This document shows, piece after piece, positions 1 to 64,000 of a DNA stretch of 64,000 bases. The first letter of the stretch is position 1, and each line of letters starts with the position of its first letter. The stretch comes from Anaerohalosphaera lusitana. GTDB taxonomy: Bacteria > Planctomycetota > Phycisphaerae > Sedimentisphaerales > Anaerohalosphaeraceae. The position numbers and the translations under genes were made by a program. A model generated the notes under the pieces. The model worked only from the letters and a program-made list of their open reading frames with translations, made no database searches and was not told the DNA's origin. The DNA is taken from contig NZ_CP019791.1 in assembly GCF_002007645.1 (NCBI RefSeq), positions 1,116,001-1,180,000 of the forward strand, read 5' to 3'.

Positions 1-53
1 TTTTGGAAGTCGGTCCGGCATTTTTTTTTGATCAAGGAATAATGGGCAGCATG

Positions 54-148
54 CAGTTGGGCCGCCGCAGAATTTAACAGCCGCGCCTCCGACGAACTTT
101 TGGGAGGGTCCATTCTCGGCGAGCTGTGAAATTATGCGGCTGGGGAGT
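54..148. repeat. 95-bp dispersed repeat, copy A
   Basis: This stretch matches 16043-16137 over the same 95-base length with only about ten differences, mostly clustered in the middle. Near its ends it holds an imperfect inverted pair, GCAGAATTTAACAGC and (as its complement) GCTGTGAAATTATGC, so the RNA or single strand could fold into one long hairpin. It lies upstream of the first gene, with no ORF in it. It may be a small palindromic mobile element or a structured RNA; neither is shown. Confidence 0.75.
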
Positions 149-223
149 CCGGTGGAGCAGGTTTTAACATGTATGATTTCTACCGTTGTTTCACTATGAA
201 CGTTTTTAATTTGGAGGCAGGTT

Positions 224-784
224 ATGAGCAGGGATGTTAAGAAACTGGTGGTTGGGGTGGTTTTGTTTGTGCTGGGCGGTTTGGTTGTGCCGGTGGCGGG
301 GTTTGTGTTTTTCTTTTATCCGATGGTGAGCGCGGAGCCTGCGGCGCGGTTTGTTGCGCCGGCTAATGTGCGGGTGGAGATCGAGGAAGCTGGGCGGTAT
401 GTGCTTTGGAACGAGTATGAATCGATTTACAAGGGGCAGACTTTTGCGGTGGATGAGGATCTGCCGAGCGGGATCAGTATGTCGTTTGTCGGGCCGGCGG
501 GGGTTGGAGATGTGGAGATGGATGCGGCGATGAACAGTTCGGTGAGTACGCCGAGCACGGAGAGGAAGTCGGTGGGTGTTTTCGAGGTGGACGAGCCTGG
601 GCGGTATGTTTTGAGTGTTGCGGGTGAGTTCGAGGCGCGGGTGTTTTCGCTTCGCAAGAGCGTGCTGTATAGGTCGCTGATGGCGGGGCTTGGGGTGCTG
701 GCGGTTTCGGTGCCGTTGTCGCTTGCGGGGATCGGTTTGGGTGTTGCGGGGATCGCGGGGATGGTGAGGTCGAAGGGGGAGTGA
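224..784 (+). CDS. Small two-helix membrane protein, function unknown
   Basis: A 186-residue protein I do not recognise. A strong ribosome site (GGAGGCAGG) precedes the ATG. There is an N-terminal hydrophobic helix at about residues 8-32 and a second long Gly/Val/Leu-rich helix at about 148-178, ending in a short basic tail (RSKGE). The roughly 110 residues between contain two similar strand-like segments, each with GRYVL (near 49 and 126), suggesting a small duplicated beta domain held outside the membrane. Its stop overlaps the start of the GrpB-family gene (TGATG), so the two are probably translated together. Codon use is very G-rich (GGG, GCG, CGG), like several other genes here. It could be a membrane-anchored sensor or an envelope accessory protein; that is a guess. 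Confidence 0.75.
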   Translation: MSRDVKKLVVGVVLFVLGGLVVPVAGFVFFFYPMVSAEPAARFVAPANVRVEIEEAGRYVLWNEYESIYKGQTFAVDEDLPSGISMSFVGPAGVGDVEMDAAMNSSVSTPSTERKSVGVFEVDEPGRYVLSVAGEFEARVFSLRKSVLYRSLMAGLGVLAVSVPLSLAGIGLGVAGIAGMVRSKGE

Positions 785-1374
785 TGGCTGACGGTCGAGA
801 GGGTGAGACGCTTGCGGAGAAGGTTGCGCGTGTGGTGGCGGAGCGCGTGGAGGTGGTTGAGTATGATCCGCGGTGGCAGGGGATGTTTGAGGCGGAGCGG
901 GAGCATCTGCGGGCGTGTCTGCCGGGGGATCTGGTGGGGCGGATCGAGCATTTCGGGAGTACGGCGGTGGAGGGGCTGGCTGGGAAGCCGATCGTGGATA
1001 TGCTGGTGGAGGTGTTTGACCTGGAGCGGGTGAAGCGGGAGGTTGCGGGTGTGCTGGAGGGGCAGGGGTATGAGTATTTCTGGCGGCCGACGTGGGGTGA
1101 TGACGGTGATCCTTTTTATGCGTGGTTTATCAAGCGGGACGGGGAGGGGCGGCGGACACATCATATTCACATGGTGGAGCCGGGGTTTGAGCACTGGGAG
1201 AGGCTGCTGTTTCGTGATTATCTGCGTGAGCATGTTGAGGTTGCGGGGGAGTATGCGGAACTGAAGCGTCGGCTGGAGCGGGAGCACGGCGGGGCCCGGG
1301 TTGCGTATACGGAGGCGAAGGGGGAGTTTATCCGGCGGGTGACGGAGAGGGCGAGGGGGTATTACGGGGGCTGA
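784..1374 (+). CDS. GrpB family protein (UPF0157)
   Basis: A 196-residue member of the GrpB/UPF0157 family, which has a nucleotidyltransferase-like fold. It shows the family hallmarks: EYDPRWQGMFEAE near the start, then HFGSTAVEGLAGKPIVDMLV (about residues 57-76), a central HHIHMVEPG segment, and the C-terminal LLFRDYLREH followed by a YAELKRRL helix. GST and D-x-L-V around residues 60-75 match the nucleotidyltransferase-type active-site strand. The ATG at 784 overlaps the stop of the upstream membrane protein; a GTG at 781 is the only nearby alternative. Length is usual for the family. Its substrate is not known; in some proteins the domain is fused to dephospho-CoA kinase. It ends about 220 bases before the next gene, with no clear terminator. 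Confidence 0.9.
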   Translation: MADGREGETLAEKVARVVAERVEVVEYDPRWQGMFEAEREHLRACLPGDLVGRIEHFGSTAVEGLAGKPIVDMLVEVFDLERVKREVAGVLEGQGYEYFWRPTWGDDGDPFYAWFIKRDGEGRRTHHIHMVEPGFEHWERLLFRDYLREHVEVAGEYAELKRRLEREHGGARVAYTEAKGEFIRRVTERARGYYGG

Positions 1375-1593
1375 TCATCAATAAATTGGGGATGTCGGGG
1401 GCGGTGTTTTCTTGCATATCTGTATTTATCGGGTATAATCGGGTTTGTCGGTTCGGTTTTGTATTTGTGCGGGCGTTTTTTTGCGGAGGGAGATTTTTTC
1501 CGTAACGTTTTGGCTGAATTGGTGTCTGATGTTGTGCAGGGCCGGTTTTTTTGGCGGCTTTTTGCAGATCTTCTATTTTTCAGGGAGGCAAGT

Positions 1594-2724
1594 ATGAGCG
1601 GTAAGGTGAAGTTTCGGGTTGCGGTTATTGCGGCGGTTCTGTGTTTTGCGGGGTTCTGGGGCGGAGCGGGGTTTGCCGTGGAGGCGGTGGAGGAAGCGGG
1701 TTCGCGGACGCAGGATGAGCGGGCGGATGCGGTTGTAGGTACGGGGCTTGAGGGGGTTGAGTTTGTGGAGGTTGAGAAACCCTATACGGTTGGAAAAGAC
1801 TCAGTCATGGATCGGGGGCCGATCGAGCCTCAGTTCATGGCTCGTTTTCATTTAAAATATAGCCTGGGGATTATTGAGGATGAATTTGAGGATAAGGCTG
1901 GTGAGATGCCTTCGGGTGAGAGATTCAGTGACGAACAGAAAAAATATTTGAAATACTGTGATGCGACTTCGAGCACGACCGGCTTTAGACCTCGGATCGA
2001 AGGGTATAGGCAATGGCGGCTCTATGCGGTTAGTGAGAGAGATGTGAAGCTGATGGTTAGAGCTTTTTTTGAGTATCTTGATTATTTGAGGAGAGGCCAG
2101 ATTGATTCATTAAAGGAACAGAAAGAGGGGCTTTCTGGTGAGATCGAGAGGCTGGAGGGGGATAAGAAGCAGAAACAGGAGGAGCTTTCGGTGTTGGAAG
2201 GTCAGTTGGAGGAGGTCAAGGCGGAGAGTATTTATACGGAGTCGGATGAAGCGGGGCAGGCTGTTGGTCGGCTGACGAGTCGGATGGAGGAGCTGAAGCT
2301 TAAGATCGCAGGCCTGGAGGCGAAGGGGCTGGCGGCGGCTCGTGCGGTTGCGACTTTTACGGGTATGATCGAAGAAGAGAGGTATGCTGACATAAAGACG
2401 GAGCTGCTCAAGGCGGTTGTGGAGTACGAGAAGAAGAAAGCTGATGTGCAGGGTGAGCTGAGTGCCGCGAGCGGGGAGTATCGTCTGGCGGAGGAGATGC
2501 GGAAGGCGGCGAGTGAGTTTGCGAGGCTGCCGGGGCGGATGGATCGATTGCAGCATTCGATTAGAGCTTTTGATTCGGAACTGAAGGATGAGCGAGAGCG
2601 ATTGGAACGGACGGAGCGGAGTTTGAAGAGGGCGGTTGAAGGTGACGGTAAGCCGCAGGTTTATGATGATAAGATTGAGGTGTTTAGTGTGGAGATTAGT
2701 GCACGGCATGGGACTGGGATGTAG
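1594..2724 (+). CDS. Secreted coiled-coil protein, paralogue 1
   Basis: A 376-residue protein with a cleavable signal peptide (MSGKVKFRVAVIAAVLCFAG, cut near GFAVEA). The ATG at 1594 is chosen because GGGAGGC lies 5 bases upstream and the signal peptide starts there; the reading frame is open 45 codons further upstream without a start context. About residues 170-350 are Glu/Lys/Leu heptad-rich and should form long coiled coils. The protein shares with the next gene the order FSDEQKKYLKY / VSERDVKLMVRAFF / ESIYTESDEA / RLTSRMEELKL, so the two are tandem duplicates. No enzyme motif is visible. It may be a periplasmic scaffold or stalk protein. Function unknown. Confidence 0.8.
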   Translation: MSGKVKFRVAVIAAVLCFAGFWGGAGFAVEAVEEAGSRTQDERADAVVGTGLEGVEFVEVEKPYTVGKDSVMDRGPIEPQFMARFHLKYSLGIIEDEFEDKAGEMPSGERFSDEQKKYLKYCDATSSTTGFRPRIEGYRQWRLYAVSERDVKLMVRAFFEYLDYLRRGQIDSLKEQKEGLSGEIERLEGDKKQKQEELSVLEGQLEEVKAESIYTESDEAGQAVGRLTSRMEELKLKIAGLEAKGLAAARAVATFTGMIEEERYADIKTELLKAVVEYEKKKADVQGELSAASGEYRLAEEMRKAASEFARLPGRMDRLQHSIRAFDSELKDERERLERTERSLKRAVEGDGKPQVYDDKIEVFSVEISARHGTGM

Positions 2725-2777
2725 TGATTGAATTTCGAAAACATAACAGCGATTTATTTTTTAATGGAGGCAATAGA

Positions 2778-3947
2778 ATGAGCGGTAAGGTTACTTTGCA
2801 GATGTTTGTGGTTCTGGCGGTTGTTGGTTGTGTAATCGCGTTGTGGGGCGGTGCCGTGTTGGCGGCTGAAGAGGGGTCGGATGCCGGTGGGGAGCGAGCG
2901 GCAGATGTGATGGAGATCGCGGGCAAGGAGGTGGAGTTCGTGATGTTCGAGCCGGTGTATGAGTGGCGGATCGAGCCTTTTGAGAGGGGGCCGGTGGATC
3001 CGGGGTATGCGGCGAAGGTGATGATGAGGACGGACAGGGATATTTCCAGGAATGTCGAGTCGATCGATCTCGTCAACGGTATTTTGTCGACGGAAGCGGC
3101 TGAGGGGTTCAGCAGTGAGCAGAGGGACTTTTTGAAATATACGAGCGCGCCGCGATGTTTGCAGAGGCTGTACGCTCGGTATGGTGCGCAAACGTGGGTT
3201 GTGTTCGGTGTGAGTGAGAAGGATACGAAGCTGATGGTGAAGGCGTTTGCTCAGTTTGCGCGGGATTACGGCGAACAGTTTATCGAGGAGAAGCGGCAGA
3301 GGATGGAGGAACTGCAGGGGAAGATAGCAGAGCTTAAAGATAAGCGGGAAAAGAATGAGAAGCTGATCGAGGAATACCGCGAGCGGCTCGAGAAGGTCAA
3401 GGAGAGCACGATATATACGTCGGCACTTGAGGCGAGGGAGGCAGCGACGAGGTTGACTTCGCGGATGGAGGAGCTGAAGCTGGCGATCGCGGCGCTGGGG
3501 CCGAAGGCGGAGGTTTATGCGGGTACGCCGAAGGAGCTGGAGTTCAAGGCGGAACTGAAGGCGGCTGAGAATGAGTTCGAGGTCGTGAAGAAGATGCGGG
3601 ATGAAGCGAAGGATCTTAGTGAGCTGCCGGGCAAGATAGATGCATTGTCATTGTCGGTTGAAGGAATAGTTACCCGAAGCATGCCAAATCGTCCAAGAGG
3701 ACGTACACCAAACAGACGCACACCTGTGAGAAGGCCACCAGCCAGCAATACTCGCGGGTTGACGACCTTCAGAGGGACGGAGCTGGAGGGTTTGCGGCAT
3801 GATCTGGAGGAGGTTGAGGAGTGGCTGTCTGAGCCGCATATTTCGCTGGTGCGTTCAGAGATATATGACGCGGTTTCGATACAGCCTGTGGAGGTTGTCG
3901 AGACGGACAGGAGGGATACTCCGTGGACGCCTGCGCGACGGCGGTAG
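2778..3947 (+). CDS. Secreted coiled-coil protein, paralogue 2
   Basis: A 389-residue tandem paralogue of the preceding gene, with the same start block (ATG-AGC-GGT-AAG after TGGAGGCAATAGA) and a signal peptide ending near VLAAEEG. It has the same domain order: a variable acidic N-terminus, FSSEQRDFLKY, VSEKDTKLMVKAF, a coiled coil from about residue 170 to 300 (including TRLTSRMEELKLAI), then a divergent segment at about 300-330 rich in Arg, Pro and Thr (RPRGRTPNRRTPVRRPPA) that the first copy lacks. The basic linker has a different base composition from its surroundings and may be a later insertion. It ends in TPARRR. The pair probably forms one transcript, closed by the terminator at 3976. 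Function unknown. Confidence 0.8.
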   Translation: MSGKVTLQMFVVLAVVGCVIALWGGAVLAAEEGSDAGGERAADVMEIAGKEVEFVMFEPVYEWRIEPFERGPVDPGYAAKVMMRTDRDISRNVESIDLVNGILSTEAAEGFSSEQRDFLKYTSAPRCLQRLYARYGAQTWVVFGVSEKDTKLMVKAFAQFARDYGEQFIEEKRQRMEELQGKIAELKDKREKNEKLIEEYRERLEKVKESTIYTSALEAREAATRLTSRMEELKLAIAALGPKAEVYAGTPKELEFKAELKAAENEFEVVKKMRDEAKDLSELPGKIDALSLSVEGIVTRSMPNRPRGRTPNRRTPVRRPPASNTRGLTTFRGTELEGLRHDLEEVEEWLSEPHISLVRSEIYDAVSIQPVEVVETDRRDTPWTPARRR

Positions 3948-3975
3948 TTTGATTAAAGTCGGTAAGTTAATTAAG

Positions 3976-4007
3976 AACGGTCGGCGGTTTCGTCGGCCGT
4001 TTTTTTT
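3976..4007 (+). terminator. Rho-independent terminator after the coiled-coil pair
   Basis: An 11-bp stem (AACGGTCGGCG with CGTCGGCCGTT, including G-U pairs) and a 4-base loop are followed directly by a run of eight T. It sits about 30 bases after the stop of the second coiled-coil gene. Confidence 0.85.
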
Positions 4008-4124
4008 GGTATTTTGGTGATGGGTTGCGTTGAAAAAGGTTTTGCGGGGTTGGGGTGGTTTGGGTATTATTGGGGTGCTGGTTTTTTATTGTGGGTGATC
4101 CTTTTTGATTTGTGAGGTTATTTT

Positions 4125-7100
4125 ATGTTTCGGTGTGATCCTGGCGGGCGGGTAGTTTGCGGTGTTTTGGCGGGAGTTCTTTTTTTGATGTGCGGGGTAT
4201 TGATTGCGGGCGGTTCGGCAGAGGATTATGCTCGGGCGAATCGGCTGCGAGGGATGACGCGGGGGAAGGTTGTTGGGTCGAAGCTGGAGGCGCACTGGCT
4301 TGACGGGGGGCGGATGTGGTATCGTGCGGATCACGGGGACGGGGCGTATGAGTATGTTCTGGTGGATGCTGAGAAGGGCGAGAAGGGGGCCGCGTTCGAT
4401 CATGAGCGGATGGCGGAGGCGTTTCGGAAGGCTGGGGAGGCGGACGTTCGGGCGGGTCGGCTTGGGATCGATGAGCTGAAGTTTGGGCCGGGGGATGAGT
4501 GGGTGGAGGTTACGAGGCGGGGGAAGGTGTGGCGTTATGATGCGGAGGGCGATGAGGTTGAGTTTGTGCGGTATGATGACGGGGGGCTGCTGCGTGCGAT
4601 CGAGCCGGGGGAGGGGCCTGAGCGGAGCGGGGGAGCGAGGTACGATAGTTCGGTGACGTTCGTCAACTGCACTGATGAGACGGTGGAGCTATTCTGGCTG
4701 GATTCGCGGGGGGATCGGCAGAGTTACGGCAAGTTGGGCCCTGGGGATCAGATGGAGCAGCATACGTATGCGGGGCATGTGTGGGTCGCGGCGGATGAGA
4801 TGGGGGAGGCGATCGCGAAGTATGTTGCGAAACGCAAGGCGGGGACGGCGCTGATCGGGAAGGACGTGGAGGTCGAGGAGAAGGAAGATCGGCGGGAGCG
4901 CACGCGGCGGGATCGGGCGGTTAGTCCGGATGGAGAGGTGCGGGCGTTCATTCGTGAGCATAACGTTTGGGTGCGGATGACGGACGGGGGTGAGGAGGTG
5001 CAGTTGAGCAGGGACGGGACGGCGGATCGGCCTTATACGGGGGAGTTTTATTTTTCGCCGGATTCGCGGAAGCTGGTGGTGATGCGGACGAAGAAGGGCG
5101 AGGAGCATAAGGTCTATATGGTGGAGTCTTCGCCGAGAGATCAGGTGCAGCCCAAGCTGCATACGATCGATTACTTGAAGCCGGGGGATGAGATACCGCT
5201 GGATCGGCCTTACCTGTTCGATCTGCGGGAGCGAGCGGATGTGGAGGTTGGTAACGAGCTGTTCGAGAATCCGTGGAGCATTACGCGGCTGGCGTGGGAT
5301 GGGGATTCGGGGCGGTTTACGTTTGTGTATAATCAGCGCGGGCACCAGGTGCTGCGGGTTGTGGCGGTGGATGCGGAGACGGGGAAGGCGGAGGCGATAA
5401 TCGATGAGCGGAGCGACACGTTTATATGCTATTCGAGCAAGATGTATTATCGGTATATGCAGAAGACGGGGGAGATGATATGGATGAGCGAGCGTGACGG
5501 GTGGAACCATCTTTATTTGTATGACGCGAATACTGGGGAGGTTAAGTGCCGGATCACGGGTGGGGCACCACGAAGGCACGAAGGACACGAAGGAAAGTTA
5601 GGTAAGAAGGGAAATAGGAGTCGCTTCGCGACGGCTGATCTTATGCTGGGTCTGCCTGCGGTGGATGACATTATGGGGAGGGATGACACTAATGGCGGGG
5701 CATTTGGTGATGCGAGTGCAGGGCGTGCATGCGGAGGCGATGTGTTCTCTGGGCCCCGGATCAAGTCCGGGGTGACAGTTGTTGGCGGGGATGATGAATT
5801 TGCGGTTGATCTTATGGTGGGTCCGCCTGGGGCGGATGACGTTATGGGGAGGGATGACACTAATGGCGGGGCATTTGGTGATGCGAGTGCAGGGCGTGCA
5901 TGCGGAGGCGATGCGTTCTCTGGGCCCCGGATCAAGTCCGGGGTGACAGTTGTTGGTGGGGATGATGAATTTGCGGCGGTCGGTCCAGATGAGGACGGGC
6001 TGTTGGGGTCGTCGGGATTGAGATTGCCACGTCGCTTCGCTCCTCGCAATGACAGTGGTGGCGGGGCATTTGGTGATGCGAGTGCAGGGCGTGCATGCGG
6101 GGGCGATGTGTTCTCTGGACCCCGGATCAAGTCCGGGGTGACAGATGTTGGCGGGGATGATAAATTTGCGGCTGATTTTATGCTGGGTCCGTCTGCGGCG
6201 GATGACAATAATGGCGGGGCATTTGGTGATGTGGGTGCAGTGCGTGCATGCGGGGGCGATGCGTTCTCTGGACCCCGGATCAAGTCCGGGGTGACAATTG
6301 TTGGCGGGAATGACAAATTTGCGGCGGTCGGTCCAGATAAGGACGGGCTGTTGGGGTCGTCGGGGTTGAGATTGCCACGGGGTTTTGCCGCTCGCAATGA
6401 CGGTCTTGTGTGCGGGGGTGATGGCAGTGTGGGTACAGGTCGGCCTACGGCGGCGGTTAGAGGAGGGGCGAAGGCGGATGAGGTTGAGGAATGGATCGCG
6501 AAGGGGGAATGGGTTGTGCGTGAGGTTGTGCGGGTGGATGAGGCGAAGCGTGAGATATTATTCAAGGCTGGGGGGATTTTGCCGGGGCAGGATCCGTACT
6601 ATGTGCATTATGCGCGGGTGAATTTTGACGGGACTGGGTTGACGGTGCTGACGGAGGGGGACGGGACGCATGAGGTTGAGTTTTCGCCGGACGGGAAATA
6701 TTTTGTGGACAGCTATTCGCGGGTGGATATGCCGGGGGTGCATGAGCTGCGGCGGAGTGAGGACGGGGAGCTGGTGTGTGAGCTGGAGCGGGCGGACTGG
6801 AGTACGCTGCTGGCGACGGGTTGGCAGGTGCCGGAGCGGTTCGCGGCGAAGGGGCGGGACGGCGAGACGGATATTTACGGGGTGATATGGCGGCCGACGA
6901 ATTTTGATGCAAGCAAGAAGTATCCGGTGATCGAGAGTATTTACGCTGGGCCGCACGGGTTCTTTACGCCAAAGGGGTTCCGGTCGTACTATGGGCAACA
7001 GCGGCTGGCGGAGCTTGGGTTTATCGTGGTGAAGTGCGACGGGATGGGGACGAACGGGCGGAGTAAGGCGTTTCATGATGTTTGCTGGAAGAATTTGAAG

Positions 7101-7595
7101 GACAGCGGATTTCCGGACCGGATCGCGTGGATGAAGGCTGCGGCGAAGGATCGGCCTTGGATGGATGTGTCGCGGGTGGGGATATACGGCGGGTCGGCTG
7201 GGGGGCAGAGTGCTGCGTGTGCGGTGATGACGCAGGGGGATTTTTATGATGCGGCGGTTGCGGACTGCGGGTGTCATGACAATCGGATGGACAAGATTTG
7301 GTGGAACGAGCAGTGGATGGGGTGGCCTGTGGATGAGTCGTATGCGGAGAATTCGAACGTGACGCTGGCGAAGGGGCTGGAGGGTAAGCTGATGCTGACG
7401 GTGGGGGAGCTGGATAAGAACGTGGATCCGGCGAGTACGATGCAGGTGGTGGATGCGCTTATTCGGGCGGATAAGGATTTCGATCTGATCGTGTTTCCGG
7501 GGGGCGGACATGGTGCGGGCGGGTCGGCGTACGGGCGGCGGCGCAGGGCGGATTATTTTGTGCGGCATTTGCTGGGGGTGGAGCCGCGATATTAG
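4125..7595 (+). CDS. S9 prolyl peptidase (DPP-IV type) with VHL-like beta domain and repeat insertion
   Basis: A 1156-residue secreted peptidase of family S9B, normally 700-850 residues. In order: signal peptide (1-33); a region of unknown fold; a VHL-type beta domain at about 174-225; DPP-IV beta-propeller blades from about 265 (VSPDGEVRAF, FYFSPDSRKLVV); a repeat insertion at about 479-785; the resumed propeller (GEWVVREVVRVDE, PGQDPYYVHYARVNFDG, FSPDGKYFVDSYSRVD); and the alpha/beta-hydrolase domain from about 915. The catalytic triad is visible: Ser in YGGSAGGQSA, Asp in GELDKNVDPA and His in FPGGGHGAGG. The family removes dipeptides with proline at the second position. The insertion keeps the frame and sits in a propeller loop, between GEVKCRIT and KGEWVV, which are adjacent in ordinary relatives. 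Whether the product is active is unknown. Codons are strongly G-rich. Confidence 0.93.
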   Translation: MFRCDPGGRVVCGVLAGVLFLMCGVLIAGGSAEDYARANRLRGMTRGKVVGSKLEAHWLDGGRMWYRADHGDGAYEYVLVDAEKGEKGAAFDHERMAEAFRKAGEADVRAGRLGIDELKFGPGDEWVEVTRRGKVWRYDAEGDEVEFVRYDDGGLLRAIEPGEGPERSGGARYDSSVTFVNCTDETVELFWLDSRGDRQSYGKLGPGDQMEQHTYAGHVWVAADEMGEAIAKYVAKRKAGTALIGKDVEVEEKEDRRERTRRDRAVSPDGEVRAFIREHNVWVRMTDGGEEVQLSRDGTADRPYTGEFYFSPDSRKLVVMRTKKGEEHKVYMVESSPRDQVQPKLHTIDYLKPGDEIPLDRPYLFDLRERADVEVGNELFENPWSITRLAWDGDSGRFTFVYNQRGHQVLRVVAVDAETGKAEAIIDERSDTFICYSSKMYYRYMQKTGEMIWMSERDGWNHLYLYDANTGEVKCRITGGAPRRHEGHEGKLGKKGNRSRFATADLMLGLPAVDDIMGRDDTNGGAFGDASAGRACGGDVFSGPRIKSGVTVVGGDDEFAVDLMVGPPGADDVMGRDDTNGGAFGDASAGRACGGDAFSGPRIKSGVTVVGGDDEFAAVGPDEDGLLGSSGLRLPRRFAPRNDSGGGAFGDASAGRACGGDVFSGPRIKSGVTDVGGDDKFAADFMLGPSAADDNNGGAFGDVGAVRACGGDAFSGPRIKSGVTIVGGNDKFAAVGPDKDGLLGSSGLRLPRGFAARNDGLVCGGDGSVGTGRPTAAVRGGAKADEVEEWIAKGEWVVREVVRVDEAKREILFKAGGILPGQDPYYVHYARVNFDGTGLTVLTEGDGTHEVEFSPDGKYFVDSYSRVDMPGVHELRRSEDGELVCELERADWSTLLATGWQVPERFAAKGRDGETDIYGVIWRPTNFDASKKYPVIESIYAGPHGFFTPKGFRSYYGQQRLAELGFIVVKCDGMGTNGRSKAFHDVCWKNLKDSGFPDRIAWMKAAAKDRPWMDVSRVGIYGGSAGGQSAACAVMTQGDFYDAAVADCGCHDNRMDKIWWNEQWMGWPVDESYAENSNVTLAKGLEGKLMLTVGELDKNVDPASTMQVVDALIRADKDFDLIVFPGGGHGAGGSAYGRRRRADYFVRHLLGVEPRY
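5560..6480. repeat. Mosaic of palindromic repeats inserted in frame in the S9 peptidase gene
   Basis: About 920 bases with no counterpart in the peptidase family, built from short elements. E3 (5567-5593) repeats CACGAAGG. E4 (5618-5649) has the palindrome TCGCTTCGCGA. E1 occurs four times (5743-5776, 5914-5947, 6110-6142, 6263-6295), each GTTCTCTGG..CCCCGGA-TCAAG-TCCGGGG-TGAC. E2 occurs twice (6018-6054, 6366-6401), running from TTGAGATTGCC to CTCGCAATGAC. E1 sits in a larger unit coding for GGAFGDASAGRACGGD and SGPRIKSGVT; unit starts are 171, 195 and 153 bases apart, all multiples of three. E1, E2 and E4 recur at 9.0-9.9 kb. Confidence 0.88.
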
Positions 7596-7681
7596 AGGGG
7601 ACGAAATTTTTTGTTACGTTGTTGCGGGTGGTGCGTCTTCATGTTTGAAAGACGAGTTGCGGTTAGATTTGGATTGATGAT

Positions 7682-8938
7682 ATGAGACGTTTATTGGTAT
7701 TTGCTGTTATTTTGGTGGTTAGCGGGGCTGTGTTTGCGGTGGAGCAGGAGGCGGAGGATGTGCGATCGATCGTGGAGGGGATCGAGAATGCTGAGCTGCG
7801 GGAGCAGTTGCTGGAGGAGCTAGAGGAGAATCCGGAATCGGATTTAAGCAGTATCGGGCTTGACGGGTTAAATGATCTTGGCGGATTAGAGGAGTTGGCC
7901 AATATCGAAACGTTAGGTCTGGCGAAAAGCCAAGAAGTTGATATGAGCCCGGTCTCAGAGTTACCAAGTCTGGGGTGTTTAATGCTTTTTGATTGCACAA
8001 AGATTCTATGGAATTCAGATTCTTTAAACACAAGCTGTGAAGTCCTTGTGATTTCGAAATCCGATCTGAAAGAAATTGATTTCGTGAGCAAGCTGCCAAA
8101 CCTTAAAATGATTTCTATCAGGGATTCAAGTGTCAACGATTTGTCTTCGATCAAAGCGTTGAAAGGACTCCGTATCCTTAGTTTAAAAAATTTTAAGGGC
8201 CAGAAAAACCTGGCATTTATAGGGGAGATGACTTCACTAAAGGGGCTTACAATTAAAGGAGTTGAGGCGCTAAAGTTCCCGAGTTTCTCAAAATTGCGAC
8301 ATCTTGAATGGCTTGATATTGCTGATGCCAATTCAGTTGACGTTAGAACAATCAACAGCAGAAATACTTTAAGAGAACTGTATTTGAAAAATGATCATAT
8401 ATCGAACATCTCATTTCTAAAGAGACTGCCGAACATTGAAATTGCGCACTTGGATGACAATCCAATCAAAGATTTTCGACCGTTATCTGCTCTGAAGAAG
8501 CTCAAAAACGTGTCTCTCAGCAATACTGGGTTCTCAGACTTCAAGGTACTTGGAGGAATGAGTGAGCTTGAGACTGTCTATGCTGAGGGGAATGGGATTG
8601 CGAGTCTGGACGATGCGGAAGAACTTATAGGGATCAAGAGTCTGCGTTTACGAAACAATAAGCTTAAGAGCTTGGCGGGAATAAAAGTGCTTAGCTCGCT
8701 TACAAGTTTGGATGTGAGAGATAATCGATTATCGAGCATTGAAGAAGTCGCTCATTTGAAGAAGCTGGGGGCGTTGTGTTTAAGTGGGAATAAAATCAAG
8801 AGCATTGCCCCTGTTGCGGAATTGAGCGAGCTATGGTTTTTGCAGTTGGATAGTAAATTACCCAATATGGAAGAGGCTCAGCAGGTTATTGGAGAATTGC
8901 GTGAGAGGAATCCGGATTTGTATGTCTGGTGGGATTAG
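7682..8938 (+). CDS. Secreted leucine-rich-repeat protein
   Basis: A 418-residue protein with a signal peptide (MRRLLVFAVILVVSGAVFA) followed by an acidic, helix-prone stretch (EDVRSIVEGIENAELREQLL). From about residue 60 it carries roughly 14 leucine-rich repeats of 21-23 residues of the internalin/LRR_4 type, clearest in the second half: LDDNPIKDFRPLSALKKLK, LRNNKLKSLAGIKVLSSL, VRDNRLSSIEEVAHLKKL, LSGNKIKSIAPVAELSEL. It ends soon after the last repeat (LYVWWD) with no membrane anchor. It is probably a periplasmic or surface protein binding another protein. The first 60 codons are G-rich like the neighbours, whereas the repeat region is AT-richer with different codon choice, which hints at a composite origin or looser constraint. 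Confidence 0.85.
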   Translation: MRRLLVFAVILVVSGAVFAVEQEAEDVRSIVEGIENAELREQLLEELEENPESDLSSIGLDGLNDLGGLEELANIETLGLAKSQEVDMSPVSELPSLGCLMLFDCTKILWNSDSLNTSCEVLVISKSDLKEIDFVSKLPNLKMISIRDSSVNDLSSIKALKGLRILSLKNFKGQKNLAFIGEMTSLKGLTIKGVEALKFPSFSKLRHLEWLDIADANSVDVRTINSRNTLRELYLKNDHISNISFLKRLPNIEIAHLDDNPIKDFRPLSALKKLKNVSLSNTGFSDFKVLGGMSELETVYAEGNGIASLDDAEELIGIKSLRLRNNKLKSLAGIKVLSSLTSLDVRDNRLSSIEEVAHLKKLGALCLSGNKIKSIAPVAELSELWFLQLDSKLPNMEEAQQVIGELRERNPDLYVWWD

Positions 8939-9013
8939 GGTTATTCTTTCTCTTCTACTGGGAGTGGTGTTGGGTGCAGTTTGTTTTGTATGAGCTGTCG
9001 AAAATTATCGGCT

Positions 9014-9052
9014 TTGAGATTGCCACACCGCCTTTGGCGGCTCGCAATGACA
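9014..9052. repeat. Intergenic copy of palindromic element E2
   Basis: This element runs from TTTGAGATTGCC to CTCGCAATGACA and lies between the convergent leucine-rich-repeat and DUF4186 genes. Its inner arm CCGCC-TTT-GGCGG differs from the other copies, but the change occurs on both sides so the stem is kept. It is the only copy in the window that is outside a gene, and it shows the element is not tied to coding sequence. Confidence 0.75.
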
Positions 9053-9152
9053 CCGTTTTATTGTTTGCGTGTTTGGCCCCTCAACCCTGATAGAATGGGT
9101 TTTGCAGGGTGTTTCTGCGATGGTAATTGGGATGATCAAGGGACTGTGGCGG

Positions 9153-9995
9153 CTAATTAAATTCGATTTGTTTTTTTAGCCATTGTTGGATGGTGTTTAG
9201 GATGTGGGTTTGCTGGGTTGGGGTTATTGGGGTGTGTTTTGGGATGTTGTGGTGTTTTTGGAGGCAGGAGCGGCAGCAGGTGGCGGTGGCGTGTTGGGCT
9301 ATGAAGACGGGGTGATTGCGGAAGGGGGTTTGTTTGCCGTCGTTGGGCGGGTCGGCGGGTGCGATGCGGGTGGTGATGAAGTCGCGGGCGTGTTCCATGA
9401 TGGTTGGCAGGCCCTTTTGCTGGAGGTAGGCGAGTTCGCGGTTCTTGAGGCGGAAGCGGGAGCGGAATTTTGAGCTTGCTAGGCGGGCGAAGAGTGCGTC
9501 GAGGTTTGGGGGCTGCCATGCGGGGATGGACGAGCCATTTAAATTTTTTGGCTTTGAGATTGCCGCGTCGCCTTCGGCTCCTCGCAATGACATTTTCTCA
9601 GGTGGGGCGGTGTTTGGGTGGTCCGTTTTGTTCGCTGGGTGGTCTCTCGCAGGCTGGGTCGCCTGCTCGGGTTTTGAAGAATGGAATCGCTTCGCGATGG
9701 TTGTTTTATGCTGGGCCCCCGCCTGCGCGGGGGTGGCAAATAGGGAGGGTTGCTCATTTCGGGTCGGCTGTTCGGGTTTTGGGGTGGGTTCGGGTTCGGT
9801 GCATATGAGATGGGCCTTGGTTGCGGTATCGGTCATTTGCTGATGTATTTGACTTGACCGTGCATGCGCCCCCGTGGTGTTCTCTGGGCCCCGGCTCGCA
9901 GGCCGGGGTGACGGATTTTTTGTATTCTTGGAGGTGCGCGGGTGTTCGCTGAGGTCGAAGAGGGTTGGGTGGTTTTTGTTTGGTTTTCGGGTCAT
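9153..9995 (-). CDS. DUF4186 protein with repeat-derived N-terminal extension
   Basis: A 280-residue product. The C-terminal roughly 115 residues are a clear DUF4186 domain: FARLASSKFRSRF, LPTIMEHARDFI, PPNDGKQTP, then HPVFIAQHATATCCRSCLQK with a Cys-Cys-x-x-Cys motif that may bind metal. The family's role is unknown and members are usually only about 110-130 residues long. Here residues 1-160 are extra and mostly consist of translated palindromic repeats (ASRGPENTTGAHAR, SLFATPAQAGAQHKTTIAKR, SLRGAEGDAAISKPKN). The ATG at 9995 overlaps the DUF2905 stop (ATGA), which argues that translation really begins here through coupling, although no ribosome site is visible. If an internal Met were used (for example before TDTATKAHL), part of the extension would be lost. 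Confidence 0.82.
   Translation of the reverse strand: MTRKPNKNHPTLFDLSEHPRTSKNTKNPSPRPASRGPENTTGAHARSSQIHQQMTDTATKAHLICTEPEPTPKPEQPTRNEQPSLFATPAQAGAQHKTTIAKRFHSSKPEQATQPARDHPANKTDHPNTAPPEKMSLRGAEGDAAISKPKNLNGSSIPAWQPPNLDALFARLASSKFRSRFRLKNRELAYLQQKGLPTIMEHARDFITTRIAPADPPNDGKQTPFRNHPVFIAQHATATCCRSCLQKHHNIPKHTPITPTQQTHILNTIQQWLKKQIEFN
9554..9912. repeat. Three palindromic elements inside the DUF4186 gene
   Basis: Within the 5' half of the minus-strand DUF4186 gene lie, in plus-strand order, an E2 copy (9554-9592, GAGATTGCCGCGTCGCC to CTCGCAATGACA), an E4 copy (9684-9716, GAATCGCTTCGCGATGG then TTTATGCTGGG) directly followed by a CCCCCGC-CTGC-GCGGGGG hairpin, and an E1 copy (9879-9912, GTTCTCTGGGCCCCGGC then GCCGGGGTGAC). 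All three families also occur in the S9 peptidase insertion. The E1 loop bases differ (TCGCAG here, TCAAG there), while the paired bases change together. Confidence 0.85.
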
Positions 9996-10225
9996 TTTGA
10001 GAAGTGGTTTATGAGCCAGAAGATGGCTGTGAGGATGATGGAGAGGATTATTGAGGTTGCGAGGGGGAAGTAGAACTTGAAGTTTTTGCGATCGATGAAG
10101 ATGTCGCCGGGGAGTTTGAACAGGCCGAGGCGGGGCAGGAGGATCATGGCCAGGCCCAGCAGGGCGATGAAGGCGGCGATGATCAGGAGGAGCTTGCCGA
10201 GTTGTTGTGGGTTGAAATTTTCCAT
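9992..10225 (-). CDS. DUF2905 small membrane protein
   Basis: A 77-residue DUF2905 protein of the usual family length. The family core is plain: two transmembrane helices (about 10-30 and 52-74) around the conserved LPGDIFIDRKNFKFYFPLAT loop. The function is not established; members are widespread in bacteria and often sit beside unrelated housekeeping genes. Its TGA overlaps the ATG of the DUF4186 gene (ATGA), giving a two-gene minus-strand operon. It starts at ATG 10225 with a weak upstream purine stretch. The next plus-strand gene starts more than 500 bases away, so the promoter must lie in the 10226-10759 gap. Confidence 0.9.
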   Translation of the reverse strand: MENFNPQQLGKLLLIIAAFIALLGLAMILLPRLGLFKLPGDIFIDRKNFKFYFPLATSIILSIILTAIFWLINHFSK

Positions 10226-10759
10226 CTTTTGAGGGATTTTCTTACAGTTCGCTGTTGTTTGACGATCCTAGAGACGTTTTTGCAAAGTTTTTTTACGGTC
10301 AGTCTATGTTACCGTAATGCGGGGTCGGATGCAAAGAGTGAAGGTGTTTTGTTTTGCAGAGACTCATGACGGTGTAGTCTCTATGAAGTAGGTATATTTG
10401 TCGAGTTTCTGTGAAAACCGCCTTCAGAAGCTGTACAGCGGGATTTTTTGTGGTAAAGACAGCAAATTTAACATTGTGTGTTTTGATGTCATAGAGTACC
10501 TTGCTTATAAGGAGTGTCAGTTGGGGTGTTTTGGTTATTACCTCCGATTGGCGACTAGTTTTGATGACTTTTTTGGATTTATCCTTGAGATTAGAGTTGA
10601 TGGCCTATAGCATTTTTATGAACTGCAGGTCGGGGGGGCATCACTTTAGCGCGAAAGGGCGAGGTGTAAGATGCGGCAGCACGGACCAACCTGCAGAGAC
10701 GGAGTCCGATGAATTTAAGCGTTTAAAAAAGATATTACTCTATTTGAAAGGGGCAGCAA
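10226..10759. other. 534-base gap with a candidate structured leader
   Basis: No convincing gene is present; short plus-strand ORFs here have neither a ribosome site nor recognisable sequence. At 10291-10316 there is a small inverted repeat, TTACGGT with ACCGTAA. At 10623-10696 an 8-bp closing stem, CTGCAGGT with ACCTGCAG, encloses a second stem (GCAT/ATGC plus CAC/GTG). A competing stem, CGGAC (10682-10686) with GTCCG (10704-10708), would trap the 3' arm of the first. Such alternative pairing just upstream of the porin's AAAGGGG ribosome site is what a riboswitch or attenuator would look like, but I match no known class. Confidence 0.45.
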
Positions 10760-12028
10760 GTGAGACATTATCTGGTTTTGTTTCTTGTTGTGTTTGGTTT
10801 GGTTCTGACTCCAGCATCGTTTGCTGAGCAGGATCAGGAAAATGACACGAATGTTGAGATCGTCGAGCCGAAGGAGTACGGTGAACAGACTCCTGTCGAG
10901 AAGAGCTGGGACGAACAGTTGATCCCGCTGCAGTTCGGCAAGGTCAAGGTCGGCGGTGCTTTCCGGTTCAACTACTACAACAAGGACTGGAACGATGACA
11001 CTGAAGGCGATGTTGATCTTGATACGTTGCGTGTTAACTTCGACCTGGTCGACGCTGATCCGTGGATCGGTTCTGCTGAGTACAGGTGGTACATTCCTCA
11101 GAATCGGGGTGGTACAGGTCAATCTTACAGCTTCATCCATCACGCATGGCTGGGTTATGAGTTCACCGACGAAGAGCAGATCCAGGCCGGTGTACAACAG
11201 GTGCCGTTCGGTATTCTGCCGTATGCATCGCACAACTGGTTCTTCCAACTGCCTTACTATGTAGGTCTGGAAGATGATTATGATCTTGGTTTCAAGTACA
11301 TCAAGAACGACGGCGACTGGAACATGCAGCTTGCGTACTATCCGATGGATGAGGGTCAGGGACGCGGTTACAGCAAGGACAGTGCAAGGTATTCCTATGA
11401 TGTAGTTGAATCGGATTCTCTGAATTCAGCCAATGAAGAACGTCATCAGTTCAACGGTCGTGTGGCATACACTGCTCAGCACGGTCCGGACGCTGTAAGT
11501 GAGCTCGGTTTCTCGGGTCAGTATTCGGCCATCAAGAATAACGATACCGATCAGTACGGCGAACACTATGCTCTTGGGCTGCACCTTGACGGTCAGTATG
11601 GTCCGTGGGATGCGAAGCTGGAAGCTATCCGGTATGACTATAACCTTGACAATCCCGCAGGTGTGTCGGAAGATATAGTTGTTATGGGTGCGTATGACGC
11701 TCCTTATAACGTTGCGGCAACGGGAACGATGCTGGTTGCCGGTATCCAGAAGACTATCCCGGTTAACTGGGGTGAGATCGAGGAGATCAATGTTTACAAC
11801 GACTACTCGGTACTGTTCAAGGACGACAGCGACTTTGAGAATTCGTACCAGAATGTAATCGGTATGTCTTTCGCGTTGAACAGGTTCTTTGTATATGTCG
11901 ACTTTGCTATGGGTAAGAGGCATCCATGGCTGACTGGCGGCTGGACGAACAGTCTTGCTGACGGTTCCGGTGCTGACGGCGGCGACTGGCAGACACGGTT
12001 CAACGTTAATGTTGGGTACTACTTCTAA
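10760..12028 (+). CDS. Outer-membrane porin, OprO/OprP-like barrel
   Basis: A 422-residue outer-membrane beta-barrel. A GTG start with AAAGGGG upstream opens a signal peptide (residues 1-22, cut after SFAEQ). A short acidic segment follows, then alternating amphipathic strands rich in Tyr, Trp, Phe, Gly and Asp to the end, which closes with the aromatic signature FNVNVGYYF expected for insertion by the BAM machinery. Segments such as VNFDLVDADPWIGSAEYRWY and AGVQQVPFGI resemble phosphate-selective or related carbohydrate porins. The gene is followed by a terminator and then proVWX on the same strand, so it may supply betaine or another osmolyte to the periplasm; that link rests on location only. 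Codons are balanced (GGT/GGC, CTG), as in highly expressed genes, unlike the G-rich neighbours. Confidence 0.82.
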   Translation: MRHYLVLFLVVFGLVLTPASFAEQDQENDTNVEIVEPKEYGEQTPVEKSWDEQLIPLQFGKVKVGGAFRFNYYNKDWNDDTEGDVDLDTLRVNFDLVDADPWIGSAEYRWYIPQNRGGTGQSYSFIHHAWLGYEFTDEEQIQAGVQQVPFGILPYASHNWFFQLPYYVGLEDDYDLGFKYIKNDGDWNMQLAYYPMDEGQGRGYSKDSARYSYDVVESDSLNSANEERHQFNGRVAYTAQHGPDAVSELGFSGQYSAIKNNDTDQYGEHYALGLHLDGQYGPWDAKLEAIRYDYNLDNPAGVSEDIVVMGAYDAPYNVAATGTMLVAGIQKTIPVNWGEIEEINVYNDYSVLFKDDSDFENSYQNVIGMSFALNRFFVYVDFAMGKRHPWLTGGWTNSLADGSGADGGDWQTRFNVNVGYYF

Positions 12029-12073
12029 CAGTCAAGCTGTAAGAGCAGCTCTTTGATATTAAGTGGTGAGTAT

Positions 12074-12118
12074 GGCGGGGCCGGTGAATGCCGAGCCCCG
12101 TCTGCTCAGCCTTTTTTA
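12074..12118 (+). terminator. Terminator after the porin gene
   Basis: The stem GGCGGGGC-CGG pairs with CCG-A-GCCCCGTC around a 6-base loop. It is followed about ten bases later by CTTTTTTATT, so the T run is slightly displaced. Confidence 0.6.
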
Positions 12119-12135
12119 TTCAGGACGGCTTGATT

Positions 12136-12167
12136 AGAAGCCAAAAGCAGTTTTGAAACAGCTTCTA
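12136..12167. repeat. Short palindromic repeat P, copy 1
   Basis: The core AAGCAGTTTTGAAACAGCTT is an imperfect palindrome (arms AAGC.GTTT and AAAC.GCTT). It recurs at 15388, 35009 and 35877. This copy lies in the porin-proV gap. Confidence 0.65.
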
Positions 12168-12184
12168 AGAATTTAAAGCGGTCC

Positions 12185-12229
12185 TTTGATGATCCGGCCG
12201 GCGGTTATTTGAGTGGGCCGGTCATCAAA
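12185..12229 (+). promoter_or_regulatory. Long hairpin in the proV leader
   Basis: TTTGATGATCCGGCC pairs with GGCCGGTCATCAAA (14 pairs, one bulged base) around a roughly 16-base loop, ending 36 bases before the proV start. No T run follows, so it is not a simple terminator. It could be an operator, an RNA-processing site or a salt-sensitive leader structure. Confidence 0.5.
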
Positions 12230-12265
12230 CGATCGATAAATGAACACGGATAGGAGCCTGTAACG

Positions 12266-13456
12266 ATGTCATTATTGAGAATAGAAAAATTAGCGAAGAT
12301 ATTCGGCTCGCATCCAAAATCCGCATTGCCATACGTTGAAGAAGGTCTCAACCGTGAGGATGTACGTGAGAAGACGGGGCAGACTATCGGGATCGCGGAT
12401 GTCAGTTTCGAGGTGGAGAAGGGCGAGATCCTCGTTGTGATGGGGCTTTCTGGAAGTGGTAAGTCGACGCTGGTAAGGTGCGTTAACAGGTTGATAGAAC
12501 CTACGAGCGGGCGGGTCTATATCGGCGACGACGAGATCACTTCAATGAATCGCAAGCAACTGCTCGATATTCGCCGGCGGAAGCTGGGGATGGTATTTCA
12601 GCATTTTGCGTTGCTGCCTCACCGTACGGTACTGGAGAACAGTGAGTACGGTCTTGAGATCATGGGCGTTGAGAAGTCCCAGCGTACTAACAAGGCGATG
12701 GAGGCTTTGGAGATGGTCGGGCTGAAGGGATGGGAGAACCAGCTTCCGAGACAGCTTTCGGGTGGTATGCAGCAGAGAGTTGGGCTTGCGAGAGCTCTGG
12801 CGGTCGATCCTGAGATCATTCTGATGGACGAAGCGCTGAGTGCGCTTGACCCGCTGATCAGGACGGATATGCAGAATGAGCTGATCGATCTGCAGAGGAA
12901 GCTTGGCAAGACGATATTGTTTATTACGCACGATCTGAGTGAAGCGGTTAATATGGGTGACCGTATTGTGCTGATGAAGGACGGCAAGGTCGTACAGATC
13001 GGATCGGCGGAAGAGATATTGACGAATCCTGCTTCGCGTTATGTCGAGCGGTTCGTTGAGGACCTTGAGAAGTCGAAGGTGTTGCGGGCCGAGACGATAA
13101 TGCGGCCTATACATGAGGTTGCGCATACCGGTGACGGTCCTCGGACGGTGCTTCACAAGATGCGTGAAGTCGGTGTTTCTACGTTATTCGTTACGGATGT
13201 GCACGGTGTATTGCAGGGGATCGTTCGTGCGGAAAAGGCGAGCGAATGTGCGAAAGCCGGAGATAAGGACCCAGCGCATATGCATGATTCGGATGTCAAG
13301 TCAGTTGGTCTCGATGCGAATCTGCAGGATGTGCTTGGGATGATGGTCGAGAATCGCGAGCCGGTAGCAGTGGTGGACGATGACAAGAAGCTCAAGGGAG
13401 TTATTGTGATCGGTCATCTGCTGGGCGCGTTGTCTGAGGAAGGCAATCAGAGCTAG
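12266..13456 (+). CDS. proV: Glycine betaine/proline betaine ABC transporter ATPase with CBS domains
   Basis: A 396-residue ATPase of the ProV/OpuAA type, which drives uptake of betaine-type osmolytes. The Walker A GLSGSGKST is at about residues 58-66, the Q-loop in VFQHFALLPHR, the signature LSGGMQQRVGLARAL near 164, Walker B EIILMDEALSALDP near 183, and the H-loop in FITHDLSEA. Residues about 277-390 form two CBS motifs (METIMRPIHEV-like start, VLQGIVRAE, LKGVIVIGHL), which in OpuA sense ionic strength or cyclic di-AMP. It is the first gene of proV-proW-proX, with 50-60-base spacings. The long hairpin at 12185 lies just upstream and may regulate it. Family length is typical. Confidence 0.95.
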   Translation: MSLLRIEKLAKIFGSHPKSALPYVEEGLNREDVREKTGQTIGIADVSFEVEKGEILVVMGLSGSGKSTLVRCVNRLIEPTSGRVYIGDDEITSMNRKQLLDIRRRKLGMVFQHFALLPHRTVLENSEYGLEIMGVEKSQRTNKAMEALEMVGLKGWENQLPRQLSGGMQQRVGLARALAVDPEIILMDEALSALDPLIRTDMQNELIDLQRKLGKTILFITHDLSEAVNMGDRIVLMKDGKVVQIGSAEEILTNPASRYVERFVEDLEKSKVLRAETIMRPIHEVAHTGDGPRTVLHKMREVGVSTLFVTDVHGVLQGIVRAEKASECAKAGDKDPAHMHDSDVKSVGLDANLQDVLGMMVENREPVAVVDDDKKLKGVIVIGHLLGALSEEGNQS

Positions 13457-13509
13457 AACGGTCCGCGTGCGGGGCAACATTGAATAGAACTCTTTTTTGG
13501 AGTTTAGTT

Positions 13510-14355
13510 ATGACAGATTTTCAAATACCGAGATTTCCATTAGGCGATTATATCGACAATGGTTTGGAGTGGCTGAACAGGGCGATCTCGCAGGAGACGT
13601 CTGCGACGGCTGACTTTGTAAATTCGCTGGTCATGAGCATCGTGGATTTTCTGACGTTTTTTCCGCCGGTCGTGCTGATGCTGCTTATAACCGCGTTGGC
13701 TTTCTGGATCAAACGCAGTGTGAAGTTTTCGATATTTACGTTTTTGGGGCTTTACCTGCTGTATAATTTCAACCTGTGGGAGCCGACGATGCAGACACTG
13801 GCGCTGGTAGTGATATCGACGCTTGTGGCGATATCGCTTGGTATGCCGTTGGGCGTTTTGGCAGCATTGTCTAAGCATGCCAAGAGCGCGATCTGGCCGG
13901 TGCTGGACTTTATGCAGACGCTGCCGCCGTTCGTTTATCTTATACCGGCGATACCGTTTTTCGGTCTTGGTTATACATCGGCGATGTTCTCGACGGTTAT
14001 CTTTGCGATGCCACCTGCGATCAGGATGACGACGCTTGGTATCGAGCAGGTTCCTTCTGAACTCAGCGAGGCGGCGGATTCGTTCGGCTCTACTCGGATG
14101 CAGAAGCTTATCAAGCTGCAGTTGCCGTTGGCGGCGCCTTCTATCCGAGCGGGTATCAATCAGACTATTCTGCTTTCACTGTCGATGGTTGTTATTGCGG
14201 CGATGATTGGTGCAAAAGGACTTGGCGGCCGAGTGTGGGAAGCTATTCAGCGACTGGAGCCCGGTAAGGGATTTGAGGCCGGCATTGGTATTGTGATCGT
14301 AGCGATCATACTTGACAGGCTTGTAGGTCATGTTAAGAAAAAACAAGCAGCATAA
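13510..14355 (+). CDS. proW: Glycine betaine ABC transporter permease
   Basis: A 281-residue permease of the ProW/OpuAB type. ATG 13510 is chosen over an upstream TTG (13480) because GGAG precedes it and the protein then begins MTDFQIPRFPLGDYID, as in relatives. About six to seven membrane helices follow: FLTFFPPVVLMLLITALAFW, FSIFTFLGLYLLY, TLALVVISTLVAISLGMPLG, FVYLIPAIPFFGLG and later ones. The EAA loop that contacts the ATPase is visible as ELSEAADSFGSTRMQKLIKL and the residues after it (about 190-215). It lies between proV and proX in one operon; the substrate-binding protein is separate here rather than fused, as in the three-gene ProVWX layout. Confidence 0.95.
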   Translation: MTDFQIPRFPLGDYIDNGLEWLNRAISQETSATADFVNSLVMSIVDFLTFFPPVVLMLLITALAFWIKRSVKFSIFTFLGLYLLYNFNLWEPTMQTLALVVISTLVAISLGMPLGVLAALSKHAKSAIWPVLDFMQTLPPFVYLIPAIPFFGLGYTSAMFSTVIFAMPPAIRMTTLGIEQVPSELSEAADSFGSTRMQKLIKLQLPLAAPSIRAGINQTILLSLSMVVIAAMIGAKGLGGRVWEAIQRLEPGKGFEAGIGIVIVAIILDRLVGHVKKKQAA

Positions 14356-14397
14356 ATTGAAAACTAAAATAGTGGATTAAGTAAGGGAGACTCAGCG

Positions 14398-15384
14398 ATG
14401 AAGAAAGCAATTATCCCAATTGTTATTGTGGTAGTCCTGATCGGCATATATGTTGCCATGACAGGGACACAAGAGGGCGACCAGAAAAAGGACACGCCCA
14501 CGGTAGAGCTGGTATATGTTGAATGGTCATCTGAAGTTGCCAGTACGAACGTTGTCAGGGCAGTTCTTCAGGAAGTTATGGGCTATGAGACAGAGATCAC
14601 GCCTGTAAGTGCTGCGGCAATGTGGGAATCTGTCGGAACTGGTGACATGGACGGTCTGGTGGCTGCATGGCTGCCGACGACTCACTCGCATTATCTGGAA
14701 AACAACAAGGACACGGTGGTCGACTTGGGTGCAAACCTGGTCGGTACTAAAATCGGTCTTGTCGTTCCGGACTATGCGCCAGCACAGTCGATCGAAGACC
14801 TGAAGCTGTATGCCGATCAGTTCGACAGAAAGATCATCGGTATCGATCCCGGTGCCGGAATCATGTCTAAGACCGAGACGGCGATGGAAGAGTACAGCCT
14901 TGACGAGTACGAGCTTGTCGAGGGAAGCGGTGCTACTATGACCGGTGCTCTGGCGAACGCTATCGCGAACGAGGAATCAATCGTGGTTACCGGCTGGACG
15001 CCTCACTGGAAGTTCACCCGCTGGGATCTGCGTTATCTGCAGGACCCGAAGAATGTTTACGGTGGTGCGGAAGAGATCCACACTATCGTTCGTAAGGGTC
15101 TGAAAGATGAGATGCCTAAGGTTGAAATGTTCCTGGACCAGTTCAAGTGGGAACCTGCTGACATGCAGGAGCTGATGAACTGGAACAAGCAGGAATCGAA
15201 GCCTTACGAGAATGCGAAGAAGTGGATCAAAGAGAATCCTGAGATGGTTCTCGAATGGGTTCAGGGAACAGGTTTTGAGGATCAGGTCGATGAGAAGCTT
15301 GCGGCGATCGATGCTTCTGACGCTGTGCAACTGGAGCAGGACGAAGCGACTGAACAGGATGCGGATGCTGAGACTACTGAGTAG
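14398..15384 (+). CDS. proX: Glycine betaine-binding protein, membrane-tethered
   Basis: A 328-residue OpuAC/ProX-type binding protein. It begins MKKAIIPIVIVVVLIGIYVAM, an uncleaved-looking membrane anchor with no lipobox cysteine, so it is probably tethered to the inner membrane on its periplasmic side. GGGAGA precedes the ATG. Ligand-binding domain from about residue 35: VYVEWSSEVASTNVVRAVL, AAWLPTTHSHYL, GIDPGAGIM and VTGWTPHWKF; the Trp residues in AAWLPTTH and TGWTPHW match the aromatic cage that holds the trimethylammonium group. After residue 300 an acidic tail (EQDEATEQDADAETTE) has no family counterpart and may reflect growth in salt. It is the last gene of the operon, followed by repeat P and a terminator. 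Confidence 0.93.
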   Translation: MKKAIIPIVIVVVLIGIYVAMTGTQEGDQKKDTPTVELVYVEWSSEVASTNVVRAVLQEVMGYETEITPVSAAAMWESVGTGDMDGLVAAWLPTTHSHYLENNKDTVVDLGANLVGTKIGLVVPDYAPAQSIEDLKLYADQFDRKIIGIDPGAGIMSKTETAMEEYSLDEYELVEGSGATMTGALANAIANEESIVVTGWTPHWKFTRWDLRYLQDPKNVYGGAEEIHTIVRKGLKDEMPKVEMFLDQFKWEPADMQELMNWNKQESKPYENAKKWIKENPEMVLEWVQGTGFEDQVDEKLAAIDASDAVQLEQDEATEQDADAETTE

Positions 15385-15387
15385 TCC

Positions 15388-15411
15388 AGAAGCGGTTTTG
15401 AAACAGCTTCT
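15388..15411. repeat. Short palindromic repeat P, copy 2
   Basis: AGAAGCGGTTTTGAAACAGC plus TTCT is the most symmetrical copy of repeat P, beginning 4 bases after the proX stop and 20 bases before the terminator. Confidence 0.7.
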
Positions 15412-15431
15412 AGTAAATTCGTGAAAATTTC

Positions 15432-15471
15432 AACTGCGTCGCTGGCGATGGTCGGCGGCGCAGTTTTTTTT
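15432..15471 (+). terminator. Terminator of the proVWX operon
   Basis: The stem AACTGCGTCGC pairs with GCGGCGCAGTT (one G-U), with a 12-base loop, followed by eight T. Confidence 0.88.
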
Positions 15472-15601
15472 GCGCTCGGCTCGGGGAAATGTTTGCGTGA
15501 GCGGGGCGATTGATGTAGAAGTTGCGGCGGTGTGGTCGGCGTGTTTTTTCAGTTTGATATGTTTAGGTCGGCTTTTGTCATTGTTTAGCGGGTAAGCTTC
15601 G

Positions 15602-16009
15602 GTGCGGATTCGTAAGCGATTTGTGAAGTGGTGGTACTGGGGAGTGCTTGGGGTGTGCGCGGGGCTGGTGGCGGCTGGGGTGTTATTTGAGGTGGATGAT
15701 GTAGGGACGCATTTTGCTGGGTGGAAGTGGGGTGTGCACTGCATGCTGGACGGTGCGGGAGGGGGCGAGTGTTTCTGGTGCGGTATGTCGCGAGGATTTG
15801 CTGCGATGGTGAAGGGGAGATTCAGCGAGGGTGTCGAGCATGGGGTCGCGGGGGTGACGCTGTTCGGGCTGGTATTGTGGCAGGGTGGTTATTCGGTGGC
15901 TGGGTTGTGGCGGTGGCCCAGGAGGATGCGTAAGAAGTTGCGGACGGTTAATGTGGTGTTGAGTGTCGCTGCTGGTGCGGTGATCATTTGGGGCTGGTGG
16001 GCTGGATGA
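15602..16009 (+). CDS. DUF2752 small membrane protein
   Basis: A 135-residue membrane protein of the DUF2752 family. It has the hallmark Cys-x-x-Cys-Gly-Met-(S/T)-Arg segment, here CFWCGMSRGFAAMVKGRF (about residues 57-74), flanked by an N-terminal helix (about 12-32), a helix near 84-100 and a C-terminal helix (about 115-133). The start is a GTG at 15602. The family has no established function; in planctomycetes and other phyla its members are often small orphan membrane proteins. Nothing in the neighbours suggests a partner, and the next gene is on the opposite strand. Confidence 0.85.
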   Translation: MRIRKRFVKWWYWGVLGVCAGLVAAGVLFEVDDVGTHFAGWKWGVHCMLDGAGGGECFWCGMSRGFAAMVKGRFSEGVEHGVAGVTLFGLVLWQGGYSVAGLWRWPRRMRKKLRTVNVVLSVAAGAVIIWGWWAG

Positions 16010-16042
16010 GGAAAAGCTTATCAAGAAATAATAGCAAACGTT

Positions 16043-16137
16043 CAGTTGTGCCGCCGCAAAATTTAACAGCCGCGCCTCCGACGAACTGTCCGTTGGGTCC
16101 ATTCTCGGCGAACTGTGAAATTATGCGGCTGGGGAGT
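16043..16137. repeat. 95-bp dispersed repeat, copy B
   Basis: This is the second copy of the 54-148 element, the same length and in the same orientation. The ends are nearly identical (GCCGCCGCAAAATTTAACAG near the start, CTGTGAAATTATGCGGCTGG near the end). A central stretch (TGTCCGTT here, TTTTGGGA in copy A) differs. It lies between DUF2752 and the terminator at 16193, with no gene in it. Confidence 0.75.
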
Positions 16138-16192
16138 GCGGCGAAAGTAGGGATATATTTGAATTGTGAGCACATTCCAAAAGATTGAGTCA

Positions 16193-16232
16193 AAAGAAAG
16201 GTGCCGCGTTTTGGGTGCGGCACCTTTCTTTT
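16193..16232. terminator. Bidirectional terminator
   Basis: A perfect 13-bp stem, AGAAAGGTGCCGC with GCGGCACCTTTCT, and an 8-9-base loop have A-rich bases before and T-rich bases after, so it can stop transcription from both DUF2752 (plus) and the DUF4139 gene (minus). Confidence 0.85.
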
Positions 16233-16240
16233 GGGTGGGG

Positions 16241-17998
16241 CTATTTCGTGTTTATTCGCATTGATTTGTCGTATTCCATGGTGTAGGTGTATGAGACGGT
16301 TGTGGCATTGTCGGCGGTGGTGTCGGGCGGCAGGGTGAGGTTCCAGGTGAGGATTCCTTTTTCTGGTTTCTTCTCGGCGAGTTTTGGTTTAGCGTCGGTC
16401 AGTTCGATGCGGATGGATTTGTCTTCGGTGTAGGGCAGGCGATCGAGCAGGCGGAGGCTGGTTTCGGTGTCTTTGTAGTTTTTGATGGTTATTTTGTATG
16501 TGTAGGTGTCGATCTGGTTGCCGCCCTGGATGCGTGTGATTTTGTCTTCGAGCAGGCGTACGGCCTGGACCTGTGAGTCTGCGCCGAAGCCGGTGGTGAA
16601 TTTTTCGCCGACGGTGACGAGGGGCATGTCGCCTGTGCCCGCGAATTCGCCGTTGCGGAAGATTGAGGCTTTGCCGGGCAGGAAGATGATGTCTGAGCTG
16701 TTGGTGAGTTCACCTTGCAGGTAGACGTAGTCGGTGAGCAGCGGGGTCGCGACGAGTGTGAATTCTGCTGGGACGTCTGATGCTGCGATGGTTACTATCT
16801 GCTGGTCGGAACGGCTTGGCAGGGTCATTCGGCCGGGGAGTTTGTAAGTGACTGAAATGCCTTCGACGAGCGGGGTCTCGGCGATCGCTTTTTTGAAGGC
16901 TTTGACTTCGTCAGCAGCCATGCTGAATTCAAGCATCTGATTGCCCATGGCGAGCTTTTCGAGCTGCTGCTGGGCCTTTACGCCGCCCTGCGAGGCACGT
17001 TGGCGTGCGGAGTTCAAGCTGCGGAGGTTGGATACGGCTGATTGATCATGTTTCATGCCGGGCATGGCGGGGAGACCAAACTTCGTCGGGGGCTGGTTGG
17101 TTCGACCAGTGCGGGCACTAAGCGTTATTTCCATCGGCTGTAGAGTCGGCGGGGTTGCGGTCATTGTCGGCTGGGCGGTGGAGAGTTCGACGGCGACGTT
17201 GTTCCAGTTCTCTCCGGAGGTCTGGTTGACGACGGCGTTGTATTCGATGCGGGCCGTGGATTCGTCGGGGACGGCGCGGAGGTTGTAGCTGGGGATCCAG
17301 TTGGCGCCGTTGACGAGGTAGTTGACGGTTACATTTGCCTGGGTTTTGCTGGGTGACTGGAGGTAGAGGACGGCCTGACGTTTTGTTTTTGAGCTTCCGG
17401 CGTTGAGTTCGTCGCGTTGGCGTTTGAGGAAGTCGAGCTGTTGGTTGAGTTCGTTTATGCGGAACATCATTTCGGTCATCTGGTTGTGCCATTCGACGTA
17501 GCGGTCCTCGAGGTGCATGGTCAGTTTTTCTATTTCATTCGCTTTGATCAACCCATGTTCGAGATCGGCGTCGGTGCCGTCGACGGAGAGGCCCCAGAGA
17601 CCTTTGTAGAAGACGTTCATGTCCTGGCCGATCATTTTCTGGCGGTTGGCTTCGGTGATCTCGTTATTGACCTGCTCGATCCTTTCTTCGAGCTCCTTGA
17701 TCTCCTGGCGGGTGTCCTCTTCGACTGGCTGGTTGCGGTATCGGATGCTGATGACCTTTGTGCCGTTGTCGGAGAGTGCGTAGATGCTGTCGGGGAGGAT
17801 GTGGTTGGGCAGATCATCGACGACGACTTCCGATGTGCCGGTGGGCAGTTCGAGGTCGAGTGTACGGGTGACGAGTGCCTGGCCGTGGTAGACGGTGACG
17901 TCGGTTATTTGGCCTGTGGTGGTCTGGGGTTCGGCGGCTGGTGCGAGCATGGCTGTGGTGAGCAGGATGGTGATGAAGAGGGTTGCGGTGTGTTTCAC
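16241..17998 (-). CDS. DUF4139 (MuiA-like) secreted protein
   Basis: A 585-residue protein. A GTG start with AAAGGA upstream opens a signal peptide (about 1-22, cut after APAAE). Residues about 30-130 match DUF4140 (ITDVTVYHGQALVTRTLDLE, VVVDDLPNHILPDSIYAL). Residues about 80-215 contain coiled coil (QEIKELEERIEQVNNEI, INELNQQLDFLKRQRDEL). Residues about 225-580 are DUF4139 (VNYLVNGANWIPSYNLRA, SGENWNNVAVELSTAQP, VYLQGELTNSSDIIFLPG, YTYKITIKNYKD). This is the layout of the so-called mucoidy-inhibitor MuiA family, whose biochemical role is unproven. The protein should be periplasmic. Its upstream neighbour is transcribed divergently across a 223-base gap. Confidence 0.88.
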   Translation of the reverse strand: MKHTATLFITILLTTAMLAPAAEPQTTTGQITDVTVYHGQALVTRTLDLELPTGTSEVVVDDLPNHILPDSIYALSDNGTKVISIRYRNQPVEEDTRQEIKELEERIEQVNNEITEANRQKMIGQDMNVFYKGLWGLSVDGTDADLEHGLIKANEIEKLTMHLEDRYVEWHNQMTEMMFRINELNQQLDFLKRQRDELNAGSSKTKRQAVLYLQSPSKTQANVTVNYLVNGANWIPSYNLRAVPDESTARIEYNAVVNQTSGENWNNVAVELSTAQPTMTATPPTLQPMEITLSARTGRTNQPPTKFGLPAMPGMKHDQSAVSNLRSLNSARQRASQGGVKAQQQLEKLAMGNQMLEFSMAADEVKAFKKAIAETPLVEGISVTYKLPGRMTLPSRSDQQIVTIAASDVPAEFTLVATPLLTDYVYLQGELTNSSDIIFLPGKASIFRNGEFAGTGDMPLVTVGEKFTTGFGADSQVQAVRLLEDKITRIQGGNQIDTYTYKITIKNYKDTETSLRLLDRLPYTEDKSIRIELTDAKPKLAEKKPEKGILTWNLTLPPDTTADNATTVSYTYTMEYDKSMRINTK

Positions 17999-18221
17999 TT
18001 TCTGGTCCTTTCGATTGAGTTTATATTCTGATCCAGAATTTTGAGGGCTGAGGCGATTTTGCCGGCCCGGACAATAGAATTATAAGCGGGTTGAAGATGT
18101 TTACAAGTTATTTTGGTTTGGAATTTTGTGGAATGTGTGTAGAATGGGGGCAAATATAGAGCGGCTGGCGGTGTCCGAGTGGGTGCCGGGGTCGGAGCGA
18201 TTGTTTTAGGGGTACGGCGTA

Positions 18222-19148
18222 ATGTTTTTCAGGCTGGTTTTTATGTTGTTTGCGGGCGGGATACTGTTGGTGTTCTGGGCGGAGATTTCTCTGCTGGTGC
18301 GGGCGTGGCTGAAGCGGGGCAAAGGTGGATGGCAGAGTCTGGTGAACAGGTATGCGGTTCTGGTGCATGTCGTTTTTCTTGTTACGGCGGGGTGCCTGGT
18401 GTGGGGTTACTGGGTGGAGCCTTACTGGCTGGATGTGAGTGAGGTGCGGGTGAAGGCTGGGGAGCTTGCGGACAGTTCGCTGCGGGTGGTGCATTTTTCG
18501 GATCTGCACTGTGATCCGGTAGAGCGGTGCGAGGAGGAGCTGGTGGCGGCGGTGAACGCGGCGGATGCGGATATCGTGGTTTTTACGGGGGATATGCTGA
18601 ATCCGGCGGCGGGGGATGTCGGGCATGCGGAAGCGGAGGAGTTGTTTCGGCGGACGATGGGTGCGATAGAGGCGAAGGCGGGCAAGTTTGCGGTGAGCGG
18701 GAACTGGGAATGGCGGAACGATGCGGAGGGGCTGCTGGAGGGGACCGGGTTTGTGCTGCTGGACGGGGAGAGGCAGATGATCGAGAAGGACGGGGCGGAG
18801 GTTTGTGTGACGGGGCTCGGGTACGGGGATCGGCCGGGCAGTGTTGAGGTGGCGGAGGGTGCGTACAATATTTTGCTGTATCATACGCCTGACCTGGTGG
18901 AGAGCGTGGAGGGGTTCGATCTGTATCTGTGCGGGCATACGCATGGGGGGCAGGTTGCGCTGCCGTGGTATGGGGCGTTGATCACGTTTTCGGAGTTCGG
19001 CAAGAAGTACGAGGCGGGGCGGTATGAGGTGGGGGGAATGGATGTTTATGTCAGCCGTGGGATCGGTATGGAGGGCGGTGGTGCGCCGCGTGTGCGGTTC
19101 TGTGCGAGGCCGGAGGTGACGGTTTTTGAGATTGGCGGCGGCGTTTAA
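18222..19148 (+). CDS. Membrane-anchored metallophosphoesterase (YaeI/YkuE-like)
   Basis: A 308-residue calcineurin-like phosphoesterase. Two helices (about 3-25 and 43-66) tether it to the inner membrane, followed by the catalytic domain from about residue 85. Metal-binding motifs are FSDLHCD, FTGDML, SGNWEW, LLYHTPDL and CGHTHGGQ. In most of the superfamily the third is GN-His-(D/E); here Trp replaces that His, which normally acts as proton donor, a variant I associate with some YkuE-like proteins. Relatives hydrolyse membrane phosphodiesters such as UDP-2,3-diacylglucosamine; the substrate here is unknown. AGGGG precedes the ATG. It is the divergent neighbour of the DUF4139 gene. Codons are G-rich. 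Confidence 0.88.
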   Translation: MFFRLVFMLFAGGILLVFWAEISLLVRAWLKRGKGGWQSLVNRYAVLVHVVFLVTAGCLVWGYWVEPYWLDVSEVRVKAGELADSSLRVVHFSDLHCDPVERCEEELVAAVNAADADIVVFTGDMLNPAAGDVGHAEAEELFRRTMGAIEAKAGKFAVSGNWEWRNDAEGLLEGTGFVLLDGERQMIEKDGAEVCVTGLGYGDRPGSVEVAEGAYNILLYHTPDLVESVEGFDLYLCGHTHGGQVALPWYGALITFSEFGKKYEAGRYEVGGMDVYVSRGIGMEGGGAPRVRFCARPEVTVFEIGGGV

Positions 19149-19216
19149 AAATACTTAACAATGACATTTAAAGTTTGCAAATTTGTGAATAAATTTATAA
19201 AGCAGGAGAGATTTCT

Positions 19217-22200
19217 ATGATGAGCCGTATTTGGGTAGTTTGTTTAATCGCGATGTTGGTGGCTGGTGGGGTTTTTGGGGGTGATACCGGTGATGGTCGG
19301 GTGGTTGTCGGTGGCAGGGTGGTCGATGCGGCTGGTGAGTCTGTCGATGGGGTTACAATTCTGGTTTATACGCGGGAGATGACGCGGAGTGCGGAGTATC
19401 CGGAGCCGGAGATTGCGGGGCAGGGTAAGACTGACGCGACGGGTGAATTTGATGTTTCGGTCAAGGCGGGAGAGAGGACATATATTACGGTCGTTGCTAC
19501 CAAGGCGGGTTATGCGCTGGGGTGGGCGAATATGGTGGCTGCTGAGCCGGAAGAAGTCGCAATCGTGCTGGGTGAGCCTGGCGTAATTGAAGGAAAGATT
19601 GTGGATGAGGGAGGCAGGCCGATCAAGGGGGCCGAAGTGCGAGGAATGTTCAGATTTGGCGAGCGGGCGTTTGGTGAAGAGGGGATGTTCGATGCTTTGA
19701 AGATGAAGACGGATGAGCAGGGGCGATTCAGATTCACTCATATACCCCGGAGGGCGATCGCTATGTTCTATGTGACGGCTGAGGGTAAGGCGACTCGGTA
19801 TGCGGGCGGTGAGGGCTATAAGGTAGGTGATACGGATATTGTGATAGAGCTACCCGCGGCGGGTGCGATAGAGGGGAAGGTTGTGAACGGTGACAGCGGT
19901 GAGCCGGTGGCTGGTGCTGTAGTGCTGGGATATTTGACGGAATCGGATTATATGAAAGGGATGACGATCTCGACGTCAACTAATAAATCCGGGACAGATG
20001 GGACATTCAGTCTGAATGAGCTTTTGCCAGGGACTTACAGGGTGCAGATATACAATGAACCTGGTTCGGAGGTGAAGGGATTTGGTGAGCCAGTGCGGGT
20101 AGAGGTTGGTAAGGGAGAGACGAAGCAGGGGGTTGTCCTTAAGCTTTCGCAAGGGGGTACCATTGTTGTGACCGTGGCCGATGAGGATACGGGGACAGGG
20201 ATAAAGGGCGCGATGATCGATCTGCGAGATAAAATGACGTGGAGTTCGCAGGAGGGTGCGCTGACGGATAAAGAAGGTGTTGCTGAGATGGTTGTGGAGC
20301 CTGGCGAGTATGTTATCCAGGGCGTTCATAAAGCAGGTTATGGAGGCTTGGCGGAACAGCTTTCGGTTACTGTGGATGAGGGCGGGCGAACCGAGACTGC
20401 GTTTGCGTTGAAAGCTGAGCAGACGATACAGGGCAGAGTTGTGGATGCCAGCGGGAGGGGTGTGCCCTATGTTGAGCTGGTATGGCGTAGAGGATATGAG
20501 AAGCCAAAGACAGATGCCGAGGGCAGGTTCACTATCTATAATGAGGGTGACGGAAACACTGGTGTATTATTCGTGCGGGATAAGGCGAACAATCGCGTGG
20601 GTATGGCTGATATAGATGCTTCGACGACGAAAGTGGAGGTGATGCTAGAGGATGCCATGGCGATAGAAGGAAGGGTCGTCGGGTTTGACGGTGAGGGAAT
20701 AGCAGGGGTAGGAGTCAGCCTTCGTATGGGCAGTGAGTATGGGGGGCGAAGTTTTCTCGGGGATTGCAAGACAGATGAGCGGGGCGAGTATAGTTTTAAA
20801 ACACTCGTGCCGAAGCACAGCTATACTGTTCAAGCATCATATGAGGGAGATTACGGGTCGGCCCGGATTGACGTAGCTGATGCATTTGAGTCAGTTGTGC
20901 GTCCGGCGGATATAGTTTTGGGCGCGGAGGAGTATGCAGGCAAGGTGATTAATGATAAGAAGGAACCAATCGAGGGGGCGCTGGTGGAAATTTATGCTGT
21001 GCAAAAGAGCAGCGAATCAATTTTCAAGTCCGAGATCACACTTGTAGGCTCGGCATATACGACCGAAACAGGTTTTGCAAAAGTTATGACTAAGGCTTTG
21101 GATGATGTCGATGATTATTACGCGATCATCTGGGCGGAAGGGTATTCGATTGGATATTCACCTATGGGACAATATTTCGAAGGGACGTTCAATCTAATTG
21201 AGTTAGAAAGTAATCCTGTTAGATTTGCTGGTCGAGTTGTAGATTCGAACGGTCGAGCTGTTGTCGATGCGGATGTCATTATGATGGCACCGTTTTATGA
21301 AGATGTAAAAGTTTATAATATGATGAACAAGTGGTTCCGTTGTAAGACGGATAACCATGGGAAGTTTGTGTTCGATAATCTTCCGAATAAAATGACGTGC
21401 GGAGTAGGTGTCAGAGCTGAAGGATACGGCAGAGAGTTTGTTGGCTTTGAAAATGAGAAGGAACGGTTCGAGCCTGGTACGGAGAATGTGGAAATTGTAA
21501 TTGCCAGGGAGTGCAGCTTGGAGGGCGCTGTAGTGAATGGTGCGACTGGCGAAGGAATTGACGGTATCAATGTTTATATGGGAAGACAGACCGGGCGTAT
21601 TTCGCCGTACGTGATGAAGAGCTATTTCGGCGGTGAACGCAAAGTCTATGTGGGTAACACTCTGGAGAATGATCAGCGTTTGTGTGTGACTGATCAAGAT
21701 GGCGATTTCACAGCTAAAAACCTGCCTGCTGGGGTTTACAAGATATATGCTGATGAGGCGACGGCTAATGAGAAAGGTCTCAGCGGTAAAAAGCAGTATA
21801 TCGAAATCGACGAAGGAAGTCGCGGGGTATGCAGCATCGAGTTGGACCCGATCCGCGAGATAGTAGTTCGAGTTACTGACAATTCAGGCGAACCTGTTCC
21901 TTCGGTTCAGATTAAAATGGTTCCACTGGAGGAGGGCAGGTCCAAGCCGGAGATTGAATTGCAAACGGATGAGTCAGGTGTCGTCAGGTATAAACTTGCC
22001 CCCGGCCGGTTTAAATTGATAGCGGCTAAGGAAGATCATAAGATCGACCCTGCTGAACGGGAGATAGAGATGTCCGGCGAAGAGGGACAAGGTTTTGAGC
22101 TTAAAGCGATCCATCGGGCGGGGATCTTCGGCAGGTGTGTCGATGAAGAAGGCAGAGGTGTGGCAGGTGTAAAGATCATGATCGCGGAGAGCAGTGAACC

Positions 22201-23836
22201 TGTGGCAGTGACAGGTTCTGAGGGTGATTTCAGTTTCGATCCCAAGGAATACACCACAGAAAAGCGGTATGCAAAACGCTATCTGTTTGCATACGATGAA
22301 TCTGGCGGCAGATGCGGAATGACTGATCTGAAAAAAGAAGCAACTATTAAGATGCAGCCGGCTGTGGAATTCAGTGGTCGGGTTGTTGACGGGAATGGTA
22401 ATGCAATTTCTGGGGCGAAATGCGGTTTTAAAATATCTGAGGGTGGTCCTTTTAGCGAGGAACCCGATTTTTGCTGGATGGTCGAATCGGATGCCAATGG
22501 CAGGTTTAAACTGAATATGCCCTGGGAGCAGAGGCTGTTAGTTGAGGTGAAGGCTGAAGGTTTTGGTGAATGTCTTAAGAGTGTTTTCAGTCGGACTAAG
22601 ATTCGCAGGAATTATATGTCAGGAGGATATTTGTTTGTTTCTGATGGGACGAATACGGTCGAAGGAGGAGAATTCGTTCTTGCAAGCAGAGACTTGTCGG
22701 TCAGTGGGATGCTGGTGAATCCCGAGGCGTATCCCTTTGTTGGTGTTCCACTGCGATTGACAGGGTCGGGGCAGCCTGAAGATCTTTATTGTACAACGGA
22801 CGAAAGCGGCAAATTCGAATTTGAAGGCGTTTGCAAGGGTAAGGTGAATATTGAGTATGATGAAAACGAAGATGGAGAGAACTGGGAACTTCTGACTTCG
22901 ACATCTGCTGGGGTGGAGGGATTACGTTTGACAGAGAAATCGCGTTTGATTCGCGGTAAGTTGGACAGGTCTGCCGAGCCAGTTGCGAGTGCTGAACTTG
23001 AGATCGAAGTGATCGAAGAAGGGACAGGCAGAGCGATGCTGCAAGAGGTTCGTTCTGTTACCGTGAGTCCGAGTAACGGTAACTTTCTCTTAGCGAAGCC
23101 TGATGAGAATGGTATCTACCGTGCGAAAGTAGGTCCTGGTGTTTGCGAAATAAAATCTGATTGGCCTAAAACACATTATGCGGCAAGTGATAAACTAGAG
23201 GTTGTAGTTGGCGAGACGTATCGCGTTCAACTTGTGCGTAAAAAGAAGAATTGGATGGATGTGACTGTTGTCGATCAGGACGGGTACGCGATGAAGGATG
23301 TTAACCTGTATTCATATATGTTTGATTTTTCAGGGTTGCGTGATGCAACCCCGGTAAATGGTAAATTGGGTGCGTACGTGAGCGTCTATGACAAGAACCC
23401 GGATAAGTTCCTGGTGATCGGTATCGAGCCGAAGCAAAAACTCTGGGGTTGTACCGCGATACATTCGGTTGGCGGATTGGCCGGAGAAGTTGACGTAGTC
23501 ATGCAACCGGAATGCACTTTACAAGTCAGCGGGAGGACCGAATCAGGGGAGAAGGTTCAGCTCCATAATGCATTTATCAAGTACGGTTGGGGTGAAAGCA
23601 AGGAGTATGAAAGCCTTTTTGATTTTAATTATCCTGGCAAAGTGTCTATGAACAGAGGAGAGCGGCAGAAGGATAAGACGCTGATGATCCGCGGTCTTGC
23701 GAAGTTGCCGGAGGGTTTCTATTACAATATCCGGATAGGTGCGTGGAAGTATGGTTCTGTTCAACTGATTGTTGGTTCTGAAGATCTGCGGCCTGGTGAG
23801 ATTGTGCAGAAGGAAGTTGTTGTGAGGAAGAAGTAG
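19217..23836 (+). CDS. Large secreted protein of repeated carboxypeptidase-regulatory-like domains
   Basis: A 1539-residue protein with a signal peptide (MSRIWVVCLIAMLVAGGVFG; GGAGAG lies upstream). The rest is about 15 beta-sandwich repeats of 80-100 residues of the CarboxypepD_reg/transthyretin-like type, each starting with a pattern like G-x-V-V-D-x-x-G-x-x-V-x-G-A-x-V and containing T-D-x-x-G-x-F-x-F. Clear starts include VVGGRVVDAAGESVDGVTI, IEGKIVDEGGRPIKGAEV, IQGRVVDASGRGVPYVEL, FAGRVVDSNGRAVVDADV and FSGRVVDGNGNAISGAKC. There is no catalytic domain, no C-terminal anchor and no dockerin-like tail. It is probably an extended periplasmic or surface rod. A shortened, broken relative follows directly, so the locus has duplicated. 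Confidence 0.85.
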   Translation: MMSRIWVVCLIAMLVAGGVFGGDTGDGRVVVGGRVVDAAGESVDGVTILVYTREMTRSAEYPEPEIAGQGKTDATGEFDVSVKAGERTYITVVATKAGYALGWANMVAAEPEEVAIVLGEPGVIEGKIVDEGGRPIKGAEVRGMFRFGERAFGEEGMFDALKMKTDEQGRFRFTHIPRRAIAMFYVTAEGKATRYAGGEGYKVGDTDIVIELPAAGAIEGKVVNGDSGEPVAGAVVLGYLTESDYMKGMTISTSTNKSGTDGTFSLNELLPGTYRVQIYNEPGSEVKGFGEPVRVEVGKGETKQGVVLKLSQGGTIVVTVADEDTGTGIKGAMIDLRDKMTWSSQEGALTDKEGVAEMVVEPGEYVIQGVHKAGYGGLAEQLSVTVDEGGRTETAFALKAEQTIQGRVVDASGRGVPYVELVWRRGYEKPKTDAEGRFTIYNEGDGNTGVLFVRDKANNRVGMADIDASTTKVEVMLEDAMAIEGRVVGFDGEGIAGVGVSLRMGSEYGGRSFLGDCKTDERGEYSFKTLVPKHSYTVQASYEGDYGSARIDVADAFESVVRPADIVLGAEEYAGKVINDKKEPIEGALVEIYAVQKSSESIFKSEITLVGSAYTTETGFAKVMTKALDDVDDYYAIIWAEGYSIGYSPMGQYFEGTFNLIELESNPVRFAGRVVDSNGRAVVDADVIMMAPFYEDVKVYNMMNKWFRCKTDNHGKFVFDNLPNKMTCGVGVRAEGYGREFVGFENEKERFEPGTENVEIVIARECSLEGAVVNGATGEGIDGINVYMGRQTGRISPYVMKSYFGGERKVYVGNTLENDQRLCVTDQDGDFTAKNLPAGVYKIYADEATANEKGLSGKKQYIEIDEGSRGVCSIELDPIREIVVRVTDNSGEPVPSVQIKMVPLEEGRSKPEIELQTDESGVVRYKLAPGRFKLIAAKEDHKIDPAEREIEMSGEEGQGFELKAIHRAGIFGRCVDEEGRGVAGVKIMIAESSEPVAVTGSEGDFSFDPKEYTTEKRYAKRYLFAYDESGGRCGMTDLKKEATIKMQPAVEFSGRVVDGNGNAISGAKCGFKISEGGPFSEEPDFCWMVESDANGRFKLNMPWEQRLLVEVKAEGFGECLKSVFSRTKIRRNYMSGGYLFVSDGTNTVEGGEFVLASRDLSVSGMLVNPEAYPFVGVPLRLTGSGQPEDLYCTTDESGKFEFEGVCKGKVNIEYDENEDGENWELLTSTSAGVEGLRLTEKSRLIRGKLDRSAEPVASAELEIEVIEEGTGRAMLQEVRSVTVSPSNGNFLLAKPDENGIYRAKVGPGVCEIKSDWPKTHYAASDKLEVVVGETYRVQLVRKKKNWMDVTVVDQDGYAMKDVNLYSYMFDFSGLRDATPVNGKLGAYVSVYDKNPDKFLVIGIEPKQKLWGCTAIHSVGGLAGEVDVVMQPECTLQVSGRTESGEKVQLHNAFIKYGWGESKEYESLFDFNYPGKVSMNRGERQKDKTLMIRGLAKLPEGFYYNIRIGAWKYGSVQLIVGSEDLRPGEIVQKEVVVRKK

Positions 23837-23868
23837 AGTTTTACGTGAATAGATCGACAGGAGATATC

Positions 23869-24558
23869 ATGATACGCAGGCGTTTTTGGGTTTTTGGTAT
23901 TGTTGTGATGATGCTGGTTGGTGGGGTTTCTGGCGGTGGACCTGCTGTTGCGGCTGGAACGGCTGAGGCTGGGGGTAATGGGGTAGCTAATGAAGGCGAG
24001 AATGTTGTGATCAGGGGAAGGGTTTTTGATGATGCTGGGCGCACAATTGGCGGTGCGGATATCACAGTTTACAGGTCGGGTTGGGCGTGGCAGGCGGAGA
24101 CTGTAGGGTGGCAGGTGCTGGGAAAACTGAAGGCAAATGCGACGGGTGAGTTTGGGGTGCCGATCAAGTGTCCGTCATCCGTTTAGCACCTCAATCTGTT
24201 TGCGATGCAGGAAGCCGAATTTGGCGGAGAGCCGATCAAATTGGTGCTCCGCGAAGGAGGCAAATTAAGAGGGCGGGTTGTAGATAAGGATGGCGAAGCT
24301 GTGCCGAACGCAGAAGTTAAGATTTCAGTTAAGGTGAGCGAGACAACATGGATTTGGCTGGGCGAGACAAAGACGGATGCAAACGGGGAATTCGCTTTCA
24401 GTGCTGTTCCGGTGGATAGATATTGCGGCGTATTTGTTTACAAGAAACCGAAAAAAGATGAGGGTGAATACTTGTTTGGTAGAGTGGATGTGACGGCAGA
24501 GGTTCTCGGGGCGGGGGTGGTTGAGGTGGCGGATATTGTTTTGGAGGATGGCGAGTAG
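23869..24558 (+). pseudogene. Broken short relative of the upstream repeat-domain protein
   Basis: An intact start (ATG 23869 after ACAGGAGATATC) and a signal peptide (MIRRRFWVFGIVVMMLVGG) lead into one carboxypeptidase-regulatory-like domain (IRGRVFDDAGRTIGGADITV, then ANATGEFGVPIK). An in-frame TAG at 24184 stops it. The same frame continues as HLNLFAMQEAEFGGEPIKL and a second complete domain (LRGRVVDKDGEAVPNAEV, TKTDANGEFAFSAVP) to TAG 24556. The segment around the stop does not follow the domain pattern, so a small deletion or rearrangement probably accompanied the nonsense change. The two halves could survive as a 105-residue secreted protein and a separate fragment, but decay after tandem duplication is the simplest reading. 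A sequencing error at one base is possible. Confidence 0.75.
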
Positions 24559-24649
24559 TTGGGGTTGATTGGCTGGATTGTTTGGTGGGTTAGTGGTATT
24601 ATGTGGCTGTGGTTTTTGTGAGTTGTTGTTTTTGATGGAGTTTTGAATT

Positions 24650-26479
24650 ATGGGTAGGTATATTCGTTCTGGTTTTGTGTTCGGGATTTTGGCGGGGTTT
24701 GTTTTTTGCGGTGTTTTGTGTGGGCAGGAGGTTAGTGAGAAGCGGTGGTATTTTGAGCCGGGGGAGGTTTGGCGGGATGTTGACGGTGAGGTGATACATG
24801 CGCACGGGGGCGGGGTGCTGTTTCATGAGGGGGTGTATTACTGGTTCGGGCAGTATCTGCCGATCGAGAGCTACAAGGCGCCGGCGGATGCGCCGAAGGA
24901 GATGAAGGAGCGGGTCGGCGGGGTTTCGTGTTATTCGTCGAAGGATCTGTATAACTGGAAGTTCGAGGGGGTTGTGCTCAAGCGTGAGGCGGAGAATGAG
25001 GAGCACGATCTGTATTATAAGCAGGTCGTGGAGCGGCCTAAGGTGGTTTATAATCCTGCGACTGAGAAGTTCGTGATGTGGATGCATATCGATTCGAGTG
25101 ATTACAAGGCTGCGCGGGCGGGGGTTGCGGTGAGTGATTCGGTGGCTGGGCCCTATGAGTATGTGCGGAGCTATCGGCCCGAGGCGGGGGTGTGGCCTGA
25201 GAATGTGGAAGAGGAGGAAAAGACGGATACGGTGCTGGCTCGCGATTTTGAGGGCGGGCAGATGAGCCGGGATATGACGGTTTTTGTGGACGGGGGCAAG
25301 GCGTATCTGCTGACGGCGAGCGAGGAAAACGCTACGCTGCACATTCATGAGCTTGACGAGGACTGGACGGGATTCAGCGGTGAGTGGGTGCGTGCGTTCG
25401 AGGGGCGGTATATGGAGGCGCCGGCGATATTCAAGCGGGGCGGGAAGTATTATCTGATCGCGTCGGGGTGTACGGGCTGGGCGCCGAATGCGGCGCGGAG
25501 TGCGGTTGCGGATTCTGTGATGGGTCCGTGGGAGGAGATGGACAATCCGTGGATGGGGCGCGAGAAGGACAAGTCGTGGGGGACTCAGAGTACGTTCGTG
25601 CTGGATGTTGCGGGGATCGAGGGGGCGTACATTTTCATGGCGGATATATGGAACCCGAAGGATTTTAAGGATTCGCGGTATGTGTGGCTGCCGGTGGGGT
25701 TCTGGAAGGACGAGCCGAGGCTGAAGATGCGGGACAGGTGGAGCAAGGAGCAGGCGTGGGGCGAGGTGAGTGTGGAGACGATGCTGCCGATGCTGGGGGA
25801 CGGTGAGCGTTGGGCGATGGTGTGGAGCGACGAGTTTGACGGTGATGAGATCGACGAGAGCAAGTGGGAGGTGCGGGGTGACCATAGACGGCGGGATCAC
25901 TGGTGGGTGAAGGAGGATGCGTATGTAGACGGCGAGGGGTTGCTGGTGCTGCGGACGAAGAAGGATGGTGATCGGTATACTTCCGGGGCGATGTGGACGA
26001 AGGGCAAGTTCGAGCATAAGCAGGGGTACTGGGAATGCAGGGCGAAGCTGCCGAAGGAGGAAGGGCACTGGAGTGCGTTCTGGATACACTGCGACGGGGT
26101 GACCTCGATCGGCGACGAGGGCAGGGACGGAACGGAGATCGACGTGATGGAGTGGCCGTGGCGGGACGGCAGGGTGCAGCATACGCTGCACTGGGACGGG
26201 TACGGTGAGCATCATAAGAGCATGGGGAAGGTTTCGATGAATCCGCGGGTGAAGGAGGGTTGGCACCGGTTCGGGATCTGGTGGAAGGAGGATGAATACG
26301 TGTTCTATGTGAACGGCAAGGAGACGTGGCGGACGAGTGCGGGCGGAGTTTCGCAGGTGCCTGAATTTGCTTTTTTGAGCAATGAGATCGGGGAATGGGC
26401 GGGTGATATCACTAAGGCGAAGCTGCCGGACTATTTCAAGGTGGATTATGTGCGTGTTTACGAGGTGATCGAGGATTGA
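24650..26479 (+). CDS. Secreted GH43-like / GH16 fusion glycoside hydrolase
   Basis: A 609-residue secreted enzyme with two catalytic-type modules. After a signal peptide (about 1-25), residues about 30-370 form a five-bladed-propeller module resembling GH43 subfamilies of the exo-beta-1,3-galactanase type: IHAHGGGVLFHEGVYYWFGQ, VVERPKVVYNPATEKFVMWM, SRDMTVFVDGGKAYLL and YMEAPAIFKRGGKYYLIASG. Residues about 385-605 are a GH16 jelly roll (MVWSDEFDGDEIDESKW) with the signature EIDVME near residue 495, whose two Glu residues are the usual nucleophile and acid/base, and the closing FKVDYVRVYEV. GH16 enzymes cut internal beta-1,3 or beta-1,4 bonds in laminarin, agar, carrageenan or galactan. An exo-acting partner on the same chain would suit a galactose-rich algal polymer. 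Substrate is not proven. Confidence 0.87.
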   Translation: MGRYIRSGFVFGILAGFVFCGVLCGQEVSEKRWYFEPGEVWRDVDGEVIHAHGGGVLFHEGVYYWFGQYLPIESYKAPADAPKEMKERVGGVSCYSSKDLYNWKFEGVVLKREAENEEHDLYYKQVVERPKVVYNPATEKFVMWMHIDSSDYKAARAGVAVSDSVAGPYEYVRSYRPEAGVWPENVEEEEKTDTVLARDFEGGQMSRDMTVFVDGGKAYLLTASEENATLHIHELDEDWTGFSGEWVRAFEGRYMEAPAIFKRGGKYYLIASGCTGWAPNAARSAVADSVMGPWEEMDNPWMGREKDKSWGTQSTFVLDVAGIEGAYIFMADIWNPKDFKDSRYVWLPVGFWKDEPRLKMRDRWSKEQAWGEVSVETMLPMLGDGERWAMVWSDEFDGDEIDESKWEVRGDHRRRDHWWVKEDAYVDGEGLLVLRTKKDGDRYTSGAMWTKGKFEHKQGYWECRAKLPKEEGHWSAFWIHCDGVTSIGDEGRDGTEIDVMEWPWRDGRVQHTLHWDGYGEHHKSMGKVSMNPRVKEGWHRFGIWWKEDEYVFYVNGKETWRTSAGGVSQVPEFAFLSNEIGEWAGDITKAKLPDYFKVDYVRVYEVIED

Positions 26480-26784
26480 AAGCCTTTTGCAGTAGGACTC
26501 CTAAATAAGAATTTTTCGAATTTACAGTTGAAAGTCGGAGCAAAATAGTAAAAATATGGTGTCTTAAAGAATTTTAGAGCCAAATAGCCCTTGCGTGCGT
26601 ATTACTACATAGAAGTGTGTTCTTTTGCGAATTTAGTTAAGCGGTTTGCATCTATTTCGTTAATTTTAAAATGCAGGTTGTAATTAATCGCAGTTCGTAA
26701 GTTTTTGACTTTGAGATAAATCCTGTTATTATAGCGGTTAATGATGGGGGTTCAGAGCGGAAAAATGGAAGCGGGGGCAGTGCA
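26480..26784. other. 305-base gap, AT-rich
   Basis: No gene or clear terminator is seen. The composition shifts to AT-rich with several TTAAA and TTTTT tracts. Promoter elements for the PAS-LuxR gene are expected here, but I cannot choose one pair over others. Confidence 0.4.
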
Positions 26785-27867
26785 ATGAAGGATGACATGA
26801 ATAGCGGAGAGAATGAAATGGTAAAGGGCCTTCAGTCCGTATTTGAAGGGCTAAAGGGTTCCGGTGACGGCGGGCGGTACATGGCCCAGGTGTTGTCACA
26901 GGTTCCCGGCGGGATCTCTATCTCAGACATGGACGGTAAGATCGTGTTTGTGAACAGTGTTTTTGCTCGCATGTTCGGTTACACGCCTGATGAGATGGTG
27001 GGTAAGGATGTGTCGATATATGCTGAGCACGAGAGTACGCCGGGAAAGGCGGAAGCGTTGCGCCGTGAAGTAAAGGTGCAGGGCGAGTTCAAGGGTGAGA
27101 TCTACCCGAAACGCCGTGACGGTGAGCAGTTTACTGCGCTTGCGCATATGGTGCAGCTTAAGTCGCCTGGCGGAGAGCCTGTCGGTATTCTTTGTTCGGT
27201 GTGTGAGATAACTGATTATAAGAAGACTCAGGAAGCGTTGTGTGAGTGTGAGTCGTGGAGCCGGGTTCTGGTCGATACGGTGCCGCTTGGCATTCAGGAG
27301 CTTGACCGGGATCACAAGATCGTGTACTGCAATGCGCCGTATGCTCAGATGCTGCAGTATCCGCGTGAGGACGTTATAGGCAGGAAGGCCTGCGATTTTG
27401 CTTCTGATGAAGCTGAGCAGGCAAGGATAGAGCAGTGCCTTAACGATATATTTGAGAAGGAGCCCGCTCCGGCGATCTGGGAAGGCAAGAATAAGACCCG
27501 GCAAGGGGATATCATAGACCTGAAGATCAACTGGAACTATCGTCGGGACAATGACGGTAAGGTCGTTGGGTTGCTGGCGGTGGTTGAGGATGTGACGGCC
27601 AAGCGAAGGCGCAAGGAGATGGAACAGGAATGGCGCGTCAAGCTTGAGGGATTCCACGAACGCATGAGACGACTGACGCCGCGTGAGAAGGAAGTGATGT
27701 ACCTGGTGGCTGAGGGTAAGCCCAACAAGGTCGTGGCGATGGAGCTCGATGTGAGCCCGCGAACAGTTGAAATACACCGCAAGCGGGTAATGGACAAGAT
27801 GGAGGCCGGTTCGCTGGCCGAGCTTGTGCGGTATCTGACCAAGGACGAGGACCTGAACCAGGGCTGA
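26785..27867 (+). CDS. PAS-PAS-LuxR transcriptional regulator
   Basis: A 360-residue cytoplasmic regulator. Two PAS domains follow a short polar N-terminus: the first at about residues 38-150 (GISISDMDGKIVFVNSVFAR, FGYTPDEMVGKD, with the PAC-like segment ending VCEITDYKKTQEAL), the second at about 160-275 (VPLGIQELDRDHKIVYCNAP, then LAVVEDVTAKRRRKEMEQEW). A short coiled linker leads to a GerE/LuxR helix-turn-helix at about 295-350 (LTPREKEVMYLVAEGKPNKV, DVSPRTVEIHRKRVMDKM). There is no receiver domain, so its input is a small molecule, redox state or a protein partner sensed by PAS rather than phosphorylation. It lies just upstream of the CheW/MCP/hybrid-kinase genes and could be their output regulator. 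Confidence 0.9.
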   Translation: MKDDMNSGENEMVKGLQSVFEGLKGSGDGGRYMAQVLSQVPGGISISDMDGKIVFVNSVFARMFGYTPDEMVGKDVSIYAEHESTPGKAEALRREVKVQGEFKGEIYPKRRDGEQFTALAHMVQLKSPGGEPVGILCSVCEITDYKKTQEALCECESWSRVLVDTVPLGIQELDRDHKIVYCNAPYAQMLQYPREDVIGRKACDFASDEAEQARIEQCLNDIFEKEPAPAIWEGKNKTRQGDIIDLKINWNYRRDNDGKVVGLLAVVEDVTAKRRRKEMEQEWRVKLEGFHERMRRLTPREKEVMYLVAEGKPNKVVAMELDVSPRTVEIHRKRVMDKMEAGSLAELVRYLTKDEDLNQG

Positions 27868-28211
27868 TTCGGTCTGGGTATAATTATGCGTGGGGGGTGA
27901 TTTTACCCACACATTTTCAGCTTAAAGCTAATTATGCTGTCTTTTAGTTCGCTGCTTGCTTCGATAAAAGTCCTATAAAACAAATCTGTGTCTGCATTGC
28001 GTCTGTATTTTAAGTTCTTTTGGAGGCGCGGTCGGATGATATTTCCTGAATGAGAGCAAAATGGGGGTGTTTTGCGCGCTTGTAGGTAGAAAAAACTAGC
28101 GAGTAGGTGCATTTCTTTATTAACGACTTCAGTTTGGAGGTCGAACTGTGGAATGACCAATCAGGTGGTCAGAAAACGGTAACGACTAATTGTGGTAAAC
28201 TGGAGTTTGTT
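27868..28211. other. 344-base gap with a weak hairpin
   Basis: Just after the PAS-LuxR stop, GTGGGG (27890-27895) and ACCCAC (27905-27910) form a short hairpin, then ACATTTTC. This is weak as a terminator. The reading frame of cheW is open back to 28107 but lacks a start context there. I see nothing else. Confidence 0.35.
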
Positions 28212-28724
28212 ATGGCTGAGAGAGTTGCAAAAAAAGAAGGCGGCGAGTCAAGGGCGCTTCTCGAGCGAGAGGGCAAGTATCTGACATTTGTGCTTGCGAA
28301 TGAGGAATTCGGTCTTGAGATCCTTAAGGTTCGGGAGATCATCGGTTACATCGATGTGACGAGTGTGCCGCAGACGCCTGGGTACGTACTTGGGGTTATC
28401 AATCTTCGCGGTCAGGTTATTCCTGTAGTGGATCTTCGGGCCAAGTTCGGAATGGAGCTTGCGGAGAGAACGCAGGAGACCTGTATTATCGTGGTCGAGT
28501 TCGAGCAGGGCGGTCGCCAGATCAGCACGGGTATCGTGGTTGATCGTGTTTCGGAAGTGCTTGATATTGCGGGCGAGAATATCGAAGAGACGCCTCAGTT
28601 TGGTTCTTCGGTCGGCACGGACTATATTCTGGGGATCGGCAAGATCGGCGATACTGTGAAGATCCTGCTCGATATCGATAAGGTGCTGTGCAATTCGGAT
28701 GTCGCAGGGATGTTCGAAGGCTAG
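28212..28724 (+). CDS. cheW: CheW-like chemotaxis coupling protein
   Basis: A 170-residue CheW protein, which couples chemoreceptors to the CheA kinase. ATG 28212 is chosen for the upstream GGAG and because the family core begins soon after. CheW landmarks: YLTFVLANEEFGLEILKVRE (about 22-41), VPQTPGYVLGVINLRGQVIP (about 54-73) with the conserved N-L-R-G, VVDLRAKFG, a central TCIIVVEF strand, then GIVVDRVSEVLDIAGENIEE and GIGKIGDTVKILLDIDKVL. It is followed by an MCP and a hybrid histidine kinase on the same strand, but there is no CheA, CheY, CheB or CheR in the window. The CheA partner must be encoded elsewhere, or the array signals another way. Confidence 0.93.
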   Translation: MAERVAKKEGGESRALLEREGKYLTFVLANEEFGLEILKVREIIGYIDVTSVPQTPGYVLGVINLRGQVIPVVDLRAKFGMELAERTQETCIIVVEFEQGGRQISTGIVVDRVSEVLDIAGENIEETPQFGSSVGTDYILGIGKIGDTVKILLDIDKVLCNSDVAGMFEG

Positions 28725-28947
28725 GGCACCGCAAACCTGAAAATTTAACGAGAAGAGTTACTAAGGCGGGCGAAGTGCGCGCAAAGTCAGACAAGAAAGA
28801 ATAATGACTGGTCGAGTTCAGCAGCACAAGATGTGATTCATCAGACTGGGGGAGAGAAAGTCCGGCAGGAGGCCGGCAATAGTTTAAGAGTGATCGAAAT
28901 GCGTTTTCGGTTTGCACGTAAATGGATTTAATAAGGGAGCATGACAA
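28725..28947 (+). other. 223-base leader of the chemoreceptor gene
   Basis: A long untranslated stretch with no ORF. It holds GGGCACCGCAAACC near its start, GCGCGCAAAGTC about 50 bases later, and a self-complementary CCGGC-AGGAG-GCCGG hairpin near 28862-28877. GGGAG serves as ribosome site. The two CAAA-containing boxes recall a cyclic di-GMP type I riboswitch but the spacing and stems do not fit, so I do not call one. Confidence 0.35.
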
Positions 28948-30915
28948 ATGTTTAAGAACATGAAATTGGGAATGAAGATCGGTGTAGGTTTTGGGATCGT
29001 TGTGCTGATCGCAGCGGTGATCGGCGTGACTGGTGTGCTTGGATTCGGCAAGACCGAGAAGATGGTTGCGCTTGGAGATGAGGCAACGGTGATGCTGAAT
29101 TCGCTGTATAAGTGCGGCATGGAAAGAAGGGCATTTCAGCAACAGGGGTTCGAGAAGTATGAAGGCAGTGAAGAGACAGCGGTGGATCGATGGGAAAAAG
29201 ATTTTGAAGTCTTCACGGCAAGTATGAACAACCTCAAAGATGCTGAGGGCCTTAGCAAGAAAGAGGATGAGCTGGTGGAGGCATCTTTGCCGTTGGCGAA
29301 GGATTACCGTGAGACATTTGAGGATCAGCAGGCTGCGCGCAAGATGTGTGATGACTCCTTTGCGGAGTGGTCTCGTGTGGGCTGGGCAGTTACCGAATCG
29401 ATAAGTGAAGTTGTTAGCGATGTGATAGGTCCTGAGAGAAAAGATGCGCGTGAAAAGGATAATCTCGAGAAGCTCGAGAAATGGGCGGTCATTGGAACAA
29501 CGCTGGATCAGGAGTTCGTTCAGAACTTTATATTGCTGAGAGTTACGGGTGTATACCTTGCAATGACCAAGACCGATTCGTCGTATGAGAATTACAGCAA
29601 ACAGCTTGCCAAGGTTGAGGCGGGCCTTGAAGATTGGAAGAAGATTGCGGCTGGAGAATCGAAGCTCGATTCAACTGTAAGTGATCTGGAAAAATTCGTT
29701 GCCGACTATAAAGCTGCCGGGCAGAATTTCTACCAGGGAGTGCTTGCTGAGCGTAAGGCGGGCGGTGAGATGGCCGCTGTGGCGAGCAAGATACTGAATA
29801 ACATCAATGAGTTTGAGAAAGATCTGGATGCACGCTCAGATGCTGCGATCGCAAGGACGAATGTTATTATGATCGTGATGGTTGTTGCTGGTGTTATTTG
29901 CGGTACTCTGCTTGCGTTTGTTATAGCACGCGGTATTGTCAAGCCCGTCAACAGGATCATCGCCGGTCTGCGTGAAGGCAGTGAGCAGGTTGCGAGTGCT
30001 TCGGGTCAGGTATCGGCTGCGTCTCAGTCACTGGCCGAGGGTGCCACGGAACAGGCTGCGGGTCTCGAGGAGACTTCGTCTAGCCTGGAAGAGATGAGCA
30101 GTATGACCAAGCAGAACGCGGACAATGCACAGCAGGCAAGTATGCTGGCGGGTGAGGCACGGACAAGTGCCGATCGCGGTAATGAGGCGATGGGCAAGAT
30201 GAATTCTGCTATCGAGGACATTCAAAAGTCTTCGGATGAGACCGCGAAGATCATCAAGGTTATCGATGAGATCGCGTTCCAGACGAATCTGCTGGCGCTG
30301 AACGCAGCGGTTGAAGCAGCGAGGGCCGGTGAAGCGGGCAAGGGATTTGCCGTTGTAGCTGAAGAGGTTCGTAATCTCGCGATGCGTTCGGCTGAGGCAG
30401 CGAAGGATACTTCTTCGATGATCGAGGAATCGGTCAAGAACAGCAAGCATGGTGTGGAGATCGCAGGTGAAGTGGCGGAAGCTCTGGGTGAGATCGTAGA
30501 GCGTGTGAGCAAGACGACGGACCTTGTTTCTGAGATCGCAGCGGCGAGTCAGGAGCAGTCGCAGGGGATCGACCAGGTCAATACGGCTGTGACACAGATG
30601 GATAAGGTGACACAGCAGAACGCAGCCAACGCCGAGGAAAGTGCCAGTGCCTCTGAAGAGCTCAGTGCACAGGCGGAACAGATGAACATGGTGGTTTCGG
30701 AACTTGTTGAGCTGGTTGGCGGTAAGAATGCTCACGGCAATGTGACAGTTAGCAGATCTGCAAACAAGGCCAGCAGGCCAGCTCGTAAGCTTGACAGCAG
30801 TGACCAGGCGTTTCATCAGATAGCTAAGGGCAAGGAAGTCCCACAGGATAAGTTGGAAGCTGAGAAGAGCATACCATTCGGCAGTGATGACGATTTTGAT
30901 TCGTTCAACAGCTAA
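28948..30915 (+). CDS. Methyl-accepting chemotaxis protein
   Basis: A 655-residue chemoreceptor. TM1 is at about residues 10-33 ([19 protein letters not shown]). A periplasmic, mostly helical sensor of about 270 residues follows, then TM2 at about 304-328 ([20 protein letters not shown]), HAMP (about 329-380) and a methyl-accepting signalling domain. The highly conserved hairpin tip is present, [20 protein letters not shown] then [20 protein letters not shown], flanked by Ala/Ser/Glu-rich methylation helices. The ligand-binding domain is of the four-helix type, but I cannot name its ligand. The C-terminus ([10 protein letters not shown]) lacks the NWETF-like tether for CheR/CheB. A hairpin 20 bases after the stop may reduce read-through into the histidine kinase gene. 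Confidence 0.95.
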
Positions 30916-30935
30916 ATGAGTGTTGTCAGCAAGAC

Positions 30936-30967
30936 AAGCCCGGCCGGCATGGATGTCGGTCGGGCTT
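30936..30967 (+). promoter_or_regulatory. Hairpin between the MCP and hybrid-kinase genes
   Basis: AAGCCCGGCCG pairs with CGGTCGGGCTT around a 10-base loop. No T run follows, so it is more likely a partial terminator or mRNA-stability element within an operon; the kinase ATG lies 22 bases downstream. Confidence 0.5.
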
Positions 30968-30988
30968 AGTTTGAATTGGAGTAAGGCT

Positions 30989-33900
30989 ATGAAGCTGATA
31001 AACAAGTCACGGGTGATATTCTATTCTGCAGTGGTTCTGTTTGTGCTGCTCAGTTATGTTGTGCAGCGGTATGCGGTCTATCCCAGTTTTGTACAGCTTG
31101 AGCGTGAACATGCGACGGAAGACCTGCAGAGATGTTCAAAAGCCATCGAAAGGGAGATCGAGCACATAGAGCAGATGACGGCGGACTGGGCCTGCTGGGA
31201 TGACACTTATCAGTTTATCGTCGATCAGAATGACGAATATATACAGAGCAATCTTATTGATGAGACATTTGTTAATGAAGGATTGAATGCAATTGTATAT
31301 TTCAATTCTGATGATGATTTTGTATGGGGCAGAAAATACGAATCGGGTGCTGAGGCAACATTTGCGATAGATCCAAAGAAATGCTGCGATCTGGTTTCGA
31401 GATACAATCTGATCGAGGGATTGGATGGTGAAGAGCGGACAAGGGGGGTGATAAGGACAAGCATTGGGTTGATGATGGTATCTGCCTGTCCGATACTGAC
31501 CAGTGAATCGAAAGGTCCTGTTGGTGGGCACCTTGTAATGGGGAGATTATTGGACGACAGCCTGGTCTCGGAGATTTCCGGCCGTACAGGGGTGTCGATG
31601 AGGATATGGCCGATCGTTGAGAGTGCTGATCAATCTCAATGTGACAGCGACCCTGTTGTCAGGCCTATAAACAGGGGGGATGAAAACATAAAGTCCTATT
31701 TAGAATTTCCGGAAATGGGCGGAGGTAAAGCATTCGTAATCGAAACTACCAGCGGCCGGGATATGTCCAGGGCCGGCTCGGTTGCGATCAAGCTTTCATT
31801 GCTGCTGGTTGTTTGTCTGAGTTTTCTTTTGATGCTTCTGGTAAGATGTGTTCTTAACGTTTCGGTTATTGGACCGCTTACGAAACTCAAAAACTGGGCA
31901 AAACGAATTCGTGAGAGCGGGGATCTCGAGTCCCGGATAGGCATTGAACGAAATGATGAGATAGGGGAGCTTGCGGGGGAATTCAATGGGGTTTTGGGCA
32001 GGCTGGAGGAGGACAGGGTCGAGCTGGAGCGGAAGGATGCCAGGCTCAAGGCCAGTGAGCGGCGTTGGAAGGGGCTGTATCAGATATTGCCCGGTGCTAC
32101 TCTTATTATAAGTAAGGACAGGGAGATTTTGGATGTAAATGAAGAGTTGTGTTCGCTTACAGGCTACAGCAGGGATGAGCTTATCGGGCAGTCTTGCAGA
32201 AAGATATGTGGGGGAAATATGTCGTTCTGTGTAGTGTCCAAGATCGATGAGGAGGTTATAGATAATGTTGAGGGGAGGATAAAGATACGTGACGGTGGAT
32301 TCAAGCCTATTGTCAAGAGTGCACGAATGGTGAATCTGGACGATCGTGAGGTGATCGTGGAGAACATGCAGGACATTACAGTGCTTAAGGAGGCTGAGGA
32401 GAATCTGGCTAAGCGTCTCAAGTATGAGGAAGGGCTTGCAGCGTGTTCGCAGGTGCTGCTGAGGAATGAGCCGGATGAGGAGCGCGTGGAGGAGGGCCTC
32501 GAATTTTTGCGAGAAGCGTGTGATGCGTGTCGCGTATATGTGTTTGAGAATTTCATGTCAAGCAAAGGTAAACTTTGTGCGAGATATGCCTGGGAGGTCT
32601 GCAAATCAGGAGTGAGTGAAGAAATCAGAAATCCTGACAATCAGATTGTCAGTTATCACGAAGATTTGAGTAGTTGGTACATGGATCTGTCCGAAGGGCG
32701 AGCGATAGTCGGGAACATATCAGACTTTCCTGAAGCGGAACGCAAAGTTTTGGAGCCTCAGAATATCAAGTCGATACTATTGCTGCCTTTATTTGTCAAT
32801 CAGGACTTTTTTGGTTTTATCGGGTTCGACGATACACAGCGGGTGAGAGACTGGGATGAAGGCGATGTGAAATTACTCAGTACCGCAAGTGAAATAATAT
32901 CGGCGCATATCGAACGAAAGATCTGGGCCGAGGAGATCAGGCATGCGGGTGAGCGGGCCGAGAGCGCAAAACGGGAAGTAGAGAGGGTCAATAAGGAGCT
33001 CGAGGCTTCGGTTGAGAAAGCGAATGTGCTTGCGGGAGAGGCTACGGCAGCGAATGTTGCGAAAAGTGAGTTCCTCGCTAATATGAGTCATGAGATCCGC
33101 ACGCCTATGAATGCGATAATCGGTTTCAGTGATGTGTTGATGGGGGAAGATCTGGCGGATGATCACAAGCAGTATATCGAGATCATACGAAACAGCGGAG
33201 AGGATCTTCTGAGGCTGATCAACGACATACTTGATTTCAGCAAGATCGAATCGGGGAAGCTGGAGACCGAACAGGTAGAATGCAGTGTGGAAGAAATACT
33301 GGCAGGTATGGAATCGCTGATGCGGCCTGCGGCAATCGACAAGGATTTGAGTTTTCATGTTTTACAGTGTGACGATATGCCTGACAAGGTCAAAACGGAT
33401 CCTGCCAGGGTGAGACAGTGTCTGATCAATCTTGTGAGCAACGCGATCAAGTTTACTGATGAAGGGCATGTCTACGTCAATGTACTCAAAGAACAGCGGG
33501 ATGGTGAATTATATCTCAGATTTGACGTGGAAGACACGGGCGCGGGTATACCGGAGGAAAGGCAAAAGGCTATCTTTGAGTCATTTACGCAGGTTGACGG
33601 TTCGACGACGCGAAAGCATGGAGGGACGGGCTTGGGGCTGACTATTACGCGTCAACTGGCGGAGCTGCTTGGAGGTGGGCTCGAAGTTCAAAGTGAGGAG
33701 GGTAAGGGCAGTGTGTTCAGTTTGACAGTGAAAGCTGGAGTGAAGGAGGAAACGCGAAACGGCGTTAACAGGTATGCGTACGTTGATGAGATTGCCAAAG
33801 AGCCAGAGCCCGGGAAAGCGATACTCAGTGGTAAGGTACTGGTTGCTGAGGATTGCGTGACGAATCAGCAGTTGATCAAGACGATGCTTAGAAAACTCGG

Positions 33901-34204
33901 GCTGGATGTTGTGATCGCCGGTAATGGTAAGGAGGCGGTCGAGATGATTTGGCGGGATGATTTTGACGTTGTGCTGATGGATATGCAGATGCCGGAGATG
34001 AACGGTTATGAGGCGACGCGGTTCCTTCGCGCGGGCGGATACCGCAAACCGATCATAGCTGTGACTGCGCATGCGATGCAGGGTGACAGAGATAGATGTC
34101 TGTCTGCCGGCTGCGATGATTATATCAGCAAGCCGATAGATAAGGGGGAGCTGAAAAAAATGCTGGAAAGGTATGTCAAACAGCCTGATGCGGCGGTTCA
34201 GTGA
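30989..34204 (+). CDS. CHASE4-HAMP-PAS-GAF hybrid histidine kinase
   Basis: A 1071-residue hybrid sensor kinase; ATG 30989 follows GGAGTAAGGCT. TM1 is at about 8-29. A CHASE4-type periplasmic sensor (about 35-255) has the hallmark [15 protein letters not shown]2 is at about 262-285, HAMP at 291-340 and PAS at 352-465 ([20 protein letters not shown]). A GAF-like domain spans about 475-640 and a coiled linker 645-690. HisKA contains the phospho-acceptor His in [20 protein letters not shown] (about 693-712). HATPase has [23 protein letters not shown] and GGTGLGLTI. The C-terminal receiver (from about 948) has the phospho-acceptor Asp in [18 protein letters not shown] and a conserved Lys in YISKPID. 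No HPt domain is present, so a separate phosphotransfer protein is needed. It probably shares signalling with the MCP upstream. Confidence 0.95.
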
Positions 34205-34236
34205 GCTGAATTTTACCGACTAATTTTGATTGTAAA

Positions 34237-34272
34237 AAAGGATATGCGTCTTCTGGCAGGCGCATATCCTTT
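34237..34272. terminator. Bidirectional terminator
   Basis: The perfect 12-bp stem AAAGGATATGCG with CGCATATCCTTT, preceded by A and followed by T-rich bases, lies between the convergent hybrid-kinase and HPF genes. Confidence 0.85.
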
Positions 34273-34290
34273 CTATATTGATGTTTCCGG

Positions 34291-34872
34291 TCAAGCAATA
34301 TTTCCTGGCTTGGGTTGATACTCGATCTCTACCGAGCTGGCCTGCGGCCCTTTTTCTCCCATATGGACGACAAAGCGTACGCCTGTACCGACGTTGAGCC
34401 GATCATAATCATCATGCAGAACGCTGTTTTTGTGGAAATAGACATCGTCGCCTGTATCGACGGTGCGGATGAAACCGTAGTCTTCGTCGGCGAAGATTTT
34501 TGTGACGATCCCCATGACCTGCTGCTCGGGATGTATCTTGACCTGGCCTTTTTCTTTTTCGGACAGTTTTTTCAGTTGTTTTTCGGCGGCCTTGAACGTG
34601 TTGTTTATTACAGTTTCAAGCGGGGTGTGCATGTCGCCTTCGCTGGCGGACTGCTTGGCTACGATCTCCTGTGACGGCGGAACGGTGACATCAATTCTCA
34701 CGCGGTGGGGATTGCCAGTGTCGGGGTGTTTTTGCGGGCACTCGACCATTACCCGGCAGCTTATCATCTGGGGGCAGATCTTTTCGAGTTTGGCAATCTT
34801 GCCGTTGATCAGGTCCTCGAGTTCGGGTGTTTTGGTTACATCTTTGAAGGTTATTTCTGTAGGTCCCTGCAT
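34291..34872 (-). CDS. HPF/RaiA ribosome-hibernation domain fused to a cold-shock domain
   Basis: A 193-residue two-domain protein. Residues about 3-105 match the ribosome-associated S30AE (HPF/RaiA) fold, with ITFKDVTKTPELEDLINGKI, a CRVMVECPQKH strand, VRIDVTVPP and the helix NTFKAAEKQLKKL. Residues about 117-185 are a cold-shock OB domain (GIVTKIFADEDYGFIRT, DDVYFHKNSVL, VRFVVHMGEKGPQA) carrying the RNP-like GFI and VYFH motifs. The first domain binds idle ribosomes in stationary phase; the second binds single-stranded RNA. Joined, they could bring RNA and resting ribosomes together or act in cold recovery. The long-HPF dimerisation domain is absent. A GTG-rich ribosome context is weak. 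Its terminator is shared with the hybrid-kinase gene. Confidence 0.88.
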   Translation of the reverse strand: MQGPTEITFKDVTKTPELEDLINGKIAKLEKICPQMISCRVMVECPQKHPDTGNPHRVRIDVTVPPSQEIVAKQSASEGDMHTPLETVINNTFKAAEKQLKKLSEKEKGQVKIHPEQQVMGIVTKIFADEDYGFIRTVDTGDDVYFHKNSVLHDDYDRLNVGTGVRFVVHMGEKGPQASSVEIEYQPKPGNIA

Positions 34873-35008
34873 AAGTGTGTCTCCAAAAATTTACAAATAT
34901 TACCAATTTCCGTTCATTGAGTATTTTAAGGCAGCCCAATCATGTTCGAAATGGAGAAGTTCCTGAGATGGGGTCGGCAAAAACCTTAACTATCGGATAT
35001 GGAGGCCA

Positions 35009-35032
35009 GGAGCAGTTTTGAAATACCTTCTA
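35009..35032. repeat. Short palindromic repeat P, copy 3
   Basis: GGAGCAGTTTTGAAATACCT plus TCTA is a diverged copy of the element at 15388, upstream of the LURP-one-like gene and its promoter. Confidence 0.5.
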
Positions 35033-35062
35033 AAATACTGGAGAATAAACCGGAATTGTTGC

Positions 35063-35090
35063 TTGACATAGTCTGCTATATTAGTAGATT
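35063..35090 (+). promoter_or_regulatory. Sigma-70-type promoter for the LURP-one-like gene
   Basis: TTGACA is followed after 16 bases by TAGATT (four of six matches to TATAAT). It lies about 35 bases upstream of the start codon. Confidence 0.5.
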
Positions 35091-35128
35091 GTAATCGCTG
35101 GGGCGGGTTTATTTGCCAGGAGAAAATG

Positions 35129-35725
35129 ATGGCTGGTGGGAATACTTTGCATGCGTCATTCGGTCACGACAGGTACATGTTCAGGCGGAAGGTTTTCAAG
35201 GTTTTCGGCGGGGCGTTTCATGTTTATGATCCTGCGGGCGGGGTGGCTTTTTATGGTGAGCAGAAGGCGTTCAAGCTGAAGGAGGATCTGCGGGTTTATG
35301 CGGACGAGAGGCTTGGTGAGGAGCTGCTGGTGATCAAGACGCCGCAGATACTTGACTGGGGAGCTACCTATTATGTTCAGGATGGTGCTACTGGCGTTGG
35401 TGTGGGAGCCTTAAGGCGGAAAGGGCTCAAGTCCATGTTCAAGGACGAGTGGGTTTATATGGATGCGGCTGGTAACGAGGTTGGGCGTCTGGCTGAGAGC
35501 AGTCTGCTGGGGGCGCTGCTGAGCAGGCAGACCAATCTTATGCCGCAGACTTATAGAATCGCATTGAATGACGGCCGGGAAGTGGCGAGGATCAAGCAGC
35601 ATTTCAATCCGTTCATACTCAAGTACACGATGGACATTGTGAACGGGGATGGCGAGATCGACAGGCGGCTTCTTATGGCGAGCGGGATACTCCTGGCGGC
35701 TATCGAGGGGCGGCAGGAGAGTTAG
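35129..35725 (+). CDS. LURP-one/phospholipid scramblase-like protein
   Basis: A 198-residue protein with the twelve-strand Tubby-like barrel pattern of the LURP-one-related/scramblase superfamily: YMFRRKVFKVFGGAFHVYDP, VAFYGEQKAFKLKEDLRVYA, LLVIKTPQILDWGATYYVQD, ALRRKGLKSMFKDEWVYMDA, and a final hydrophobic helix (RLLMASGILLAAIEG) normally buried in the barrel core. Bacterial members have no firm function; they are proposed lipid or membrane binders. Two ATG codons in a row occur (35126 and 35129); the second gives better spacing (six bases) from AGGAG. A TTGACA promoter lies just upstream, and the gene appears to be transcribed alone. Confidence 0.85.
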   Translation: MAGGNTLHASFGHDRYMFRRKVFKVFGGAFHVYDPAGGVAFYGEQKAFKLKEDLRVYADERLGEELLVIKTPQILDWGATYYVQDGATGVGVGALRRKGLKSMFKDEWVYMDAAGNEVGRLAESSLLGALLSRQTNLMPQTYRIALNDGREVARIKQHFNPFILKYTMDIVNGDGEIDRRLLMASGILLAAIEGRQES

Positions 35726-35876
35726 CAACGGGCTAGCGGCACGAAAAAGTCACTATATTGTGAATTTCATGCAATTAACGGGGGCGGAGGTGCGTTATAA
35801 TAGTGATGTTGGACCGGGTGACTGTCATTGGACAGTTGTAATCCGGTTTATGCGCACTGTGCGGTTCCTGTTTTTA

Positions 35877-35898
35877 GAGGCTGTTTTGAAACGGCTTG
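35877..35898. repeat. Short palindromic repeat P, copy 4
   Basis: GAGGCTGTTTTGAAACGGCT plus TG is a copy of repeat P, ending 36 bases before the start of the DUF1549/DUF1553 gene. Confidence 0.5.
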
Positions 35899-35934
35899 CA
35901 GGAGGCTGTGCTTGAAGAGCTTGAAGGGGAGCTT

Positions 35935-37524
35935 ATGAAAGACGGGCTGAATATGTGTTTGCGGGTTGTGAAGCCGGGATTTTGCTTGTGGTGCTTTGTG
36001 CTTGTCGGGGTTTGCGTGGCTGAGCCTGCTATCGAGCCTTATGAGAGCGGGGATAAGTATGTGGCGCGGAACAAGATCGATGCGCTGGTGCGGGCGACGC
36101 TGGATGAAAAAGGGATCGAACCCGCGAAGCTTTGCAGCGATGAGGTTTTCATTCGGCGGGTGTATCTGGATATGACGGGGCGGCTGCCTGAGCCGTGGGT
36201 GGTGCGTAGATTTCTGGAGAACCCGAGGGGGAGCAAGCGGGGAGCCATTATCAATAAGCTGATGGAGACGGAGGAGTTTGCGGATTACTGGGCGCTGAAG
36301 TGGTGTGATATCCTGCGGGTCAAGGCGGAGTTTCCGATCAATTTGTGGCCGAACGGTGTGCAGGCGTATTACAGGTGGATCCGGCAGGCGGTGAAGGAGA
36401 ACATGCCGTATGATGAATTCGCCCGGGCGCTGCTGACATCGAGCGGGAGCAATTTCCGGGTGCCGCCGGTGAACTTTTATCGCGCGATACAGGGCGAGGA
36501 GGCTGAGGCGATCGCGCGGGCAGTGGGGCTTACTTTTATGGGGTGTCGGGTGGAGGAGTGGAATGCCGAGAAACGCGAGGGTCTGGAGGCGTTCTTTTCG
36601 AGGTTGCTTTACAAGAATACCGCTGAGTGGAAGGAACAGATAATCTGCCTGGACCCGGGGCCCGCGGGGGAACTTACGGCGAGATTTCCGGATGGTGAAG
36701 AGGTGACGATCAAGGCGGGCGAGGATCCGCGGGGCGTGTTTGCAGACTGGCTCATTCAGAAGGATAATGCGTGGTTTGCGAAGAACATCGTAAACAGGCA
36801 GTGGTCGTGGCTGATGGGGCGGGGGATAATTCATGAGCCCGACGATATTCGCGATGGCAATCCGGCGGTGAATCCCGAGCTGCTTGAGTATCTCGAGAGT
36901 GAGCTGGCGGGGTCCGGGTATGATCTGCGGCATGTGTTCAAGCTGATACTGAATTCGCATACTTATCAGCAGTCTTCGGTGCCTGCTGATGAAAGTGAGG
37001 AGGTTGAGAGATATTTTGCGGTGTATCCGGTGAGGCGGCTGGATGCGGAGGTGCTTATAGATGCGCTTTGCTGGATATCGGGGACTAACGAGCGGTATTC
37101 GAGCAAGATACCCGAGCCGTTCACGTTTGTGCCGGCGGATGAGAAAACGGTGGAGCTTGCGGACGGGAGCATCACGAGTCAGTTCCTGGAGATGTTCGGG
37201 AGGCCCTCGCGGGATACGGGGCTGGAGTCGGAGCGGAACAGGGAGGTTACCGAGAGGCAGCGGCTTCATCTTTTAAATTCGTCACAAGTTCAGAACAAGA
37301 TCGAGAAGGGGTGGCGAATTCGGAACCTGATGCGCAGGGCCAAAGGCAATAAGCAGGTGATGATCAATCAGCTCTATCTGCACATTCTGTCGCGGTTTCC
37401 GACGGCTGAGGAGCGGGAGACGGTGACGGAGTATTTCGAGATGAAGGGAATGAATAATCGCAGGGCGGTGCATGATATTGCCTGGGCGCTTATAAATACG
37501 AAGGAATTTCTTTACAGGCATTGA
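35935..37524 (+). CDS. DUF1549/DUF1553 planctomycete secreted protein
   Basis: A 529-residue protein with the DUF1549 domain (about 45-215: VRATLDEKGIEPAKLCSDEV, FIRRVYLDMTGRLPEPWVVR, FADYWALKWCDILRVK) followed by DUF1553 (about 275-525: NAWFAKNIVNRQWSWLMGRG, DDIRDGNPAVNPELLEYL, VFKLILNSHTYQQSS, YLHILSRFPTAEERETVTEY). An N-terminal signal sequence ends near VCVAEPAIEP. ATG 35935 has GGGGAG upstream. Longer planctomycete relatives begin with a haem-binding cytochrome domain (C-x-x-C-H); this one lacks it. These proteins nearly always pair with DUF1501 partners, as here, and are thought to belong to the cell envelope; the activity is unknown. First gene of a three-gene operon. Confidence 0.92.
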   Translation: MKDGLNMCLRVVKPGFCLWCFVLVGVCVAEPAIEPYESGDKYVARNKIDALVRATLDEKGIEPAKLCSDEVFIRRVYLDMTGRLPEPWVVRRFLENPRGSKRGAIINKLMETEEFADYWALKWCDILRVKAEFPINLWPNGVQAYYRWIRQAVKENMPYDEFARALLTSSGSNFRVPPVNFYRAIQGEEAEAIARAVGLTFMGCRVEEWNAEKREGLEAFFSRLLYKNTAEWKEQIICLDPGPAGELTARFPDGEEVTIKAGEDPRGVFADWLIQKDNAWFAKNIVNRQWSWLMGRGIIHEPDDIRDGNPAVNPELLEYLESELAGSGYDLRHVFKLILNSHTYQQSSVPADESEEVERYFAVYPVRRLDAEVLIDALCWISGTNERYSSKIPEPFTFVPADEKTVELADGSITSQFLEMFGRPSRDTGLESERNREVTERQRLHLLNSSQVQNKIEKGWRIRNLMRRAKGNKQVMINQLYLHILSRFPTAEERETVTEYFEMKGMNNRRAVHDIAWALINTKEFLYRH

Positions 37525-37572
37525 TCTGCAGTTTGGCGGTCGGGTCTGAGGGCATGAAATAAGGGGTATAAC

Positions 37573-38919
37573 ATGAACGGTTGGAACGAGATGACACGGC
37601 GCGATGCCGTGAAGATGGGGCTTGTTGGGGCCGCGGGACTGACCGTTAGCGGGTCGCGGGTTTTGGCGGCGGATCAGAAGGCAAAGAAGAAAAAGCGTGG
37701 GACCGGCAAGAGCAAGCCTGAAGCGAAGGCGAAATCAGTGATACAGATATGGATGTGGGGCGGGCCCTCGCACCTGGATACTTTCGACCCGAAGCCAGGT
37801 GCGGGAGAGGATTATTGCGGGCCGTACAAGAAGCCGATCTCGACGAATGCGGATGGTGTACAGATATGCGAGATGCTGCCGAAGCTGGCGAAGCATGCGG
37901 ACAAGTATTCGATAATTCGCAGTATGACGCATGGGATAAACGGTCATGAGACGGCGTCGTATATGGTGCAGACTGGGCATGAGCCGGGCAGGCTGGTTTA
38001 TCCGAGTATGGGGGCGGTGGTGTCGGTGTTCAAGGGTTATGAGCACGGATATGACGGACTGGTGCCGCCATATATTGTTTTGACGCAGCCGCAGGGCAGG
38101 TTTTCGGAGTCCGGTTTTCTGGGGCCGAAGTACAAGCCGTTTTCGACGGGTGGTGATCCGGCGAGGACGCCGTTTGCGGTTGAGGGGATAGTCGCAAGGG
38201 GGATCTCGGACAAAAGGCAGAAGGACAGGCGGGAGCTGATGCACTCGCTGGATACGCTGGGCAGGGTGATGGGCGGCAATGAGAAGTTCGCTGAGCTGGA
38301 CGAGTGTGAGGAGGAAGCGTATGATCTGATGTTCGGGGATGCGAGGAAGCTGTTCGACCTGGGGCAGGAGAAGGAGGCGATGCGCGAGCGGTATGGGATG
38401 AACACCTTCGGGCAGTCGTGCCTGGCGGCGAGGCGGCTGGTGGAGCATGGTGTGCCTTACATTACGATCAATTACAGGGGTTGGGATACGCATAAGCAGC
38501 ATTTCGAGACGATGGCGCGGAAGCTGCCTGAGATGGACCAGGCTATGTCGGCGCTGCTGGGAGATCTGAGTGAGCGTGGTTTGCTGGACAGCACTATCGT
38601 GTGGTGGGGCGGTGAGTTCGGAAGGGGGCCGAAGATACAGAAGGAGTCGCCGTGGAACGGTGGTCGGTCGCATCATGGTAAGTGTTTCAGCAGTTTGGTC
38701 GCGGGCGGCGGGTTCAAGGGCGGAAGGGTTATCGGCGCGTCGGATGAGAAGGGCATGGAGGTTGCTGAGCGGGCGGTTTATCCGAAGGATCTGATCGGGA
38801 GCATGTATACGCTGCTGGGGATCGATCCGGACGGCAAGCTGCCGAATCCGAGGGGGTTGGATGTTAAGGTAATGCCCAGGTCGGAAAAGGGCGAGGGCAG
38901 ATTGACAGAGATAATGTAA
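37573..38919 (+). CDS. DUF1501 protein with twin-arginine-type signal
   Basis: A 448-residue DUF1501 protein, a family related to sulfatases/alkaline phosphatases. It starts MNGWNEMTRRDAVKMGLVGA, a twin-arginine signal (TRRDAVK) for folded export, cut near VLAADQK. A Lys-rich stretch follows (KAKKKKRGTGKSKPEAKAK, about residues 35-54). Domain landmarks: IQIWMWGGPSHLDTFDPKPG, ICEMLPKLAKHADKYSIIRS, MTHGINGHETASYMVQTGH, GWDTHKQHFETMARKLPEMD, VWWGGEFGRGPKIQ and GRSHHGKCFSSLVAGGGFKG. His and Asp residues in GGPSHLDTFD, GHETAS and GRSHHG could bind metal. It is 49 bases after the DUF1549/1553 gene and 14 before the PPC gene. No activity has been established for the family. Confidence 0.93.
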   Translation: MNGWNEMTRRDAVKMGLVGAAGLTVSGSRVLAADQKAKKKKRGTGKSKPEAKAKSVIQIWMWGGPSHLDTFDPKPGAGEDYCGPYKKPISTNADGVQICEMLPKLAKHADKYSIIRSMTHGINGHETASYMVQTGHEPGRLVYPSMGAVVSVFKGYEHGYDGLVPPYIVLTQPQGRFSESGFLGPKYKPFSTGGDPARTPFAVEGIVARGISDKRQKDRRELMHSLDTLGRVMGGNEKFAELDECEEEAYDLMFGDARKLFDLGQEKEAMRERYGMNTFGQSCLAARRLVEHGVPYITINYRGWDTHKQHFETMARKLPEMDQAMSALLGDLSERGLLDSTIVWWGGEFGRGPKIQKESPWNGGRSHHGKCFSSLVAGGGFKGGRVIGASDEKGMEVAERAVYPKDLIGSMYTLLGIDPDGKLPNPRGLDVKVMPRSEKGEGRLTEIM

Positions 38920-38932
38920 AGCGGGCGTTTAT

Positions 38933-41371
38933 ATGAAACATGTGCGATTTATTTTGGTCGGGGTTTTCTGTTTTGCTTGTTCAGCGTGGGGTGTGGACAG
39001 GCGCGAGCCGCATGTTGGCTATGTGTATCCGGCAGGCGGACAGCGGGGTAAGGTGGTGCGTGCTGCGGCGGGCGGACAGTTTCTGTGGGGAGCGAAGGAT
39101 GTGCATGTTTCGGGTGAAGGTGTGCATGCTAAAGTGATCAAGCATATGCGGCCGGTGGGGAACTTGAACAAGGAAAAGCGTGAGGCGATCACCGCAAAGT
39201 TGAAGGAAGTGCGGGATATGCGGCTTGCGGAGGTAGAGGGTAAGAAGGCCGGGGATAAGTCTGGAAATAAAGAAGGCCGTAAAGCGGCAAAAGTTGCAAA
39301 AGATCAGTCTGGCAAGGGTGGTGAGAAGGCAGAAAGCGATAAAGAGAAAAAGGGTAAGGCTGAGCGATCAAAAATGCCTGAGCATCCGCTGCTCTACGAT
39401 GTCGAGGATTGTTCACTGCGGGAGCTGGCGCATATTCGTGATGTGCTGTTTATGCCTCGGTTCTTGAAGCAGCAGAACAGACAGCTTGCTGAATCGGTGC
39501 TGATCAAGATCGAGATCGATGAGGACGCTGAGCCGGGGCCGAGGGAACTGCGGATCGGTACCGGGTTGGGACTGACGAATCCTGTGATTTTCGAGGTTGG
39601 CTTGGGGCCGGACGTGTATGAGCAGGAACCTAATGATAAGGAGGCGATGCCGGAGCTGAAGAATTATCCTAAAGCACCGAAAGGGAAAGTTGTAGAGCTG
39701 CCTGCAGTGCTGAATGGTCAGATAATGCCGGGCGATGTGGACCGGTTCAGATTTCGTGCGAAGAAGGGGCAGAAGCTGGTGGTGGATACGCATGCGAGGC
39801 GGCTAGTGCCTTATCTGGCGGATGCGGTGCCGGGCTGGTTTCAGGCGGTGGTGACGATCTATGATGCGCGGGGGAATGAGGTTGTGTTTGCGGATGATTA
39901 CCGATTCAGCCCTGATCCGGTGCTGCTGTGGGAGGTCGAGCGGAGTGGGGAGTATGAGCTGGAGATTCGTGACGCGATCCACAGGGGTCGCGAGGATTTT
40001 GTGTACCGCATATCGGTCGGCGAGCAGCCGTTCATTACTCATATGTTTCCGCTGGGCGGGCAGGTGGGCAAAGATGTGACGGCGGAGATATCCGGCTGGA
40101 ACTTGGCGACGGATGAGCTAAAGCTGGATACGAGTGAGGGGGGCGGTGTATTGCGACAGACGTGTTACCGGAGCGAAGGGGAAGTGTCGAATGCTGTGCC
40201 GTATCTTGTGAGTGAACTGCCATCGCGAATGGAGAAGGAGGATAACGGGAGCAGGGGCAAGGCGCAGAAGTTGGAGATCGGTGTGACCGTCGATGGTCGA
40301 ATAGGTAAGGCGGGGGATGTGGATGTTTATCGATTTGAAGGCCGTGCGGGCGAGAGGGTTGCGATCGAGGTGTTTGCACGCAGGCTGAATTCGCCGATGG
40401 ATGCGGTTGTGAGGCTGATGGATGCGAGCGGTGAGGTTATTGCATGGAACGATGATCATGTGGTCAAGGGGGATGAGCATTTGCACAAGAATGCGAGCGG
40501 GATGCTGACGCATCATGCGGATCCGTATTTGACGGCCGAATTAAGTAAGGACGGCGATTATTTTGTAGAGGTCGAGGACGTGCAGCAGCATGGCGGTGAG
40601 GCGTATGCGTACAGGTTGCGGGTGGAGCGAGCCACGGGTGATTTCGCTTTGCGTGTGGTTCCGGCGAGTATTAACGTGAGGACGGGATTTGCGGTGCCGG
40701 TTTGGGTTTATGTGCTCCGCAAGGACGGTTACAGCGGGCCGATAGATATTTCAGTGAAGGGGGATCTGGGGTTTGAGCTGACGGGCGGGCGGATCCCGGC
40801 TGGGGCGGACAGGGTTTGCATGTCGCTCAGGGCCGGCAACGAGCTAAAGGGCGGGATGATCGATATTGAGTTTGAGGGCAGTGCGATGATCGGGGAGGAA
40901 ACAGTTGTTCGCACGGCTGTTGGTGCAGAGGACATGATGCAGGCGTTTCTGTACAGACACCTCGTGCCGACGCAGGAAATCGTAGCGGCGGTGAAAAAGT
41001 TGAAATGGAAGGTGCCGGGTGTGACGATTGACGCTGAGCAACCTTTGGTAATTACGGCTGGACAGTCTGAAGAAATTGTTTTTAAAACACGAAAGCGGCG
41101 GCTTTTGAATGAACTGCGTCTCGATATATTGAATCCTCCCGCGGGAGTTAGCGTAGAAAAAGTCAGGGTCGTCGATGAGGGGTTGGCTTGTAAGGTTAAG
41201 TGTGCCGAAGGTGACGTTCAGGATTTTAGCGGCAATCTTATTTTTGAAATGGTGAGGGAATGGCGGCCCAAGGGCAAGGACGGTAAGCCTGGTAAAAAGC
41301 GGGAGAGTTCTTTAGGCGTTCTGCCTGCGGTGCCGGTGGAGATAGATGCGAAGGTATCAGCGAGGTCGTGA
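38933..41371 (+). CDS. Secreted PPC-domain protein of the DUF1501 operon
   Basis: An 812-residue secreted protein (signal peptide about 1-21, cut near AWGVDRR). The N-terminus resembles an IPT/TIG-like beta module (VGYVYPAGGQRGKVVRAAAG). Residues about 100-145 are a Lys/Glu/Ser-rich low-complexity stretch. Two pre-peptidase C-terminal (PPC) type domains follow: about 255-365 (GQIMPGDVDRFRFRAKKGQK, VTIYDARGNEVVFADDYRFS) and about 445-560 (VDGRIGKAGDVDVYRFEGRA, AVVRLMDASGEVIAWNDDHV). Bacterial Ig-like strands run to the end. It shows no enzyme motif. PPC domains help secretion or bind surfaces. It is the third gene of the DUF1549/DUF1501 operon, a common planctomycete arrangement, and probably works with those proteins in the envelope. 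Confidence 0.87.
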   Translation: MKHVRFILVGVFCFACSAWGVDRREPHVGYVYPAGGQRGKVVRAAAGGQFLWGAKDVHVSGEGVHAKVIKHMRPVGNLNKEKREAITAKLKEVRDMRLAEVEGKKAGDKSGNKEGRKAAKVAKDQSGKGGEKAESDKEKKGKAERSKMPEHPLLYDVEDCSLRELAHIRDVLFMPRFLKQQNRQLAESVLIKIEIDEDAEPGPRELRIGTGLGLTNPVIFEVGLGPDVYEQEPNDKEAMPELKNYPKAPKGKVVELPAVLNGQIMPGDVDRFRFRAKKGQKLVVDTHARRLVPYLADAVPGWFQAVVTIYDARGNEVVFADDYRFSPDPVLLWEVERSGEYELEIRDAIHRGREDFVYRISVGEQPFITHMFPLGGQVGKDVTAEISGWNLATDELKLDTSEGGGVLRQTCYRSEGEVSNAVPYLVSELPSRMEKEDNGSRGKAQKLEIGVTVDGRIGKAGDVDVYRFEGRAGERVAIEVFARRLNSPMDAVVRLMDASGEVIAWNDDHVVKGDEHLHKNASGMLTHHADPYLTAELSKDGDYFVEVEDVQQHGGEAYAYRLRVERATGDFALRVVPASINVRTGFAVPVWVYVLRKDGYSGPIDISVKGDLGFELTGGRIPAGADRVCMSLRAGNELKGGMIDIEFEGSAMIGEETVVRTAVGAEDMMQAFLYRHLVPTQEIVAAVKKLKWKVPGVTIDAEQPLVITAGQSEEIVFKTRKRRLLNELRLDILNPPAGVSVEKVRVVDEGLACKVKCAEGDVQDFSGNLIFEMVREWRPKGKDGKPGKKRESSLGVLPAVPVEIDAKVSARS

Positions 41372-41493
41372 TATCGGGCGATGTCTTTGCCGGATCGGGG
41401 CGGGTGATGTTTTGTCTTGGATTTTGAGGCCTTTTCCTGTATAATCATCTTCAATTGCAATTAATAGAGTGTGTTCAGGAAAAGGGTGTTTTC

Positions 41494-44400
41494 ATGAAGA
41501 GTGTGCATCAGTTTTTTGTGCTGGGGGTCGTTTTCTTCTGTTCTTTTTCGATGGGGGCCAACTGTCCTCCGGGCGATATCAGCGGTGACGGCTGGGTCGA
41601 TATGGCAGATCTGGAGGTGTTTGCGGGGGAGTGGCTGGCCGGGGAGGATTCGGTTGCCAATATCTCCGGTTCGGGTCGTGTGGATTATATCGATTTTAAC
41701 GTACTGGCTGGTTCATGGGGGCAGGTTTGTGAGAAGGTTGTTATCAACGAGATGTTTTTCAAGCCTGATGATAAACTGCAGCCGATGGAATTTGTCGAAC
41801 TTTATAACGCCGGGCAGGAAGCGGTCGATCTTTCGGGGTGGTATTTTTCGGATGGGATATCTTATGCGTTTCCCCAGCAGACGGTGATCGGTTCGGGGGA
41901 GTATCTGGTCATTGCCCAGGACCCGGAGTACCTCAGTACACGGTATGGGCTAAGCGGTGTGCTCGGTCCGTATGCTGCGAAGCTGGCGAACGAGGGTGAA
42001 ACTGTTACGCTGAGAAACAGTTTCGGCGAGAAGATGGACGAGGTGGATTACAAGGCGGAATCTCCGTGGCCGTTGGCTAGTGTTGGGCGGGATTCGTCGA
42101 TGGAGCTGATAAATCCGCTGCTCGATAACGATCTGAGCGGGAGCTGGCGGGCGAGCGGTTATTATCCTGGGCTGCAAACGGCTAATCAGGCGAAGTATTT
42201 GGTGGAAGCTCAGGCGCAGGGCTGGCGGTGTCGGAAGGGGACTTCTGAGGCGTCCGATCCGATGGAGCTTTGGCGTTTTTTGGAGTTTGTCGAAGACGGC
42301 ACATGGTTTGATGGTAAGGCCCCGGTTGGGTACGATGCGAACAATGACTACGCGATCAACACCGAGCTTTCGGATATGCGCAACAGCTACAATTCTGCGT
42401 ACCTGCGTAATACTTTCACAGTGTCTTCGATGCAGGAGGTTTTCGACACGCCCAAGCTGAGGATATATGTTGATGATGGCTGTGTAGTCTGGATCAACGG
42501 TGTCGAGGTTGGGCGTTTTCATGTTGGCACGGGCGATATTGCCTACAACGGAACGGCCTACAATCATGAGGCGAGCTGGGAAGAGATCGAACTTACTGAC
42601 TGGGCGAACTATTTCAATGTGGGCGCTGGTTCGGCGGGCGAAAATGTCATAGCGATACATGCGATCAATCGTACTTCCGGGAGCAGTGATTTTGTGATCG
42701 ACGCAGAGCTTTATGTCCCGGGTGAGGATCCGAGTGAGCCTTCGTTTGAGCCGACGCCGGGTGCGCAGAATAGCTGCTATGCGGATAACGCACCGCCGCA
42801 GACAAGGCAGGTGGATCATGAGCCGCAGATGCCCGCGACAGGCGAGCAGGTAAAGGTTACCGCTAAGGTGACAGACCCGGACGGAGTAGCGGCGGTCGTG
42901 CTGAAGTACCAGATCGTTTCGCCTGGTGATTATATCCCGGCGTTTCTGCCGTTGACACATACGGAGCTTGTCAATACGCCTAACAAGGAGTTTGAGCCTA
43001 ATCCGGCATTCGAAGATCCGGCGAACTGGACGAGTCTTGCAATGGTCGACGACGGTACGGGCGGGGATGAAGCGGCCAACGATGATGTGTATACAGTGAT
43101 GATGCCGCCGCAGTCGGATAACAGGACGCTTGTGCGTTATCGTATCGTCGTGACCGACAGCAAAGGTGCATCGGTGAGGCTGCCGTATCTGGACGATCCT
43201 TCGCTGAATTATGCGTACTATGTTTATGACGGAGTGCCAGCGTATACTGCTCAGTCTACGACGGTGGATCCGGACGGGGCGCCGCATACGTACAGCGAGG
43301 CGATTATGAACTCGCTGCCGGTGTATTCGCTGGTGACGCGGTCGAAAGATTTCTCTGAATGCATAGCCTATGATTCCGAGGATCGGGTGCCAAGTTCGAA
43401 TGAGGATGCTCGGGACAGGTTCAACTGGGAGGGTGCTTTCGTTTACGACGGTGTAGTTCATGATCATATTCACTATCGGCTGAGGGGTGTAAACCAGCGT
43501 TACGCCGGCAGCGGCAAGCGGTCGATGAGGGTGAGGTTCAACCTGGGGCATTATCTGCAGGCTAAGGATAACAAGGGTGAAGAATTTTCGACGAAGTGGC
43601 GGACGCTGAATATTGGAAAGGCCTGCGATAATTTGCTGAATCAGACGTTCTTCGGGCTGAACGAACAGATGAACAACAAGCTGTTCAATATCGTGGGTGT
43701 GCCTGCGCCTTACATGTATATGTTCCATTTCCGTGTCGTGGATGGCCCGGATGAGGCACCTACGGGTGTCCTGGGGCAGTACTACGGCGATTTTTACGGC
43801 ATGTATCTGGGTATGGAGGACTATGATGCGAGGTTCATGGATGCGCATGAGCTAGCTGACGGGAACCTTTACAAGCTTAAACACATGATCTTTAATCATG
43901 AGGAGGTTCAGCGGAACCAGGGCATAAATTCGGTCACTGACGGCAGTGATTTTCAAAATATACGTCAGAACTGTGATCCGGATAAGGATGCAGCGTGGCT
44001 GAACCGGTACGTGGATTATCCGCACTGGTACAAGTACAATACGATCTGCGAGATGGTCAAGCATCGCGACTATAATCCGTCTGACGGGTGGCTGAAGAAC
44101 AGGGCGTGGTATTTTGAGCCCTTCGTCGGTGATGGAGGGATCGGTCGGCTAAGGACCTTGCCGCATGATTCGGACGGCAGTTGGGCACATAATGTATGGA
44201 ACGGCAACGGAGATTACCCCGAGGAGGCGATATATGCGGACCATCCCGGCGGTGATCATGACGATCCATCGAACTGGTACTACTTCTATTATGAGGGGAC
44301 GTATCCGCCCAAGGAAGAGTTCATACTGGAGCATCGCAACGTGATGCGTGAGATGCGTGATCTTCTGTGGAAGGAGGACGTGATCAATCCGATGCTGGAT

Positions 44401-46470
44401 GAACTGGCAGCGGTTATTGCCGAGTTCGTGCCCGCGGACAGGGACAGATGGAGGTATGGCCCGTATTCGTCAGGTTCGCAGGATTGGGGCCCGATGGAGC
44501 CTAGAGTTGCGAGCATGAAGGCGTTCGCGTTTACGGATTCTAACAACAGGGCCAGTTATATTGACAGCCGATGCGAGGAACCAATGGCTCAGCCGGAGAA
44601 GCCGACGGTCAGTTATACCGGTACGGCAGGGTATCCGGTGAACGATCTGCGGTTCGTGACCAGCTCGTTCAGTGATCCGCAGGGTTCGCAAACGTTTGCA
44701 GCCATGAAGTGGCGTATCGCAGAAATAACTGATCCGATGTGCCCGGCGTATGATCCTGACGATAAGCCGCACTATGAATACAATGCTCTGTGGGAGAGCG
44801 AGGGTGTGGATCCGACGAATCGTACGATCAAGGTACCGGCGGCTGTAGTCGATGCTGGCCATACTTATCGCGTGCGGTGCAAGATGCAGGACAACACGGG
44901 CCGGTGGGGACACTGGTCGGAGCCGGTGGAGTTTACGGCAGGTGATCAGCAGTCAACGGCGATCCTGGAGGGACTGCGGGTGAGTGAGGTGATGTATAAT
45001 CCGGCTGACGCGGATCTTAGCAAGGGTGAGCTGGATGCTGATAATGACGACTTTGAGTTTATCGAGCTCAAGAACGTTGGTACGCAGACGATCGATCTGT
45101 CGAACGTGACGATAAGCGATGGTGTTGAGTTTGCGTTTGCAGGCAGTTCGGTAACCACGCTTGCGCCGGGTGAGTTCGTTCTTGTCGTGCAGGATGAGGC
45201 TGCCTTGCTGTCGAGGTATCCGGGTGTCGGCTCGTTGGTCGCGGGTGAATTCGCCAACGGCAAACTGTCGAACGGCGGCGAGCGCATCGTGATAGACGAC
45301 TACTGGAACGGCGTTGTCGCTGAGTTTAGCTATGCTGACGCTCGCGGCTGGCCGATAGAGGCGGACGGCGGAGGGCATTCGATAGTGCCGTTGCCTGCTG
45401 CTATCTCGGCTCAGAATGACGGGGCGCTCGACTGGGGCGGTAACTGGCGGGGCAGCACGTTTATCGGCGGCTCGCCCGGTTTTGATGATCCTGTTCTGAA
45501 TGATGAAGTTGTGATCAACGAGGTCATGGCGCATACTGATCTGGATGACCCTGCGTACCCGGATCATGATTCGAATGACTGGATCGAAATATACAATGGC
45601 GGATCTTCGAGCATAGTTCTGGACGGCAACTGGTATTTGAGCGACACCGAAGACGATTTGAAGAAATGGCAGCTTCCAGGCGTTACGGTGGCGCCGGACG
45701 GATTTGTCAGTTTTGATGAGATCAGCGGCTTTCATCAAGACCCGCTTGGGCCGATTGGATTTGGTCTGAACAAGGTTGGCGAAAAGGTAATACTTTCTTA
45801 TCTGCCGGGCAATGGGCTGGACAGGGTCGTTGACAGTGTACTGTTCAAGGGCCAGGAAAATGACATTTCCCTTGGCCGGTATCCGGACGGCGGCGAGTAT
45901 CTATTCCATATGGCTGCCACACGAGGCGCATCCAACATTGCGCCTGACGGCGGAGTACTGATCAGCGAGATCATGTATCATCCGACGGAGAATTCGGGGC
46001 TCGATGAATATATCGAGATATACAATCCGACGGCGAATCCTGTTGATCTGTGGACCAGTGAAGGGCCGTGGAACATCGATGGGGGTGTTGATTTCGTATT
46101 GCCGGCCGGTATTACGCTGGGAGCGGGTGAACGAATTGTTATTGTCGGATTCGACCCGGTGATCGAGACTGAAAGACTTGCTGACTTCGTGGGGCTTTAC
46201 GGAGCTGAGGGTCCTATATTTGGGCCCTGGTCGGGCAACCTCAGCAACGGCGGGGAGAGGGTGACCCTGGAAAAGGCGCTTGATCCCGATCTGCCCGACA
46301 CTGACATACCGTGGTATATCGTGGACGAGGTGATATATGCCGACTGTCCGCCTTGGCCGAGCGATGCTGACGGGGTGGGTGATTCACTGCACCGCAGGCA
46401 TACAGTGGGTACCTTCTCTGGTTGGTCGCCGGACAACTGGCAGGCTCTGTCACCGACGCCGGGGCGGTAA
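41494..46470 (+). CDS. Giant secreted LTD/CotH-like protein (plus strand)
   Basis: A 1658-residue secreted protein; ATG 41494 begins a clear signal peptide (MKSVHQFFVLGVVFFCSFSM). Residues about 26-77 hold two dockerin-like repeats (DISGDGWVDMADLEVFAGEW, NISGSGRVDYIDFNVLAGSW). Lamin-tail (LTD) domains start near 81, 1160, 1338 and 1487 (VVINEMFFKPDD, LRVSEVMYNPAD, VVINEVMAHTDL, VLISEIMYHPTE). A jelly-roll-like segment lies at about 225-420. A CotH-kinase-like domain spans about 590-1015: RLRGVNQRYAGSGKRSMRVR aligns with the ATP-lysine region and LPHDSDGSWAHNVW with the usual PWD-x-D metal motif, where the two Asp remain but Trp is replaced by His. It may be a divergent kinase or a pseudokinase. 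Convergent with a second CotH protein. Confidence 0.85.
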   Translation: MKSVHQFFVLGVVFFCSFSMGANCPPGDISGDGWVDMADLEVFAGEWLAGEDSVANISGSGRVDYIDFNVLAGSWGQVCEKVVINEMFFKPDDKLQPMEFVELYNAGQEAVDLSGWYFSDGISYAFPQQTVIGSGEYLVIAQDPEYLSTRYGLSGVLGPYAAKLANEGETVTLRNSFGEKMDEVDYKAESPWPLASVGRDSSMELINPLLDNDLSGSWRASGYYPGLQTANQAKYLVEAQAQGWRCRKGTSEASDPMELWRFLEFVEDGTWFDGKAPVGYDANNDYAINTELSDMRNSYNSAYLRNTFTVSSMQEVFDTPKLRIYVDDGCVVWINGVEVGRFHVGTGDIAYNGTAYNHEASWEEIELTDWANYFNVGAGSAGENVIAIHAINRTSGSSDFVIDAELYVPGEDPSEPSFEPTPGAQNSCYADNAPPQTRQVDHEPQMPATGEQVKVTAKVTDPDGVAAVVLKYQIVSPGDYIPAFLPLTHTELVNTPNKEFEPNPAFEDPANWTSLAMVDDGTGGDEAANDDVYTVMMPPQSDNRTLVRYRIVVTDSKGASVRLPYLDDPSLNYAYYVYDGVPAYTAQSTTVDPDGAPHTYSEAIMNSLPVYSLVTRSKDFSECIAYDSEDRVPSSNEDARDRFNWEGAFVYDGVVHDHIHYRLRGVNQRYAGSGKRSMRVRFNLGHYLQAKDNKGEEFSTKWRTLNIGKACDNLLNQTFFGLNEQMNNKLFNIVGVPAPYMYMFHFRVVDGPDEAPTGVLGQYYGDFYGMYLGMEDYDARFMDAHELADGNLYKLKHMIFNHEEVQRNQGINSVTDGSDFQNIRQNCDPDKDAAWLNRYVDYPHWYKYNTICEMVKHRDYNPSDGWLKNRAWYFEPFVGDGGIGRLRTLPHDSDGSWAHNVWNGNGDYPEEAIYADHPGGDHDDPSNWYYFYYEGTYPPKEEFILEHRNVMREMRDLLWKEDVINPMLDELAAVIAEFVPADRDRWRYGPYSSGSQDWGPMEPRVASMKAFAFTDSNNRASYIDSRCEEPMAQPEKPTVSYTGTAGYPVNDLRFVTSSFSDPQGSQTFAAMKWRIAEITDPMCPAYDPDDKPHYEYNALWESEGVDPTNRTIKVPAAVVDAGHTYRVRCKMQDNTGRWGHWSEPVEFTAGDQQSTAILEGLRVSEVMYNPADADLSKGELDADNDDFEFIELKNVGTQTIDLSNVTISDGVEFAFAGSSVTTLAPGEFVLVVQDEAALLSRYPGVGSLVAGEFANGKLSNGGERIVIDDYWNGVVAEFSYADARGWPIEADGGGHSIVPLPAAISAQNDGALDWGGNWRGSTFIGGSPGFDDPVLNDEVVINEVMAHTDLDDPAYPDHDSNDWIEIYNGGSSSIVLDGNWYLSDTEDDLKKWQLPGVTVAPDGFVSFDEISGFHQDPLGPIGFGLNKVGEKVILSYLPGNGLDRVVDSVLFKGQENDISLGRYPDGGEYLFHMAATRGASNIAPDGGVLISEIMYHPTENSGLDEYIEIYNPTANPVDLWTSEGPWNIDGGVDFVLPAGITLGAGERIVIVGFDPVIETERLADFVGLYGAEGPIFGPWSGNLSNGGERVTLEKALDPDLPDTDIPWYIVDEVIYADCPPWPSDADGVGDSLHRRHTVGTFSGWSPDNWQALSPTPGR

Positions 46471-46493
46471 TAAGAATATTTTAAGCTGATGCT

Positions 46494-46538
46494 GAAAGCA
46501 GGGGACATTTCTTAGTGAAACGTTCCCTGCTTTTTTTC
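46494..46538. terminator. Bidirectional terminator between the two CotH genes
   Basis: AAAGCAGGGGAC and GTTCCCTGCTTT form a roughly 11-bp stem with a 15-base loop, followed by TTTTTTT on the plus strand and preceded by A on the other side. Confidence 0.8.
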
Positions 46539-46561
46539 ATGCTGGTCCTGCAACGAGCTGA

Positions 46562-49500
46562 TCAATTGCCCGGAGACGGAGTGAGAGCGGTCCAGTTCGA
46601 CACATCGTTGCTGTAGCTGTTCAGGTCGACGCGATGCAGTGACGAGCCGTCGCCATCCGTGGGATCAGGCCAGGGGCTGTCATCGTCATAGTCCACTCGT
46701 TCGACCCTGATGTAGCATCTTTCGCCTGCCTGATCGATATCGCCCGGCATAGCGAGTTCGAGATCTTCGCCACCGTTGCTGAGATTGGTATCCGATTCGA
46801 AGGGGCCGAAAATTTGTGTGGTGACATCTGAGTATCGCTCGGCGAAAGCGGAGGTGTTTTTGACGACCAGAATTGTTTCACCCGGAGCAACCGAGACACC
46901 GAGCGGGAAAGTAAATTCAACGCCGTCGGTAAACTTCCAGGGGACGTGCATCATTTTGTCCGCGTCGTAGTCCTGGAGCACAACAGTTGTGCCACTGACA
47001 TTTGTCAGCTCGATGTATTCATATTCATCATTGTCGTAGCTGCCTCCGTCCGGCGGGTTGTACATAATCTCAGAGATGACGATCGGGCCCACGGCGGGGT
47101 ATGAGTTTGGCTGGCCAGGCGTTTGGGTCCGCATCGCGGTGAAATCGTGTGTGCCGTCCGAGAGTTCGTATCTTCCGAAGGATACCCCGGTGGCGGATGG
47201 CCCGAAGTCTTCCTGTTCGACATAGCCTGTGGGCTGGTGGCTGCTGGCTGAGCGGAGGTAGGCTGTTTCGCCGTTTTCACTGAATGCGAAGGGAGTGTTG
47301 CAGCCGGGATCCGAAGGATTGCCGAAGTGCTGGTCCTCGTATAACACGAGATATCCGCCAGCGGGTATTACCGTACCCAGGGCGATGCGATAGCGGGTCG
47401 GTTCGGCTTCCTTATCCGAGATGAACCACCCGCCGATGTTTATGGGTTCGTCCGTTGTGTTGTGCAGTTCTATCCAGTCGGGCGCGTCGCTGTGTGAGTG
47501 TGCAAGAATTTCGTTGATCTTGATAGAATCGAGGGGCGGGAGCGTGCCTGCATCGCAGTAGCCGGGTGAGCCGCCTGGTACAACAGAAGGTCGCCATCCG
47601 TCTTTGTCGTCCCAGGTTTGCAGCGGTGATGAGTCTTCGTCGCGAATGGTCATCGAGTATCCCTGCCCGTCTGTGATCTCATACCAGTTGTCGCTGTAGT
47701 CGAATTCAAGTATGGTGCTGTTGGTGGTGTCTTCGAGCTTGATTTTCTCACCGGAGTTGCTGAGATAGCCTGCGTACTGACCCGGCGCCAGAGCCAGATC
47801 GGAAGTATCGTAACGTGATTCGAATGCCTGGCGATTCTTCGCGATTATAATGTATTCGCCCGCTCCGAGCGTGAGGTTGCCGTCCTGGGGGAACGTGTAG
47901 TATATGCCATCGGTAAGCTTCATGCCGTCGAGCAGGACGGATTGGGTGCCGATGTTTTTAAGTTCGATGTATTCGAATTCTTCTTCATTGAAGCCTGAAC
48001 CGACAGTTGGATGATACATGAATTCGGTGATGCGTATGAATCTCTGCTGGTCGGAAGGTGCGGGCGGGTAAGTGAGGATTGCTGCTTCGCTGTTATTTGT
48101 GTCGATGAGTCTGACCGTTTCGCCCCAACTGGACAGATGCCCATCGTAGTTGCCCTGTACGAAAAGGCCCTCGCCGCCGGTAGGTGAGGTTGCTCGCTGG
48201 CGGAAGGTCCGGACGTTGGGCGAAACATACAGTGAGCCGCTCGCGGGGATCACCGTGCCTTTGCGGAACGTGTGTTCGATGCCGCCGGTCAATTTCCAGC
48301 CGGATATGTCGGCGTAGAAGTCATTAGGGTTGATCAACTGTATGTACTCTTCATCCTGGTTGGCGGAAGCGGGATTGAAGTCATAGCTGCCAAAGCTGAT
48401 CGCGAGATCGGCTGGCTGGCTGTTCGGGATTTCAGCCGAGAAAGAGTTCGGGATGCTGTATGCTGCAGCGTTGTCTACGTTGTGAGTTACGAACAGGTGG
48501 GTTCTGCGAACGTCGAGGTAGTCATTCTTGAGAATGTCCACAGCCTGGGCCGGGGTCTGATCCTTTGGGTATCCTTCCTGGCCGCCCCATGTCCAGGGGT
48601 CCGCCCATTTTTCGTAATCAAGCTGGAGCTCGGGTCCCATTTGAGAATACATTTCGTCGATGCGGTTTTCTATGGGGCGTTCGCTGTACTGCGTGCCCGG
48701 TGCTTTCAGGAACTCGTCCATGCATGTACGCAGTCTTCTGCGGAACATATTCTTCACGATCGGGTCCCTGAGCAGCGCATCGATAAGATTGTTCCAATGG
48801 TAGTTCCATTCTTTCGCATCGGACCGACCCAAAAATGGATGAGAGGGCTTCACATCAGTCGATTTGCCTGGGATCTGGTCATCGTCCGCATAGATCGTGT
48901 CATGGTATGAGCTTCCGTCCCAGTTCGAGCCCCAGGTCAGGTCGTGATCCCAGGGCATGAAGAACCATTCACCCGAGCCGTCTGTATCGCAGTAGAGATA
49001 GTGGTTTTTGTGCGGATGATCGTTCTGATGTACAAGGATCGTAGCGACGAGGTATGCGAGCGTTCTGGGCAGGTCCACGTTGTCCATGATGTAGTTGTGC
49101 AGTTCATTTCCGGTAAGATCATTTATGTTAGTGCAGAAGCTGTCAAGATCCGTACGACCTTCCCATTCTCTTGTTTTTTTCTCGGCCCAGCCGCCTGCTT
49201 TGAATGTGTTGTACATCTTGTACAGGGCGCCGTCGGGGTCGAGACCTTCGCGTTCGAGCAGCTCTTCTTCGGGTTCTTCAATGAATATGCTTATTCCGAA
49301 GAATTCGCCGTTTCGCTCTGCGCGTACCGGGAACGACTCGGGTCCGGGCGAACCGACCCAGTCGTACATCTCAAAAGCCAGAGGCTGACGGATATACGTC
49401 TTGTCGCTGTAGGTGCTGTTGAGGTTAATTTCGTCGACACGGTCAACATCCGGATCGAACTCGAACTTGTGGCCGTGGTTGAATTTGAGCTTGAAATGTT

Positions 49501-51274
49501 TCTTCGGTGCGTATGCGGTGCTTCCGCCTCTTATGTGTATGTCGATATTGTCATAGAACTGGCCGAGGTAATAGACGGATCCGCGTGTTCCGCTCCGGCT
49601 TTCGGATGCGGCAACATCTTGCACATACCACTGAATGCGGGGCATCTGAGTTTGCAGTGAGGCGTCCGTAATGACCGTGCCGTAATATTCTGGTGAATTC
49701 TCTGGATACGGGAACAGAGGTGCTCGGGATGTTTCACCTTCGCTGTCAGTTGCGGTGACGAACCAGCGGACCATGTCATTGTGACCGGCGGCGGAAGCGG
49801 GGATTGCAGCGGTATAAATGCCGTCCAAGGCTTTCTGGTCGTACTGGGAACCGTCATCGACCATGTCGATCTGTACTTTTGGGGCGTAATTTATGCGGTA
49901 GTGAAGCGAGACGCCAGCAATGCTGTTTTTGGTGGGGCTGACCTTTGCTGTGATAACGATGTCTTCGTCATCAGCGGGTTGGGACGGGTTTTCGGTGACA
50001 TCGGTGATGCAGGGGCCTGGATTCAGTGTGCCGCTTTCGTTTACAGCTCCCGGTGTAGGCGGGGACATATAAAGCTGTGAAATGTCGGTCGAATTTCCTA
50101 TGTTGGTATAAGTTGCGATCAGTTTCGGATAGATAAGCAGATCGGAGCTGCTTAGGTTGACGTTGAGCCCTTGGAAAGCGAGCACGTTCTCGCCCAGAGC
50201 CAGAAAATCCTTGTATTTTGTGATGTCGAAATCCTCGTCCTCGACGGCGATGCTGTCTGGTCTGTTCTCAAGGGCACCGGAGTTGTAGGTGAGGGTTTCG
50301 GGTGCGTTTTCGCTGAGTATTTGATGGCCGTTGAGGTAGACAGCAATTCCGTCCTCATATTTTAATCTTAAAATGAGTTTCGACAGATCGGTCAACTGAT
50401 CAACGGTGAACGGGATGCGAACGTAGACCGACTGATTACTGTATCGCATGTCACTGACATCCAGATCGATCAGTGAGCCGTAATCATAGCCGATAGCGGC
50501 TTTGCCTTTTAGCCAGCCGAAGGTTTGGAATCCCGGGTTTGTCCATGAATCGCCCATCGAATCATCCATGGGAATTTTGGCAAAGGCTATATGATCGGTG
50601 TCCATTAAAATTTCGTCGTATGTGTGTGCCGATACATTGCCGAGCCCGTAGGAGATATCAAAATACTGATTAGGATATGTTTCGTATTGGTGAGCAATCG
50701 TTGTTCCGTCGGGCTTGACCAGGGCCAGGAACTCGCCTTGTGAATCGAGTGCAAAATTGGTGTGTAACTCTGCGTCCGGGTCCGATCTGTCCTTACCGGA
50801 TGCGAAGATGACCGCGAAACTATCCGATGGTATTTCAAGGCTTGGCAATCGCCATTTGGTAAGGTCGGAGCTGTCGTCTGTGAGATACCATCCTTTTAGG
50901 TTAATATTTTGCGGCATGGGATTGTACAGCTCGATCCAGTCGGAGGTGTCGCCGTCAATATCGGTTATCGAGTCGCGGTTGTAGGCCATGAATTCACTTA
51001 TGAGCACAGTTGCAGAATGGTCGAGCCAGCTTCCAGCAAGCAGTGCCAGATCGCTGTAGTCTGTGCTGCCATCGCCGGTGAGATCGGCCGGGCTGGGTGA
51101 CGGAGAAAGCCAGTTGTCAGCCATAATGCGAAGGTCCGATATGTCTACGAAAAGGTCCCCCGTGAGGTCCGATGCGCGGGCAGTTTGCACTAGAAACAAG
51201 ACAACAAATAAAGGCGTTAAAAGCCTGCAACCGGTCTGTGGTTTCAAAACTTCCTCCGTAGTTTTTTTGGTCAT
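46562..51274 (-). CDS. Giant secreted CotH kinase/LTD protein (minus strand)
   Basis: A 1570-residue secreted protein (a GTG at 51286 would add four residues). A signal peptide precedes two dockerin-like repeats near residues 33-85 (DLTGDLFVDISDLRIMADNW, DLTGDGSTDYSDLALLAGSW). A first LTD (VLISEFMAYNRDS) and a jelly-roll-like segment follow. The CotH kinase domain (about 530-870) shows HIRGGSTAYAPKKHFKLKF (ATP-binding Lys), YIRQPLAFEMYDWVG, IFIEEPEEELLEREG, HQNDHPHKNHYLY and the metal motif MPWDHDLTWGSNWDG. Further LTD domains begin with LAISFGSYDFNPA, IRITEFMYHPTVG, IKINEILAHSHSD and IVISEIMYNPPDG. CotH kinases phosphorylate serines of secreted or spore-coat proteins. It is transcribed divergently from the VTC-DUF4956-HlyD-TolC operon, and CotH, VTC and DUF4956 genes often travel together. 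Confidence 0.92.
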   Translation of the reverse strand: MTKKTTEEVLKPQTGCRLLTPLFVVLFLVQTARASDLTGDLFVDISDLRIMADNWLSPSPSPADLTGDGSTDYSDLALLAGSWLDHSATVLISEFMAYNRDSITDIDGDTSDWIELYNPMPQNINLKGWYLTDDSSDLTKWRLPSLEIPSDSFAVIFASGKDRSDPDAELHTNFALDSQGEFLALVKPDGTTIAHQYETYPNQYFDISYGLGNVSAHTYDEILMDTDHIAFAKIPMDDSMGDSWTNPGFQTFGWLKGKAAIGYDYGSLIDLDVSDMRYSNQSVYVRIPFTVDQLTDLSKLILRLKYEDGIAVYLNGHQILSENAPETLTYNSGALENRPDSIAVEDEDFDITKYKDFLALGENVLAFQGLNVNLSSSDLLIYPKLIATYTNIGNSTDISQLYMSPPTPGAVNESGTLNPGPCITDVTENPSQPADDEDIVITAKVSPTKNSIAGVSLHYRINYAPKVQIDMVDDGSQYDQKALDGIYTAAIPASAAGHNDMVRWFVTATDSEGETSRAPLFPYPENSPEYYGTVITDASLQTQMPRIQWYVQDVAASESRSGTRGSVYYLGQFYDNIDIHIRGGSTAYAPKKHFKLKFNHGHKFEFDPDVDRVDEINLNSTYSDKTYIRQPLAFEMYDWVGSPGPESFPVRAERNGEFFGISIFIEEPEEELLEREGLDPDGALYKMYNTFKAGGWAEKKTREWEGRTDLDSFCTNINDLTGNELHNYIMDNVDLPRTLAYLVATILVHQNDHPHKNHYLYCDTDGSGEWFFMPWDHDLTWGSNWDGSSYHDTIYADDDQIPGKSTDVKPSHPFLGRSDAKEWNYHWNNLIDALLRDPIVKNMFRRRLRTCMDEFLKAPGTQYSERPIENRIDEMYSQMGPELQLDYEKWADPWTWGGQEGYPKDQTPAQAVDILKNDYLDVRRTHLFVTHNVDNAAAYSIPNSFSAEIPNSQPADLAISFGSYDFNPASANQDEEYIQLINPNDFYADISGWKLTGGIEHTFRKGTVIPASGSLYVSPNVRTFRQRATSPTGGEGLFVQGNYDGHLSSWGETVRLIDTNNSEAAILTYPPAPSDQQRFIRITEFMYHPTVGSGFNEEEFEYIELKNIGTQSVLLDGMKLTDGIYYTFPQDGNLTLGAGEYIIIAKNRQAFESRYDTSDLALAPGQYAGYLSNSGEKIKLEDTTNSTILEFDYSDNWYEITDGQGYSMTIRDEDSSPLQTWDDKDGWRPSVVPGGSPGYCDAGTLPPLDSIKINEILAHSHSDAPDWIELHNTTDEPINIGGWFISDKEAEPTRYRIALGTVIPAGGYLVLYEDQHFGNPSDPGCNTPFAFSENGETAYLRSASSHQPTGYVEQEDFGPSATGVSFGRYELSDGTHDFTAMRTQTPGQPNSYPAVGPIVISEIMYNPPDGGSYDNDEYEYIELTNVSGTTVVLQDYDADKMMHVPWKFTDGVEFTFPLGVSVAPGETILVVKNTSAFAERYSDVTTQIFGPFESDTNLSNGGEDLELAMPGDIDQAGERCYIRVERVDYDDDSPWPDPTDGDGSSLHRVDLNSYSNDVSNWTALTPSPGN

Positions 51275-51286
51275 AAATATTGGCAC

Positions 51287-51617
51287 TATATATTATAGCA
51301 AAGATCCATCTTAAAACCAAATCTTTGGCAGTTTGCCGCGAAAAAAACGATCCAATTGTCTCAGAGAAGAAATGAGGGCCCAAAAACCCTTTTGCGTAAG
51401 GCGCAAGTTTAGAAAGTGCTTGAATTTAGTCCTGGTAAATGGTATAATGTGTGTCTGGAATTTTTATCGCGACTTGGCATGGTGCAATAATAAAACCGGA
51501 TTTTGCCTTTTTAGGGACAGTATTGTTAAATGTATTGACTTTTCAGAGCAAAACGTTAGGATTATGTTAGTGCTTTGGTCCGGCCGTCATTACTAAAAAC
51601 CATCAGGCAGGAGTGGC
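51287..51617 (+). promoter_or_regulatory. 331-base divergent intergenic region, with a plus-strand promoter candidate
   Basis: This stretch separates the CotH gene (minus) from the VTC operon (plus) and has no gene. On the plus strand TTGACT (51535-51540), 16 bases, then TAGGAT (51557-51562) form a plausible promoter about 55 bases before the VTC start. A small hairpin, TTGCG-TAAGG-CGCAA, lies near 51392-51406. With the CotH promoter at 51292-51320 this could allow joint control of both units. Confidence 0.4.
51292..51320 (-). promoter_or_regulatory. Promoter for the minus-strand CotH gene
   Basis: On the minus strand TTGGTT (51320-51315), 17 bases, then a perfect TATAAT (51297-51292). A start site about 7 bases on would fall at or next to the GTG/ATG starts (51286/51274), so the message may have almost no leader; no ribosome-binding site is visible. 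Confidence 0.55.
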
Positions 51618-52541
51618 GTGGCTGAAATTGACCGGAAAGCAGGCTTGGGCGACAATGAGAGTGTGATGCATACTGGTATTCGTAGAAAAGACAGGGTATC
51701 TACAGAACAGATAGCAAGATCCGTCCCCGTGATCAGGCAGACGGAGTCCCCGCGTTCCGCGGCTGAACACCCCAGGAGTCACAAACCAAATGAATCTCGT
51801 GACAGGACCCTTTCCTGCAGATACGAGTTGAAATACCGCATCAGTGAGTCCCAGGCTGCTGCAATTCGTGAATACATTCGACCGTATCTGCCGCTTGACA
51901 AGTACAGCAAGGATAAGCCCCGCAACGAATACAGCATTTCCAGCCTATATTTTGATTCCGAACAATTGTCCCTGTACAGGGAGACCAGGACCGGGAAAAA
52001 GAACAGGTTCAAGTTGAGGATCAGGGCGTATGCGGATGGTGAATATGAGCCGCGTTTTGCCGAGATCAAGAGGCGTATCAACGGTGTGATCATAAAGAGC
52101 AGGGCGAAAATACTGCCCGATCAAGTGCCGGATGTGATCGCGGGCAAGCGGATCGTTCTGCCTCATGAGATCGACGACGAATCACTGAAGCAGTTTCAGC
52201 TTTATTTTAAGAGTATCAATGCAAGGCCTGTCACTTTGGTCCGGTATAAAAGGCAGGCATTTGAGGGCGATGATGATAATCGCGTGCGGATCACATTTGA
52301 TCGAAACCTCCAGTTCAAGTCGACCAAGCAACCGATCGTAACGGTAAACGGCGGCGGATGGCAGTCGGTCTCGATGGATTTCGTTGTTCTGGAGCTGAAG
52401 TTTACAGCGCGGTATCCGATGTGGCTAACGCATCTGGTGAAGAGTTTTGCTCTGCCGCAAAGTGCCATGAGCAAGTATGGTGCCTCGGTCGAGCAGGCCT
52501 GTGAAGATGGATTCTGTGCTCCTCAAGTGGGGGTATTTTGA
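51618..52541 (+). CDS. VTC-domain polyphosphate polymerase-like protein
   Basis: A 307-residue protein. After about 65 polar residues comes a VTC domain, the catalytic tunnel fold of the yeast polyphosphate polymerase Vtc4: CRYELKYRISESQAAAIREY, YSISSLYFDSEQLSLYRETR, RFKLRIRAYADGEYEPRFAE (basic residues line the tunnel), IKRRINGVIIKSRAKI, VTLVRYKRQAFEGDDDNRVR, ITFDRNLQFK and VVLELKFTARYPMWLTHLVK with the metal-binding Glu in LELKF. It starts at GTG 51618 with CAGGAG upstream. It lacks a signal peptide and should be cytoplasmic, docked to the membrane by its overlapping partner DUF4956. Bacterial VTC proteins are inferred rather than shown to make polyphosphate. Confidence 0.92.
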   Translation: MAEIDRKAGLGDNESVMHTGIRRKDRVSTEQIARSVPVIRQTESPRSAAEHPRSHKPNESRDRTLSCRYELKYRISESQAAAIREYIRPYLPLDKYSKDKPRNEYSISSLYFDSEQLSLYRETRTGKKNRFKLRIRAYADGEYEPRFAEIKRRINGVIIKSRAKILPDQVPDVIAGKRIVLPHEIDDESLKQFQLYFKSINARPVTLVRYKRQAFEGDDDNRVRITFDRNLQFKSTKQPIVTVNGGGWQSVSMDFVVLELKFTARYPMWLTHLVKSFALPQSAMSKYGASVEQACEDGFCAPQVGVF

Positions 52542-53245
52542 TGCGAGCGGATCAAATATGGCAGATGCTTGACGGATCCATGAATTCGGGCGAGCCGGTC
52601 AATGCTGTTCAGGTGCTGACGGCGGTGCTGCTGTCGCTGGTGCTGGGGCAGGTGCTGGCATGGACGTATTTTTTCACTCACAGCGGGTTGAGCTACTCCA
52701 AGTCTTTTGTGCAGTCACTGGTGCTGATAACGGTTGTGATCGCGCTCGTGATGAGCACTATTCAGAACAGCTTTGTGACGGCTGTGGGGCTGCTCGGAGC
52801 ACTTTCGATCATTCGTTTTCGCAATATGATCAAGGATACACGTGATATCGCATTTATTTTCGGCGCGTTAATGATCGGTATGGCTGCGGGATCACGGCGG
52901 TATGATATATCGATCATTGGTACGATCGCATTTGCGGGTATAGCTGCATACATGCATGTAGGTGAGTTTGGGGCGCATCGGCCGCACAACGGTTTTTTGA
53001 GGTTCAGTCTCGACGGTCATATGGGTGCGGATCATCCGGTGGGTCAGGTGCTCAAGAAGTTCTGCCGTAACTTTACACTCATATCTGCACAGGACAGCGA
53101 TTTCGATGCCCCGACTGTCGAATACGCATATCAGGTTATGATAAAGAATACGGGGAAGAATGCCGAGATGCTTGCGCAGTTGGAGGAGCTCGAAAGCGTT
53201 TCGAATGTTAGTTTAACGATGCAGGAACAGCTACTAGAGGTTTAG
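52541..53245 (+). CDS. DUF4956 integral membrane protein
   Basis: A 234-residue membrane protein of the DUF4956 family, nearly always encoded beside a VTC-domain gene. Helices: about 22-45 (AVQVLTAVLLSLVLGQVLAW), 57-77 (FVQSLVLITVVIALVMSTIQ), 80-95 (FVTAVGLLGALSIIRFRN), 103-118 (AFIFGALMIGMAAG) and 126-140. The conserved G-A-L-S-I-I-R-F-R-(N/T) stretch at about 88-97 is present. The C-terminal roughly 80 residues form a soluble ACT-like or ferredoxin-like domain (FTLISAQDSD, VEYAYQVMIKNTGKNAEMLA, VSNVSLTMQEQ). ATG 52541 overlaps the VTC stop (TGATG). It probably anchors the polymerase and passes or senses its product. Confidence 0.92.
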   Translation: MRADQIWQMLDGSMNSGEPVNAVQVLTAVLLSLVLGQVLAWTYFFTHSGLSYSKSFVQSLVLITVVIALVMSTIQNSFVTAVGLLGALSIIRFRNMIKDTRDIAFIFGALMIGMAAGSRRYDISIIGTIAFAGIAAYMHVGEFGAHRPHNGFLRFSLDGHMGADHPVGQVLKKFCRNFTLISAQDSDFDAPTVEYAYQVMIKNTGKNAEMLAQLEELESVSNVSLTMQEQLLEV

Positions 53246-53247
53246 GG

Positions 53248-54375
53248 ATGGCCCTTAGAAGTGCCAAAGGATATGTGATCAAAAGAGCGCTGCCGGCGGT
53301 TGTCTGGTTTGCTGCGCTGGCTGGTACGGTGGTGCTGTTTCAATACCGTATGCAGGATTATAAGCTGGTAGGTATTGCGCGGGACAACACCAGGAAAGTA
53401 TCTCCGCTTGAAAACGGCAGAATCAAAGATGTGGGGGTGCGTTTGTATCAGCGGGTCAATCGCGGTCAGGTGGTTGCGAGAATGCAGGACGACCATATAG
53501 CAACACGTCTGCAGACCATCAGGGCGGAGATCGGCAAACTGGGGGCCGAGATGGATAAGGTCCGCGACCAGATGCTGGCCGAGGCAGAAAGGCTCGAATC
53601 AGAGAAGGCTGCGACACATCGTCGCTTCGTGCTCGATGTCGAAGCTGCCCGTCTGAAGGTTCTCGAATTGCAGGCTCAGATCGAGCCGCAGCTTATACGT
53701 CTGGGAAATCTTCAGGCGGAGGTGCAGATCGAGAAGGACCTGTTCGATGCGGGTGCGGTCACGACTGATTATGCCGTAAAGCAAGCCCAAAATGAATATG
53801 ACGTAGTGGCTGAAAGTGTGGCCGAGAATCGGGAACTTCTCGCCGCCGCTGAGCAGGCTCATGACAAAGCCGTTGCGAGATATCAGCAGTACCAGGAGGC
53901 TGTAGCGGATGACCAGAATGGCTCACTGGAACTGGCAATAGCTCCGATCATCAAGGAAATAGATGTCCAGGAATCGCTGCTGGAGGAGCTTCAGGTGCAG
54001 CGATTCGCTTTGGATCTGCGAGCTCCTGCGGATGGAACGGTCCGGCAGATCCTGGCCGGCGAAGGTGAGACAGTTCTTGCGGGTCAGCCGATCGTTGTGG
54101 TCGCGCCGGAGCAGAGTACAGACGTTGTTGCTTACGTTAAGCAGAACCAGTATGTCGATCTGAGGGCAGATGCACGAGTACAACTGATACGTCAGGCTGC
54201 GGAGCCGCAGGTCGCGGATGCACGGGTTTACGAAGTCAGCCCGGCATATGAACTGATGCCTGAAAGGCTTTGGCAGGATCCGAGGGTGCCCGAGTACGGC
54301 AGAGCTGTGCTGATAGAGATCCCGCAGCAATTTGAGGTCGATCCGGGGGAAGTGGTCGGTGTTCGACTCCTGTAA
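53248..54375 (+). CDS. HlyD-type membrane-fusion protein
   Basis: A 375-residue periplasmic adaptor. An N-terminal membrane helix (about 10-30, LPAVVWFAALAGTVVLFQYR) is followed by a split biotinyl-lipoyl-like domain (VSPLENGRIKDVGVRLYQRV then GQVVARMQDD, resumed at LRAPADGTVRQILAGEGETV), with a long antiparallel coiled-coil hairpin between (about 90-245, rich in Glu, Ala and Leu). The C-terminal beta-barrel segment (DVVAYVKQNQYVDLRADARV) completes the HlyD/RND-adaptor layout. Such adaptors join an inner-membrane pump to a TolC duct, and the TolC-like gene follows 23 bases after a start-adjacent gap. No ABC, MFS or RND pump is encoded here, so DUF4956/VTC are the only inner-membrane candidates in the operon. 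Confidence 0.9.
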   Translation: MALRSAKGYVIKRALPAVVWFAALAGTVVLFQYRMQDYKLVGIARDNTRKVSPLENGRIKDVGVRLYQRVNRGQVVARMQDDHIATRLQTIRAEIGKLGAEMDKVRDQMLAEAERLESEKAATHRRFVLDVEAARLKVLELQAQIEPQLIRLGNLQAEVQIEKDLFDAGAVTTDYAVKQAQNEYDVVAESVAENRELLAAAEQAHDKAVARYQQYQEAVADDQNGSLELAIAPIIKEIDVQESLLEELQVQRFALDLRAPADGTVRQILAGEGETVLAGQPIVVVAPEQSTDVVAYVKQNQYVDLRADARVQLIRQAAEPQVADARVYEVSPAYELMPERLWQDPRVPEYGRAVLIEIPQQFEVDPGEVVGVRLL

Positions 54376-54422
54376 CCGGGCCTTGCTAAACAATCAATAT
54401 GAGCCTGCGGTGTGCATGCCAA

Positions 54423-56102
54423 ATGAAAATGTTTTCAGTTCAAATTGTAAAGACACTTTGCTGTGCGGCAATGACGGCGGTTGTTATCGGTTGTGATGGG
54501 GGCAATCTTACCGAGTATCAGCAGCAGATAGATGCAGAGGTGCATGATATCATTGACCGGAAATGGTCCGGCCGAATGGGACAAAAGGCCAGCTACTCAA
54601 TGACCGAGGCGGGAACGGATCAGGCGTTGTATGAGTTGGAAGATATGCTTGGTGACAGGGGTGTTCTGGCTCTTCCACAGGCGGTTACGCTTGCTACAGA
54701 ATATAATCGGCAATATCAGCAAGAGAAGGAACTGCTGTATCTCCAGGCGCTGGATCTTACGGTGGTGCGGCACGCCTACGAAGCGAATCCGTTTTCAACG
54801 GGACGGGCGGAATACGTCTATGACGAAGGTGATGAAGCCGCGGCAGCCGATCTGGCGACTGGATTCACTCGACTGCTGAGTGACGGTACGAGGATAACGA
54901 CCTCTGTTGCACTGGCCTGGGCGAATCTGGCGAGCGGTTCGGACGGCATCAGCGGGGTGTTCGATGCTTCGGTTTTCAAGCCTCTGCTGCGTGGGAGCGA
55001 TCCGTTGGTAGTGCTCGAGCCGTTAACACAGGCCGAGCGGGATACGATCTATCAATTGCGGTCATTCAATCGCTTTCGCAAGGAGCAGGTGGTCGCAGTT
55101 TTCACGCTGTACTTCCAGGCATTACAGCAGCTTGACAGGGTTCGAAACGCGGAAGAAAATTATAAGAAGCTCAGAAATCTGTATACGACCATGCAGAAGC
55201 GGGCGGAGGTAGGCAGATTCGAAAAGCTGGAACTGCAGCAGGCCGAGCAGGATGTCATCCAGGCAAGAGATATTCTTATCCAGGAGCGAAAAGATTACGA
55301 GGATGCTGTCGATGCCCTGAAGTTGTTCCTGAATGTTCCGCCGACTGTAGAGTTTAAACTTGATGCCGATCAGCTTGCCGCCATATCGACTGAAGAGTCC
55401 GTTACATTTACTGAGGCACAGGCGATATCGGCGGCGATGGAACTAAGGCTCGATCTGGCCAATGCCCGTGACAGGGTAGAAGACGCTCGGCGAAAAGTGG
55501 TTGTTGCTGCCGATGCTGTCAGGGCTGAGCTTAACATTGCGGCAGGCGGGCAGGCGGGAACAGAATCGCTGGCCGGACTTTCATCCGAAGAGCTGGTCTC
55601 GGTCGGTCTCGAACTTGACCTGCCGCTTGATAGAACCGATGAGAAGGCAGCCTGGCGGGCCTCGCTTATAACGCTCAATCAGCAGAAGCGTGCGCAGGCG
55701 GAGCTCGAGGATGTTATTGCCGCCCAGGTCAGGCAGGCATACAGGGATATGGTCGAAGCGGGGCAATTGTACTCGACCCAGGTTGAGAGTCTGGAGCTGG
55801 CTGACGAGCGTTTCGAGCATACATCGATGCTTCAGCAGTACGACCGGGCAAGTACTCGTGATGTGCTGGATGCACAGGAGGATTATCTGGATGCTCAGGA
55901 CCGGGCCACTGAGGCCAGGGTTCAGTTCTTGCTGGCAAAACTTCGGTTCTACCGCGATGCGGGGGTGATGCAGATTCGGCCGGACGGGATGTGGCAGCTT
56001 GGTGCGGAAGGTACTGAGGCCGCTAACGATCAGCCAGACGTCGAATCTTATATAGATGAGTGGATGAGGCGGCGAAGGTCAAGTCGGCAAAAGGAACTTT
56101 GA
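54423..56102 (+). CDS. TolC-family outer-membrane lipoprotein
   Basis: A 559-residue outer-membrane efflux-type protein. The start at ATG 54423 gives MKMFSVQIVKTLCCAAMTAV with a lipobox-like VVIGC, so the protein is probably lipid-anchored; an ATG at 54399 would add eight residues. Two OEP repeats of alpha-helical coiled coil are visible: first about 75-330 (GVLALPQAVTLATEYNRQYQ, then RFRKEQVVAVFTLYFQALQQ, RAEVGRFEKLELQQAEQDVI), second about 335-540 (FTEAQAISAAMELRLDLANA, AQAELEDVIAAQVRQAYRDM, DRASTRDVLDAQEDYLDAQD). This is the periplasm-spanning duct of type I or RND-like exporters. It is last in the VTC-DUF4956-HlyD operon. The protein ends RRRRSSRQKEL, an unusual basic tail. Confidence 0.9.
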   Translation: MKMFSVQIVKTLCCAAMTAVVIGCDGGNLTEYQQQIDAEVHDIIDRKWSGRMGQKASYSMTEAGTDQALYELEDMLGDRGVLALPQAVTLATEYNRQYQQEKELLYLQALDLTVVRHAYEANPFSTGRAEYVYDEGDEAAAADLATGFTRLLSDGTRITTSVALAWANLASGSDGISGVFDASVFKPLLRGSDPLVVLEPLTQAERDTIYQLRSFNRFRKEQVVAVFTLYFQALQQLDRVRNAEENYKKLRNLYTTMQKRAEVGRFEKLELQQAEQDVIQARDILIQERKDYEDAVDALKLFLNVPPTVEFKLDADQLAAISTEESVTFTEAQAISAAMELRLDLANARDRVEDARRKVVVAADAVRAELNIAAGGQAGTESLAGLSSEELVSVGLELDLPLDRTDEKAAWRASLITLNQQKRAQAELEDVIAAQVRQAYRDMVEAGQLYSTQVESLELADERFEHTSMLQQYDRASTRDVLDAQEDYLDAQDRATEARVQFLLAKLRFYRDAGVMQIRPDGMWQLGAEGTEAANDQPDVESYIDEWMRRRRSSRQKEL

Positions 56103-56325
56103 ATCGTAGAGGCTGTTTTGGCCGGGGGATGACTTTACTTGCGATCCAGTTATCCGGACAATTGCTGCGTTTGAGCAGTAGTCGCGAGCTAATTTTGCAT
56201 TTTTTTTGAAAATTACCCTCCAAATTTCAATTCTGATGCAACTTACCAGTGAAATACCTGTTAAGTCCTTGTAAATCTCACCTGGAATTCTGTATCTATG
56301 AGTGGGATACTGATTCGAGGAAATT

Positions 56326-56877
56326 ATGTCGCATATCGATGCACACAAAAATGGCGAAGTCGACAAAGGCAAGCGGTTTGTACGGCTGCTGATGGCCAGC
56401 GAAGGGAGAATATATTCCTACATTCTGACCCTCGTTGGTAACTGGTCCGATGCCGAGGATATAATGCAGGATACTGCAGAGGTGATGTGGTGCAAGTATG
56501 ATCAGAGCGAGCCGATAGAGAATTTTACTGCATGGGGCATTTCCATAGCCCGCAATAAGGTACTTAACTACTATCGCAAAAAGGGCAACTATCGCGTGCT
56601 TTTCAACAGCGATGTTTTTGACAGTGTAGCCGAAGATTCCGCACGGGCCAGCAGCGATATTGACTTTCGTGTAGAGGCGCTTCGTAATTGTTTGGGAAGG
56701 CTGGGCGAGCGTGACCTGCGACTGATCGAACTTCGCTACGAAAAAGGTAATACTGTAAAGCGGATCGCAAGTTATGTCGGCAGGCCGGTGCAGGGGCTAT
56801 ATAAGACAATGGGTCGAATTCATGAAAACCTGCTTGAATGTATTCGCAGGGCTCTGGCCAGGGAGGATATGGCATGA
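56326..56877 (+). CDS. ECF RNA polymerase sigma factor
   Basis: A 183-residue extracytoplasmic-function sigma factor. Region 2 lies at about residues 18-85 (FVRLLMASEGRIYSYILTLV, NWSDAEDIMQDTAEVMWCKY, WGISIARNKVLNYYRKK) and region 4 at about 120-172 (LRNCLGRLGERDLRLIELRY, NTVKRIASYVGRPVQGLYKT). It resembles the planctomycete/verrucomicrobial sigma factors that pair with FecR-domain anti-sigma proteins. Its last codons (ATG-GCA-TGA) overlap the start of the FecR-type gene, so the two are made together. The 223-base upstream gap has no clear sigma-70 promoter; autoregulation by its own sigma is plausible. The LamG array downstream is the likely target. Confidence 0.93.
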   Translation: MSHIDAHKNGEVDKGKRFVRLLMASEGRIYSYILTLVGNWSDAEDIMQDTAEVMWCKYDQSEPIENFTAWGISIARNKVLNYYRKKGNYRVLFNSDVFDSVAEDSARASSDIDFRVEALRNCLGRLGERDLRLIELRYEKGNTVKRIASYVGRPVQGLYKTMGRIHENLLECIRRALAREDMA

Positions 56878-58406
56878 GCGAAAGAAACCGCCAAAGATGT
56901 GAACTGCGATCATTGATCCAGGTCATGCTGGACGGATCGATCAGTGATGCCGACTTCGATAAGCTGCGTGAGCTGGTAAACAGTAACGCCGAGTTGCGTT
57001 ATTACTATGTTGACTATATGAGTTTGTGTGCAGCACTGAAGCGTTACGGCTCAGCGAACAAAACGCACCAGCCGGAGCTGTCCGAACCTGAAATGACCGA
57101 TTTGTGGCAGCAGCTTGTTCTAATGGAAAAGACTGCCCGTACGGTTGAAATCGAGCCCCCGCCGGTTAAGGCTGCGCCGGTCCGTGAGCCCATACCATCA
57201 CGATGCTCAGATCGACACACAAAGACAAGCCGCATGTTGGCAATGACCGCGATACTGTCGGCGACAGCTTTTTTGTTTATGTTTGTCTATTTGTTTTTCA
57301 TCCCTGAAGGCGGCCCGGTCGTGGCGACTGTGGGAAACAGCTACGAAGCTCAATGGAGTGGGTCCGGTGAAGATATGAAAGTCGGCAAGAAATTGCAGAC
57401 CGGCATCTATAAACTATTGAGTGGATTTGCGGAGATCGATCTTGAAAGCGGCACTAGCGTACTGATCCATGGACCGGCAGAGGTTGAATTCGAAGGTAAA
57501 AATACTGTATTCCTATGGCAGGGATCTGTGTCATGCAAGGTGCCAAAAGAAGCTGTAGGTTTCATTGTGCGTACGCCCCGTGCAACGGTGGTTGACTATG
57601 GGACGGAATTTGGCGTCAAGGTGGGCAAGGCCGGGCAAACACAGGCACACGTCTTCGAGGGACAGGTCGAATTGCGAAAGGGAATTGATCCCGTTGTGTT
57701 TGATGGGTTTCTAAGGCTCAATAAGAATGAGTCGGGAGTCGTAAATGCTAATGACTCTCTTGCCAGACAGAACTACAGCGATAGTCTGTTTGTTCGTGAC
57801 CTCGATTCGTTACTTAGCTCCCATGAGTTGATGGATAAGAACCTAATTGTGAATGGGGATTTTGAGTCAGGGCCGGTCGGGGAACCCTTCGATAACGGCG
57901 ATATTACAAATATCGTAATTGAAGGGTGGATGGATGAAGCGCCCGCAACTATTTTCAGTTATAGTTCTGAGAGTCAACCATTTCCACAAAAAGGCCGGGA
58001 TCCTCTGCCTCCGGACTGCGGGGACAACTTTTTTGTGGGCAGGGATGACTGTCTTATTTCACAAGAAATTGATCTGAAGCCTTTGACGTACCTTATCGAT
58101 CGATCTGAAATCACATATCAGCTTTCTGCCTGGCTGGGTGGATTTAAAGATCATGGAGACTCAGCGACGATAGAGGTCGATTTTCTGGACTCATCAGGCA
58201 AGCTTGTGGGCAGTGAGAAGCTGGAACCATCGACTCCGGAGGAACGGAACAATGAAACCAGATTTATCAATCGATCCAAGGTGGGTAGGATTCCGATCGG
58301 CACTCGCAAAGCAACGGTCACAGTTAGTGTGGTGAGAACGTACGGAGTTGCCGATGCCTATGTGGATAATATCGAATTAATCGTAAGAGAGGCTGGTCGA
58401 CAGTGA
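56874..58406 (+). CDS. FecR-domain anti-sigma factor with a C-terminal beta domain
   Basis: A 510-residue membrane protein. The N-terminal helical domain (about 1-60, LRSLIQVMLDGSISDADFDK, LRELVNSNAELRYYYVDYMS) is the cytoplasmic sigma-binding part seen in this planctomycete family. A single membrane helix lies at about 120-142 (MLAMTAILSATAFLFMFVYL). Outside is a FecR domain at about 150-270 (GGPVVATVGNSYEAQWSGSG, LLSGFAEIDLESGTSVLIHG, VRTPRATVVDYGTEFGVKVG). A jelly-roll-like C-terminal domain (about 325-505, LIVNGDFESGPVGEPFDNGD, then YQLSAWLGGFKDHGDSATIE) may bind sugar or a secreted partner. The start overlaps the sigma gene (ATGGCATGA). It would hold or activate the sigma factor in response to an envelope signal. 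Confidence 0.9.
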   Translation: MSERNRQRCELRSLIQVMLDGSISDADFDKLRELVNSNAELRYYYVDYMSLCAALKRYGSANKTHQPELSEPEMTDLWQQLVLMEKTARTVEIEPPPVKAAPVREPIPSRCSDRHTKTSRMLAMTAILSATAFLFMFVYLFFIPEGGPVVATVGNSYEAQWSGSGEDMKVGKKLQTGIYKLLSGFAEIDLESGTSVLIHGPAEVEFEGKNTVFLWQGSVSCKVPKEAVGFIVRTPRATVVDYGTEFGVKVGKAGQTQAHVFEGQVELRKGIDPVVFDGFLRLNKNESGVVNANDSLARQNYSDSLFVRDLDSLLSSHELMDKNLIVNGDFESGPVGEPFDNGDITNIVIEGWMDEAPATIFSYSSESQPFPQKGRDPLPPDCGDNFFVGRDDCLISQEIDLKPLTYLIDRSEITYQLSAWLGGFKDHGDSATIEVDFLDSSGKLVGSEKLEPSTPEERNNETRFINRSKVGRIPIGTRKATVTVSVVRTYGVADAYVDNIELIVREAGRQ

Positions 58407-58460
58407 GGGTTGTTCGGACCAGCGTGTAAAGCAAACTAATTTTTAGGAAGGAGTATTGTG

Positions 58461-60002
58461 ATGAAGAAGTTTTTTGGAGTTCTGCTGTGCCTGGTTTTTG
58501 TCTCTGCGGCAAATGCTTCGCTTGTGGGTCTGTGGGATTTCGATGATCCGGCTAACACTACCGAAGCGACAATAGGTGCCGATCTTACACTTGTGGGAAC
58601 TGACACTGCAATGACAGGTTATTCCGGAACGGACGGCGCGGTCAGTATTGGCGTGGGCAGTTATTACGAAGCAGATCATGGTATCACGCCGGCCGCAGGA
58701 GAGGGTTACGTCAATGAGTGGTCACTGCTGATCGATTTCAAATATCCGACACTGGATTGGATATGCTTTTTCCAGACGAATCCGTCCAATACAAATGACG
58801 GTGACTGTTTTGTGCGTGGCGGCGGCGGAGTGCCCAGCAGCCTTGGTGTCAGCGCGACCGGGTATACGACGAATCCGACGGAAACGGAAACATGGTATCG
58901 AATGCTCGTGACCGTAGACAATGGCGAATTTTACAGGATCTACGTTAACGGGGAACTCTGGCTGGACGGTACGGTGCAGAGTGTCGACGGCCGGCTCAGC
59001 TTAGACCCCATCCTGCTTCTGTTCGCAGATGAGAACGGTGAAGACAATGAAATACACGTTTCCAATGTGGCGATATGGGACACTGGTCTTGACAGTGCAA
59101 CTGTTCTGGAACTTGGTGGAGTTGGTGATCCGATAGGTCACGTCGTAGGGTCCACCAGCTTGTCAGAGTTGACTATGCTTGAAAATGATGCTGTCGCCTC
59201 CGAAGTTGATGTTCAGTTTACCGGTACAGCACCCACCGCTGATGTCCAAATCACGGTCGATCCCAACACGGTCCTGGGAAACGCCGATGATGTCCAGCTC
59301 ATAGCACCCGGCGCAGCAACGGCTGGGCTGCCGGGCGAGCCGGTTACATTTACTATTCCTGCGGCAAACTGGCAGCAAGTTCAGACGATCGGTGTCGAGC
59401 CTGTCAATGACAGTGATGTAGAAAGTACTGAGAAGATCGGTTTGAGATTTGAACTTGCAAGTGTTGACGCTGGTTATGACGGGGGTTTGATACCTGCTGT
59501 TACGGTAACGCTCTATGACGACGACAGTGCTTATCTTTTCATTCAGCCAACCAGCCAGGAAGTGATCGAGGGCGGCTCATCGGTGACCTGTTCGGTAGAA
59601 TTGACAGGTGACCCGACTAGTGATGTTGAGGTCTATGTCAGTGACGTTGCAGATCCAAATGTCGTTGCTATCGAGCCTGAAGTACTGACATTCACACCTT
59701 CTAATGCGTCGACGCCGCAGACGATCACGATCACTGCTGTTGACGATGATGTTTTGATCGCAACCGAATACTCAACTGAGATAGCCTTTGATGCTTCCAG
59801 TTCAGACCTCAGCTTTGATGGGATCCCGATCAAGACTGTAGAGGTGACAATCTTTGACAATGAATGTGGAGCATGGGGATTTGATCCTGTAGATATGAAC
59901 CAGGACTGCGAAGTTGATCTTGATGATTTTGCAATACTTGCCAGCAGTTGGCTCAAATGCAGCATGCCATTTATGGAAGACTGCACCAATTATAATCAAT
60001 AA
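58461..60002 (+). CDS. Secreted LamG / Calx-beta-like protein with dockerin-like tail
   Basis: A 513-residue secreted protein, first of four paralogues. ATG 58461 (a GTG lies three bases before) has AGGAAGGAG 7 bases upstream and a signal peptide (about 1-20, cut near NASLVG). The LamG-like module runs to about 215 with VGLWDFDDPANTT, YVNEWSLLIDFKYPTLDW, NDGDCFVRGG, ETWYRMLVTVDNGEFYRIYV and LLLFADENGEDNEIHVS. Two Calx-beta-like repeats follow (about 225-350 and 355-460). The end is a dockerin-like EF-hand (DMNQDCEVDLDDFAILASSW). There are no catalytic residues that I recognise. It probably binds polysaccharide or forms part of a surface layer. It starts 54 bases after the anti-sigma gene. Confidence 0.87.
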   Translation: MKKFFGVLLCLVFVSAANASLVGLWDFDDPANTTEATIGADLTLVGTDTAMTGYSGTDGAVSIGVGSYYEADHGITPAAGEGYVNEWSLLIDFKYPTLDWICFFQTNPSNTNDGDCFVRGGGGVPSSLGVSATGYTTNPTETETWYRMLVTVDNGEFYRIYVNGELWLDGTVQSVDGRLSLDPILLLFADENGEDNEIHVSNVAIWDTGLDSATVLELGGVGDPIGHVVGSTSLSELTMLENDAVASEVDVQFTGTAPTADVQITVDPNTVLGNADDVQLIAPGAATAGLPGEPVTFTIPAANWQQVQTIGVEPVNDSDVESTEKIGLRFELASVDAGYDGGLIPAVTVTLYDDDSAYLFIQPTSQEVIEGGSSVTCSVELTGDPTSDVEVYVSDVADPNVVAIEPEVLTFTPSNASTPQTITITAVDDDVLIATEYSTEIAFDASSSDLSFDGIPIKTVEVTIFDNECGAWGFDPVDMNQDCEVDLDDFAILASSWLKCSMPFMEDCTNYNQ

Positions 60003-60023
60003 ACAGTAAAACGATGTTGATGT

Positions 60024-60043
60024 TCCCCCGTTTTTTCGGGGGA
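60024..60043. other. Hairpin after the first LamG gene
   Basis: TCCCCCG-TTTTTT-CGGGGGA is a perfect 7-bp stem, but the T run is in the loop and not after the stem, so it is more likely an mRNA-stability or processing hairpin than a terminator. Confidence 0.5.
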
Positions 60044-60116
60044 GCACCGGCATCTAAGGTGATTTGCGCCATTACATAATGTAAATTAATGTTTTTTTTG
60101 TTTAAGGAGAGGTCCG

Positions 60117-60851
60117 ATGAAAATGAAATCAATTGCAATTTTGTGTCTGCTGGTGATCGCACCGTGTGCGAGTGCTTCAGTTGTCGGTTTGTGGGAGTTT
60201 GATGATTCCGCAGATACGACCGCTGCGACCATTGGTAATGATCTTAGCCTGGTTGGAAGTGATACAGCTATGGTAGGCTATGACGCCCAAGACGGGGCAG
60301 TCAGTATCGACGTCGGCAGCCATTACGTTGCCGATCACGGCATCTCGCCGGCCGCTGGAGAAGGTTACGTCAATGAATGGTCACTGCTGATCGACTTCAA
60401 GTATCCAGCCCTCGACTGGATAAGTCTTTACCAGACCAACTCGTCCAACACAAACGATGGCGACTGTTTTGTTCGCAACGGTGCTGCTACGCTTGGTGTC
60501 AGCGCGAGCGGGTATTCAACGAACACGACCAGTACTGACACATGGTACCGGATGGTTGTTACTGCAGACAACGATCAGTTCTATCGAATATTTGTAGATG
60601 GCCAGCTCTGGCTGGACAGCTCGGGTCAAGGGCAGGACGGCCGGTTCTCTCTGGATCCCGTACTGCTCCTGTTTGCGGACGAGAACGGCGAGGATAATGA
60701 GATCCATGTCTCAACCGCTGCGATCTGGGATTCAGCTCTTACTGCTGATGCTGTAGCTGATATGGGTGCTGTTGGAAACGCAGTTCCTGAACCAATGACT
60801 CTTTCACTGCTGGCAATTGGTGGTCTGGCTGTGATCAGAAGAAGGAAGTAG
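60117..60851 (+). CDS. LamG-domain protein with PEP-CTERM sorting signal
   Basis: A 244-residue protein, second of the four paralogues. AAGGAGAGG precedes the ATG. Signal peptide about 1-20 (cut near ASASVVG). A LamG-like module spans about 20-215, close in sequence to the neighbours (VGLWEFDDSADTT, YVNEWSLLIDFKYPALDW, NDGDCFVRNG, LLLFADENGEDNEIHVS). The end is a textbook PEP-CTERM tail: VPEP, a hydrophobic helix (MTLSLLAIGGLAVI) and RRRK. PEP-CTERM proteins are processed by an exosortase and delivered to the surface or extracellular matrix. It is the minimal form of the family, with no domain besides LamG. The exosortase is not in this window. Confidence 0.92.
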   Translation: MKMKSIAILCLLVIAPCASASVVGLWEFDDSADTTAATIGNDLSLVGSDTAMVGYDAQDGAVSIDVGSHYVADHGISPAAGEGYVNEWSLLIDFKYPALDWISLYQTNSSNTNDGDCFVRNGAATLGVSASGYSTNTTSTDTWYRMVVTADNDQFYRIFVDGQLWLDSSGQGQDGRFSLDPVLLLFADENGEDNEIHVSTAAIWDSALTADAVADMGAVGNAVPEPMTLSLLAIGGLAVIRRRK

Positions 60852-60855
60852 CATA

Positions 60856-60896
60856 AAAGTGGCCGTCTCGGAATGATCCGCGGCGGCCTTTCTTTA
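60856..60896 (+). terminator. Probable terminator after the PEP-CTERM gene
   Basis: GGCCG (60861-60865) pairs with CGGCC (60884-60888), with a further GGA/TCC pairing in the loop, followed by TTTCTTT. The stem is imperfect. Confidence 0.5.
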
Positions 60897-60929
60897 AATT
60901 TTAAATGCAGCAAATTATGGAGTGTTGTA

Positions 60930-62906
60930 ATGAAGAGATTAGTCTCATTTGGAAGGTCCTTTTACAAACTAACGGGCATTGTTTTTTCTGCGTGCCTCCT
61001 CACGATCGTTGCGTCCGGCCTTGCAGATACACAGACAGGTCTGGTCGGTCTATGGGATTTCGACGATCCGGCGTATTTAACAAAAGCTGCAATTGGTAAC
61101 GACCTCAGTCTGGTTGGATCGCACTCGGCTACAGTGGGCATTGACGCATCAGATGGGGCCGTGAGTATAGGTGTGGGCAGTCATTATATTGCCGATCATG
61201 ATATCGCCCCCGCCGTCGGTGAAGGCTATGTAAATGAGTGGTCCTTGCTGGTCGACTTCAAGTATCCGACATTAGGATGGATATCATTTTTTCAGACAAA
61301 TTCCTCTAATGGCAATGACGGTGATTGTTTTGTAAGAGGCGGTGGCGGGATTCCGGGTTCACTCGGCGTCAGCGCAACCGGCTATACTTCGATGCCGACA
61401 GCTACAGAAACCTGGTACCGAATGGTCGTCACGGTTGATAACGGCAGTTTCTATCGCATATACGTCAACGGAGATCTATGGCTGGATGGTTCGGTACAGA
61501 GTATAGACGGACGTTTTTCGCTTGATCCGGTTTTGCTGCTTTTTGCTGATGAGAACGGTGAGGATAATCAGATAGATGTATCAACGGTTGCTATTTATGA
61601 TCGCCCGCTAACAGCCTCCGATGTTGCTGACTTGAAGGGGCCGCTAGGCATGGATGTCGACCAGCAGCCGACCGTGTTGACAAAGCCCTTTCTGCAGAGC
61701 GTTAAAGAAGATGGCATTACGGTGATGTGGGAGCTGTCCGGTCAGGCTGACTGCAGCGTAGATTATGGGCTGGATACAAGCTACGGCAATTCTGCGGTTT
61801 GTTCCAATGAGACGTCCGGGGCGGGTAGTTATATCTACAAGGCTGAGATCGGTGGTCTTGAGGCTGATACTACGTATCACTTCCGTGTGACCGCCGGTGA
61901 GGAAACACTGGAAGATCAAACTTTCACTACTGCGCCGATTGGTTTTGCGAACTTCAGTTTTGGTGTTTGGAGTGACAGCCAGGGCTCCAGCAGTGCTACG
62001 ATTCCGATGATGCAGCATATGGCCGCGAGCGGTGTTGACTTTGGAGTTGCCTGCGGAGATATGGCTGAGAACGGAGGTAACTATGGGAGCGTTAAGGCAT
62101 ATTTCCTTGATCGTGTCGTGAAGTATCTTGGTTCTGTTGTGCCGTTTACTGTTGCCTGGGGCAATCATGACAATTACGGCAATGCAATGATCAAGAAATA
62201 TACTGATGCAGGTCCTGGTAATTATTCGTTCGATTATGCGGGTTGTCACTTCATTTGTATCGATGATGCATATCGAAGCAACTACAGTTGGATAGAGAAT
62301 GATCTGCAGGCAGCGGTTGCCGACAATGCACGATACATTTTCGTATTCGTGCACAGGCCGCCATACTGCGAGCGATGGATTGATGGTGATTCTGCTTTCA
62401 GAACCTATCTTGTACCTCTGTTTGAACAGTATGGAGTAGATGCGTGCTTTAGCGGCCACACTCATGAATACGAACGAGGCTTTTCGAACGGAGTATATTA
62501 CTGCATAACCGGCGGGGGAAGTTGGCTCGATCATGGCGAACCGGTTGTTTACGACTGGAGCCATATGACAGTCGGCGGTGCTCATGATCTTGCATCGGGT
62601 ATAAATGGCGGGCTAGTCAATGAGTATGTCAGGATCGATGTGGATGAATATGGCTTTACGGCCAGCATTGTACCGTTTTATTCGGACGGAACTTACCGGC
62701 CGGGCATAGACGAAACATTCAGCAAGACTGATCCGCTGGCGGACATCAATGATGACGGAAGCGTGGACTTGAGTGATATGGCTCGGTTGGCAGAAAACTG
62801 GCTTGCGCCTTGCACGGACTGTGCCGGTGCGGATGTCAACGGTGACGATTCCGTCGATATGGACGATCTTGCCATCATAGCCGGCAGTTGGATGTGGCAG
62901 CAATAG
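60930..62906 (+). CDS. Secreted LamG-calcineurin-like phosphoesterase with dockerin-like tail
   Basis: A 658-residue secreted protein, third of the paralogues. ATG 60930 has TATGGAG upstream and a signal sequence (about 1-33, ending near SGLADTQ). A LamG-like module spans about 38-245. A fibronectin-III-like domain of the purple-acid-phosphatase type (about 255-345, QSVKEDGITVMWELSGQADC, YHFRVTAGEETL) leads to a metallophosphoesterase domain (about 350-580) with GVWSDSQG, CGDMAENG, GNHDNYG, FVHRPPYCER and GHTHEYERGF. All five metal-site motifs are intact. Two dockerin-like EF-hand repeats close it (DINDDGSVDLSDMARLAENW, DVNGDDSVDMDDLAIIAGSW). It is likely an extracellular phosphatase or phosphodiesterase held to a surface by its LamG or dockerin parts. 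Confidence 0.92.
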   Translation: MKRLVSFGRSFYKLTGIVFSACLLTIVASGLADTQTGLVGLWDFDDPAYLTKAAIGNDLSLVGSHSATVGIDASDGAVSIGVGSHYIADHDIAPAVGEGYVNEWSLLVDFKYPTLGWISFFQTNSSNGNDGDCFVRGGGGIPGSLGVSATGYTSMPTATETWYRMVVTVDNGSFYRIYVNGDLWLDGSVQSIDGRFSLDPVLLLFADENGEDNQIDVSTVAIYDRPLTASDVADLKGPLGMDVDQQPTVLTKPFLQSVKEDGITVMWELSGQADCSVDYGLDTSYGNSAVCSNETSGAGSYIYKAEIGGLEADTTYHFRVTAGEETLEDQTFTTAPIGFANFSFGVWSDSQGSSSATIPMMQHMAASGVDFGVACGDMAENGGNYGSVKAYFLDRVVKYLGSVVPFTVAWGNHDNYGNAMIKKYTDAGPGNYSFDYAGCHFICIDDAYRSNYSWIENDLQAAVADNARYIFVFVHRPPYCERWIDGDSAFRTYLVPLFEQYGVDACFSGHTHEYERGFSNGVYYCITGGGSWLDHGEPVVYDWSHMTVGGAHDLASGINGGLVNEYVRIDVDEYGFTASIVPFYSDGTYRPGIDETFSKTDPLADINDDGSVDLSDMARLAENWLAPCTDCAGADVNGDDSVDMDDLAIIAGSWMWQQ

Positions 62907-63077
62907 AATATTTTTTTGGAGAATTTTGGCGTCTTTAGGAAAAGTCAAGCTTTGTTGCAACTGGGCGGTGGTCAAACGATTCACCGCCCGGTTAGCAGGG
63001 CTCGAGAAAGGAGGTGTAGACAGGCTCATGTAGTAAGGCGGTTAAATGGGGGAAACGCACGGAAAAAGGAGATAGAC
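62907..63077 (+). other. Leader with hairpin and a start-stop codon pair
   Basis: CTGGGCGGTG and CACCGCCCGG form a 10-bp hairpin (62962-62992). Then a perfect match to the 16S anti-Shine-Dalgarno, AAAGGAGGTG (63007-63016), is followed 11 bases later by ATG immediately followed by TAG (63028-63033). The real gene starts at 63078 behind a second site, AAAAAGGAGATAG. A ribosome parked on the start-stop pair could affect the downstream gene. Confidence 0.45.
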
Positions 63078-64000
63078 ATGAAGTGTTTAAGATTTACGTT
63101 ATGTTGTGCGCTTGTAATGGCGGGGATGACTTTTGGAGCGGATCCAGCGGTGCTTGTCGGACAATGGGATTTTGACGATGCCCAAAACCTGACGCTGGCA
63201 ACCCTTGGTAATGATCTGACTTTAAGCGGGCAGGATTACGCGGTAACCGGTTGTGAGGTATCGGATGGTGCCGCAAGGATTGGGGTCGGCAGTCATTATA
63301 TCTGCGATCATGGGATCGCACCGGCGTCCGGCGAAACCTATGTTAATGAATTCAGCCTTGTGATGGATGTCAGCTTTCCGGACAGCAGCACGGGTTTATG
63401 GAAGGCGCTTTATCAGACAAATAACTCCAACGCAAATGACGGCGATTGCTTCATAAGTCCTGTTGGCGCAGTAGGTGTGTCGAGCACTGGTTATACTGAT
63501 GATGCGTCACCGGTATTTCTTGCTCAGGCTGATGCGTGGCACCGTATTGTTATAGTCGTCGATAGTGAGAAGCAGTATGATATTTTCGTCGACGGCTCCA
63601 GGTATTTGCAGGGTACGCCCCAGCCGACGGATGGGCGGTTTACTCTCGATCCACAAGTGTTATTCTTTGCGGATGAAAATAGCGAAGACAATGCAATGGA
63701 TGTCTCAACGATCTTACTTTACAAGGGCGTGCTTACGGACTCAGAAGTTGCTGCTTTGAACGGGCCTCTCGGTCAGGATCCGTCACAGACAGGCTCAATG
63801 CTCACAGATCCTTATCTGCAGAACCTTAAATCTGATAGAATCACAATTATGTGGGAACTACAGCAGCAGGAAACCTGCACCGTCGACTATGGTCCTGATG
63901 AATCATACGGCAATACAGCGAATCCTTCCAGTACAACATCCAGTGCCGGGACTGAGATTTACTCCTGTGAGCTTACTGGTCTGACGGCAGGCGCTACTTA
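63078..64000 (+). CDS. LamG-FN3 protein, partial at window end (phosphoesterase paralogue)
   Basis: The first 307 codons of a fourth paralogue, open to the last base. ATG 63078 follows AAAAAGGAGATAG. It begins with a signal peptide (MKCLRFTLCCALVMAGMTFG), then a LamG-like module diverged from the other three but with the same landmarks (VGQWDFDDAQNLT, YVNEFSLVMDVSFPDSS, NDGDCFISPVG, VLFFADENSEDNAMDVS). A fibronectin-III-like domain follows (LTDPYLQNLKSDRITIMWEL, TVDYGPDESYGNTA, ELTGLTAGATY), cut by the edge. The order matches the phosphoesterase gene upstream, so a calcineurin-like domain is expected beyond the window. Confidence 0.88.
   Translation, partial: MKCLRFTLCCALVMAGMTFGADPAVLVGQWDFDDAQNLTLATLGNDLTLSGQDYAVTGCEVSDGAARIGVGSHYICDHGIAPASGETYVNEFSLVMDVSFPDSSTGLWKALYQTNNSNANDGDCFISPVGAVGVSSTGYTDDASPVFLAQADAWHRIVIVVDSEKQYDIFVDGSRYLQGTPQPTDGRFTLDPQVLFFADENSEDNAMDVSTILLYKGVLTDSEVAALNGPLGQDPSQTGSMLTDPYLQNLKSDRITIMWELQQQETCTVDYGPDESYGNTANPSSTTSSAGTEIYSCELTGLTAGAT

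Follow-up and report, generated by a model that had tools for sequence, protein, structure and literature searches.

The window, that is, the whole stretch of 64,000 nucleotides that was analysed, carries on its forward strand a gene for an exported S9/DPPIV-like peptidase, whose reading frame is open over its whole length. Pfam places DPPIV_N (PF00930) at residues 258-481 and Peptidase_S9 (PF00326) at residues 958-1142, on either side of a block of palindromic elements, and the orthologues are contiguous over this site, in agreement with a preliminary description of this DNA which had seen here a continuous S9 propeller interrupted in frame. The closest solved structures are bacterial DPP IV enzymes, e.g. 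2d5l and 5olj. The protein also has a VHL-beta-like domain (PF01847; residues 168-224, window 4626-4796), and the stretch surrounding it aligns in the orthologues as well. The features of the locus, all on the forward strand, are:

4125-7595, forward: host gene, exported S9/DPPIV-like peptidase of 1156 amino acids including the insert (open reading frame, Pfam, about 100 orthologues)
5538-5558, forward: left flank, end of the stretch coding for GEVKCRIT; candidate left copy of a short duplicated target (compared with 6480-6500)
5559-6500, forward: in-frame insert, mosaic of palindromic elements, residues 479-792 (absent in orthologues, stop-free, AlphaFold2 pLDDT below 50)
5569-5593, forward: F6, CACGAAGGCACGAAGGACACGAAGG (5 genome copies)
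5616-5637, forward: F4, GTCGCTTCGCGAC hairpin (fixed spacing of 3 nt to F5, 10 genomic pairs)
5647-5669, forward: F5, degenerate copy (motif match)
5721-5776, forward: unit 1, composite of F3 and F1, F1 being CCCCGGATCAAGTCCGGGGTGAC (motif match)
5818-5840, forward: F5, TGGGTCCGCC NNN GGCGGATGAC (66 genome copies at up to 2 mismatches)
5892-5947, forward: unit 2, F3 and F1 (a single difference to unit 1 over 95 nt)
6024-6053, forward: F2, TTGCCACGTCGCTTCGCTCCTCGCAATGAC (35 genome copies at up to 3 mismatches)
6087-6142, forward: unit 3, F3 and F1 (motif match)
6184-6206, forward: F5 (motif match)
6240-6295, forward: unit 4, F3 and F1 (motif match)
6372-6401, forward: F2, variant copy (motif match)
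6480-6500, forward: possible right, diverged flank copy, coding for EVEEWIA (compared with 5538-5558)

The insert measures 942 nt or 314 codons, a length divisible by three, and contains no in-frame stop. When the protein was compared by tblastn with 109 orthologous loci (29 in genomes of the same family and order; the other 80 in public genomes, among them Planctomycetota and Verrucomicrobiota; some contigs being included twice), the alignments stopped at about residue 480 and restarted at about residues 782-791, with nothing between in the orthologue. Because the empty site of the orthologues is exact, VKNQIT being followed directly by KGEWVV in an uninterrupted ..TGxVKNQIT KGEWVV.., the insert can be delimited to residues 479-792 (5559-6500). 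It had initially been placed at 5560-6480, which gave its location correctly but fell about 20 nt short at the right end. Among the 109 loci compared the 314 extra residues occur in this genome only, and neither the block nor any other domain is found at this site in any of them, which is the outcome of the orthologue comparison that the preliminary description had suggested. AlphaFold2, run with 36 orthologues, predicts a folded propeller and a folded hydrolase, but pLDDT drops below 50 over residues 481-793 (22-42 for the insert), which are flanked by strands at residues 473-476 and 797-805. The insert is composed of 22% Gly and 12% Asp. At its junctions the two flank sequences agree at 15 of 21 nt, with P = 6e-4 when in-frame host pairs are taken as the reference for this fixed position; an unrestricted local alignment search gave no significant direct repeat, and as read from the sequence a target duplication at this junction is only suggestive.

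Six motifs, F1 to F6, were defined from the peptidase block and then counted in the 4.25-Mb genome. The preliminary description rightly saw several element families here, but its count of four is too low, the motif families numbering six or more. A pattern search of the genome returned 10 copies of F1, 35 of F2, 66 of F5 and 5 of F6, and the fetched loci hold 159 element copies in 73 clusters, about 70 of them intergenic, which bears out the earlier claim that the elements also occur outside the block. Two of the 73 clusters lie deep within conserved genes, namely the peptidase block with 13 copies and an array in murF with 7. Internal spacings are fixed in intergenic and genic arrays alike (3 nt between F4 and F5, ten times; 1 nt between F3 and F1, nine times). 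Within the peptidase block the four F3-F1 units differ pairwise by 1-7 of 95 nt and encode four near-identical peptide units DASAGRACGGDVFSGPRIKSGVT with a conserved Cys. Their starts are spaced by 171, 195 and 153 nt, as noted before, each distance being a multiple of three like the total length of the insert, and the proposal that the block grew by duplications that kept the frame withstood these tests.

F2, with 34-35 copies here, is missing from almost every family member that was sampled, and therefore the elements have expanded in this lineage. A stretch of 35 nt with F2 is found at 97-100% identity in two human-gut phage records, MT839991.1 and MT835503.1; judging by these sequence matches, an F2-type element has spread very widely. 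A phage or plasmid source of the block was considered and rejected, as these two records match F2 only and plasmids gave no match. Elements also touch the ends of other genes. An acyltransferase and a CAAX-protease-like protein (loci L149, 9732-9754, and L156, 13209-13251) end in residues encoded by F4 elements, which thus supply their C-termini. The reading frame of a DUF4186 gene (window 9153-9995, reverse strand) extends N-terminally by about 165 residues through similar elements, an extension which is probably upstream DNA rather than real protein. Long reverse-strand reading frames over intergenic arrays were dismissed as further insertions, since they are shadow frames without a Pfam match.

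The second genic array is an independent case. It occupies about 200 codons, in frame, of murF (genome 939307-941274; locus L141, 4308-6278), immediately upstream of mraY, and is a mosaic of elements as in the peptidase. In a protein-level search of the genome it was the sole other genic recurrence of the block peptide; no further insertion was found. The first 16 residues of this MurF (MKAITIRELAGAVGAV) match the N-termini of the inspected orthologues (MK..LA..I.A) and the catalytic domains match from about residue 222, with about 200 mosaic residues in between. For 57 relatives that have the corresponding part of murF, the alignment begins only at about residue 195-226, and the array is absent in all 57. 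Beyond residue 175 the frame offers no further start codon ahead of the conserved domain, and therefore at least about 45 element-encoded MurF residues must be translated, regardless of the start that is chosen. No further murF-like match was found in the genome. A flank copy at murF scores 38, well above shuffles (24.4, sd 3.1), but is situated some 80 nt inward of the right end of the array.

Is the openness of these frames a property of the repeats themselves? The preliminary description had suspected that it partly is and had cautioned that the opposite strand is open as well. One reverse frame is indeed open across the peptidase block, and because of this freedom from stops is not unique to the host frame. 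Then again, the host frame contains no stop in 314 codons of the peptidase block and none in 200 codons of the murF array, whereas in 26 intergenic arrays read in element orientation stops occur at 3.3 per 100 codons, and still at 1.9 per 100 when the most open frame of each array is taken. The openness is thus, as suspected, only partly a property of the repeats. The other two forward frames have 7 and 32 stops in the peptidase and 5 and 17 in murF. In F1, F2 and F5 a TGA stands nearly always in one fixed frame (tag TGAC), and every scanned copy of these families in the two genes sits outside that frame. F1 and F4 occur in more than one reading phase: the phase of F4 differs between peptidase and murF, and F1 occurs in two phases within murF. 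Insertion was therefore blind to phase, and selection retained the open outcomes. The units differ from each other at 9 of 95 sites, which fall on codon positions 1, 2 and 3 in the proportion 2/5/2, and G at third positions amounts to 35% in the insert as compared to 60% in the host, whose bias the insert does not share. With neither an excess of third-position changes nor the codon bias of the host, there is no sign of amino-acid constraint on the insert. This, together with the disorder predicted by AlphaFold2, makes it most likely tolerated selfish DNA.

We therefore favour, with a probability of roughly 0.8, an in-frame mosaic of REP elements in the S9 propeller that has been duplicated and is translated as a tolerated, functionless and disordered loop. 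A mosaic array of TGTC-tagged, CGTC-type REPs, as present in intergenic spaces, would have entered a loop of the beta-propeller between two strands and would then have grown as segments were duplicated in frame. Versions with a stop or a frameshift would destroy the peptidase, which is why the host frame would have been kept. Most likely the block is translated into a Gly/Asp-rich disordered loop of 314 residues, which the propeller would tolerate and which would have no function of its own, being neutral or mildly harmful. The independent array in murF would indicate that even an essential enzyme tolerates such an insertion. Expression, tolerance and selfishness of the insert are what we infer from these data, and if the peptidase is dispensable, as it may be, the insert need not be tolerated in a strict sense.

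Could the insert instead be a selected functional domain or linker built from repeat DNA, for instance for surface binding or S-layer anchoring? The long intact frame and the four near-identical peptide units with their conserved Cys could be read in this way. However, intergenic arrays and the gene for the cytosolic MurF contain the same DNA, the elements are read in more than one phase, the differences between units show no third-position excess and the insert is predicted to be disordered, all of which renders such a function very unlikely. That the peptidase is a decaying pseudogene, in which the block is debris still without a stop, would agree with an insertion recent enough for its units to have remained nearly identical, but 842 host codons are intact, identity to distant orthologues is 47-60% and the catalytic-type motifs (GGSAGG, D, H), invariant in the peptidase alignment, are retained in this protein too. 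Moreover, murF, which is expected to be essential and of which no other copy was found, has the same kind of insert. We thus regard decay as unlikely.

Translational bypassing over hairpin-rich inserts is known elsewhere, and the elements form strong hairpins, so that the block might be bypassed by the ribosome, or removed by RNA splicing, and never appear in the protein. Neither process would require the frame or freedom from stops, yet both were kept over 314 and 200 codons. No Rfam match was obtained in window 3900-10500, even at E<=1, and therefore no known intron lies there; Pfam detected no intein, Hint or endonuclease domain. An intron or intein was accordingly rejected, and removal of the block at the RNA level or during translation appears highly improbable. 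Finally, repeats commonly cause misassembly, but the genome is a single 4.25-Mb contig with 99.96% completeness, the four units differ at defined sites, and murF has an array of different construction, with the frame kept in both genes, which leaves an assembly artefact with very little probability.

To which known elements are these repeats related? By their anatomy, as far as it can be read from sequence, they belong to the superfamily of CGTC-tagged REPs (CGTC-1 to CGTC-4; Di Nocera et al. 2013, PMC3733652), in which the unpaired tag at one end is CGTC or else TGTC or CCTC. They share with it such a tag and, in the clearest copies, a short stem starting with AT, a 5-nt loop and a CCA tail. 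Read in the other orientation, the clearest cores are TGTC-ATCCCGGA-CTTGA-TCCGGGAT-CCA, and 87 of 97 copies of F1, F2 and F5 have the tag TGTC and 3 of 97 CGTC. The stem of 8-9 bp, loop of 4-5 nt and CCA tail of CGTC REPs fit these F1 variants, the F1 core in the peptidase having 7 bp; F5 in contrast has a loop of 3 nt and F2 a longer, interrupted stem. As with CGTC REPs, copy number is high, most copies are intergenic and some intragenic, and there is no dedicated transposase. The differences concern arrangement, length and host. CGTC REPs form mostly head-head and negligible head-tail dimers, whereas here all multi-copy clusters are head-tail; the element-encoded stretches or clusters reported by Di Nocera et al. 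reach at most 43-82 amino acids, as compared to 314 and about 200 here; and the results section of that paper names CGTC repeats in Proteobacteria, Chlorobi, Bacteroidetes, Spirochaetes and Thermotogae, whereas the host here is of planctomycete type.

The parallel to the palindromic elements (RPEs) of Rickettsia drawn in the preliminary description survives. RPEs likewise insert in frame into unrelated conserved genes (Ogata et al. 2000, 2002, as summarised in the reviews PMC2229807 and PMC10969869), as is the case for the peptidase and murF, whose inserts are absent from orthologues, and in R. conorii the guanylate kinase that carries such an insert is translated and remains active, its affinity being altered (PMC2229807). 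The relation rests on PMC3733652, by which RPE-4 and RPE-6 of R. conorii are counted among the CGTC REPs. RPEs differ in being single elements of about 105-150 bp (about 30-50 amino acids), as opposed to multi-family mosaics duplicated to 0.6-0.9 kb. BIMEs and GTAG REPs with their RAYT (PMC8266576) share with the present arrays a mosaic of short palindromes and the presence of a RAYT gene in the genome, but have the tag GTAG instead of TGTC and occur in inverted pairs, which are missing here, and the RAYT gene of this genome shows no association with the elements. In-frame insertion of REPs and RPEs, including intragenic REPs in several phyla, is already known. New here are the size of the inserts (314 and about 200 amino acids), the planctomycete-type host, the strand-locked head-tail orientation and the multi-family mosaic.

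Why would the elements of a cluster all point in the same direction? None of 43 multi-copy clusters contains both orientations; all are one-stranded. The elements point along whichever strand is locally G-rich in 72 of 73 clusters, with a median GC skew of 0.31 (binomial P 1.6e-20, neighbouring clusters not being independent), and the median absolute GC skew is 0.31 around clusters as compared to 0.08 in 20 spread-out 3-kb samples (Mann-Whitney P 4e-8). These gene and skew statistics are based on about 40 fetched element loci and the 20 samples, with gene calls from a home-made caller that misses some genes. The direction of neighbouring genes was rejected as the determinant, as the upstream gene is co-oriented in a ratio of 43:16 and the downstream gene of 32:29, whereas skew predicts 72 of 73. 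Extreme GC skew, 0.25-0.47 in one direction or the other, marks islands of the genome that also have a higher GC content, e.g. at 888-900 kb, 1116-1160 kb (window 1-44000) and 1312-1328 kb. The sign of the skew switches over 10-100 kb, and Pfam-verified genes on both strands of the islands share the strand bias.

This lock to a single strand suggests a strand-specific insertion process. A single-strand transposase would fit a single orientation along the G-rich strand, and the genome has one Y1/RAYT-like gene (genome 4079829, about 4.08 Mb; locus L161, 1207-1878, reverse strand; NCBIfam REP_Tyr_transpos, E 9e-18, below the family cut-off), so that the elements might be spread by this REP-associated tyrosine transposase, as has been proposed for GTAG REPs. 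The repeats on either side of that gene, however, are of another kind, GTGTCTGACCC, and no F1-F6 element was found at its locus, which makes its involvement rather doubtful. Our leading guess is a strand-specific, replication-linked movement of the elements. Tentatively, REPs may be deposited by a single-strand process that is specific to one strand, probably linked to replication or repair, and restricted to discrete islands of extreme asymmetry; this would explain the one-stranded arrays, the lock to the G-rich strand and the concentration at an absolute GC skew of about 0.3, and the genic arrays would be by-products.

How transposase-less CGTC REPs spread was left open by PMC3733652, and the lock of orientation to local skew is a strong clue to it. 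As judged from their genes, the peptidase and MurF are probably both made with long floppy stretches of selfish DNA. If so, this suggests that proteins, among them a ligase essential for the cell wall, can take up selfish repeats to the extent of hundreds of residues, far beyond the published REP and RPE cases that we found, in a phylum that has been little studied for such insertions. The two genes would then offer a clean natural experiment on the amounts of random, disordered sequence that can be accommodated by a beta-propeller and by a Mur ligase.
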